From Methylococcales bacterium (GTDB lineage: Bacteria; Pseudomonadota; Gammaproteobacteria; Methylococcales; Methylomonadaceae), in contig JAQTOX010000011.1 of NCBI GenBank assembly GCA_028713055.1, positions 1 to 37,389 of the forward strand: a DNA stretch of 37,389 nucleotides, in the 5' to 3' direction. This document shows positions 1 to 37,389 of this stretch, piece after piece (positions within the stretch are counted from its first letter, which is position 1; the number at the start of each line of letters is the position of its first letter). The position numbers and the translations under genes are program-made. The notes beneath the pieces are model-generated. The model was not told the DNA's origin. It worked only from the letters and a program-made list of their open reading frames with translations, and did no database searches.

Positions 1-1098
1 CCAAGTGATGTCATTATTCAACGCGGTGAAAATTTCTTGTGAATTAAGTGGGGGTAGCGTGATACTTGAAGGTGTGGTTACTTTTGGCGTAATCGATTCG
101 GTAGGTGTCTCAATTGCGGCGGCAGAAGTTGTTGCAGGATTAGCAGCTGTATTATTTGAAACAGGCGTTGCCGCGTTAGGTAACATCTCTTCAATCGTTG
201 GTGGAATGGCTTCTCCGCCACCTATGGAACCGCCTGTATTGGCAAACGCATCTGGATTTAAACCAAAACCTTTTAAAAATTGTGCGGCTTGATCATGCGT
301 TTTTTGCATGGCTTGTTGAGCATCCATCGGCGCAGCAACTTTTGAAGCGTTGCCCTTCGGTATAGCGAGTTGGACAGTAGAATCCGCCGACGGTTTTGCT
401 TCAGAACCCGTTGCTAACGAAGGCGTAGATACTGTAGAAATCGGCGGCGTTGAATTAGATTGTGTTAAAAAATAACTCGCACTCGCGATGACAACACATA
501 ATCCCCCACCCATCGACAATAGTTTGATATTCAGCGGCTTTTTAATCGCACCATCACCATGTAATTCTTCCAAAACCTCTTTTTCTAATTCTAACTTACG
601 TTGTTTTTCGGCTTCCTCTTGCTGCTTTTTAAGTGTTTGGTTTTGGATAATTGTTTGTGATGCTAGAAATTTTGCCCTAATTGCTTCACGCTCCTTATTT
701 TGACGTTGTAGCTCTAAAAAATTGGCAATCGTAATACCACATTCAACACATTTTTCAGGTGCTACATCATCTTCACCGATTGGCATTTCATGCTGGCAAT
801 TTGGACAAACTGACACCGTTTCAGCAATTTCTTCTGCCATCGGAATAAGTTCCAAATTGGTTTTACGTCTAATCGGACTATAAAGTGAAACCAATCCTAA
901 TTTACTTAATGTACGCTGATAATTTTTCGCTTCTTCTTCATTGGCATCACGTCGAATACACACGCTCGGCTGTGCGAGTAATTCGTCTACTTTAGATACA
1001 CTAATTTGCAAGGCTTTCGCAACATTGATACGAATCGAATCTACCTCATCAAGGCGTTCAGGATTAATTCCTTTTATAAAAATATCGAATTTTGACAT
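1..1098 (-). CDS. Zinc-ribbon, coiled-coil, single-pass membrane protein (partial, C-terminus off the window)
   Basis: A minus-strand frame stays open for 366 codons from an ATG at 1098-1096 to the window edge, so the C-terminus is missing. Residues 1-75 resemble the small alpha/beta fold of ribosomal L7/L12 C-terminal domains (IKGINPERL..., then EEAKNYQRTLSKLGL); this is inferred from pattern only. Four cysteines in two CxxC pairs (C98/C101, C117/C120) look like a zinc ribbon. Residues about 125-180 are highly charged and probably coiled coil; about 193-211 form one hydrophobic helix. The rest is a Pro/Thr/Ser/Ala-rich, presumably periplasmic tail. It begins 19 bp downstream of the pilU stop, with GGGAAA as a weak ribosome site, so it is probably cotranscribed with pilU. 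A pilus-related role is possible only by position; function unknown. Confidence 0.8.
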   Translation of the reverse strand, partial: MSKFDIFIKGINPERLDEVDSIRINVAKALQISVSKVDELLAQPSVCIRRDANEEEAKNYQRTLSKLGLVSLYSPIRRKTNLELIPMAEEIAETVSVCPNCQHEMPIGEDDVAPEKCVECGITIANFLELQRQNKEREAIRAKFLASQTIIQNQTLKKQQEEAEKQRKLELEKEVLEELHGDGAIKKPLNIKLLSMGGGLCVVIASASYFLTQSNSTPPISTVSTPSLATGSEAKPSADSTVQLAIPKGNASKVAAPMDAQQAMQKTHDQAAQFLKGFGLNPDAFANTGGSIGGGEAIPPTIEEMLPNAATPVSNNTAANPATTSAAAIETPTESITPKVTTPSSITLPPLNSQEIFTALNNDITW

Positions 1099-1117
1099 AG
1101 TGTTTCCCGTTTTAAGT

Positions 1118-2278
1118 TCAAGTTTCTAGTTCATCCAATTTAATATCAAGTAGTCGAATGTTTAATTCGGGTGATTTTACTTTTTCGGTTTCGACTTCAG
1201 TAGGTACAGTGCCAACAGCGTGACTACTTAAGCTAATTTTTAAACGTAAATTGTTCGGTGAATCTGAATTGCCCAGCGCGTCATCGAGCGACACTTTACC
1301 TTGTTCGTAGAGTTTTTGTAGATGGGAATCGAAGGTCTGCATTCCAAGTTCTTCCGATTTTTCCATAGCTTCTTTGATACCATGAATTTCACCTTTTAAA
1401 ATCAAATCGCTAACGTATTGAGTATTCAACAAAATTTCAACGGCGGCGACACGCTTGCCATCGACGGTTGGCACTAAGCGTTGCGACACAAAAGCTTTCA
1501 TGTTTAGCGATAAGTCCATTAACAATTGTGTACGACGTTCTTCGGGGAAAAAGTTAATGATGCGGTCGAGAGCTTGATTCGAATTATTCGCGTGCAACGT
1601 CGATAAACACAAATGTCCTGTTTCGGCAAAAGCGAGTGCGTGTTCCATTGTTTCACGCGAACGAATTTCACCAATCAAAATCACGTCAGGAGCTTGACGC
1701 AAAGTATTTTTGAGTGCGTCTTCATAACTGAGCGTATCGACACCGACTTCACGCTGATTCACGAGCGATTTTTTATGCGAATGAATAAATTCAATTGGGT
1801 CTTCGATGGTAATAATGTGACCCGACGCATTGCTGTTGCGATAATCAATTAACGCCGCTAACGATGTTGATTTACCCGACCCCGTGCCACCAATAAACAA
1901 AATTAAGCCGCGTTTTTCCATAATAGAATGCTTCAAAATTGGCGGCATTCCCAACGTGTCGATATTTGGAATTTCCAATTTGATGTTCCGAATTACAAGT
2001 GAAAAGCTATTTCGTTGCCGAAAAATGTTAACGCGGAATCGTCCAATGCCACGTTCTGAAATCGCTAAATTTAATTCGGGTTGAATCTCGAAGGCCTTAA
2101 TTTGGTCTTCACTCATCAAACTGTGTGCGATTTCTTTTAATCGTGGTGGCATGAGCTTGATATTTTCGAGCGGTTTTAATACACCTTGAAACTTCCCAGC
2201 AGGCGGCGCACCGACCGTTAAATATAAATCAGACCCATCGTTTTGAGCCAGAATGCGTAAATAGTCTTTAAATTCCAT
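1118..2278 (-). CDS. pilU: PilU-type twitching-motility retraction ATPase
   Basis: A hexameric cytoplasmic ATPase of the PilT/PilU family, which powers or assists type IV pilus retraction. The 386-residue product is full length. It shows the N-terminal PAS-like region (GSDLYLTVGAPP, about 15-26), Walker A GGTGSGKST (130-138), the Asp box ITIEDPIEF (157-164), Walker B DVILIGE (198-204) and the His box ETGHLCLSTLHANN (219-232). PilU rather than PilT is favoured by SSGHIITIEDPIEF-like wording (here ASGHIITIEDPIEF), by HSHKKSLVNQREVGVDT and by the extended C-terminus beyond the motor core. No pilT is visible in the window. The start ATG is immediately preceded by the divergent intergenic region shared with aceE. 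Confidence 0.92.
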   Translation of the reverse strand: MEFKDYLRILAQNDGSDLYLTVGAPPAGKFQGVLKPLENIKLMPPRLKEIAHSLMSEDQIKAFEIQPELNLAISERGIGRFRVNIFRQRNSFSLVIRNIKLEIPNIDTLGMPPILKHSIMEKRGLILFIGGTGSGKSTSLAALIDYRNSNASGHIITIEDPIEFIHSHKKSLVNQREVGVDTLSYEDALKNTLRQAPDVILIGEIRSRETMEHALAFAETGHLCLSTLHANNSNQALDRIINFFPEERRTQLLMDLSLNMKAFVSQRLVPTVDGKRVAAVEILLNTQYVSDLILKGEIHGIKEAMEKSEELGMQTFDSHLQKLYEQGKVSLDDALGNSDSPNNLRLKISLSSHAVGTVPTEVETEKVKSPELNIRLLDIKLDELET

Positions 2279-2437
2279 GAGTGTTTTGCGGTCGGTAAAA
2301 TTAAACAGAAAGTAATTCGGTGATTGTTTGGATGGTTTCGTTCGAGAGAGGTTATTTTGAAATTTTTTTTGTCATTCTATGTCAATTCAAAGGCTTGAGC
2401 TAAACAAAACCTTTCAATTTCTGGCGGGTTTGCCACG

Positions 2438-2469
2438 TTGTCGTAAAACAGGGGTGATTTGTATATACT
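2438..2469 (+). promoter_or_regulatory. Candidate sigma-70 promoter for aceE-aceF-lpd
   Basis: TATATA/TATACT at 2462-2469 is a good -10. TTGTCG at 2438-2443 is a plausible -35, 18 bp from TATATA. It lies about 80 bp before aceE and just before the leader hairpin at 2473-2497. Assigned by eye only. Confidence 0.45.
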
Positions 2470-2472
2470 ATG

Positions 2473-2497
2473 GGAAACCGCGTGCTACGCGGATTCC
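2473..2497 (+). promoter_or_regulatory. Near-perfect hairpin/palindrome in the aceE leader
   Basis: GGAA-A-CCGCGT-GCT-ACGCGG-A-TTCC is a 25-nt inverted repeat: a perfect 6-bp GC-rich inner stem, one A/A mismatch, then 4 more pairs. It directly follows the candidate -10, so it would sit at the very 5' end of the transcript or act as a DNA operator over the start site. There is no T-tract, so it is not a terminator. It could be a PdhR-like operator or an RNA-stabilising 5' hairpin; neither is shown. Confidence 0.5.
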
Positions 2498-2549
2498 GTT
2501 GTCTTTAATGCTTAAAACCTCCGTCTTTTTATCACTTTAGGATTACTTT

Positions 2550-5222
2550 ATGAATAATACTTTTTTTTCGGAAATTACCGGACAAAATGACATTGATCCC
2601 GCCGAAACCCAAGAATGGATCGAAGCTCTGCAATCTGTTTTAGAAGCCGAAGGCAGTGAACGCGCCCATTTTTTGATTGAGCAATTAGTTTCAGTAACCC
2701 GACATGCGGGTTTCGATATTCCATTCAGTGCGAATACGGCTTATTTGAATACCATTCCCGTCTCCAAACAATTGCAATTTCCTGGTGATGCAACGTTAGA
2801 ACATCGGATTCGTTCGTATGTGCGTTGGAATGCGATGATGATGGTATTACGTGCCAATAAAAATACAAATGTCGGTGGACACATTGCTAGTTTCGCATCT
2901 GCTGCGACGTTATATGACGTGGGTTATAACCATTTTTGGCACGCACCTTCTGACAAACACGGCGGTGATTTAATTTACACGCAAGGGCATTCTTCGCCAG
3001 GTGAATATGCCCGTGCTTTCATGCTCGGACGTTTTACGTTGGAACAAATGGACAATTTCCGCCAAGAAGTCGGTGGCAACGGATTAGCCTCGTATCCACA
3101 TCCGTGGTTGATGCCAGAGTTTTGGCAATTTCCCACCGTTTCAATGGGACTCGGACCGATTTGTGCAATTTATCAAGCGAGGTTCATGCGTTATTTGCGT
3201 GATCGTGGTTTGGCAAATACCGACGGACGAAAAGTGTGGGCGTTTTTGGGCGACGGTGAAACCGACGAACCCGAATCACTCGGTGCAATTGGTATGGCAG
3301 GACGTGAACATTTAGACAATTTGATTTTCGTGGTGAATTGCAATTTGCAACGTCTTGATGGTCCTGTACGTGGTAACGGCAAAATCATTCAAGAACTCGA
3401 AAGCGAATTCCGTGGCGCGGGTTGGAATGTGATTAAACTCGTGTGGGGCAATCGTTGGGATAGCTTATTTTCGCGTGATAAAGATGGTTTATTAGCGGCA
3501 CGAATGATGGCGTGTGTCGATGGTGATTATCAAACCTTTAAAGCCAAAGATGGCGCGTATGTGCGGGAACATTTCTTTAACACGCCAGAATTAAAAGCGA
3601 TGGTGGCGGATTGGTCGGACAAAGATATTTGGGCATTGAATCGCGGTGGACATGATCCGTCAAAAATTTATTCTGCTTTCCAAACGGCGGTGAATCATAA
3701 AGGACAGCCAACCGTTATTTTAGCCAAAACTATTAAAGGTTATGGCATGGGTGATTCAGGACAAGCGCAAAATACCACTCACCAACAGAAAAAAATGAGT
3801 GCTGATTCGCTCACACATTTCCGTGATGCTTACGAGTTGCCAGTTACTAACGAAGAATTACACGATTTGCCCTACATCACCTTCCCCGAAGGCTCGAAAG
3901 AGTTGGCTTATATGCACGAACGTCGGGCGGCATTAGGCGGTTATTTGCCAGCACGTCGTCTAAAATCAGACGCATTGCCTGTGCCGACGTTAAAGGATTT
4001 TAAAGTTTTGCTTGATGCGAATGACAAAGAAGCCTCGACGACAATGGCGTTTGTGCGAATTCTAAATATTCTGGTGAAAGACAAAGCGATTGGTAAACGT
4101 ATCGTGCCGATTGTTCCCGACGAATCACGTACGTTTGGTATGGAAGGGATGTTTAGACAGCTTGGGATTTGGTCACAAGTTGGGCAACTCTACACACCAC
4201 AAGATGCCGACCAATTGATGTTCTACAAAGAAGATAAAAACGGTCAAGTTTTACAAGAAGGCATCAACGAAGCGGGTGGTTTATGTGATTGGATTGCGGC
4301 GGGTACGTCGTATTCAACGCATAACGTGCCAATGATTCCGTTCTACATTTTCTATTCAATGTTTGGCTTTCAACGTGTAGCCGATTTGATTTGGGCAGCG
4401 GCAGACCAGCGTACTCGGGGTTTCTTACTCGGCGGTACAGCAGGTCGTACAACGCTTAACGGCGAAGGCTTGCAACACGAAGATGGTCACAGTCATTTGA
4501 TTTCAGCAACCGTGCCGAATTGTATTTCTTACGATCCAACTTATGCGTATGAAGTTGCTGTCATCATTCAAGACGGTTTACGTCGGATGTATACGGAACA
4601 AGAAGATATTTTCTATTACATCACTGTGATGAACGACAACTATACCCATCCCGCGATGCCAGAAAATATTGAACAAGATATTTTGAAAGGAATGTATTGC
4701 TTCAAACAAGGCGATCAAAACGGCGGTGTGCGCGTGCAGTTGTTGGGTTCAGGCTCAATTTTCCGTGAAGCTGAATTTGCTGCCGAATTATTGCGTAACG
4801 ATTGGGGCGTGGAATCTGATTTGTGGAGTTGCCCAAGTTTCACTGAATTAGCGCGTGATGCTCAAAGTTGTGAACGTTGGAATCGTTTGCATCCAACTGA
4901 AACACCAAAACAATCGCACGTTAGCAAATGCTTACCAAATGCAAACGTTCCTGTGATTGCGGCAACGGATTACATTCGTGCGTTTGCTGAACAAATCCGT
5001 TCTGAAATCAAAGCCTCTTATGTCGTGTTAGGCACAGACGGTTTTGGACGTTCAGACACGCGCGAACAATTACGTCGTTTCTTTGAAGTTGACCGTTTTC
5101 ATATTACGGTTGCGGCATTAAAAAGTTTGGCAGATAACGGACAATTTGAATTGGGCAAAGTTGAAGTAGCAATTGCGAAATATGGCATTGATACGAATGT
5201 CACCGCGCCGTGGTTGAGATAA
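2550..5222 (+). CDS. aceE: Pyruvate dehydrogenase E1 component, homodimeric type
   Basis: Thiamine-diphosphate E1 of the pyruvate dehydrogenase complex: it decarboxylates pyruvate and transfers the acetyl group to the lipoyl arm of AceF, feeding acetyl-CoA metabolism. At 890 residues it matches the single-chain (E. coli AceE, about 887 aa) class rather than alpha/beta E1. The ThDP/Mg motif GDGETDEPES starts at residue 234 and ends with VVNCNLQRLDGPVRGN near 261-276. Other family signatures seen are GGHIASFASAATLYDVG (109-125), KTIKGYGMG, LGTDGFGRSDTR and the final GKVEVAIAKYGID. The ATG is preceded by AGGA at 2539-2542. First gene of an aceE-aceF-lpd operon; 15 bp separate it from aceF. Confidence 0.98.
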   Translation: MNNTFFSEITGQNDIDPAETQEWIEALQSVLEAEGSERAHFLIEQLVSVTRHAGFDIPFSANTAYLNTIPVSKQLQFPGDATLEHRIRSYVRWNAMMMVLRANKNTNVGGHIASFASAATLYDVGYNHFWHAPSDKHGGDLIYTQGHSSPGEYARAFMLGRFTLEQMDNFRQEVGGNGLASYPHPWLMPEFWQFPTVSMGLGPICAIYQARFMRYLRDRGLANTDGRKVWAFLGDGETDEPESLGAIGMAGREHLDNLIFVVNCNLQRLDGPVRGNGKIIQELESEFRGAGWNVIKLVWGNRWDSLFSRDKDGLLAARMMACVDGDYQTFKAKDGAYVREHFFNTPELKAMVADWSDKDIWALNRGGHDPSKIYSAFQTAVNHKGQPTVILAKTIKGYGMGDSGQAQNTTHQQKKMSADSLTHFRDAYELPVTNEELHDLPYITFPEGSKELAYMHERRAALGGYLPARRLKSDALPVPTLKDFKVLLDANDKEASTTMAFVRILNILVKDKAIGKRIVPIVPDESRTFGMEGMFRQLGIWSQVGQLYTPQDADQLMFYKEDKNGQVLQEGINEAGGLCDWIAAGTSYSTHNVPMIPFYIFYSMFGFQRVADLIWAAADQRTRGFLLGGTAGRTTLNGEGLQHEDGHSHLISATVPNCISYDPTYAYEVAVIIQDGLRRMYTEQEDIFYYITVMNDNYTHPAMPENIEQDILKGMYCFKQGDQNGGVRVQLLGSGSIFREAEFAAELLRNDWGVESDLWSCPSFTELARDAQSCERWNRLHPTETPKQSHVSKCLPNANVPVIAATDYIRAFAEQIRSEIKASYVVLGTDGFGRSDTREQLRRFFEVDRFHITVAALKSLADNGQFELGKVEVAIAKYGIDTNVTAPWLR

Positions 5223-5237
5223 GGAAAGGACGGAATT

Positions 5238-6509
5238 ATGAGTACGTTAATCGACATCAAAGTCCCCGATGTGGGCAATGTGCATGTTATTGCTGTCATC
5301 GAAGTAGCCGTTCAAACGGGCGACGTTATTACAATCGACCAAACGTTGATTACGCTTGAAACGGATAAAGCCAGCATGGATGTTCCTGCGACAGTCGCGG
5401 GAACGGTTCAGCAGGTTCACATTAAAGTCGGCGATAAAGTAAACGAAGGTTCGTTGATTGTGACAGTTTTGGTGAGTGATGAAGCATCTGCGCCTGTTGT
5501 GGAAGTTGCACCTACTCCCGCTGTTGTGGAAGAAGTTAAGGCAATTGTGGAAGTTGCGGCGGTTGCCGCGCCTGCCGTTATTGAAACGTCTACACTAGTG
5601 GTTGCAAAAGGAAAAGCACACGCTTCGCCAGCGATTCGTTTGTTTGCACGGGAATTGGGCGTTGATTTGCAACAAATCACCCAAGGTAGCGGACGCAAAG
5701 GGCGCATTTTAAAAGACGACGTGAAAGCGTATGTCAAAAAAGCCATGACCGAAGGCATCACCGTCACAGGCGGTTCAGTGATTCCGAAAATTGCCGTCCC
5801 TGATTTCTCAATGTTTGGCGAAATCGAAACAAAACCGTTGAGTAAAATCAATCGTCTCACCGGTCAACACATGACCAGCGTGTGGCTCAATTTGCCGATG
5901 GTGACGTATCACGATGAAGTTGATATTACGGATATGGAAGCGTTTCGCGTGGCGTTAAATGGCGAGAAAAATAACAATGTGAAATACACAGGCTTACTTT
6001 TTATTGTCAAAGCGTTAGTTGTTGCAATGCAAAAATTTCCACGTTTCAATTCGTCATTATCGAGCGATGGCGAAAGTCTGATTTTTAAAAAGTATTTTAA
6101 TATCGGTATTGCAGTCAATACGCCGAATGGGCTGGTCGTTCCAGTGTTGCGTGACGTTGAAAAGAAATCGATTAAACAACTCGCTGTCGAAATGGGTGAA
6201 AAAAGCGAAAAAGCACGCGCGGGTAAATTGTTGCCGTCCGATATGCAAGGCGGTTGTATGAGTATTTCAAGTTTAGGTGGAATTGGCGGCACAGCATTTA
6301 CACCGATTGTTAACGCGCCAGAGGTTGCTATTTTGGGCGTAACGAAATCGAAAATTCAGCCTGTTTGGGACGGCAAAGATTTTCAACCACGTTTAATGTT
6401 GCCACTCGATTTAACTTATGATCACCGTGTAATTGACGGTGCGGAAGGCGCACAGTTTATGGAAACGGTTAAATATTATTTGGGCGACATTCGTCGTTTG
6501 TTGGTTTAA
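5238..6509 (+). CDS. aceF: Dihydrolipoyl acetyltransferase (PDH E2)
   Basis: E2 core of pyruvate dehydrogenase: moves acetyl groups from E1 to CoA through a swinging lipoyl arm. The 423-residue protein has a single lipoyl domain (1-80, lipoyl Lys44 in ETDKASMDVP), an Ala/Val/Pro-rich flexible linker (about 84-122), an E1/E3-binding domain (about 128-168, ASPAIRLFAREL...GSGRKGRILKDDV) and the catalytic acyltransferase domain, with His396 and Asp400 in DHRVIDG. Many gammaproteobacterial AceF proteins carry two or three lipoyl domains; here there is one. AAGGA precedes the ATG. It lies between aceE and lpd with short gaps, consistent with one transcript. Confidence 0.97.
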   Translation: MSTLIDIKVPDVGNVHVIAVIEVAVQTGDVITIDQTLITLETDKASMDVPATVAGTVQQVHIKVGDKVNEGSLIVTVLVSDEASAPVVEVAPTPAVVEEVKAIVEVAAVAAPAVIETSTLVVAKGKAHASPAIRLFARELGVDLQQITQGSGRKGRILKDDVKAYVKKAMTEGITVTGGSVIPKIAVPDFSMFGEIETKPLSKINRLTGQHMTSVWLNLPMVTYHDEVDITDMEAFRVALNGEKNNNVKYTGLLFIVKALVVAMQKFPRFNSSLSSDGESLIFKKYFNIGIAVNTPNGLVVPVLRDVEKKSIKQLAVEMGEKSEKARAGKLLPSDMQGGCMSISSLGGIGGTAFTPIVNAPEVAILGVTKSKIQPVWDGKDFQPRLMLPLDLTYDHRVIDGAEGAQFMETVKYYLGDIRRLLV

Positions 6510-6519
6510 GGAGAGAATC

Positions 6520-7923
6520 ATGAGCGAAAATATACAAACAGAAGTCCTCGTTTTAGGTGGCGGACCTGGTGGTTATACGGCGGCATTTCGAGCGGCAGAT
6601 TTAGGCAAAAGCGTTGTGTTAGTTGAACGTTATGGTGTGTTAGGCGGCGTATGTTTAAACGTCGGTTGTATTCCATCAAAAGCGTTATTGCATTTGGCGC
6701 ATACGATTCACGAAGCCGAAGAATCTGAAAACTTCGGCGTGACATTCTCCAAACCACAGCTCGACATCGACAAAATTCGGGCGTGGCGCATGAGCGTGAC
6801 CAAAGGTTTGAATGATGGTTTAGGTGCGTTGGCAAAACAACGCAAAGTGATTGTGATTCAAGGTGTCGGAAGTTTTACAGGTGCAAATACACTCGTAGTT
6901 GGTGACACCACGATTACGTTTGAAAATGCGATTATTGCCGCAGGTTCACAAGCCACTGAAATCCCCGTTTTCCCCAATGATGACCCACGCCTTTGGGATT
7001 CAAGCGATGCGTTAGCGTTGCCGTTCATTCCGAAAAAAATGTTGATTGTCGGCGGTGGCATTATCGGGCTAGAAATGGCGACCGTTTATCACGCGCTTGG
7101 CTCTGAAATTCACGTTGTGGAATTGATGGAGCAAATTATTCCTGGTTGCGACAAAGATTTGATTACGCCGCTGTTCCGCAAAATCAAAAAACAATACAAA
7201 AACATCTGGCTCGAAACCAAAGTCAGTGCGATTGAAGCGCAAGATGAGGGTTTGAAAGTGTCGTTTGAGGGCAAAGGTGCGCCTGAATCAGACATTTTCG
7301 ACGCAGTTTTAGTGGCTGTTGGACGTAGACCGAATGGCAAAAAAATCGGTGCTGAAAATACGGGTGTAAATGTTGATGATTACGGATTTATTGCCGTTGA
7401 TAAACAACAACGCACCAACGTGCCACATATTTTTGCAATTGGCGATATTGTCGGGCAACCGATGCTCGCGCATAAAGCGGTACACGAAGGCAAAGTTGCC
7501 GCCGAAGTGATTGCGGGGCATAAATCGCATTTCGACGCGCTGACCATTCCATCGGTGGCGTACACCGACCCTGAAATTGCGTGGATGGGTTTGACCGAAA
7601 ATCAAGCCAAAGCACAAGGCATCGAATACGAAAAAGGGGCGTTTCCGTGGGCGGCGAGTGGGCGTTCGTTGAGTATGGGACGCAAAGAAGGCATGACCAA
7701 AATTTTGTCTGACAAAGAAACAGGGCGCATTTTAGGCGCAGGTTTTGTCGGGACGAATGCAGGGGAATTGCTTGCCGAAGCGGTTTTAGCGTTGGAAATG
7801 GGCGCAGATATGCAAGACATTAGTTTGACCATTCACGCGCATCCGACGTTGTCTGAAACCTTTGCTTTTGCCGCTGAAATGATTGAAGGCACGATTACGG
7901 ATTTGTATGTGAAGAAAGGGTAA
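6520..7923 (+). CDS. lpdA: Dihydrolipoyl dehydrogenase (PDH E3)
   Basis: FAD flavoprotein that reoxidises the dihydrolipoyl arm of E2 and passes electrons to NAD. The start at 6520 was chosen over an upstream in-frame codon at 6433 because AAGGAGAG sits just before it and the 467-residue product then begins normally (MSENIQTEVLVLGGGPGG). Visible: FAD dinucleotide fold GGGPGG (13-18), redox-active disulfide C45/C50 in GGVCLNVGCIPSK, NAD-binding GGGIIGLEMA, second FAD motif IFAIGDIVGQPMLAHKA, and the catalytic HAHPTLSE near the C-terminus. No extra lipoyl domain at the N-terminus. Last gene of the operon; a terminator follows. Confidence 0.97.
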   Translation: MSENIQTEVLVLGGGPGGYTAAFRAADLGKSVVLVERYGVLGGVCLNVGCIPSKALLHLAHTIHEAEESENFGVTFSKPQLDIDKIRAWRMSVTKGLNDGLGALAKQRKVIVIQGVGSFTGANTLVVGDTTITFENAIIAAGSQATEIPVFPNDDPRLWDSSDALALPFIPKKMLIVGGGIIGLEMATVYHALGSEIHVVELMEQIIPGCDKDLITPLFRKIKKQYKNIWLETKVSAIEAQDEGLKVSFEGKGAPESDIFDAVLVAVGRRPNGKKIGAENTGVNVDDYGFIAVDKQQRTNVPHIFAIGDIVGQPMLAHKAVHEGKVAAEVIAGHKSHFDALTIPSVAYTDPEIAWMGLTENQAKAQGIEYEKGAFPWAASGRSLSMGRKEGMTKILSDKETGRILGAGFVGTNAGELLAEAVLALEMGADMQDISLTIHAHPTLSETFAFAAEMIEGTITDLYVKKG

Positions 7924-7933
7924 TTTAAATCAA

Positions 7934-7974
7934 GCGTTAGTGGGTATGAGATTTCGTATCCACTAGCTGTTTTT
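7934..7974 (+). terminator. Rho-independent terminator after lpdA
   Basis: TTAGTGGGTATGA (7937-7949) pairs with TCGTATCCACTA (7954-7965) through two wobble pairs. AGC (7933-7935) and GCT (7966-7968 region) extend the stem around a small bulge, and GTTTTT follows. It sits 11 bp after the lpdA stop. The stem contains wobble pairs and the T-run is short, so strength is moderate. Confidence 0.65.
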
Positions 7975-7989
7975 AAACAAGGACACGAA

Positions 7990-8281
7990 ATGCAATACGT
8001 TTTGATTATTCATGAAGTTGAGGCTTATCCAGCATGGAAAACAATTTTTGATCAAGCAGCTGATATTAGAAAACTCGCTGGAGAAATCCGTTATCAATTG
8101 TTACATTACGACAACGATACAAACAATATAGTTCATTTTTCAGAATGGTCATCGCTAGATAATGCTCGATAATGCTCGCAACTTTTTCGAATCAGAGGAA
8201 TTGATAGAAATTAGGAAAAAAGCAGGTGTAAAAATTCCAAATTTCATTTATTTACAAGAGATAGAACATGGTGTTCTGTGA
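7990..8281 (+). pseudogene. Small antibiotic-biosynthesis-monooxygenase-like protein, frameshifted by a 10-bp duplication
   Basis: The ATG at 7990 (AAGGA upstream) opens a frame reading MQYVLIIHEVEAYPAWK and so on, which stops at TAA 8170-8172 after 60 codons. GATAATGCTC occurs twice in tandem at 8158-8167 and 8168-8177. Removing one copy restores a single frame of about 94 codons that continues with NFFESEELIEIRKKAG and ends ...YLQEIEHGVL at TGA 8279-8281. The reconstructed protein resembles small ferredoxin-like-fold proteins of the ABM (antibiotic biosynthesis monooxygenase) superfamily: HxVxxYxxWKxxFD at the start, HFSEWSSLDNAR in the middle. Family assignment is from pattern memory. Either a recent inactivation or an assembly error. 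Confidence 0.75.
8158..8177 (+). repeat. 10-bp perfect tandem duplication (GATAATGCTC x2)
   Basis: Two adjacent identical 10-mers. The second copy shifts the reading frame of the surrounding gene by +1 and creates its premature stop. Typical replication-slippage signature. Confidence 0.95.
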
Positions 8282-8289
8282 CGTTCTCT

Positions 8290-8462
8290 AACATGAACAC
8301 ATCAAGTTATTCGGCTTTTGAAGCAAACACGCGAGCTAAGATAAGATATGAACACTTTATCCCATCACATTGCATTGGAATTATTTTTTTCAAATAGAAA
8401 CCAATCAAAACTAAAAGAACTTGTGGAATAAAATTCAACATGAACACATTAAGTTATTCAGC
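8290..8462 (+). repeat. 26-bp direct repeat pair in the decayed intergenic patch
   Basis: Copies at 8290-8315 and 8437-8462 (AACATGAACACATCAAGTTA and AACATGAACACATTAAGTTA, continuing TTCGGC or TTCAGC) differ at two positions and lie 147 bp apart. Each carries an ATG starting MNTSSYSA or MNTLSYSA. Copy 1 opens a 34-codon frame ending at TAG 8395-8397, copy 2 only an 8-codon frame whose stop overlaps the methyltransferase ATG at 8463. A further ATGAACAC at 8348 opens a 27-codon frame to 8431. None of these small frames has a convincing ribosome site; they look like remnants. Confidence 0.7.
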
Positions 8463-9078
8463 ATGAACAAAAAGTCCCATTGGGAAAACATTTATCAAAA
8501 TAAATTACCTGAAGAAGTGAGCTGGTATCAAGACGTACCAACGATTTCACTTGAATTGATTAGCGTGTGTTCGATGTCGAATGATGCAGTAATTATCGAT
8601 GTTGGCGGTGGCGCGTCAACGCTTTCAGATTGTCTTTTAGAAAAAGGTTATACACATTTAACAGTTTTAGATTTGTCAGCAAACGCGCTTGAGCATTCCA
8701 AACAACGTTTAGGTGATAAAGCGAATTTAATTGACTGGCACGTTGATGAAAGTACCCAGTTTTCTGCATCAAAACGTTACGACATTTGGCATGACAGAGC
8801 CGTTTTTCATTTTTTAACCGATGAAAACGACCGTGAAAAATATAAAAAATGTTCTAAATGTTTCTCTCAAAACCGGCGGTTACGTCATCATTGCCGCTTT
8901 TGCTATTGACAGTGCGACGAAATGCAGTGGTTTAGAGATTGTGCAATACGATGCCACTAAATTACAAAATGAATTAGGTGATAATTTCACGCTTATTGAA
9001 CAACGCACTGAAAATCACGTTACGCCAGCAGGCAACACGCAGGTTTTCGGCTATTATTTATTTTTGAAAAACAATTGA
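8463..9078 (+). pseudogene. Class I SAM-dependent methyltransferase, frameshifted in an A-tract
   Basis: From ATG 8463 the frame reads MNKKSHWENIYQNKLPEE, then the SAM-binding VIIDVGGGASTLSDCL (motif I, GGGAS) and LTVLDLSANALEHSKQRL, and later HDRAVFHFLTDENDREKY. After the six-A run at 8844-8849 it goes out of register and stops at 8909. The natural continuation (KNVLNVSLKTGGYVIIAAFA to ...QVFGYYLFLKNN, stop at 9078) is in the neighbouring frame. Deleting one A joins both halves into about 204 residues, the normal size of this family (often annotated class I SAM methyltransferase or thiopurine-methyltransferase-like). The substrate cannot be told. Frameshift, sequencing error, or slippage on A6 are all possible. 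Confidence 0.85.
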
Positions 9079-9170
9079 AAATATAAAACTACGTTTTTAG
9101 ATTCATAAATGATGTAACTTATTGACCTAAATTTACACACAACCATAACTTCACGTTTTCACCTCCCAAC

Positions 9171-11774
9171 ATGATAAGAAAATTCGTTATTTTATTAACC
9201 TTACTGCTGCTCCTCGTGGTGAATTTCAGTATTTGGAGCTACGTTAACAACCCGTTACAGATTCAGCCGTGGACAAAAACCACGATGGGCGTGACGTATG
9301 ACCCAATGCGTAAACAAGACACGCAAACCAGTAATACGTTTCCTAGTGCAGAAGAAATCGAAAATGATTTTGCTTTGCTAACCAACAAAGTATTTGCGGT
9401 GCGAACTTATAATGTCGCGAAAGAAAAAGGTTTAGACAAAATCCCTGAACTCGCCGCGAAACATAATTTGAATTCAACGGTTGGCGCGTGGATTGGCGTA
9501 GATTTAGAAGAAAATCGCAAACAAGTCGATACGTTGGTTGAAATTGCCAAACAATACAATCCGAAATTGATTCGCCTCATGGTCGGCAACGAAGTGTTAT
9601 TGCGTGGCGATGTAACCGAAGAAGAATTGATTGGTTACATTCGTAGCGTCAAACAAAATGTCACCAAACCGGTGAGTACCTCTGAAACCTGGGATGTATG
9701 GATTAAGCATCCAAAATTGGTCGATGAAGTCGATTTTATTGCGATTCACGTTCTGCCGTATTGGGAAGGGATTGTCGCCGAAGATGCCGTCAATTATGTT
9801 TTCGATCGCTACAATGACGTGAAAAAAGCCTATCCGAATAAACCTATCATCATTACAGAGGTAGGCTGGCCTTCAGACGGTCAACCAGTGAAACACGCAA
9901 CCGCATCCATTCCTAATCAAGCCAAATTTTTGCGTGATTTCTTGAATCGGGCGGACAAAGAAAAAGTAACTTATTACGTTGTGGAAGCGTTTGACCAGCC
10001 TTGGAAAAAATCTATCGAAGGTTCGGCAGGTGCGTATTGGGGAATTTTCAACGCTGATCGCCAGCCAAAATATCCAATGGATGGAGACGTAATCGCGTTG
10101 CCTGATTGGGAAAATTGGGCAGCCGGTGCAGCCGTTTTCAGTTTGGTATTGATGGGTTTAATTTTACTCACCCGTAGCAGTTTGAAATTGTCAGGCATTT
10201 TCTTTTTTGGTTTGATGGCAAACCTTGCTGCATCGGTCATTTTTTGGACAGTCTCCAGCGGCGCACATCAATATCAAACCACGTTGAGCCTTTTGTTATG
10301 GGGCTTGATGGTTTTGATGCAGGTGTTGGCAACGACAATTTTACTGATTGAAAGTTTAGAAATTGCCGAAGTAGTTTGGCATCGCAAAACCATTCGCACG
10401 TTCCAACCGCTCACACCGTCGCCTGAGTTTAAATATCCGAAAGTGTCGCTACATTTACCCATTCACAACGAACCACCGTTGATGGTTCGGAAAACGTTAG
10501 AAGCCTTGGCAAAAGTCGATTATCCAAACTTTGAAGTTTTAGTCATGGATAACAACACCAAAGACGATGCTATTTGGATGCCAGTCAAAGAAGATTGCGA
10601 ACGTTTAGGCGAGCGTTTCCGTTTTTTCCATTTAGAAAATTGGCCAGGTTATAAAGCAGGTGCTATCAATCACGCACTCGAACAAACTGCCGCAGATGCT
10701 GAAATTATCGCGCTTATCGACAGTGATTATGTGTTGTCGCCCGATTGGCTCAAATGTATGGTGCCGTATTTTGATAATCCGAAAGTCGGTTTTATTCAAT
10801 CGCCACAAGATTATCGCGACCGTCATCAAAGTACGTTTAAAGAATTTTCGTATTGGGAATATGCGGGCTTTTTCAATATTGGCATGGTGCAACGCAACGA
10901 ATACAACGCCATTATTCAACATGGCACGATGACCATGATTCGCAAATCGGCGTTAATTGAAGTCGGACGTTGGTCAGAATGGTGTATTTGTGAAGATAGT
11001 GAATTGGGTATTCGTTTATATGAAGCGGGTTATGATTCGGTGTATGTGAAAGATTCATTCGGTCGCGGTTTGATGCCTGATACATTCTCGGGTTATATGA
11101 CGCAACGTTTCCGTTGGGTTTATGGCGCGATGCAAATTATCAAAGCGCATTGGCGCAGTTTCTTACCGACCAGCAAAGTGCTGACTTCTGCCCAAAAATA
11201 TTATTTTGTCGCGGGTTGGTTGCCCTGGTTTTCGGATGCGTTGGCGTTAGTTTTCACGATGGCGAGTTTAATCATTACCGTGTTAATTCGTTTCGCGTCA
11301 CACCCAGAATTACCTTCGACAGTATTTTTAATGCCAACAGTGGGTTTATTTGCATTCAAAATTATTCGCGGTTTATGGCTATATCAAGCACGAGTTCCGT
11401 GTTCAGTTTGGCATTCACTTGGCGCAGCATTATCGGGTTTATCTTTGACACACACTGTTGCACTAGGCACGATTCAAGGGCTGTTCACATCGGGAAAACC
11501 GTTTATGCGAACACCAAAATATGAATCGCAAGGTGCATTATTTTCAGGTTTGCGCGTAATTCAACAAGAACTGTTGTTATTGATTTTGCTTGGTTGGGGA
11601 ATTTTTGAAATCAGCAAACTTGAATACTTAGACAATTTAAACGGAAAATTATGGATGGCGATTTTAGCGGTTCAAGCCGTGCCATATTTGGCGACGTTGA
11701 TTACAACTTTAATCAGTGTTGCACCGAGTTATTTCACCAACAAATCAGCAGAAGAGTTAGACGATGAAGTGTAA
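9171..11774 (+). CDS. GH17-GT2 fusion: membrane beta-glucan synthase/transferase
   Basis: An 867-residue membrane enzyme joining two carbohydrate-active modules. The N-terminal helix (about 4-23) is followed by a GH17-like domain (about 35-310) with probable acid/base Glu141 (VGNEVLLRGD) and nucleophile Glu230 (ITEVGWPSDG), facing the periplasm. Membrane helices follow (about 322-400). A cytoplasmic family-2 glycosyltransferase domain comes next, with HLPIHNEPPLMVRKTL, the metal-binding IDSDY, EDSELGIRLYEAGY and the QRFRW motif that marks processive synthases. Several C-terminal membrane helices end the protein. The architecture resembles NdvB-type beta-1,3-glucan synthases of Pseudomonas; a cyclic or linear beta-glucan product is inferred. 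The ATG lacks a strong ribosome site. Its 3' end overlaps the next gene by 11 bp. Confidence 0.88.
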   Translation: MIRKFVILLTLLLLLVVNFSIWSYVNNPLQIQPWTKTTMGVTYDPMRKQDTQTSNTFPSAEEIENDFALLTNKVFAVRTYNVAKEKGLDKIPELAAKHNLNSTVGAWIGVDLEENRKQVDTLVEIAKQYNPKLIRLMVGNEVLLRGDVTEEELIGYIRSVKQNVTKPVSTSETWDVWIKHPKLVDEVDFIAIHVLPYWEGIVAEDAVNYVFDRYNDVKKAYPNKPIIITEVGWPSDGQPVKHATASIPNQAKFLRDFLNRADKEKVTYYVVEAFDQPWKKSIEGSAGAYWGIFNADRQPKYPMDGDVIALPDWENWAAGAAVFSLVLMGLILLTRSSLKLSGIFFFGLMANLAASVIFWTVSSGAHQYQTTLSLLLWGLMVLMQVLATTILLIESLEIAEVVWHRKTIRTFQPLTPSPEFKYPKVSLHLPIHNEPPLMVRKTLEALAKVDYPNFEVLVMDNNTKDDAIWMPVKEDCERLGERFRFFHLENWPGYKAGAINHALEQTAADAEIIALIDSDYVLSPDWLKCMVPYFDNPKVGFIQSPQDYRDRHQSTFKEFSYWEYAGFFNIGMVQRNEYNAIIQHGTMTMIRKSALIEVGRWSEWCICEDSELGIRLYEAGYDSVYVKDSFGRGLMPDTFSGYMTQRFRWVYGAMQIIKAHWRSFLPTSKVLTSAQKYYFVAGWLPWFSDALALVFTMASLIITVLIRFASHPELPSTVFLMPTVGLFAFKIIRGLWLYQARVPCSVWHSLGAALSGLSLTHTVALGTIQGLFTSGKPFMRTPKYESQGALFSGLRVIQQELLLLILLGWGIFEISKLEYLDNLNGKLWMAILAVQAVPYLATLITTLISVAPSYFTNKSAEELDDEV

Positions 11775-12504
11775 AAATTTGATTAACAAAGTGATTCATG
11801 ACAAAAACTATTCGACTAACGCCGTAGCGTTAGGTGTGACGTTTTTAGGGCTAATTAGCGGTTCTGGTTTTATTACGTCAGTAGGATTTTTCGCACTTTC
11901 GGGCGCGATTACCAATTGGTTGGCAGTTCACATGTTGTTTGAAAAAGTACCATATTTGCATGGTTCGGGTGTGATTCCAGAAAAATTCGAGGAATTCAAA
12001 AGTGCGATTAAAACGCTGATGATGTCGCAATTTTTCACGGCACAAAACATCGAACAATTTATCGAAACTGAAGAGCAGGGCGGTGAAAAAGTTTTAAATT
12101 TAGAACCGCTTTTAAATGTGGTGGATTATGACAAAATTTACGACAGTCTTGTGATGGTGATTTTAGAATCGTCGTTTGGCGGAATGCTTATGATGATGGG
12201 TGGCGTGGAAGCCTTAACACCGCTCAAAGAACCATTTGTTGAAAAAGTTAAAGTCACGTTAATCGAAATGGTTGATTCCAGTGACTTCAAAACGGCTTTA
12301 CAACACGGATTGAATGCTCAAAAAATCAGTGCGGATTTAGTTGGCAAAATCGAAACCGTAATTGATAAACGTCTCAACGAACTTACGCCACAGCTCGTCA
12401 AAGAAATGGTGCAAGCCATTATCCAAGAACATTTAGGCTGGCTCGTAGTTTGGGGCGGCGTAATTGGAGGATTGTTGGGTGGTGTGTTTAGTTTTTTTGT
12501 GTAA
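11764..12504 (+). CDS. DUF445 family inner-membrane protein
   Basis: The 246-residue product has N-terminal hydrophobic segments (about 18-45) containing SGAITNWLAVHMLFEKVP, the signature of DUF445 proteins (YheB/YjiN relatives). An amphipathic helical middle and a C-terminal hydrophobic hairpin follow (VVWGGVIGGLLGGVFSFFV). It starts 11 bp inside the end of the glycosyltransferase gene, so the two are translationally coupled. The biochemical role of DUF445 is unknown; coupling to a glucan synthase hints at an envelope role, by position only. Confidence 0.85.
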   Translation: MKCKNLINKVIHDKNYSTNAVALGVTFLGLISGSGFITSVGFFALSGAITNWLAVHMLFEKVPYLHGSGVIPEKFEEFKSAIKTLMMSQFFTAQNIEQFIETEEQGGEKVLNLEPLLNVVDYDKIYDSLVMVILESSFGGMLMMMGGVEALTPLKEPFVEKVKVTLIEMVDSSDFKTALQHGLNAQKISADLVGKIETVIDKRLNELTPQLVKEMVQAIIQEHLGWLVVWGGVIGGLLGGVFSFFV

Positions 12505-12531
12505 TTAACATTTTCAGTTAGAACAGTCTTT

Positions 12532-13326
12532 ATGAACAATTACGACCCCCTAATATTTGATAAGCGAGAAATGGTAATTGAAAAATTATCCCTACTTGTT
12601 GAGCATAAATGCGTATTAAGTGCTGACTTAGGAAAAGGCGAAAGTTTGCCGATAATAATCGTTGCAATAAATCTTGAAAGTAGCATTCTCATTTTGAGAC
12701 AAGCTCGAGACATCCCACCCATTTTGAATGGCAGCACAGTCGAACAATTAAATAAAAAAATAGTGACGATGCCACGTGTTGAATTTAGTACGGTATTCTG
12801 TGATGTCCAAGTGGCTTTCTCGGGTGTATCTATTAAAAAAGTAACACATAAGGGTAATTACGCTTTCCAGATGTACATCCCAAGTTTGTTACATTGGCAC
12901 AATAGACGCAGGTATGACCGCAAAAAGATTCCTATTGCTAAGTCTAGTTTTTGTGAAATGGTATTGCCCATACCTAAAAGCGATGCGACGGATGAATATA
13001 AGCAAAATTACGTTACTGCCATAGACAAAGTAAAAAATAATTTGACCAGCAAAAACAATGCTATCAACTCGATTTGTTTGGAATTATACGATGTCAGTCT
13101 AGCAGGTTGTTCATTACTAAATCACGATGAGGAATTTTCTTATTTTTTAACACCACGTACTACTTATGAAAATAGCAAAATTATCATGCCAGATGACAAT
13201 GAAATTAGCGTTTCTTTTGAAATTATGTCGAAACGAGTGATTGAATTTGACGAATCTGACGATGTTGACGTATTCAATGAATTAATTGGAATTAAGTTTC
13301 TTGATATAAAACGTGATGTTATTTGA
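12532..13326 (+). CDS. YcgR-like PilZ-domain c-di-GMP receptor
   Basis: A 264-residue protein with an N-terminal YcgR-like beta domain (about 10-120) and a PilZ domain whose two nucleotide-binding signatures are present: RxxxR at R126/R130 (NRRRYDRKKIP) and D187-VSLAG192 (DxSxxG). Between them, about 150-180, is a charged insertion longer than usual. PilZ proteins bind cyclic di-GMP and switch motility or polysaccharide synthesis. No signal peptide or membrane segment is seen. It begins 28 bp after the DUF445 gene and follows the glucan synthase, so it could control that enzyme or pili; this is inference. Codon use is a little more AT-rich than its neighbours. Confidence 0.82.
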   Translation: MNNYDPLIFDKREMVIEKLSLLVEHKCVLSADLGKGESLPIIIVAINLESSILILRQARDIPPILNGSTVEQLNKKIVTMPRVEFSTVFCDVQVAFSGVSIKKVTHKGNYAFQMYIPSLLHWHNRRRYDRKKIPIAKSSFCEMVLPIPKSDATDEYKQNYVTAIDKVKNNLTSKNNAINSICLELYDVSLAGCSLLNHDEEFSYFLTPRTTYENSKIIMPDDNEISVSFEIMSKRVIEFDESDDVDVFNELIGIKFLDIKRDVI

Positions 13327-13390
13327 AAATAAACGAGTCGAGTTTTTAATCAAATTTTCAATTAAATAAATGGCAGGACAGAGGAATTTT

Positions 13391-14236
13391 ATGATTTACA
13401 AAACGTTGATTGATGCAAAAACGTTGCACATGAATTTAAATAATCCGAATTGGATTGTGGTGGATTGTCGTTTTTCGCTTGCCCAACCTGATTTAGGTGG
13501 ATTTTTATATCGGCACGGACACATTCCTAATGCCCGTTACGCGCATTTAAACAATGAGTTGTCGTCGCCTATCACATCACAAACGGGTCGCCATCCGTTG
13601 CCTAATTTTGAACAATTGGCGAGAAAAATTGGTGCGTGGGGGATTAACAATCGGTCTCAAGTGATCGTGTATGACGATGCTAATGGTGCGTTTGCTGCTC
13701 GTCTCTGGTGGTTATTGCATTATTTGGGACATGAAAACGTTGCTGTTTTAGATGGCGGTATTGTTCAATGGCAAGCAGTGGGCTATGAAATGACGACTGT
13801 TTTGCCGAAATGTACTTCAGAACTGTTTAGAATTTATCCACCGTGTGGCGAGTGGTTAACAGCGGCGCAGGTTGAAATCGAATTAGCGAAAAAAGCGATT
13901 CGGTTAATTGATGCACGAACACCAGAGCGTTATCGCGGTGAACAAGAACCAATTGATCCGGTTGCTGGTCATATTCCTTACGCGCTGAATCGACCTTTTC
14001 AACAAAACTTAACCGCTTCAGGATTATTTTTATCCTCTGAAAAGTTGCGTGAACACTTTTTGAAATTGCTGGGGGATTTTGAACCGGCGCAAACGGTACA
14101 TTATTGCGGTTCAGGCGTAACCGCTTGTCACAATTTATTAGCGATGGAACACGCGGGGTTAAGTGGTTCAAAGTTATATGCGGGTTCGTGGAGCGAATGG
14201 ATCGTAAATAAAAACCGTGGTGTTGCTCGACAATAA
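13391..14236 (+). CDS. Thiosulfate/3-mercaptopyruvate sulfurtransferase (two rhodanese domains)
   Basis: SseA-like sulfurtransferase that moves sulfane sulfur from a donor to a thiol or cyanide acceptor. The start at 13391 is preferred over an in-frame ATG at 13370 because GAGGAA lies 5 bp upstream of it; this gives 281 residues, the normal length. The inactive N-terminal domain contains VVDCRFSLAQPDLGGFLY and HIPNARYAHLN. The C-terminal domain contains LIDARTPERYRGEQEPIDPVAGHIP and the active loop CGSGVTAC, with the catalytic Cys first. CGSGVTA loops are usual for mercaptopyruvate-type enzymes. Its stop codon overlaps the next start by one base, indicating an operon with the esterase and cobU. 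Confidence 0.92.
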   Translation: MIYKTLIDAKTLHMNLNNPNWIVVDCRFSLAQPDLGGFLYRHGHIPNARYAHLNNELSSPITSQTGRHPLPNFEQLARKIGAWGINNRSQVIVYDDANGAFAARLWWLLHYLGHENVAVLDGGIVQWQAVGYEMTTVLPKCTSELFRIYPPCGEWLTAAQVEIELAKKAIRLIDARTPERYRGEQEPIDPVAGHIPYALNRPFQQNLTASGLFLSSEKLREHFLKLLGDFEPAQTVHYCGSGVTACHNLLAMEHAGLSGSKLYAGSWSEWIVNKNRGVARQ

Positions 14237-15009
14237 TGCAAGCCATTGATTTAGCTTTTGAACAATTCGGCGACACGCAAAATCCGCCGTTAATTATCTT
14301 ACATGGATTTTTTGCGGCAGCACGAAACTGGCGAGCTTGTGCAGATAAATTAGCTGTCCAGTTTTGTGTTTATGTCTTAGATGCACGCAATCATGGCGCG
14401 TCACCACATTCCGAAATAATGGATTACGAATCGATGGCAACGGATGTGGCGCACTTTATTGAACAACATCAATTATCTGCTGTGAATATCATGGGTCATA
14501 GTATGGGCGGTAAAACTGCAATGTGGTTCGCGTTGAATTATCCAAATTTGGTGCAAAATTTAATCGTCGTCGATATTGCCCCGATTGATTACAAACACAG
14601 TTTTGAACCGCTGATTAACGCACTGAAAAATTTACCGCTCACCGAATTAAGGAGTCGAAAACAAGCAGAATCGCTACTTGCTGACGTTATTTCGGAGCTA
14701 AGTTATCGACAATTTTTGTTGCAAAACTTGGTGTTGAAAAATGACGGTCAATATCAATGGCGAATCGATTTGGATATTTTCCAGCACAATGCCGCAAACA
14801 TTCTTCTTTTTCCAAACACTGAAAATGTACCTCAGTTTCTTGGACGAACGTTGTTTATTTCCGGTGGTAATTCGCGTTACATCAAAGAAAATAGCACTGA
14901 AATGTTATTTCCCTTCGCACAAATTCGAGTGATTCCGGATGCTGAACATTGGATTCATGTTCAACAACCGGAAGCCTTTTTAAAAACAGTAACAGACTTT
15001 TTGCAATGA
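14236..15009 (+). CDS. YbfF-like alpha/beta-hydrolase (esterase)
   Basis: A 257-residue cytoplasmic alpha/beta hydrolase. It shows the oxyanion-hole region LHGFFAAARNW, VLDARNHGASPHS, the nucleophile elbow GHSMGG (Ser in GHSMG), VVDIAPIDY, and the late catalytic His in DAEHWIHVQQP. This combination matches the YbfF/BioH-related acyl-CoA esterase group. Its true substrate is unknown. Translationally coupled on both sides: the start overlaps the sulfurtransferase stop (TAATG) and the stop overlaps the cobU start (ATGA). Confidence 0.9.
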   Translation: MQAIDLAFEQFGDTQNPPLIILHGFFAAARNWRACADKLAVQFCVYVLDARNHGASPHSEIMDYESMATDVAHFIEQHQLSAVNIMGHSMGGKTAMWFALNYPNLVQNLIVVDIAPIDYKHSFEPLINALKNLPLTELRSRKQAESLLADVISELSYRQFLLQNLVLKNDGQYQWRIDLDIFQHNAANILLFPNTENVPQFLGRTLFISGGNSRYIKENSTEMLFPFAQIRVIPDAEHWIHVQQPEAFLKTVTDFLQ

Positions 15010-15503
15010 AAACATTATTTATTGGCGGTGTAAAAAGTGGCAAATCGCGTTTAGCCGAAACTGCAATTTTAGAGTTTTCAAAGGGTGTAAAACCGTATTA
15101 TTTGGCGACGAATGAATGTTTCGATGACGAAATGAAAGCGCGAGTTTTGACGCATAAACAGCAACGCCAAAATGCTTTTGACACAATTGAAGAGCCTGTG
15201 AAATTATTTGAAACATTGCAATTATACGAACGTCCGGTTTTAATCGAATGCGTAACGATGTGGCTGAACAATATGCTGTATCACCAGTTTTCAGAACAAG
15301 CGATTTTGGATGAATTAGAAGCTGTGATGACATTGCCGATTGATTTAGTGTTGGTGCATAACGAAGTCGGTTTTGGCGTGATTCCTGAAAATAAATTGGC
15401 GCGGCAATTTGTCGATTTATCCGGCAAAGCCGCGCAATTGATGGCGCGACATTGCGAACAGGCTTATTTTTGCAGCGCAGGTTTAGCGTTAAAAATGAAA
15501 TAA
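15006..15503 (+). CDS. cobU: Adenosylcobinamide kinase / adenosylcobinamide-phosphate guanylyltransferase
   Basis: Bifunctional enzyme of the late cobalamin pathway: phosphorylates adenosylcobinamide and adds GMP in nucleotide-loop assembly. The start at 15006 is inferred from the ATGA overlap with the esterase stop and gives 165 residues. P-loop GGVKSGKS (7-14) and the family signature NEVGFGVIPENKLARQF with FVDLSGKAAQLMA are clear. It is slightly shorter than typical CobU (about 180). No other cobalamin gene is nearby, so the rest of the pathway or salvage system must lie elsewhere. It ends 1 bp from the convergent MFS gene. Confidence 0.93.
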   Translation: MKTLFIGGVKSGKSRLAETAILEFSKGVKPYYLATNECFDDEMKARVLTHKQQRQNAFDTIEEPVKLFETLQLYERPVLIECVTMWLNNMLYHQFSEQAILDELEAVMTLPIDLVLVHNEVGFGVIPENKLARQFVDLSGKAAQLMARHCEQAYFCSAGLALKMK

Positions 15504-15504
15504 T

Positions 15505-16833
15505 TTAATCTGCTTGAACCGCCGCTATTTTTCCTCGTTTTTCATTCACTTTAGTCAATAAAAGTAAGCCTAGCGCAAAAAATACTATCGTCGATGACAA
15601 CGCCCAACGATGATTGTCATGGGTGCAATAGTTGATTAAACCGTAACTCAATGGACCTACTATCGCGGATAATCGATTTACCAATCCCCACAGACCTAAA
15701 AATTCACCCGCTCTTTCGGTGGGTGAGAATTTACTCACCAAAGCGCGACCGACCGCTTGACTCGCACCCATCGCCAATCCAATCATATTGCCGATCAGCC
15801 ACATTTGTGTCGATTCGGTTGCAAAAACCGCTGCCGTTACCGCTGCAATCCAAATCAACAACGTTATTGCCAACGTCGGCACGGAACCGATTCGGTCTTG
15901 CAAATGTCCACAAATAAATGCCCCCACTGCCGCCGTAACATTTACCACCATAATCAAAATAATCAATGCTTGCGTATCAAACCCCATGACTTCTTGGGCG
16001 TAAATTGCCGCTAAAACAACCACCGTACTCACACCCGATTGATACACCGCCAGCGTAATTAAAAACCAAGCTAAATCTTGAAACCGCGTTGCTTCTTTAA
16101 TGGTTTGTTTCAAACGGGTGAAACTTGCGGTTAAAAAAGAAACGTTTTGCGTAGCGGTAACAGGTACAGCACGTTCATGCAGCCACAAAAAAGTCGGTGT
16201 AGCGGTCAGGGCAAAAATTGCCGCCGTAATCAACAACGTAATCGGAACGGATTGTTCAGCTGCCAAACCTTGTTGTTTCGCCCAATTCATATAAGCCAAA
16301 CAAATGCCTAATGTTAAAAGTCCGCCAAAGTAACCTAAACTCCAACCATAGCCCGACATTTTCCCCATTTTTTGTTCTGGGATAATTTCGGGTAAAAATG
16401 CTGCAATCAGGTTTTCGCCAATCGCAAAAAGTGTTGCAGAAATAATCACCAGCACCATTGCTAGTACAACATCACCTGCCCCAACTGTTGCTAATGACGC
16501 AGTGGCGACAATACAACCTATAGCCGAAATAAGAAGGAACTGCTTTTTACACGCCCGATAATCAGCGATTGCGCCAATGATAGGACTACTAATCATAGCG
16601 ATAAAATTTGCGGTACTCATCGCTAACGACCAAAGTAACGTTGCTGTTCCCGCTGTAATTCCAGGTGTATTCGCCGCAACGACACCCACAAAATAAGTGC
16701 TGAAAATAGTCGTCTGTACAACGGTCGTGTAGCCAGAATTCGCGAAATCAAACAACGCCCACGCCAACAATTCTTTATTACTGGCGTTGCCTATGGCTAA
16801 CTTATTTTTATCAAGGGACAATTTTTTTTGCAT
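15505..16833 (-). CDS. UMF1/Atg22-type MFS transporter
   Basis: A 442-residue integral membrane protein with about 12 hydrophobic segments. The start ELLAWALFDFANSGYTT is diagnostic of the UMF1 family, related to Atg22 vacuolar effluxers. Also seen: SPIIGAIADYRACKK (MFS loop 2-3 signature) and GHLQDRIGS after helix 7. Substrates of bacterial UMF1 proteins are mostly undefined. The gene converges on cobU with one base between the stop codons and shares a 147-bp divergent region with the multicopper oxidase. Confidence 0.88.
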   Translation of the reverse strand: MQKKLSLDKNKLAIGNASNKELLAWALFDFANSGYTTVVQTTIFSTYFVGVVAANTPGITAGTATLLWSLAMSTANFIAMISSPIIGAIADYRACKKQFLLISAIGCIVATASLATVGAGDVVLAMVLVIISATLFAIGENLIAAFLPEIIPEQKMGKMSGYGWSLGYFGGLLTLGICLAYMNWAKQQGLAAEQSVPITLLITAAIFALTATPTFLWLHERAVPVTATQNVSFLTASFTRLKQTIKEATRFQDLAWFLITLAVYQSGVSTVVVLAAIYAQEVMGFDTQALIILIMVVNVTAAVGAFICGHLQDRIGSVPTLAITLLIWIAAVTAAVFATESTQMWLIGNMIGLAMGASQAVGRALVSKFSPTERAGEFLGLWGLVNRLSAIVGPLSYGLINYCTHDNHRWALSSTIVFFALGLLLLTKVNEKRGKIAAVQAD

Positions 16834-16980
16834 AGTTCAATCTCGAATGGATTTTTTAAAAGGTTTCTAAGTTTAAGACAGTGTTTCGCTTGGGGCATCG
16901 GCAACAATGAATTATTAAATGGATTCAGTTAAAATGCCGCATCATTTCTTTTGTCGTGTCATTGTTTCGAGGTCATTTTC

Positions 16981-18753
16981 ATGCGTAAAACACTTTTTAC
17001 TTTGTTGAGCAGTAGTTCACTTTTATTAGTGACCACATTAAGCCACGCCGCCACAGATTTACCGCCATCTGCAAAAGTACCGATGGGTAAAGTGGAAGAA
17101 GTCTGCTCCGATTTTATGGATCCGAATTGGCGCAAAGAACAAGTTATTGATGGCGTGAAAATTCAAGCCTCAAAACTTTGCACACCTGATAATCCTTACG
17201 ATATTGCAGCGTTTGTAAAAGGAACAAATGGCGTATCGATGGATACGTTAATGCAAACACAACTCGCCGCCGATGCAATTACCATGACTGACGATATGGA
17301 TGGCGATGGCGATCCCGATAAAATCGTTATCAAGTTGGAAGTCGTAGAACTCAACGGACATTCGCCTGATGTAAAAAGCCCAATCACCACTTTCGATATT
17401 GCGCCAGGTTTGCAACCTACGTTTTGGGTTTATGCCCCGAAAACCCGTGATATGTCTACGTTGAATCTTTACGAATCAATTGCGAATCCACTTTTGCGTG
17501 TACCGTCGCCAACGATCCGTGTTGAACAAGACGACGTGGTTTGGATTGTGTTGGAAAACACGCATTATTTACCACATTCGATTCATTTACACGGTGTTGA
17601 CCATCCGTTTATGGATCATTCACAAATGGGTAACGATGGCGTGGGGCAAACCAGCAACATGGACACGATGCCAGGCGAAAGTAAAACGTATGTCATCAAA
17701 CCTCGCCAACCTGGCACCATGTATTATCACTGCCACGTTCAGCCACACACCCATATTCCAATGGGGCTGCAAGGAATGTTCATTGTCGAAGAAAATCGTC
17801 CGAACAATTGGCCGCAAACGTTAAATGTCGGAGCAGGGCAAGTACGTCATCCTTCAGTTGCAGTTTCAGAAAAATATGCTCGCGAATACGATTTGCACTA
17901 TGAATCAGTCGATAAAGAATTGCATGAAGTGGTAGCGCGTTCAGCGAATGACCCGCGTTTAATCGCCAAACACATGAATATGGAATATGACACCACCGAC
18001 GCAACGGATGATTATTTCATGTTAAACGGGCGTTCATTCCCGTACACGTTGCGTGAATCGCTGATTGAAATGAAGCAAGACGAAAAAGTGAAATTACGTG
18101 TATTGAACGGTCACACCGAATCGTTAGCGTTGCATATTCACGGACATAAACCCACAGTGACACACTATGACGGTGTGGATAATGGTGCAGGTTCTTATAT
18201 CCAACGCGATGTTCACGGTATGGTTCCCGCACAACGTTTAGATTTGGAATTGAACGGTAAAGACGATGGTTTGAACAGTTTTGGTCAAGGAATTTGGATG
18301 TTCCACGACCACGTTGAAAAATCATTCACGACAAACGGTGTGGGCGAAGGCGGTGATATTAGTTTGGTGGTTTATGATGGATTCTTAGATGATAAAGGCA
18401 TTCCCGCTTCACACGGTATGAGCCTCGCGCCGTATTTCACTAAAGAATATTGGAAAAAAGGCGGTTATCCAATTTGGCAAGATTACGACGAATGGCGCAG
18501 TTTAGGTTTACCTGATTTAACTGCCGACGTTACGCCTTCAAAAGTTGCAGTTCAAACTGTCGCCCCTAAAATGGAAGATGTTGAAAAAGCAAAAATTGCG
18601 GCTGAACTCGCGGCTGAAAATGCAGATGATGATTCATTTTTAGGAAAATTGTTATACGGAATGTTCCTAGGTATTGCAGGTTATGCCGCATTTGTGAAAC
18701 GTGAAATCTTGATTGCATTAGTAAAAGATATTTTGGCGAAATTCAAAAAATAA
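16981..18753 (+). CDS. Multicopper oxidase, exported, with C-terminal membrane segment
   Basis: A 590-residue secreted copper enzyme. The ATG at 16981 follows GAGGT and begins a signal peptide (MRKTLFTLLSSSSLLLVTTL, cleavage likely after SHA, residue 23). Copper motifs: HLHG (202-205), HCHVQPHTHIPM (250-261, the HCHxxxHxxxxM type-1/type-3 signature), LHIHGHK near 375 and WMFHDHVEKS near 430. The type-1 signature lying in the first cupredoxin domain differs from three-domain CueO/laccase order and resembles two-domain or nitrite-reductase-like oxidases. DMDGDGDPDK (106-114) resembles a calcium loop. A C-terminal hydrophobic helix (LYGMFLGIAGYAAFV) may anchor it. Its position just upstream of the copper-regulated sMMO operon suggests copper handling or electron transfer; inference. 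Confidence 0.88.
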   Translation: MRKTLFTLLSSSSLLLVTTLSHAATDLPPSAKVPMGKVEEVCSDFMDPNWRKEQVIDGVKIQASKLCTPDNPYDIAAFVKGTNGVSMDTLMQTQLAADAITMTDDMDGDGDPDKIVIKLEVVELNGHSPDVKSPITTFDIAPGLQPTFWVYAPKTRDMSTLNLYESIANPLLRVPSPTIRVEQDDVVWIVLENTHYLPHSIHLHGVDHPFMDHSQMGNDGVGQTSNMDTMPGESKTYVIKPRQPGTMYYHCHVQPHTHIPMGLQGMFIVEENRPNNWPQTLNVGAGQVRHPSVAVSEKYAREYDLHYESVDKELHEVVARSANDPRLIAKHMNMEYDTTDATDDYFMLNGRSFPYTLRESLIEMKQDEKVKLRVLNGHTESLALHIHGHKPTVTHYDGVDNGAGSYIQRDVHGMVPAQRLDLELNGKDDGLNSFGQGIWMFHDHVEKSFTTNGVGEGGDISLVVYDGFLDDKGIPASHGMSLAPYFTKEYWKKGGYPIWQDYDEWRSLGLPDLTADVTPSKVAVQTVAPKMEDVEKAKIAAELAAENADDDSFLGKLLYGMFLGIAGYAAFVKREILIALVKDILAKFKK

Positions 18754-18762
18754 GAGGTTTTT

Positions 18763-19239
18763 ATGACAGCAGAATCGAGACCCCCATTTCCACCATTCAC
18801 GGCTGAAACAGCTGCACAAAAAGTGCGTGCTGCCGAAAATGCTTGGAATTTACAAGACCCTGAAAAAATCGTATTAGCTTACAGCGTGGACAGCATTTGG
18901 AGAAATCGCGCCGAATTTTTGAAAGGACGCGACGAAATCACCGCGTTTTTGGAACGAAAATGGGTGCATGAGTTGGATTATCGTCTAATCAAAGAATTGT
19001 GGGCATTCCATGAAAATCGAATTGCTGTGCGATTTGCTTATGAATGGCACGATACAAACGGGCAATGGTTTCGTTCGTATGGCAATGAAAATTGGGAATT
19101 TAACACCCAAGGTTTAATGCAACGCCGTATAGCGAGCATCAATGATTTGGCAATCTCAGAAAGAGAACGTTTATTTCATTGGAAATTTAAAACACCACGT
19201 CCTGATGATTATTTAAGTTTGTCAGCGTTAGATTTGTAG
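18763..19239 (+). CDS. DUF1348 / SnoaL-like (NTF2 fold) protein
   Basis: A 158-residue soluble protein with an NTF2-like cone fold. It begins [20 protein letters not shown], continues [28 protein letters not shown] and [19 protein letters not shown], and ends with [13 protein letters not shown]. These are typical of DUF1348 proteins, whose activity is not established. AGAGG precedes the ATG; the 9-bp gap makes it cotranscribed with the multicopper oxidase. Its last codons and stop are the first unit of a 14-bp tandem repeat, so the stop context has been copied several times downstream. Confidence 0.88.
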
Positions 19240-19291
19240 CGTTAGATTTGTAGCGTTAGATTTGTAGCGTTAGATTTGTAGCGTTAGATTT
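19224..19291 (+). repeat. 14-bp tandem repeat, about 4.9 copies
   Basis: AGCGTTAGATTTGT is repeated perfectly at 19224-19237, 19238-19251, 19252-19265 and 19266-19279, with a fifth 12-bp partial copy at 19280-19291. It spans the DUF1348 stop codon (TAG 19237-19239) and runs up to the terminator. Identical copies imply recent slippage expansion. Confidence 0.97.
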
Positions 19292-19300
19292 TCGGGTTTA

Positions 19301-19339
19301 AAAAGGCGGGTTCAATTCATTGAATCCGCCTTTTTTTTG
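19301..19339 (+). terminator. Strong rho-independent terminator after the multicopper oxidase operon
   Basis: GGCGGGTTCAA (19305-19315), loop TTCA, TTGAATCCGCC (19320-19330), then eight T. It is an 11-bp stem with one G-T pair, flanked by AAAA on the left. It insulates the sMMO promoter from upstream transcription. Confidence 0.93.
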
Positions 19340-19365
19340 TCCGTTAATATTGTTCAAAATGTAAA

Positions 19366-19395
19366 CAGTGTTAAATAACTAGACGTTTAATACTG
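19366..19395 (+). promoter_or_regulatory. Inverted-repeat candidate upstream activating sequence for MmoR
   Basis: CAGTGTTAAA (19366-19375) and TTTAATACTG (19386-19395) are inverted copies matching at 9 of 10 positions, with 10 bp between. The centre is about 117 bp before the predicted mmoX start site, the usual range for enhancer-binding protein sites at sigma-54 promoters. An overlapping weaker palindrome, TGTT-N9-AACA (19351-19367), lies just upstream. Binding by MmoR is inferred from position. Confidence 0.55.
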
Positions 19396-19430
19396 CGTTA
19401 AATTTACTTTTAGATGAAATTATAAATTTT

Positions 19431-19443
19431 CAACTCATTGTTT
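19431..19443 (+). promoter_or_regulatory. Possible IHF site between UAS and sigma-54 promoter
   Basis: CAACTCATTGTTT matches the reverse IHF consensus (YAANNNNTTGATW) with one mismatch, in an AT-rich stretch between the inverted repeat and the -24 element. DNA bending there would be typical of sigma-54 promoters, but the match is weak. Confidence 0.3.
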
Positions 19444-19471
19444 TACAAAGCTATAAATTTAAATTATTAGC

Positions 19472-19487
19472 TGGCATAGCCGTTGCA
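19472..19487 (+). promoter_or_regulatory. Sigma-54 (-24/-12) promoter of the sMMO operon
   Basis: TGGCATAGCCGTTGCA fits TGGCAYRNNNNTTGCW at every position, with the invariant GG (19473-19474) and GC (19485-19486) separated by 10 bp. Predicted transcription start is near 19498, giving a leader of about 118 nt before mmoX. sMMO operons of other methanotrophs are known to be sigma-54 dependent, and the sigma-54 activator gene mmoR lies in the same cluster. Confidence 0.95.
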
Positions 19488-19494
19488 GTATCTA

Positions 19495-19582
19495 GTTCGA
19501 ACCTGCTCGTCACTGTATGGAAGAAGTAAAGACGTGTCACGACAGACAACCCAAATTGCATCACAACGGCGCAGGTTCAAAC
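19495..19582 (+). promoter_or_regulatory. Structured 5' leader of the mmoX transcript
   Basis: GTTCGAACCTGC (19495-19506) can pair with GCAGGTTCAAAC (19571-19582) at 11 of 12 positions. Immediately inside, TCGTCAC (19507-19513) can pair with GTCACGA (19536-19542) at 6 of 7. The outer stem begins at the predicted 5' end. The ribosome site GAGGAG (19601-19606) lies 18 nt after the structure. It could protect the mRNA or sense a signal; no known riboswitch class is recognised. Confidence 0.5.
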
Positions 19583-19615
19583 CTTCAATAATAAAACAAT
19601 GAGGAGTAGTCAAAA

Positions 19616-21199
19616 ATGGCTATAAGTTTAGCAACAAAAGCAGCAACCGATTCGTTGGAAATCAATCGTGCGCCGGTCAGTGTTGGCGCACAAGAAGTTC
19701 ATAAATGGTTGCAAAGTTTCACTTGGGATTTTGATAAAAACCGCACCAAATATTCGACCAAATACAAAATGGCGAATGATACCAAAGAGCAATTCAAGCT
19801 AATCGCCAAAGAATATGCGCGTATGGAATCTGTTAAAGATGAACGTCAATTTGGTAGTTTGCAAGACGTTTTAACCCGTGTAGATGCAGCAAATCGTGTT
19901 CATCCGAAATGGAATGAATCCATGAAAGTTATTTCTAACTTTCTGGAAGTGGGCGAATACAACGCGATTGCAGCAACGGGTATGCTATGGGATTCAGCGA
20001 CTGCTCCTGAACAAAAAAATGGTTATTTAGGTCAAGTGTTAGACGAAATTCGTCACACTAATCAATGCGGTTACATCAATTACTACTTCGCTAAACAAGG
20101 TCAAGACGCTGCGGGTCATAATGATGCACGTCGTACTCGCGCTATCGGGCCACTTTGGAAAGGCATGAAGCGCGTATTTTCGGACGGCTTTATTTCAGGT
20201 GACGCGGTTGAATGTTCAATTAACTTACAGTTAGTCGGCGAAGCGTGTTTCACCAATCCGTTAATCGTTGCTGTTACCGAATGGGCTTCTGCAAACGGCG
20301 ACGAAATGACTCCGACGGTTTTCTTGTCGATTGAAACCGATGAATTACGCCACATGGCGAACGGTTATCAAACTGTCGTATCGATTGCAAATGACGAAGC
20401 GGCTTCAAAATATTTGAACACCGATTTAAACAACGCTTTCTGGACACAACAAAAATACTTCACGCCAGTTTTAGGCATGATGTTTGAGTATGGCAGCCAT
20501 TTCAAAGTTGAACCTTGGGTAAAAACTTGGAATCGTTGGGTGTACGAAGATTGGGGCGGTATTTGGATTGGTCGTTTGGGCAAATATGGTGTTGAATCGC
20601 CAGCAAGTTTACGTGACGCGAAAAAAGACGCTTATTGGGCGCATCACGATTTATTCATGATTGCTTACGCATTGTGGCCAACAGGTTTCTTCCGTTTAAC
20701 GCTTCCAACCGCTGAAGAAGCGGAATGGTACGAAGCGAATTATCCTGGTTGGTACGACATGTACGGCAAAGTCTATGAAGAATGGCGTGCGCGTGGTTGT
20801 GAAGATCCAAACAGTGGTTTCTTGCCGTTGCAGTGGTTTATCGAAAACAACCATCCAATTTACATCGACCGCGTATCACAAGTACCTTTCTGCCCTAGCT
20901 ATTCTAAAGGTGCAAGCACTTTGCGTGTTCTTGAGTTTAATGGCAAAAAACATTCGTTCAGCGATCAATGGGGTGAACGTATGTGGTTGTCTGAACCAGA
21001 ACGTTATGAATGCCAAAATATCTTTGAACAGTATGAAGGTCGTGAGTTGTCGGAAGTGATTGCAGAAGGTCATGGCGTGCGTAGTGATGGTTTCACGTTA
21101 ATTGCTCAACCACACACGAGTAAAGACGGCAGACTTTGGACGTTAGATGACATCAAAAAAATTGGCTGTGTTTTCGCCGATCCTTTGAAATCTCTGTAA
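19616..21199 (+). CDS. mmoX: Soluble methane monooxygenase hydroxylase alpha subunit
   Basis: Catalytic subunit of the (alpha-beta-gamma)2 hydroxylase, which inserts one O2 oxygen into methane to give methanol at a carboxylate-bridged diiron centre. The 527-residue length and numbering match Methylococcus capsulatus MmoX. Iron ligands are all present: E114 (FLEVGEYNA), E144 and H147 (VLDEIRHTNQCGY), E209 (LQLVGEACFT), E243 and H246 (IETDELRHMANGY). The active-site gate/pocket residues C151 and T213 are also kept. GAGGAG precedes the ATG. First gene of the sMMO operon, behind a perfect sigma-54 promoter; expression is expected under low copper. 31 bp separate it from mmoY. Nothing suggests loss of function. 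Confidence 0.99.
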   Translation: MAISLATKAATDSLEINRAPVSVGAQEVHKWLQSFTWDFDKNRTKYSTKYKMANDTKEQFKLIAKEYARMESVKDERQFGSLQDVLTRVDAANRVHPKWNESMKVISNFLEVGEYNAIAATGMLWDSATAPEQKNGYLGQVLDEIRHTNQCGYINYYFAKQGQDAAGHNDARRTRAIGPLWKGMKRVFSDGFISGDAVECSINLQLVGEACFTNPLIVAVTEWASANGDEMTPTVFLSIETDELRHMANGYQTVVSIANDEAASKYLNTDLNNAFWTQQKYFTPVLGMMFEYGSHFKVEPWVKTWNRWVYEDWGGIWIGRLGKYGVESPASLRDAKKDAYWAHHDLFMIAYALWPTGFFRLTLPTAEEAEWYEANYPGWYDMYGKVYEEWRARGCEDPNSGFLPLQWFIENNHPIYIDRVSQVPFCPSYSKGASTLRVLEFNGKKHSFSDQWGERMWLSEPERYECQNIFEQYEGRELSEVIAEGHGVRSDGFTLIAQPHTSKDGRLWTLDDIKKIGCVFADPLKSL

Positions 21200-21230
21200 T
21201 CATCATTCAATACTTGTAAAGGATTTTAAT

Positions 21231-22409
21231 ATGTCAATTGTAGTAAGTGGCGGTAAACGTGGTCTTACCGACCCCAAAATTGCAGCGGTTATTTTAGCGG
21301 CTATTCCTGATCAGCCTTTAGAAACTCAACGCAAAATGAATTATTTTATGACTCCGCGCGGTAAGCGAATCAATGAATATGAAACATTGTGTTGTTACAC
21401 ACAACCGACTCCAGATTGGATTCCAGGTGGTTTGGATTGGGGCGATTGGACACAAAAATTTCACGGCGGTCGTCCTTCTTGGAGCAACGAATCAACTGAA
21501 ATGCACAGCAGCGACTGGCATAAACATCGTGATCCAGCATTCCGTTGGCACGCGCTGTATGTCAAAGACAAAGCCGAAGAATGGCGTTATACCGACCGTT
21601 TCTTGAAAGCGTATTCTGCCGATGGTCACGTGCGTTCAATCGATCCAATTTGGCGCGATGAAGTGTTAGGCGATTATTTAGGTGCGTTTGGTTTCAGTGA
21701 ATATGGATTATTCAACTCACATTCATCAGCGACCCGCGATTGTTTGGGTGACACGTTGCGTATGAGTATTGCGATGATTGGCTTGGATAAAGTCGATAAC
21801 GCACAAATGATTCAAGCAGAAAGAACCTTTTTAGCGAAATTAGTGCCTAGTTTTAACGAATCTACCGATGTGCCTAAAAAAGAATGGACGGAGGGTTCAA
21901 TCTACAAAGGTGCGCGTGAAACTGTTGAAGAAATTTGGCAAGGAACGTATGACTGGAACGAAATTTTGTTCTCTGGTCACATGATTTACGACCCATTGTT
22001 CGGTCAGTTTGTACGTAGAGAATTCTTCTTGAGATTGTCAGCGTATTACGGCGACAACTTAACACCGTTCTTTATCAATCAAATGCAGTTGTACCATTCA
22101 CAAACGAAAGGTATCACCAAAGATATGTTCCACACTTGTTTAGCTGTGGATGAAAACTTTGGCGATTACAACGTCAGTTTGATGAACATGTGGAGCGACA
22201 AATGGTTGCCCAGAACGGTCAACGCATTGAAAGATTTCATGGGAATTTTTGCGAAAATTCCAACGATTGCGGGTGTGACGGATAAAGCCGCTGTTGAAGC
22301 TGCGTTGGGTCGTGTTTTTGAAGATTGGAAACGTGATTACGCGGATCCAATCGGCTACAAAGTTGACACAGCGGCTTTAATCAAAACCGTGTTATCTGGT
22401 CTTAAATAA
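21231..22409 (+). CDS. mmoY: Soluble methane monooxygenase hydroxylase beta subunit
   Basis: Structural beta subunit, a ferritin-like helical fold without the iron site, that dimerises the hydroxylase and helps form the canyon where MmoB and MmoC dock. The 392-residue length is close to the family norm (about 389). Recognisable stretches include RGLTDPKIAAVILAAIPDQP, PDWIPGGLDWGDWTQKFHGG, WRYTDRFLKAYSADGHVR and GLFNSHSSATRDCLGDTLR. AAAGGA lies upstream of the ATG. It is only 9 bp from mmoB, consistent with a single transcript and matched subunit synthesis. Confidence 0.98.
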   Translation: MSIVVSGGKRGLTDPKIAAVILAAIPDQPLETQRKMNYFMTPRGKRINEYETLCCYTQPTPDWIPGGLDWGDWTQKFHGGRPSWSNESTEMHSSDWHKHRDPAFRWHALYVKDKAEEWRYTDRFLKAYSADGHVRSIDPIWRDEVLGDYLGAFGFSEYGLFNSHSSATRDCLGDTLRMSIAMIGLDKVDNAQMIQAERTFLAKLVPSFNESTDVPKKEWTEGSIYKGARETVEEIWQGTYDWNEILFSGHMIYDPLFGQFVRREFFLRLSAYYGDNLTPFFINQMQLYHSQTKGITKDMFHTCLAVDENFGDYNVSLMNMWSDKWLPRTVNALKDFMGIFAKIPTIAGVTDKAAVEAALGRVFEDWKRDYADPIGYKVDTAALIKTVLSGLK

Positions 22410-22418
22410 GGAATTCTT

Positions 22419-22838
22419 ATGTCTACAAGTGCAAATTCGTACAACGCAGGAATCATGGCAAAGACTGGGAAAGACTTTGCTGATGAATACTTTGCGGAAG
22501 CAAACCAAGTCGTTCATGAAAGTGACACCGTGGTTTTAGTGTTAAAAAAATCAGATGAACTCAATACCGTTGTTGAAGAAATTCTGTTGGGTTCTCATAA
22601 AGATCAAAACCGCACGTTAGTTGTAGAAGATCGTGCTGGTTTTTGGTGGTTGAAAGCGAATGGCAAAATTGAAATTGATTGCCGTGAAGTCTCTGAATTA
22701 TTAGGGAAAAGTTACAGTGTTTATGATTTGTTGGTGGATGTATCGTCTACCATTGGTCGTGCTTATACACTCGATGAAACTTTTACTATCACATCAGAAT
22801 TGATGGGTCTTGATGTCAAATTACAAGACATCCATTGA
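22419..22838 (+). CDS. mmoB: Soluble methane monooxygenase regulatory protein B
   Basis: Cofactor-free effector that binds the hydroxylase, gates O2 and methane access and shifts the diiron redox potential. The 139-residue protein keeps the family core: GKDFADEYFAEANQVVHESD, TVVLVLKKSDELN, VEDRAGFWWLKANGKIEIDC and VYDLLVDVSSTIGRAYTL. The flexible N-terminal tail needed for activity is present. At the point where M. capsulatus MmoB is clipped (Met12-Gly13, from memory), this protein has Met13-Ala14. AAGGA precedes the start. Between mmoY and mmoZ as in other sMMO operons. Confidence 0.98.
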   Translation: MSTSANSYNAGIMAKTGKDFADEYFAEANQVVHESDTVVLVLKKSDELNTVVEEILLGSHKDQNRTLVVEDRAGFWWLKANGKIEIDCREVSELLGKSYSVYDLLVDVSSTIGRAYTLDETFTITSELMGLDVKLQDIH

Positions 22839-22853
22839 GCATAGGAGATAACA

Positions 22854-23351
22854 ATGGCTAAAATTCACGATAACCCTAATCGTACCGAATGGGTTAAAAA
22901 AATCGCTGGTTTAACAACCTTGTCAGCGGGTCACGCTTTATTAAAAGATTTTCGTGTTAAACACTTAAGTCCATTTAAAACCGATTTCACTTTGGAACTC
23001 GATGGTCAATGGATTGAATGCAAAATCGAAGAAAAAGTAGCGTTGTTAAAACGTGCTGAGTTCGATGATGACAAATTCATGAACAACTGTACTTGTGGCG
23101 CGGATGCTCAAGAGGTTGCTGATAAAGCAGTTGCTGAAATGACGGCTTGCACAGATATGTACAAAGCAGAACGCATTCACATTGATTTCAGATTGGCGTG
23201 CAAACCACCTGTTATGCCTGTCAATGCCTTTTTAGATGCGGATCGTCAGTTAGGCACTAAGTTAATGGAATTGCGTAATACAGATTATTACGCATTACCT
23301 TTAGAAGAGTTGCGTAAAGTGCGTGGCGTAAAAGTTATCACATTGCAATAA
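22854..23351 (+). CDS. mmoZ: Soluble methane monooxygenase hydroxylase gamma subunit
   Basis: Small helical subunit on the outer face of the hydroxylase, stabilising the alpha-beta dimer. The 165-residue length is near the family norm (about 170). Characteristic parts: KIHDNPNRTEWVKKIAGLTT, TLELDGQWIECKIEEKVALL, and YALPLEELRKVRGVKVITLQ at the C-terminus. The ribosome site TAGGAG is strong. It is followed not by mmoD directly but by a 90-nt gap holding a long stem-loop, the largest gap in the structural part of the operon. Confidence 0.97.
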   Translation: MAKIHDNPNRTEWVKKIAGLTTLSAGHALLKDFRVKHLSPFKTDFTLELDGQWIECKIEEKVALLKRAEFDDDKFMNNCTCGADAQEVADKAVAEMTACTDMYKAERIHIDFRLACKPPVMPVNAFLDADRQLGTKLMELRNTDYYALPLEELRKVRGVKVITLQ

Positions 23352-23368
23352 GCGCAAATTGCTGACTT

Positions 23369-23408
23369 AAAGTGCCTGTTGAGTGTGATTGCACTTAACC
23401 GGCACTTT
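23369..23408 (+). promoter_or_regulatory. Long stem-loop between mmoZ and mmoD
   Basis: AAAGTGCCTGTTGAGTG (23369-23385) and CACTTAACCGGCACTTT (23392-23408) pair over 17 positions with one mismatch and one G-T wobble, around a 6-nt loop TGATTG. Only CTTTG follows, so a true T-tract is missing. It could be a partial terminator, an RNase processing site or a 3' stabiliser that sets hydroxylase mRNA above mmoD-mmoC mRNA. Confidence 0.8.
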
Positions 23409-23440
23409 CTTTGACATCTTCAATTGAGAAATAAAACATT

Positions 23441-23692
23441 ATGTTAGAAACCTTAAACGCTTCAGTGGCATATCCACCTATGGCGAGTAATTCGAATTCC
23501 GAATTAACCATACTCTACGATTCTCAACCTTACACAGCGTACACGTAAGATTTGGAATTTATGTGGCGGTGGACGATTTATCAAGATAACAAATTGGTTC
23601 AAGAAGGTTGCTCGTTGTCGTTAGATTCATCAAAACGCGCTGTGCAACACGTTATGGCGTTTTTTAATATGACGGGCAAAATTTTAACCTGA
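23441..23692 (+). pseudogene. mmoD: MmoD with an in-frame TAA at codon 36
   Basis: The 83-codon frame encodes a protein matching MmoD: N-terminal part ...YDSQPYTAYT, TAA (23546-23548), then DLEFMWRWTIYQDNKLVQEG and CSLSLDSSKRAVQHVMAFFN before TGA 23690-23692. The frame is the same on both sides of the TAA, so a single substitution (for example AAA or GAA to TAA) explains it. M. capsulatus MmoD, from memory, has a sense codon (Lys) there in YAAYAKDLDFMWRW. MmoD binds the hydroxylase competitively with MmoB and has been tied to the copper switch. An in-frame ATG at 23561 (MWRW..., behind GGAATTT) could restart translation to give 43 residues carrying most of the conserved core. Nonsense pseudogene, two-part gene, readthrough or base error are all open. 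Confidence 0.85.
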
Positions 23693-23727
23693 GTAACACA
23701 ACAAAAAAGGTAGAACAGGAGTTAAGA

Positions 23728-24765
23728 ATGGCAACCACACATCAAGTAAAAATTATTACCCAAGACGACGAGTCCGTTTCATTTGAATGCCGTTCGGATG
23801 AAGATGTTATCAGCGCAGGATTGCGCCAAGATATTTATTTAATGGCTTCTTGCCGTGAAGGCGGTTGTGCAACATGCAAAGGTTTTTGTGCTGAAGGTGA
23901 TTATGTTTTAGGCAAATTCAGTTCTCAAGCCTTACCTTACGAAGAAGAAGAGGCAGGCGAAGTTTTATTATGTTGTTGTTATCCGACTACGGATATAGAA
24001 GTTGAAGTCCCTTACACCTACGATCGTATTTCATTTTCACCTGAAGGCTTATCTTTCGAAGCAGAAATAGTTGAAATAGCGCAAGTTTCAAGCAATGTGA
24101 TGCGTTTGTTATTACAACGTACTGGCGAGGACAAACAAGTTAAATTTGATTCGGGACAATTTTTTGATTTGGAAATTCCAAACACCACGACAACTCGTTC
24201 TTATTCGCCTGCAAATACTGCGAATAAAAAAGGGGAATTAGAATTTTTAATCCGTATTGTTGATGGCGGAAAGTTTTCAACGTATTTGAAAAGCGACGCA
24301 AAAATTGGACAAAAAATACAGGTTAAAGGTGCATCAGGTATTTTTGGGCTGAAAGAAAATGGGTTTACACCACGTTATTTTGTGGCGGGTGGAACGGGAT
24401 TAGCTCCCGTATTATCAATGGTTCGACAAATGCACGAATGGTCTGAACCCCAAAAATGCGTTATCTATTTTGGTGTGAATACCGAAGAAGAAGTATTTTT
24501 GCTTAACGAATTAGAATCGCTTGCCGCAGAAATGCCCACGCTTGAATTACGCATTTGTGTGTGGAAATACGCCGAAAATTGGCATGGCGAAAAAGGCAGC
24601 GTCGTTGACATTTTGAGACGTGATTTACGTGAAACAGTCGCAAAACCTGATCTTTATTTATGTGGCCCACCAGGAATGGTAGATGCGACATTTGCAGTGT
24701 GTGAAGAGTTCGGTATTCAAAAAGAGCGTATTTATTTAGAAAAATTCTTACCCAGCGGTTCGTAA
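23728..24765 (+). CDS. mmoC: Soluble methane monooxygenase reductase
   Basis: NADH-dependent iron-sulfur flavoprotein that passes electrons to the hydroxylase. The 345 residues hold an N-terminal plant-type [2Fe-2S] ferredoxin domain with ligands C42, C47, C50 (SCREGGCATC) and C82 (LLCCCYP), the same numbering as in M. capsulatus. An FAD domain (RSYSPANT flavin motif) and an NAD domain (GGTGLAPVLSMVRQM; YLCGPPGMVD) follow. AGGAG lies upstream. It closes the conserved mmoXYBZDC block and is 15 bp from the next gene. Confidence 0.98.
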   Translation: MATTHQVKIITQDDESVSFECRSDEDVISAGLRQDIYLMASCREGGCATCKGFCAEGDYVLGKFSSQALPYEEEEAGEVLLCCCYPTTDIEVEVPYTYDRISFSPEGLSFEAEIVEIAQVSSNVMRLLLQRTGEDKQVKFDSGQFFDLEIPNTTTTRSYSPANTANKKGELEFLIRIVDGGKFSTYLKSDAKIGQKIQVKGASGIFGLKENGFTPRYFVAGGTGLAPVLSMVRQMHEWSEPQKCVIYFGVNTEEEVFLLNELESLAAEMPTLELRICVWKYAENWHGEKGSVVDILRRDLRETVAKPDLYLCGPPGMVDATFAVCEEFGIQKERIYLEKFLPSGS

Positions 24766-24780
24766 TTCGCGAGAAATACA

Positions 24781-25098
24781 ATGAAACCCGATGACAAAGA
24801 ATTTCTTAATGACATGATTACACAACTCGATGAAACGCTTAAAAAATTAGTTGTTGAAGAGGAAAAAGTGACCCACAAAATCGGTGTTGAACGTGTTGAA
24901 GAATTAAAAGAGTTTTGGAAACAAGATTTATCTGAAGATGAAGAACGATTTTTCAGAATGACGTTGGATTATTGTGACAAAACGTTGATTAGCATTTGGG
25001 CGCGAACTAAACGATTACGTCATACACGGGCGCAAGCGGGACAAACTTTTATGAAATCGTGTGTTGTCATTGGAAAAAAATCGGATGTATCGCTGTAA
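24781..25098 (+). CDS. Uncharacterised 105-aa protein between mmoC and mmoG
   Basis: Not recognised as a named family. The product is soluble and mostly helical by composition. The N-terminal 60 residues are strongly acidic (DDKEFLNDMITQLDETLKKL, EEEKV, SEDEERFF) and may form a coiled coil. The C-terminal third is basic (RTKRLRHTRAQAG). There are two cysteines (C65, C94) and no signal peptide. It is on the same strand, 15 bp after mmoC and 31 bp before mmoG, so it is almost certainly part of the operon. An orf of unknown function has been described in other sMMO clusters (for example Methylocella orf1); I cannot tell whether this is its homologue. An assembly or activation role is inferred from position only. 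Confidence 0.75.
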   Translation: MKPDDKEFLNDMITQLDETLKKLVVEEEKVTHKIGVERVEELKEFWKQDLSEDEERFFRMTLDYCDKTLISIWARTKRLRHTRAQAGQTFMKSCVVIGKKSDVSL

Positions 25099-25129
25099 AA
25101 CCTGTTTCAAATAAACAAACGAGAATGGT

Positions 25130-26815
25130 ATGTCTAAACAAATTATTTATAATCCTGAAGCGCGTTTAAGAATGATGCACGGGATTGATAGTATTGCCCG
25201 CGCGGCAATTGTGACGATGGGAAGTGCTGGACCTGCGGTGATGATTCAACACCGTACCGATGGAATTATGCCCATTTTCACACGTGACGGTGTAACGGTC
25301 GCGCGTTCTATTCATTTTGATGATCGCATTGCAAATTTAGGCGGTCGAATGTTGCGTGATGTGGCGGGGGCGGTGTCTCGACAAGTTGGTGATGGTACAA
25401 CAACAGCCATTGTGTTGGCTCAAAAATTAGCGCAAGAAAGTTTAAAAAGTGTGGTCGCAGGATTTCACCCATTACAATTGAAAAAAGGCTTAGATTTAGC
25501 TCTCGCATTGGTTGAAAAAAAGTTACTCGACGACGCTGTTAAAGACATCACGCCAGATTGGATTGAAAAAATTGCCGCTGTAGCAACCAAGGATGAAAAA
25601 GGCGTCGGAAAATTATTGGCTCAAGCTCTCGACGCATTAGGACTTGCCGGTCAATTAACGTTTCAACTCGGCAATGGACGCGAAGATGAATTAGAAATTG
25701 TTGATGGCATTCATTATGAGCAAGGCTATCTTTCACCCAATTTTGTAACCGATAAAACACGTGCCGAAGCGGTACTTGATAATCCATATATCTTGTTATA
25801 CGACCGTGAAATTCACGATTTAATGGATTTGATTCCGATATTAGAAGAGGTGAAAGCTGAAGGACGTTCGTTGCTAATTATTGCGGATAACGTTGTTGAT
25901 AAAGCCTTGACGGGATTATTGCTCAATCATGTACGTGGTATTTTTAAAGTCGTTGCCGTGAAAGCCCCTGGTTTTGGTGATAAGCGTATCGACCGATTAA
26001 AAGATTTAGCGTTATTAACTGGAGGGCAGGCAATTCTAGATGATTACAGCAGTCCGAAACTGGAACACGTTGAATTAAATTTACTTGGGCAAGCACAGCG
26101 CGTAGTCATTACTGAAACCACTACAACAATTATCGGTGCAAAGGGTGACAAAGTTTTAGCACAAGAACGTATTGAAAATTTACGCGAACAAGCGAATTTG
26201 ATTCTTGCAAAAAAAGCCGGCGAAGGTTCAGCGACGGGTAATCGACATGATTTTGGTGAACTAGAAGAACGCATTGCATTGTTATCGGGAAGAACGGGCA
26301 TTTTCAGTGTCGGTGGTACAACAGATTTTGAAATTAAAGAGCGTATGGTTCGTATCGAAAATGCGTATATGTCTGCTAAAGCAGCACTTGAAGAAGGCGT
26401 TTTAGCGGGCGGTGGTGTGGCGTTATTTAATTGCATCAAAATGTTGAAGAATGTTATTGCTGAAAATGTCGAGCAACAACAAGGTATATCGATTATGAAA
26501 CTTGCTCTTGCCGCGCCGTTGCAAAGTTTAACGCGCAATGCAGGATTAAATCCCGAAGTCGTTATTGCTCGGCTTAATGCCGCCAACGACAATCATTTTA
26601 CTGTTGATACGCAACATCAAATTTATGGCAATTTTTTAGAAATAGGCATTATTGATCCCGTTAAAGTGATGCGTTTAGCGTTACGCAATGCCGTTAGCGT
26701 GGTGGGGACAATGATGACAACCGAAACTATTGTGATGGATGTTCCCGATTTATCGATTATGGATGGTTATTCGCCCGAATGGGCAGCGGCAACTCGTGAA
26801 GATCCGCGTTCTTAA
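25130..26815 (+). CDS. mmoG: MmoG, divergent GroEL-type chaperonin of the sMMO cluster
   Basis: GroEL-like protein needed, with MmoR, for sMMO expression in other methanotrophs, presumably to fold MmoR or the hydroxylase. The 561 residues keep the equatorial-intermediate-apical order: TRDGVTVA (51-58), GDGTTTA (87-93), an apical domain with IPILEEVKAEGRSLLIIADN and VKAPGFGDKR, then LEEGVLAGGGVAL (420-432) and ITTE-like MMTTETIVMDVP. It departs from GroEL where nucleotide is handled: the GPKG loop reads GSAG (31-34) and the catalytic Asp of RVEDAL (E. coli D398) is Asn411 (RIENAY). The Gly-Gly-Met tail is absent. Last gene before a terminator. Confidence 0.95.
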   Translation: MSKQIIYNPEARLRMMHGIDSIARAAIVTMGSAGPAVMIQHRTDGIMPIFTRDGVTVARSIHFDDRIANLGGRMLRDVAGAVSRQVGDGTTTAIVLAQKLAQESLKSVVAGFHPLQLKKGLDLALALVEKKLLDDAVKDITPDWIEKIAAVATKDEKGVGKLLAQALDALGLAGQLTFQLGNGREDELEIVDGIHYEQGYLSPNFVTDKTRAEAVLDNPYILLYDREIHDLMDLIPILEEVKAEGRSLLIIADNVVDKALTGLLLNHVRGIFKVVAVKAPGFGDKRIDRLKDLALLTGGQAILDDYSSPKLEHVELNLLGQAQRVVITETTTTIIGAKGDKVLAQERIENLREQANLILAKKAGEGSATGNRHDFGELEERIALLSGRTGIFSVGGTTDFEIKERMVRIENAYMSAKAALEEGVLAGGGVALFNCIKMLKNVIAENVEQQQGISIMKLALAAPLQSLTRNAGLNPEVVIARLNAANDNHFTVDTQHQIYGNFLEIGIIDPVKVMRLALRNAVSVVGTMMTTETIVMDVPDLSIMDGYSPEWAAATREDPRS

Positions 26816-26950
26816 ATATATAGCCTCAAATTTTACCACTTTACCGCTCCAAAAATTCTCACCCGAACGTGTAAACATTCAGGCGTAAATTTCTCGCTTC
26901 ATCCTGCATGTCTTCCTAAGAGGCATTTCTATTTCCCCTGTGAAATAAGG

Positions 26951-26990
26951 CAATGCGACACTATGTCGCATTGTCTCTTTTTTTTATTTT
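26951..26990 (+). terminator. Rho-independent terminator of the sMMO operon
   Basis: CAATGCGAC (26951-26959), loop ACTAT, GTCGCATTG (26965-26973), followed by TCTC and a T-rich tract (TTTTTTTTATTTT). A perfect 9-bp stem, 135 bp after mmoG and just before the mmoR promoter, so mmoR is a separate transcription unit. Confidence 0.9.
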
Positions 26991-26994
26991 GTTA

Positions 26995-27027
26995 TTGTGT
27001 TGCATTCACTATCGATTTATAAATCGA
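26995..27027 (+). promoter_or_regulatory. mmoR promoter with a 16-bp perfect palindrome over the -10
   Basis: TTGTGT (26995-27000), 17 bp, TATAAA (27018-27023) form a good sigma-70 promoter with a start near 27030. TCGATTTATAAATCGA (27012-27027) is a perfect palindrome that covers the -10. A protein bound there would block RNA polymerase, so autorepression by MmoR or control by another regulator is plausible. Which protein binds is unknown. Confidence 0.6.
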
Positions 27028-27056
27028 CTTCATGCGACATTAAAACCAATAGATAA

Positions 27057-28817
27057 ATGGATTTTCAAATTTCAAACAGAGTTAAATTAAGCCACGAAAC
27101 CTTATTGCTTCGGCATACCGTTGAATTTGAAGTAGATCGTCCTATTCAGGCATGGCAATGGATGAATCAAACTCGAACTGTTCCCGAACATGGGGATTGG
27201 GTTCGACCTGAAGTGAGTGAAGCATGGCAACGCTGTCTTGAAGACTATCAGTTACCGTTAGGTAATTATGCTAACTGGGATAACTACCCCATTATCACGC
27301 ATACAACAAATAGCACGCCGCAATCGCATCGTATTGAAAATCTAGTCAAACAATTACATCAAAATTTCCATATTTTCTTGAAAGAATCCGATGTCATGAT
27401 GATATTGACTGGTGCAAACGGGGATTTGTTGTATTTGATGGGTGAAAAACCATTGTCGAGTGCATTTATGTCCAGAATGCAATCTAAGGGTGCGAATTGG
27501 CTAGAATCTGCATTAGGGAATAACGGTATTGGAACGGCTATTGAGTTAAAAAAACCGATTGCTTTTCAAGGTATGGAACATTTTTTAAATGTGTTGCATC
27601 CGTTTACGACTGTTGGCTACCCTTTGTTTGATAATGCTGGCGAATTGATTGCCGTAATTGGTTTAATCAGCGATAAACAAGAAAACATGAATTCATTGTT
27701 TGCTTTTTTACATCTGATTTGTGTTTTGGTGAATACAGATTTTCCGTTAGCAAAAAATACGTTGGCACAACAGTGCGTTTTAAAACAAATTCCGCTTAAA
27801 CCCGCGAAAAAGTCACTTGAATTCGTTAATGGCGAAGTCTCTGAAACGTTAGCATTGCTCGTCAAAAAAGCGGTGAAATTACAACAATACAAAGTACCTA
27901 TTTTAATTACGGGTGAATCTGGTGTCGGCAAAGATCATTTTGTTCGCCTAATTCGGAATGCAGGACCTCGAAAAAATGCGCCATTGATAGCAATTAACTG
28001 TGCATCAATTCCACATGATTTGATTGAAAGTGAATTATTCGGTTATGAATCGGGGAGTTTTACAGGCGCACGGAGTACCGGTAAGCCAGGAAAATTTATG
28101 CTTGCCGATAAAGGGATTTTATTTCTTGATGAAATTGGTGACATGAGTTTTGATCTGCAATCTACGTTATTGCGTGTACTGGAAACGTCTGAAATTACGC
28201 CTGTTGGCGGTACAAAATCGATTCTGGTAGATGTTCAAGTGGTCGCCGCAACTAACGTGCATTTATTAACAGCGGTTGAACAGGGGCGTTTTCGTCGTGA
28301 TTTGTACTATCGATTGAATGGCTGTACTTGTCATTTACTGCCATTGCGTGAACGCCCCGACAAAAAATCTATTATTCAGCACATTTTACAACGTGAATTA
28401 AACGCCATCGCGCCTGACGGTGAAATTCAGATTTGTTCAGAAGTTCACCGTTTAATGGAACAGCATCCGTGGCCTGGCAATATTCGCCAAGTAATTAACG
28501 TGATTCGAGCGACACTTTATACCGCAAGCAGTTCTATTATTGACGTACACGATTTGCCTGTTGACTTTTTTACAGAACTTGAACAATTCAGTTTGAGCAA
28601 TGTGGATTCGACTAACTCAATTTTGGTTGCGCCATCGTCAATGGTTAATTCACCCGTCATGAGTCTAACCGATTGGGAGTTACACGGCATCAAAATGGCT
28701 CTCAAAGATTGCGATGGAAACATCTCGATGGCAGCAAAAAATTTGGGTATCACCCGCACGACGTTATACAAAAAAATAGATCGTTTTGGGTTAAACAAAA
28801 ACGGTGCAAGTCTTTAA
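27057..28817 (+). CDS. mmoR: MmoR, sigma-54-dependent activator of sMMO genes
   Basis: AcoR-like enhancer-binding protein. The 586 residues comprise an N-terminal GAF-type sensor region (about 95-225, with LESALGNNGIGTAIELKKP and FTTVGYPLFDNAGELIAVIG), an AAA+ domain and a C-terminal Fis-type helix-turn-helix (MAAKNLGITRTTLYKKIDRF). In the AAA+ domain are Walker A GESGVGKD (286-293), the sigma-54 contact loop GSFTGA (333-338; consensus GAFTGA) and Walker B FLDEIGD (356-362). It is separated from mmoG by a terminator and own promoter. The adjacent sensor genes mmoQ and mmoS of M. capsulatus are not present here. Its stop overlaps the convergent hslO by 4 bp. Confidence 0.95.
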   Translation: MDFQISNRVKLSHETLLLRHTVEFEVDRPIQAWQWMNQTRTVPEHGDWVRPEVSEAWQRCLEDYQLPLGNYANWDNYPIITHTTNSTPQSHRIENLVKQLHQNFHIFLKESDVMMILTGANGDLLYLMGEKPLSSAFMSRMQSKGANWLESALGNNGIGTAIELKKPIAFQGMEHFLNVLHPFTTVGYPLFDNAGELIAVIGLISDKQENMNSLFAFLHLICVLVNTDFPLAKNTLAQQCVLKQIPLKPAKKSLEFVNGEVSETLALLVKKAVKLQQYKVPILITGESGVGKDHFVRLIRNAGPRKNAPLIAINCASIPHDLIESELFGYESGSFTGARSTGKPGKFMLADKGILFLDEIGDMSFDLQSTLLRVLETSEITPVGGTKSILVDVQVVAATNVHLLTAVEQGRFRRDLYYRLNGCTCHLLPLRERPDKKSIIQHILQRELNAIAPDGEIQICSEVHRLMEQHPWPGNIRQVINVIRATLYTASSSIIDVHDLPVDFFTELEQFSLSNVDSTNSILVAPSSMVNSPVMSLTDWELHGIKMALKDCDGNISMAAKNLGITRTTLYKKIDRFGLNKNGASL

Positions 28818-29653
28818 TTCAGAGTTAGTAATTTTTCCACGTCAGCGTCATAAAAACGATAGGTCTCACCGCAAAATTCACAAGTCACTTCAATAATTTC
28901 TTGTTCGTTCAAAATAGCACGTAATTCTTCTTCACCCATCGCGTTTAAAGTTTTTTCAATACGTTCACGGGAACAAGCACATTCAAACGCCACATCTTCC
29001 GCATCAAAAAGTCGAATATCTTCTTCGTTAAACAAGCGATGCAACAATTCGTGACAATCCAATTCAAACATTTCTTTTGCTGTCACGGTGCTGGCTAAAA
29101 TTTCAATCGTTTCCCAATCATTCGGTTGACCTTCTTGTGATGGCAACTCTTGCAACAACAAACCAGCGGCGTGATTATCATCAGCAAACAGCCACAAACG
29201 TGTTTTCAATTGTTCTGATTGCTCAAAATACATTTGCAAGGCAGCGGCTAAGTTTTCGCCTTGTAATGGCACAATGCCTTGATACGGTTTGCCATTTCCC
29301 GCTTCAATCGTTAGCACTAAACGCCCTTCGCCAAATAATTCTGTGAGCGAATCGCCAACCATTGGGGAATGGCATTTCACTACACCACGAATTTTACGTT
29401 GATTCGTAGCCTGTGCGACAAGCGTAGTAATTGCACCATTACTTTGCGCTTGCATAATCATTGCACCGTCGAATTTCACCGTTGTCGATAACATCGACAC
29501 GCAAGCTAATGCTTGTCCCAGTTGATGCACAGCGATTTCAGGTTGTTGTTGATGCTGTTTTGCGGCTTGCCAACTATCAGTTAGCTTTACCCACACACCG
29601 CGAATTCCATGCTGTTCAAATAAAAAACGTCGTAAACAATCGTGTTCTGGCAT
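28814..29653 (-). CDS. hslO: Redox-regulated holdase Hsp33
   Basis: Cytoplasmic chaperone switched on by oxidative unfolding. The 279-residue product begins HDCLRRFLFEQHGIRGVWVK and contains GAITTLVAQATNQRKIRGVV. The C-terminal zinc switch has the canonical four cysteines: CxC in FECACSRER and CxxC in VTCEFCGETY. The final segment YRFYDADVEKLL is typical. It converges on mmoR with overlapping stop codons and lies upstream of nothing on its own strand within 34 bp of trkH's end, so cotranscription with trkA-trkH is possible. Confidence 0.96.
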   Translation of the reverse strand: MPEHDCLRRFLFEQHGIRGVWVKLTDSWQAAKQHQQQPEIAVHQLGQALACVSMLSTTVKFDGAMIMQAQSNGAITTLVAQATNQRKIRGVVKCHSPMVGDSLTELFGEGRLVLTIEAGNGKPYQGIVPLQGENLAAALQMYFEQSEQLKTRLWLFADDNHAAGLLLQELPSQEGQPNDWETIEILASTVTAKEMFELDCHELLHRLFNEEDIRLFDAEDVAFECACSRERIEKTLNAMGEEELRAILNEQEIIEVTCEFCGETYRFYDADVEKLLTLN

Positions 29654-29686
29654 AAGTCTTTGTTTAAAGTTAAGTGAGGAAAAGGA

Positions 29687-31144
29687 TTATTTGCGCCAAA
29701 ACTCAGGCACAAACAGAATGACAATTGAGAAAATTTGCACTCGTCCAAGCAACATTGCAAACGTACAAATCATAGTTTGTATATTCGACAAACCCGAATA
29801 ATTCAATGCAGGTCCCACTTCATTTAAACCAGGCCCTGCGTTGTTAAAGCAAGCGACAATGGCAGAAAATGCAGTTATAAAATCCATTCCCGTCATGAGC
29901 AACGAAAATATCAAAGCCACGATGCAAATGAAATACAGGAAAATAAAACCCATCACTGAAGTGATAATGTTGTCGCTAATCAACGTGTCGCCTATTTTCA
30001 TCGGGCGAATCGCAAAGGGGTGAATAAATTTAAACATTTCCAAACGCGCTTGTTTAATCAAGATAATGGTACGAATCATTCGAATACCGCCACCCGTCGA
30101 ACCCGAAGAAGCCGATAAACAGCTCAAAAGCAACATCCATATCGGTACAAAAATCGGCCATTGATTAAAATCTTGGCTTGCAAAACCACAATCGGTCGCA
30201 ATTGTTACGAGGTTGAATGACGCATGACGCAATGCTGTCCAAAAGTCGGGATAAGTGCCTTCATACTGCAATATACCGGCACAAAGCAGACAGCTTCCGA
30301 GTACCAAAATTAAAAAACTCCGCGCTTCCATATCATCGAAATAGGGTTTGATAGAAAGTTTGCGAATAGCTACAAAATGCGTTGCAAAGTTAATCGCGGC
30401 AATTAACTGAAAAATGGTTAGCACGACTTCAATCGGCACTGAATTGAAAAAACCAATGCTGCTATCGTGCGTTGAAAAACCACCCAAACTCATCGCTGCA
30501 AAAGCATGGCAAATTGCATCGAACCAATTCATGCCAGCGAGTTTCAAGGAAATAATACACGCTAGCGAAATTCCTGCGTACACAATCCAAAGTGCTTTGG
30601 CGGTTTGGGCAATTCGCGGAGGTAAATCGGATTCTTTCACTGAACCAGGTGTTTCGGCTTTATATAATTGCATTCCACCGATGCCTAACATCGGCAAAAT
30701 GGCTACCGCGAAAATAATAATTCCCATGCCGGCAATCCAATTTAACTCGTGTCGCCACAAGTTAATTGACATCGGTAACGTATCTAAACCGCTTAAAATT
30801 GTCGCACCTGTTGTGGTCAAGCCCGACATAGTTTCAAAATACGCATCGATAAAACCGAGATTTGGCATAAAAAACAACAGCGGCAACGTACAAATCATCG
30901 GACTAATTGACCATGTCATTGCCACGAGTAGAAAACCGGCTTGGCGGGACAATTTTTTTGGCATTTTCAATGTCGGTAGAAACATCAATGTTCCCGCAAT
31001 AAATGTAATGACAGTCGCATTTAAAAACGCCTCCATTGCACCATCTTGCGTGAAGTAAGACATTATCAAACAACTTGTCATTAAGCCGCCAAAACCCAGC
31101 GTCACTAAACCAAGAATATGTACGAGGGTAAGAATAATAGGCAT
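29687..31144 (-). CDS. trkH: Trk potassium uptake channel subunit TrkH/TrkI
   Basis: Inner-membrane K+ translocating subunit of the Trk system. The 485-residue protein has about ten hydrophobic segments and the four P-loop selectivity regions of TrkH proteins, for example MSGLTTTGATIL, AMSLGGFSTHDSSIGF, VTIATDCGFASQDF and ACFNNAGPGLNEVGP. SSASSGSTGGGIRMIR is also typical. It lies 9 bp downstream of trkA on the minus strand, so the channel and its gating ring subunit are encoded together. Confidence 0.95.
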   Translation of the reverse strand: MPIILTLVHILGLVTLGFGGLMTSCLIMSYFTQDGAMEAFLNATVITFIAGTLMFLPTLKMPKKLSRQAGFLLVAMTWSISPMICTLPLLFFMPNLGFIDAYFETMSGLTTTGATILSGLDTLPMSINLWRHELNWIAGMGIIIFAVAILPMLGIGGMQLYKAETPGSVKESDLPPRIAQTAKALWIVYAGISLACIISLKLAGMNWFDAICHAFAAMSLGGFSTHDSSIGFFNSVPIEVVLTIFQLIAAINFATHFVAIRKLSIKPYFDDMEARSFLILVLGSCLLCAGILQYEGTYPDFWTALRHASFNLVTIATDCGFASQDFNQWPIFVPIWMLLLSCLSASSGSTGGGIRMIRTIILIKQARLEMFKFIHPFAIRPMKIGDTLISDNIITSVMGFIFLYFICIVALIFSLLMTGMDFITAFSAIVACFNNAGPGLNEVGPALNYSGLSNIQTMICTFAMLLGRVQIFSIVILFVPEFWRK

Positions 31145-31153
31145 GAGAGTCGC

Positions 31154-32521
31154 TTAATTAGTAATGGGCTGGAAAGACATTTCGATATAAGGAATCAATT
31201 TTTTATCCATTGCAAACATGATGACGTGATCATCTTCCTTGAAAACCGTATCGTGATGTAGAGCAATTACTTCTTGATTTCGAATCAATGCACCGATGAC
31301 GATTCCGGGGGGGAATTTAATCGAATCGACGCGCTTACCCACGACCGAATCATCGCGTCCGTTATGATGTGCGACCGCTTCAATCGCCTCTGCCGATCCA
31401 CCACAAAGCGAACTAACTTGCGCGACATCGCCTTTACGAACGTGTTTCAAAATGCTGCCGAGTGTTTCTTGATTTGGCAAAATTGCCACGTCGATATTCG
31501 TACCAGCCAATAATTTGAGATAAGAATTGTGATTAAGTAAACAAATGGTTTTACGTGCGCCCAAACTTTTTGCCAACGAAGCAGAAATAATATTTACACC
31601 GTCGTTATCGGTAATGGCACAAAATAAATCTGTATGTTCAATTGATTCGTCTAACAGCAACTTTTCGTCAGAACAATCACCAAGTAAAACGACTGATTTA
31701 TCTAAGTCGTTCGCGATTTTTTTGGCGCGACGCGGATCTTTTTCGATGATTTTAACTTGGTGTTTGTCTTCTAACGCCATTGCTAAACGTTTACCCACGT
31801 GTCCGCCACCCGCGATAATAATACGTTTGATAGGGGCTTCTAATTTTCCAAGCTCTTCAAGTACGCGCCGTACTTCTTGACGCGGTGCGACAAAAAATAC
31901 TTCATCATCCGTTTCAATGGTCGCATCGCCGTTAACGCACAGCGGGTTGCCGTGCCTAAAGATAGCAACAACACGAGTTTTGCCGCTAACCAAGCGATCT
32001 TTGAGAGTTTTGATTTTTTTACCAGTCAAATCACCATTCGCTACCACTTTCACCGAAAACAAACGAACTAACCCGTTGGCGAATTCAGAAACTTGTAACA
32101 CGCCTGGAAATTCGACGAGATTACGAATTGAATTCATCACAATTTGTTCGGGGCTGATGACTATATCAACGGGAATGCCTTTGTCACTGAATAAGCGCGG
32201 ATGTTTAAGATAATCAATGGCTCGAACGCGAGCAATGGTTTTCGGTTTGGTGTAGAGTGCGTTAATAATCAAACACGCCAACATATTGGTTTCGTCCCGA
32301 TCGGTCACGGCAATGACCATGTCCATTGTACTAATCCCTGCTTGCTCTAAGACGCTAGGGTGTGCGGCGTTTCCTGCGACGGTAGCAATGTCAAAACGCT
32401 CTTTCAACGCTTCGAGCAAATCGACTCTAAAATCAATCACCACAATATCGTTTTCTTCACTCGCCAAGGCTTCTGCAACCGAAGCACCGGTAACGCCTGC
32501 GCCTAAAATTAGTATTCTCAT
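31154..32521 (-). CDS. trkA: Trk potassium uptake peripheral NAD-binding subunit
   Basis: Cytoplasmic gating subunit of Trk, with two RCK repeats that bind nucleotide. The 455 residues start MRILILGAGVTGASVAEAL (first Rossmann fold, GAGVTG) and repeat with IIIAGGGHVGKRLA near 233; TrkA_C domains follow each half (LVRLFSVKV..., SVVGKRVDSIKFPPG). Length equals E. coli TrkA (458). First gene of a trkA-trkH unit, divergent from the PBP1b gene across a 139-bp region. Confidence 0.96.
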   Translation of the reverse strand: MRILILGAGVTGASVAEALASEENDIVVIDFRVDLLEALKERFDIATVAGNAAHPSVLEQAGISTMDMVIAVTDRDETNMLACLIINALYTKPKTIARVRAIDYLKHPRLFSDKGIPVDIVISPEQIVMNSIRNLVEFPGVLQVSEFANGLVRLFSVKVVANGDLTGKKIKTLKDRLVSGKTRVVAIFRHGNPLCVNGDATIETDDEVFFVAPRQEVRRVLEELGKLEAPIKRIIIAGGGHVGKRLAMALEDKHQVKIIEKDPRRAKKIANDLDKSVVLLGDCSDEKLLLDESIEHTDLFCAITDNDGVNIISASLAKSLGARKTICLLNHNSYLKLLAGTNIDVAILPNQETLGSILKHVRKGDVAQVSSLCGGSAEAIEAVAHHNGRDDSVVGKRVDSIKFPPGIVIGALIRNQEVIALHHDTVFKEDDHVIMFAMDKKLIPYIEMSFQPITN

Positions 32522-32614
32522 GAGTAAATCGTGGTAAAAAAGTATTGGAGGATGCGGATTTTACCTAAGTTTGAGATTCTCTTCACTGATAATTACCATA
32601 GTTTATTTCGAGGT

Positions 32615-32644
32615 TTGGTAGCGATTGCGCCTAAATGCTATGAT
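32615..32644 (+). promoter_or_regulatory. Candidate promoter for the PBP1b gene
   Basis: TTGGTA (32615-32620), 18 bp, TATGAT (32639-32644). The predicted start near 32651 leaves only about 10 nt before an ATG at 32661 but 22 nt before the ATG at 32673, which favours the second start. Confidence 0.45.
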
Positions 32645-32672
32645 TAGCTAACTTTAACGAATGTGTGTTCTC

Positions 32673-35072
32673 ATGGCAGAAAGAAGAAAAAGTAGTGGTT
32701 CACGTTACGAACAGCCGTCCGCCCGTAAACGTAGAAACAAAAAAAAATCCTTTTCATTTCCTTGGTTTAGCAGCCTGCTACTGGTTGCATTGGGCGTGGG
32801 TGGTTCCTTATTGTTCGGTTATTTGGGTGTATTGGATTATAACGTCCGCAAACAATTCGAAGGTAAACGATGGGCAATTCCAGCGCGGGTTTATGCAAGT
32901 CCCGTTGAGCTTTATGTCGGTTACAGCATGAATGCGTCACAATTTGAAACGTTGCTGAAAACACTTTATTACCGCCAAGATACGAATCTAACTGCTGAAG
33001 GGACTTACGTTAAAAAAGGTTCGCAAATTACTGTCAAAACACACCCGTTTAATTTTTGGGACGCGCCTCAAGAAAGTAGTTTGGTTCGTTTAACATTTAA
33101 CGAATCGACCGTCGAAGGCATCGTCGATTTAGGCAAACAAGGTACAGAAATCGCGTTATTGCGAATGGATCCCGCGCAAATTGGCAGCTTGTATCCGCGT
33201 ATTAAAGAAGATCGCGTGCTAATTAAATTGCAAGAAGCTCCACCTGCATTGATTAACGCTTTGCTCGCGTCCGAAGACCGTGATTTTTATCACCATTTTG
33301 GATTGTCATTTCGTGGGATTGCACGCGCGATGCTAACGAATTTTCGTGCAGGTGCGATGGTGCAAGGTGGCAGCACGATTACGCAACAATTGGTGAAAAA
33401 CTTTTATCTTAGTTCCGAGCGCAGTTTAACGCGCAAAATTAACGAAGCGTTTATGGCGTTAATTTTGGAATATCGCTACAGTAAAAACGAAATTTTAGAA
33501 GCCTATTTAAACGAAATTTATTTAGGGCAAAACGGCAATAGTTCCGTGCATGGTTTTGGTTTAGCAAGCGAATTTTACTTTAATAGCACGTTGAAAGATT
33601 TGCCGTTGCATCAAATCGTTTCATTGGTTGCACTCGTTCGCGGACCTTCGTATTACGATCCTCGTCGGTCAGCGGATAGAGCAATTCAACGGCGCAATTT
33701 AATTCTGGATGAAATGGCAACGGCAAAATCTATTACGGTGAAACAAGCCACTGACGCAAAAGCAAAACCGTTGGGTGTCATTGCAAACGTAAACCGCTCG
33801 GCAAATCGTTATCCATATTTTATGGATTTGGTAAAACGGCAATTAAGTCAGGAATATCGCGAAGAAGATTTAACGTCAGAGGGTTTGAGTATTTTCACCA
33901 CGTTGGATACGCGAATTCAAGATACGCTGGAACAAACTGTTAAAACTCAACTCACACAACTCGAAAAATTACCGAAATCCATGGATAACTTAGAAGCGGC
34001 AGCTGTTGTGACACGTCGTGACAGTGGTGAAATTGCGGCGTTGACGAGTGGACGCGAAGTAGTGTCGGCAGGATTTAATCGTGCGTTAGATGCGGTGCGT
34101 CCAATTGGTTCGTTAATTAAACCTGTGATTTATTTGACAGCGTTAAACAATCCAAAAAAATACACCATTACGACTTCAGTGAGCGACAGCGAAATTGTTG
34201 TACCGAATAAAGGCAGTGAACCGTGGATTCCGAAAAATTACGACCATCGTGAACACGGCAATGTTAGTTTGCATCAAGCATTAGCGCATTCATACAATCT
34301 AGCAACAGTTCGAGTTGGGATGGATGTTGGCGTAAACAACGTTATTGATACGTTACGAAATATGGGTGTAACCCGCGAGGTGGAATCGTTCCCATCGTTT
34401 TTACTCGGTTCAGCACAACTCACGCCATTGGATGTGACGCAAATGTATCAAACATTAGCGGGCGACGGTTTTTTAAGTCGGTTAAAAGCAATTCGTGCCG
34501 TGGTTTCTGCAAAAGGTGAACGGTTGCAAAGTTATCCCTTTATCGTCAAGCAAGCGATTGATCCAGCAGTGACATACATTGTAAATACGATGTTGCAAGA
34601 AGTGATGACCGACGGCACAGGACATTCGGCTTACGATGTTTTTCCGAAAAGTTATGGCTTAGTTGGCAAAACAGGGACGACGAATGATGCGAAAGACAGT
34701 TGGTTTGCCGGTTATTCGGGTGATTATTTGTCGGTTGTGTGGATTGGTCGTGATGATAATAAACCAATGGGATTAACTGGCGCGACAGGAGCGTTACCGG
34801 TGTGGTTGGCGATCATGAAACAAATTTCGACACAACCCGTGAATCTAATTGCTCCAGATAATATCAAAATGGCGACATTTAGTAATTGTTCTGGTTCGCG
34901 TCGTTATCCTTACATTGCCGGTTCAGAACCACATACAAGGTCGTGTGATACTGTCGAAAATGTTGGCGGTGGTGGAAGTGGCGGCGGTTATTATGTACCT
35001 GATTCAGGTGGTTATAATGCAGATACCCCTGTTGAATCTGCGCCGATTAACGAATTACCAGAAAATTTTTAG
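32673..35072 (+). CDS. mrcB: Penicillin-binding protein 1B (bifunctional peptidoglycan synthase)
   Basis: Class A PBP that polymerises and cross-links peptidoglycan in the periplasm. Start 32673 (MAERRKSSG) is preferred over 32661 from promoter spacing, giving 799 residues; neither has a clear ribosome site. A basic cytoplasmic tail, one helix (about 33-55), a UB2H-like region (about 65-150), the GT51 domain (SEDRDFYHHFGLSFRGIARA; GGSTITQQLVKNFY; EAYLNEIYLGQNG) and the transpeptidase domain follow. Active-site motifs are SLIK (SxxK), SYN and KTGTTNDAKDSWF. The C-terminus is Gly-rich. Divergent from trkA. Confidence 0.95.
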   Translation: MAERRKSSGSRYEQPSARKRRNKKKSFSFPWFSSLLLVALGVGGSLLFGYLGVLDYNVRKQFEGKRWAIPARVYASPVELYVGYSMNASQFETLLKTLYYRQDTNLTAEGTYVKKGSQITVKTHPFNFWDAPQESSLVRLTFNESTVEGIVDLGKQGTEIALLRMDPAQIGSLYPRIKEDRVLIKLQEAPPALINALLASEDRDFYHHFGLSFRGIARAMLTNFRAGAMVQGGSTITQQLVKNFYLSSERSLTRKINEAFMALILEYRYSKNEILEAYLNEIYLGQNGNSSVHGFGLASEFYFNSTLKDLPLHQIVSLVALVRGPSYYDPRRSADRAIQRRNLILDEMATAKSITVKQATDAKAKPLGVIANVNRSANRYPYFMDLVKRQLSQEYREEDLTSEGLSIFTTLDTRIQDTLEQTVKTQLTQLEKLPKSMDNLEAAAVVTRRDSGEIAALTSGREVVSAGFNRALDAVRPIGSLIKPVIYLTALNNPKKYTITTSVSDSEIVVPNKGSEPWIPKNYDHREHGNVSLHQALAHSYNLATVRVGMDVGVNNVIDTLRNMGVTREVESFPSFLLGSAQLTPLDVTQMYQTLAGDGFLSRLKAIRAVVSAKGERLQSYPFIVKQAIDPAVTYIVNTMLQEVMTDGTGHSAYDVFPKSYGLVGKTGTTNDAKDSWFAGYSGDYLSVVWIGRDDNKPMGLTGATGALPVWLAIMKQISTQPVNLIAPDNIKMATFSNCSGSRRYPYIAGSEPHTRSCDTVENVGGGGSGGGYYVPDSGGYNADTPVESAPINELPENF

Positions 35073-35090
35073 TTTTTGTTTTGATGTTAC

Positions 35091-35244
35091 GCAGATAAAT
35101 TTAAAGGCATATCCCCCAGCCTTTCAGGCTGCCCCCTTCAAAGGGGGCGAAAGAGTAAAAAGCGACGGCTTTTGATTTTAATGGTTTTCCCCCTTTGAAG
35201 GGGGAACGCGAAGCGCAGGGGATGTGCTTTAATCCACTATCTGC
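35091..35244. repeat. Fold-back intergenic repeat (REP/MITE-like doublet)
   Basis: Two imperfect inverted copies. The left arm runs GCAGATAAATTTAAAGGCAT and then ATCCCCC, with hairpin CCCCCTTCAAAGGGGG (35132-35147). The right arm read in reverse is GCAGATAGTGGATTAAAGCA, then CATCCCC, with the same hairpin at 35189-35204. Between arms is a 40-bp AT-rich spacer. The whole 154 bp could fold into one long cruciform with internal hairpins. No transposase is present, so it would be mobilised in trans if mobile. It lies between PBP1b and lolA. Confidence 0.75.
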
Positions 35245-35275
35245 ATAAGATCAGTTTTTGTTTGAGAATAACATT

Positions 35276-35899
35276 ATGAAAAAAATGCGTTGGCTTATGG
35301 TCGCGTTGTTGAGTGTGAACAGTTTAATTGCCTTCGCCGAAGAAGCCCCAGTTAAACAATTTAAAACCTTTTTGAGTTCGGCAAAATCAATCACTGCGAA
35401 TTTTAAACAGGTGTTAATTAACGAGGCGGGTGATCCGCTTCAAACCAGTTACGGGCAGTTTTATTTGCAACGCCCCGGCAAATTTCGTTGGGATTATACG
35501 AAACCTTTTCAACAGCAAATTATTTCTACTTCCGGAAAAGTGTGGTTTTACGACACCGATTTGGAACAAGTGACCATTAAAAAGTTAGATGAATCGGTAG
35601 GTTCAACACCGGCATTATTATTAAGTGGTGATGTGCCATTAGAAGACAACTACAACATCGAGCAACAAGGTTCAGATGGCAATATGAATTGGGTTAAACT
35701 CGTTCCAAAAAGCCAAGATAGCACTTTCAAATATGTGTTGATTGGACTAGAAAAAGGTGTATTAAGCGGAATGCAATTAAACGACAATTTTGGACAATTG
35801 ACGCGCATTTATTTTTCGAATTTGAAAGTTAACCAATCTATCGAGGCAAATTTGTTTGAATTTACTGCGCCAAAGGGTGTTGATGTGTTTTCAGAATGA
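35276..35899 (+). CDS. lolA: Outer-membrane lipoprotein carrier LolA
   Basis: Periplasmic chaperone that shuttles lipoproteins from LolCDE to LolB. The ATG at 35276 (MKKMRWLMVALLSVNSLIAF) starts a clean signal peptide with cleavage near AFA-EE, giving 207 residues; an upstream in-frame TTG would only lengthen the N-terminus. Family features: TANFKQVLINEAG, SYGQFYLQRPGKFRWDYTKP, QQIISTSGKVWFYDTDLEQV and the closing FEFTAPKGVDVF. It follows the fold-back element by 31 bp; no promoter was clear. Confidence 0.95.
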   Translation: MKKMRWLMVALLSVNSLIAFAEEAPVKQFKTFLSSAKSITANFKQVLINEAGDPLQTSYGQFYLQRPGKFRWDYTKPFQQQIISTSGKVWFYDTDLEQVTIKKLDESVGSTPALLLSGDVPLEDNYNIEQQGSDGNMNWVKLVPKSQDSTFKYVLIGLEKGVLSGMQLNDNFGQLTRIYFSNLKVNQSIEANLFEFTAPKGVDVFSE

Positions 35900-36022
35900 T
35901 GTAGATTTGAAGAATGTTGTTTTTTATCAACATGATTTAGTTCTTTTCACTTTTCATTACTTATTGATCATTAGCCATTGATAAATAACATAATTTATTT
36001 TAAATAAAAATGACTTTAAAAC

Positions 36023-36051
36023 TTGTATGGAAATAATTTTGCTGGTATTAT
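36023..36051 (+). promoter_or_regulatory. Sigma-70 promoter of the outer-membrane protein gene
   Basis: TTGTAT (36023-36028), exactly 17 bp, TATTAT (36046-36051), with an extended -10 TG at 36043-36044. The start would be near 36058, giving a leader of about 73 nt. AT-rich sequence upstream could act as an UP element. Looks like a strong promoter. Confidence 0.75.
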
Positions 36052-36130
36052 CGCTGCCGTGAAATAAGTTTTGTTGTATAAAAACAAATTTTAAACTTTT
36101 AACTCCAAACGATTTATTGAGGATGAAACC

Positions 36131-37084
36131 ATGACTTCAAAAGCAAAATTAGCTTTAGGCGTAACGACTGCATTAGTTGCATTCGCAGCAGCAACCGTCG
36201 CGCCAGAAGCCGCTGCACATGCCGGCAAAAAAGCACATAAACATGCTAAAAAAGCACCGACTTATTCAACTGTTGAAACGCACAGTTCATCGTTTTCACA
36301 TTCAAACAGCAGCAACGCGAAAGTTGATGCTTTAGAATCACAATTGCAAGCGATGCAATCTGAAATCCGTAGCTTGAGAGCGGCATCGGGTCGCGCACAC
36401 ATCGATCCAGATACTGCAAAAGTTCAAGAGTTGGATCAATGGATGACTTCTGTGAAAAGCGAAGGTACGCCTTCTAAAGGCAGCAAAGACAACATGGTAT
36501 TCTTCCGTGGTGGCTATGGCTACAACGTTGATAAACGTGGTGGTACTTTAGACCCCACAGGTACAACAGGTGGCGCACCATTTGCTGGTGCGATTGGTGA
36601 TCATGGCGCGTGGTACTTTGGTGCTGGTTTTGACTTTGGCATCAATGACAATTTGTTTGGCATGATGCAAGGTACAGAAGTTTTAGCTGAATTGATGTTT
36701 GACTATAAACAATTGGGCGAGAAAAAAAGAAATGGTCTTACTCCTGCGATAAATGCAGCGACAGGATTACCAGCTGCTAACGCTCAAACAGCAACAGTGA
36801 ACGCATTATCATTAGCAGCTTCACCAAAAATTAAATTCTTCAAAGGTAGCAACTTCCGTCCTTGGTTGATTCCAGCTGGTTTTGAATTAACCGTTATCAG
36901 CCCTCCGTCTGATGCGATTACCGTATTAAATCCAGGCATGATGTTCGGTGCGGGTGCAGATTATAAAATCTGGAAAGACATTTATGCGGGTGCAGATGTT
37001 CGCTGGCATCAATCGTTTGATAATCTTGATGGCGTAAATACCAATGGAGTAACTGCTGGTGGTTATTTAGGTTTAGGTTTCTAA
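36131..37084 (+). CDS. Outer-membrane beta-barrel protein with coiled-coil N-terminus
   Basis: The 317-residue product begins with a signal peptide (MTSKAKLALGVTTALVAFAA, cleavage near AAA-HA). A His/Lys-rich segment follows (HAGKKAHKHAKKAP), then a short coiled coil (VDALESQLQAMQSEIRSLRA, about 65-85). The remainder alternates aromatic and glycine-rich strands (FFRGGYGYN, WYFGAGFDFG, IYAGADVRWH) and ends GGYLGLGF with a terminal Phe, as barrel substrates of the BAM machinery do. No specific porin family was recognised. GAGGA precedes the start. Own promoter and strong terminator: monocistronic and probably abundant. Confidence 0.82.
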   Translation: MTSKAKLALGVTTALVAFAAATVAPEAAAHAGKKAHKHAKKAPTYSTVETHSSSFSHSNSSNAKVDALESQLQAMQSEIRSLRAASGRAHIDPDTAKVQELDQWMTSVKSEGTPSKGSKDNMVFFRGGYGYNVDKRGGTLDPTGTTGGAPFAGAIGDHGAWYFGAGFDFGINDNLFGMMQGTEVLAELMFDYKQLGEKKRNGLTPAINAATGLPAANAQTATVNALSLAASPKIKFFKGSNFRPWLIPAGFELTVISPPSDAITVLNPGMMFGAGADYKIWKDIYAGADVRWHQSFDNLDGVNTNGVTAGGYLGLGF

Positions 37085-37110
37085 GTTGTTGTAAAAAACA
37101 AACACGAGAT

Positions 37111-37141
37111 AAAAAAAGGAGCTTAAACGCTCCTTTTTTTT
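37111..37141 (+). terminator. Rho-independent terminator after the outer-membrane protein gene
   Basis: AAAAAAAGGAGC, loop TTAAAC, GCTCCTTTTTTTT: a 5-bp GC core extended by an A/T stem, able to terminate in both directions. Confidence 0.93.
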
Positions 37142-37269
37142 GCCTAAAATTTAGCGCAAGTCATTAAAATTTCACATAACTTTATTAAGCTAAAGACATT
37201 GTTTATTTCTGCAACAAACTGCCGATAAACCAACCGCTATTTTTACTTTAATTTTTGAGGAATGCAGTT

Positions 37270-37389
37270 ATGAAATTTGACACTTTGTTGAATGTTTTTA
37301 ATCCAATCGCTGACGAAGAACACTGCGCCAGCTTAACGCCGTCTTTTTGTCCTGAAATTATCGATTTACTGAATTCGCAACGTCGTCCA
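37270..37389 (+). CDS. Start of an unidentified gene (partial, runs off the right edge)
   Basis: An ATG at 37270 behind GAGGA (37256-37261 region) opens a frame with no stop for 40 codons to the window end: MKFDTLLNVFNPIADEEHCA and onwards. No signal peptide or membrane segment is visible in this piece. Not recognised. The ribosome site and open frame support a real gene; nothing can be said of function. Confidence 0.6.
   Translation, partial: MKFDTLLNVFNPIADEEHCASLTPSFCPEIIDLLNSQRRP

Follow-up and report, generated by a model that had tools for sequence, protein, structure and literature searches.

MmoG, the chaperonin of the sMMO cluster, carries asparagine at the catalytic aspartate position of GroEL throughout its family

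What cycle is left to a GroEL-type chaperonin that has lost an aspartate with which GroEL hydrolyzes ATP? The question is raised by mmoG in a stretch of 37,389 nucleotides from a Methylococcales bacterium (contig JAQTOX010000011.1; the window hereafter means this whole stretch). The gene and its surroundings are as follows.

19472..19487, + strand: sigma-54 promoter-like site TGGCATAGCCGTTGCA, 129 bases 5' of mmoX
19616..25098, + strand: sMMO operon upstream of mmoG, whole span
19616-21199, + strand: mmoX (tblastn to 75 loci)
21231-22409, + strand: mmoY (NCBIfam MmoY match)
22419-22838, + strand: mmoB (NCBIfam MmoB match)
22854-23351, + strand: mmoZ (NCBIfam MmoZ match)
23728-24765, + strand: mmoC (NCBIfam MmoC match)
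24781-25098, + strand: small open reading frame between mmoC and mmoG, in an orf1/MmoE-like position
25130..26815, + strand: mmoG, GroEL-type chaperonin of 561 aa with an ATG start (open reading frame and translation, GroEL family models)
27057..28817, + strand: MmoR-like sigma-54 activator directly 3' of mmoG (Sigma54_activat and HTH_8)

The gene has the position that marks an MmoG locus: it lies in an sMMO cluster 3' of mmoC, with mmoX, mmoY, mmoB, mmoZ and mmoC upstream, and adjoins an mmoR-like gene. In most of 75 related loci, mmoG was likewise found near mmoX, whose product in the window has 527 aa (about 60 kDa). The sigma-54-like site differs from TGGCACN5TTGCW at one position, and as such sites are no commoner window-wide than expected by chance, what speaks for it is its position. 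Just past the sMMO cluster, a gene for the redox chaperone Hsp33 (28814-29653, - strand) is convergent to the MmoR-like gene.

The mmoG product matched Pfam Cpn60_TCP1 in its own genome and scored 500+ bits against chaperonin GroEL models in a profile search. Its score with the GroEL equivalog TIGR02348 (503.8 bits) was below the curated cut-off of 582.1, and broader GroEL subfamily models were passed (506 versus a cut-off of 397). Chlamydial GroEL2 and GroEL3 are also divergent GroEL paralogues, and MmoG matched their models weakly; however, at 161 and 104 bits it was far under the cut-off of 600 and is thus not a member of either. The protein is 39% identical to E. coli GroEL and 89% identical to the nearest MmoG, and in the tree it clustered with MmoG proteins, separate from GroEL, with branch support of 100/100. 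An AlphaFold2 model (mean pLDDT 85.8) had as its best structural matches GroEL and Hsp60, both open and capped (VIA Z 38-46). MmoG is like these group I chaperonins in its full-length fold, nucleotide site and groove for client and GroES, and differs from them in Asn398, Gln197, an inverted or lost D83-K327 pair, an insert of 11 residues, and a tail ending in EWAAATREDPR in place of the GGM tail (GroEL numbering). The residues that bear on ATP hydrolysis are located in the window as follows.

26360..26362, + strand: codon AAT for Asn411, which in helix M takes the place of catalytic Asp398 of GroEL (alignment)
25286..25288, + strand: Asp53, equal to GroEL D52, the other aspartate of the catalytic dyad, kept (66/67 MmoG rows have D)
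25391..25393, + strand: Asp88, equal to GroEL D87 (Mg/ATP), kept (67/67 MmoG rows)
25220..25231, + strand: G31-S32-A33-G34, replacing the GroEL G32-P33-K34-G35 loop (alignment)

For comparison, an MmoX scan of 84,980 species genomes was confirmed by tblastn, which yielded the 75 related loci, and translated mmoG genes were aligned with E. coli GroEL and with the housekeeping GroELs that these organisms carry. Since L053 and L136 are one gene fetched twice, the 68 MmoG rows represent 67 different genes; they come from sMMO loci of the alpha, beta and gamma types and are 39-89% identical to MmoG of the window. Among the loci, mmoG of Skermanella aerolata (L060, 9308-11311; genome G011, contig C231), whose host has an sMMO-like operon, contains an in-frame TAG stop.

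We found that RIENAY of MmoG aligns without gaps to RVEDAL of GroEL, inside the pattern K-E-x-x-x-R-[IV]-E-[N/D]-A ... G-G-G, and in the model a helix (399-422) spans Asn411. The Asn at this position, noticed earlier in the window protein, was thereby confirmed, and it extends much further than had been claimed: Asn occurs in all 68 MmoG rows and Asp in all 24 rows of a small, mostly methanotroph set of housekeeping GroELs. Neither of the outcomes that would have spoken against the earlier observation was seen, since no Asp stands at the equivalent position and, with Asn in 67 distinct genes, the protein is no lone variant. Among 534 columns, 44 were invariant in MmoG, 190 in GroEL and about 30-31 in both, including column 398, which was the sole column fixed to different residues in the two groups. 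Both Asn codons are used in the MmoG rows (AAT in 48, AAC in 20); synonymous change thus goes on at this codon, and what is conserved is the amino acid. Between mmoG of the window and its nearest relatives dN/dS was 0.04-0.07 (about 0.05), so the loss of Asp398 is maintained and is not decay. The window gene is a typical and sound representative of a family with Asn fixed. Sequencing error as the source of Asn411 is ruled out by the 68/68 rows, and restoration of Asp by deamidation was set aside, because the next residue is Ala and Asn followed by Ala deamidates slowly. No prior report of Asn at 398 in MmoG was found in the open literature, to which the search was confined, and priority for the observation is uncertain.

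With regard to the rest of the nucleotide site, MmoG keeps the ATP and Mg residues T30, G32, D52, G53, D87, G88, T89-T91, G414 and D495. The retention of D53, D88 and the GGG loop, also part of the original observation, was borne out by the alignment. The nucleotide and Mg site of an ATPase-competent GroEL (D52, D87, T89-T91, GGG, D495) is therefore present, and it is the catalytic Asp398 that is missing. A single metagenome-assembled MmoG (L066, 10948-12663; UBA662) has lost both aspartates of the dyad (D52N and D398N) and is otherwise intact. The groove for GroES and client is still hydrophobic (L237, L259, V263L, V264L, F204), and the intra-ring interface in the 38-41 and 519-523 region differs from that of GroEL in most MmoG (D41Q, M520V, T522M). 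The altered GPKG loop, to which importance had also been attached, held up in part: Lys34 is never Lys in any MmoG row, but GSAG and similar forms are found mostly in Methylococcales, and Pro33 is kept in alpha- and beta-type MmoG (GPRG in most alpha types, GPAG in beta types). Judged by the alignment, the GPKG change is a lineage-dependent and weaker marker than first supposed, and would add little to a slow-ATPase reading.

Several further changes that bear on the same cycle had been omitted from the first reading of the protein, namely R197Q, the D83/K327 inversion, an insert and a new C-terminal tail.

25721..25723, + strand: Gln198, equal to GroEL R197, which pairs with E386 in an allosteric latch (65/68 MmoG have Q; 24/24 GroEL have R)
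25379..25381, + strand: Arg84, equal to GroEL D83 (R/K in 65/67 MmoG rows)
26114-26116, + strand: Glu329, equal to GroEL K327; with Arg84, the equatorial-apical salt bridge with reversed polarity
26207..26230, + strand: approximate site of the 11-residue MmoG insert, in the loop that joins helices K and L (residues 360-367 of the model)
26765..26809, + strand: tail GYSPEWAAATREDPR, replacing the GroEL GGM tail (alignment)

In GroEL, R197-E386 is an apical-intermediate latch broken by ATP, and the D83-K327 salt bridge holds the protein closed (PMC3326522). The latter pair is charge-reversed (R/K with E/D) in 42 MmoG rows and Arg-Ala in 22. GroEL columns 345-375, which comprise 31 residues in GroEL, hold 42 in 64/68 MmoG and 40 in the other four; thus, MmoG has 9-11 additional residues here, compared with at most one in GroELs and in those chaperonins of other soluble di-iron monooxygenases that retain Asp. 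With regard to the contact between rings, the four positions whose mutation gives the single-ring variant SR1 (R452, E461, S463, V464; PMC3813556) have drifted in nearly all MmoG, from RESV to QNEA, QNET and others, with R452 still Arg in 25/68. Compared with random sets of four GroEL-conserved positions, this drift had p of about 0.025 in a permutation test, which is weak and was set up post hoc, as was the choice of positions. Another inter-ring site (K105, A109, G110) is kept, and the sequence signals from inter-ring positions thus appear mixed.

The C-terminal tail of MmoG in the window reads GYSPEWAAATREDPRS. In every complete MmoG the GGM tail has given way to one with a near-invariant end, (E)WAAATREDPR, that varies little; its core A-A-x-T-R-E-[DN]-P-R recurs in almost every complete MmoG, whatever the lineage. 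The tail has low pLDDT in the AlphaFold2 model (46-59), as would be expected for a conserved but flexible peptide, and (E)WAAATREDPR is a candidate peptide for recognition of a client or partner. A resemblance to EWRARGCEDP of MmoX was not significant (8/300 shuffles were equally good, and seven proteins were tried), and, within the sensitivity of the search, the own genome had no further copy of the tail. Group-5-type chaperonins of other soluble di-iron monooxygenase (SDIMO) operons (L137-L141, L148, L123, L124) share a tail of their own, DPTAGPALGGGxExLGR or, more loosely, DPTAGPA..GGG..E..GR. As this tail is conserved and distinct from that of MmoG, each chaperonin clade seems to own a tail.

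These other SDIMO chaperonins allow one to ask whether loss of Asp398 comes with the type of client. They were taken from plasmids and genomes of the sample, which contained no BmoG or actinobacterial MimG proper, and their group numbers are inferred from gene content and gene order. Group 5 and 6 chaperonins (PrmG/MimG/SmoABCD-linked GroEL) resemble MmoG in that their genes adjoin a soluble di-iron monooxygenase, and they have been reported to be necessary for monooxygenase activity (PMC11057499); unlike MmoG, they keep Asp398, lack the insert and have other tails. Asp398 was kept in the group 5 type (operons without a gamma subunit, in the order alpha-reductase-beta-coupling), in the group 6 type (SmoABCD/PrmABCD type; Rhodococcus, Mycobacterium) and in chaperonins of actinobacterial group-3-type operons (Rhodococcus WAY2, ZPP). 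Slow hydrolysis is therefore no general need of SDIMO folding. Among the proteins sampled, absence of Asp398 was confined to MmoG and the two relatives closest to that clade, L125 (Asn) and L122 (Lys), besides a degenerate chaperonin, L126, with Ala. L125 lies in an Acidiphilium-like genome, and the alpha subunit encoded in its operon shares 62% identity with MmoX of the window; a search for the L125 chaperonin in 289 alphaproteobacterial genomes at E 1e-100 gave no match anywhere and was uninformative at that threshold. L122 (6754-8502, - strand) is from the second gamma-bearing SDIMO operon of Methylocella tundrae (66%), and its chaperonin, with Lys at the catalytic position, has a shortened tail, SPEMAAATREVM. 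Both relatives grouped with MmoG in the tree (support 100/100), and three residue changes at 398 are needed overall, although long branches make the exact places of L122, L125 and L126 unsure.

As for the co-chaperonin, groES was not found in the window, and it is absent beside mmoG in most sMMO loci, a groES sequence of the housekeeping kind being nearby in three beta-type loci (L042, L043, L070). A groES search of the own-genome assembly was also empty, probably because of an assembly gap or contig break, as groEL is also broken at contig ends. Housekeeping GroEL occurs in the same genomes as mmoG. A second housekeeping-type groEL of the own genome (contig C150, L081) has a DNA cytosine methylase gene, and not groES, directly upstream.

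What the loss of the carboxylate may do can be judged from GroEL D398A: its ATPase falls to about 2-3%, but it binds ATP normally and forms stable GroES-capped (football) complexes in which protein still folds (PMC3813556, PMC3326522, PMC5855711). The premise that a change at D398 cuts turnover yet allows ATP binding and GroES capture thus agrees with the literature on this mutant; D398N was not found in the open literature. D398A and SR1-D398A have in common with MmoG that the catalytic carboxylate is lost and the rest of the ATP site kept, whereas MmoG has Asn rather than Ala, naturally and fixed in a family. In Hsp60, the equivalents of D52 and D398 are treated as a proton-sharing catalytic dyad, and calculations gave low barriers with a single deprotonated aspartate as base (PMC12557358). 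Mutants in mmoG lose sMMO (PMC7994243), and MmoR is described, in a citation of Scanlan 2009, as requiring MmoG for binding the mmo promoter (PMC5874634). When MMOH is produced in E. coli, the GroES/EL of that species can substitute in part, and MMOH assembles with its help (PMC9324122). Since this GroEL has Asp398, MMOH folding does not strictly depend on a slow cage.

By analogy with D398A, slow or near single-turnover ATP hydrolysis with preserved ATP binding and GroES capture is a well-grounded prediction for MmoG. We consider it probable that MmoG is a GroEL-derived chaperonin dedicated to sMMO, with loss of Asp398 fixed, that binds ATP and ordinary GroES and hydrolyzes slowly. Upon ATP binding it would close with the cell's ordinary GroES, which may be borrowed, around a client that could be the MMOH hydroxylase subunits, the regulator MmoR or both. 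Hydrolysis would proceed via the remaining Asp52 at a rate far below that of GroEL, and this slow timer would produce a long-lived cage, close to one fill per round. The scheme assumes that Asn398 behaves like Ala; Asn has the shape of a protonated Asp, and D52 would then be the sole base that remains. Against it, Asn is not Ala and can hold a water molecule.

In an opposite and, in our view, unlikely explanation, MmoG cycles normally and hydrolyzes ATP at a useful rate by a different active-site solution: Asp52 alone would act as the base, Asn398 would position water, and R197Q together with the D83/K327 change would retune the cycle. Conservation of Asp52 in 66/67 rows, the low barriers calculated for one aspartate acting alone in Hsp60 (PMC12557358), strong purifying selection and a complete set of ATP-site residues are all consistent with it; but GroEL D398A also keeps Asp52 and has only about 2% activity, and the L066 protein, otherwise intact, has lost even Asp52. 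At the other extreme, it is very improbable that a paralogue with no further need of ATP hydrolysis has undergone neutral decay. Loss of Asp398 to Lys in L122, a near relative, and to Ala in L126, which is degenerate, speaks for decay, but it predicts varied residues, whereas one residue is fixed in 67 genes of three proteobacterial lineages with an intact ATP site; we reject it on the invariance of Asn398 and the dN/dS of 0.04-0.07.

The remaining explanations concern the architecture of the cage. MmoG might be a natural analogue of SR1-D398A, with single or weakly paired rings, one GroES closure, a large client and an expanded chamber. This is a special case of the slow chaperonin and does not exclude it, and we regard it as doubtful. 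The cavity of SR1-D398A is 80% larger (PMC5934643), MmoX is about 60 kDa, and the four SR1 positions have drifted as a set (p about 0.025); on the other side stand the kept K105, A109 and G110, the 25/68 rows with R452 and the weakness of that test with positions chosen post hoc. Quite unlikely, in our estimate, is a subunit that mixes into GroEL rings or an ATP-locked, non-folding scaffold that, for example, holds MmoR in a DNA-binding form. The adjoining MmoR-like gene, the cited need of MmoR for MmoG in promoter binding and the housekeeping GroEL in the same genomes point this way, but the intra-ring interface differs from GroEL in most MmoG (D41Q, M520V, T522M), and both the client groove and the ATP site are conserved as one would expect of a functioning chaperonin. 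Returning to the slow, dedicated chaperonin, a more specific form of it can be offered only tentatively: a hydrolysis-slow, possibly single-ring cage might hold one di-iron monooxygenase client for long, with the EWAAATREDPR peptide on its floor recognizing that client.

D398A has long served in the laboratory to freeze the cycle of GroEL. If the slow-chaperonin reading is true, a natural family with the same carboxylate gone would mean that evolution tunes the hydrolysis clock of chaperonins. It would also offer a testable reason for the difficult production of sMMO in E. coli, which is relevant to methane biotechnology: what sMMO may require is a chaperonin whose clock is slow and whose tail is specific to the client, rather than extra GroEL.
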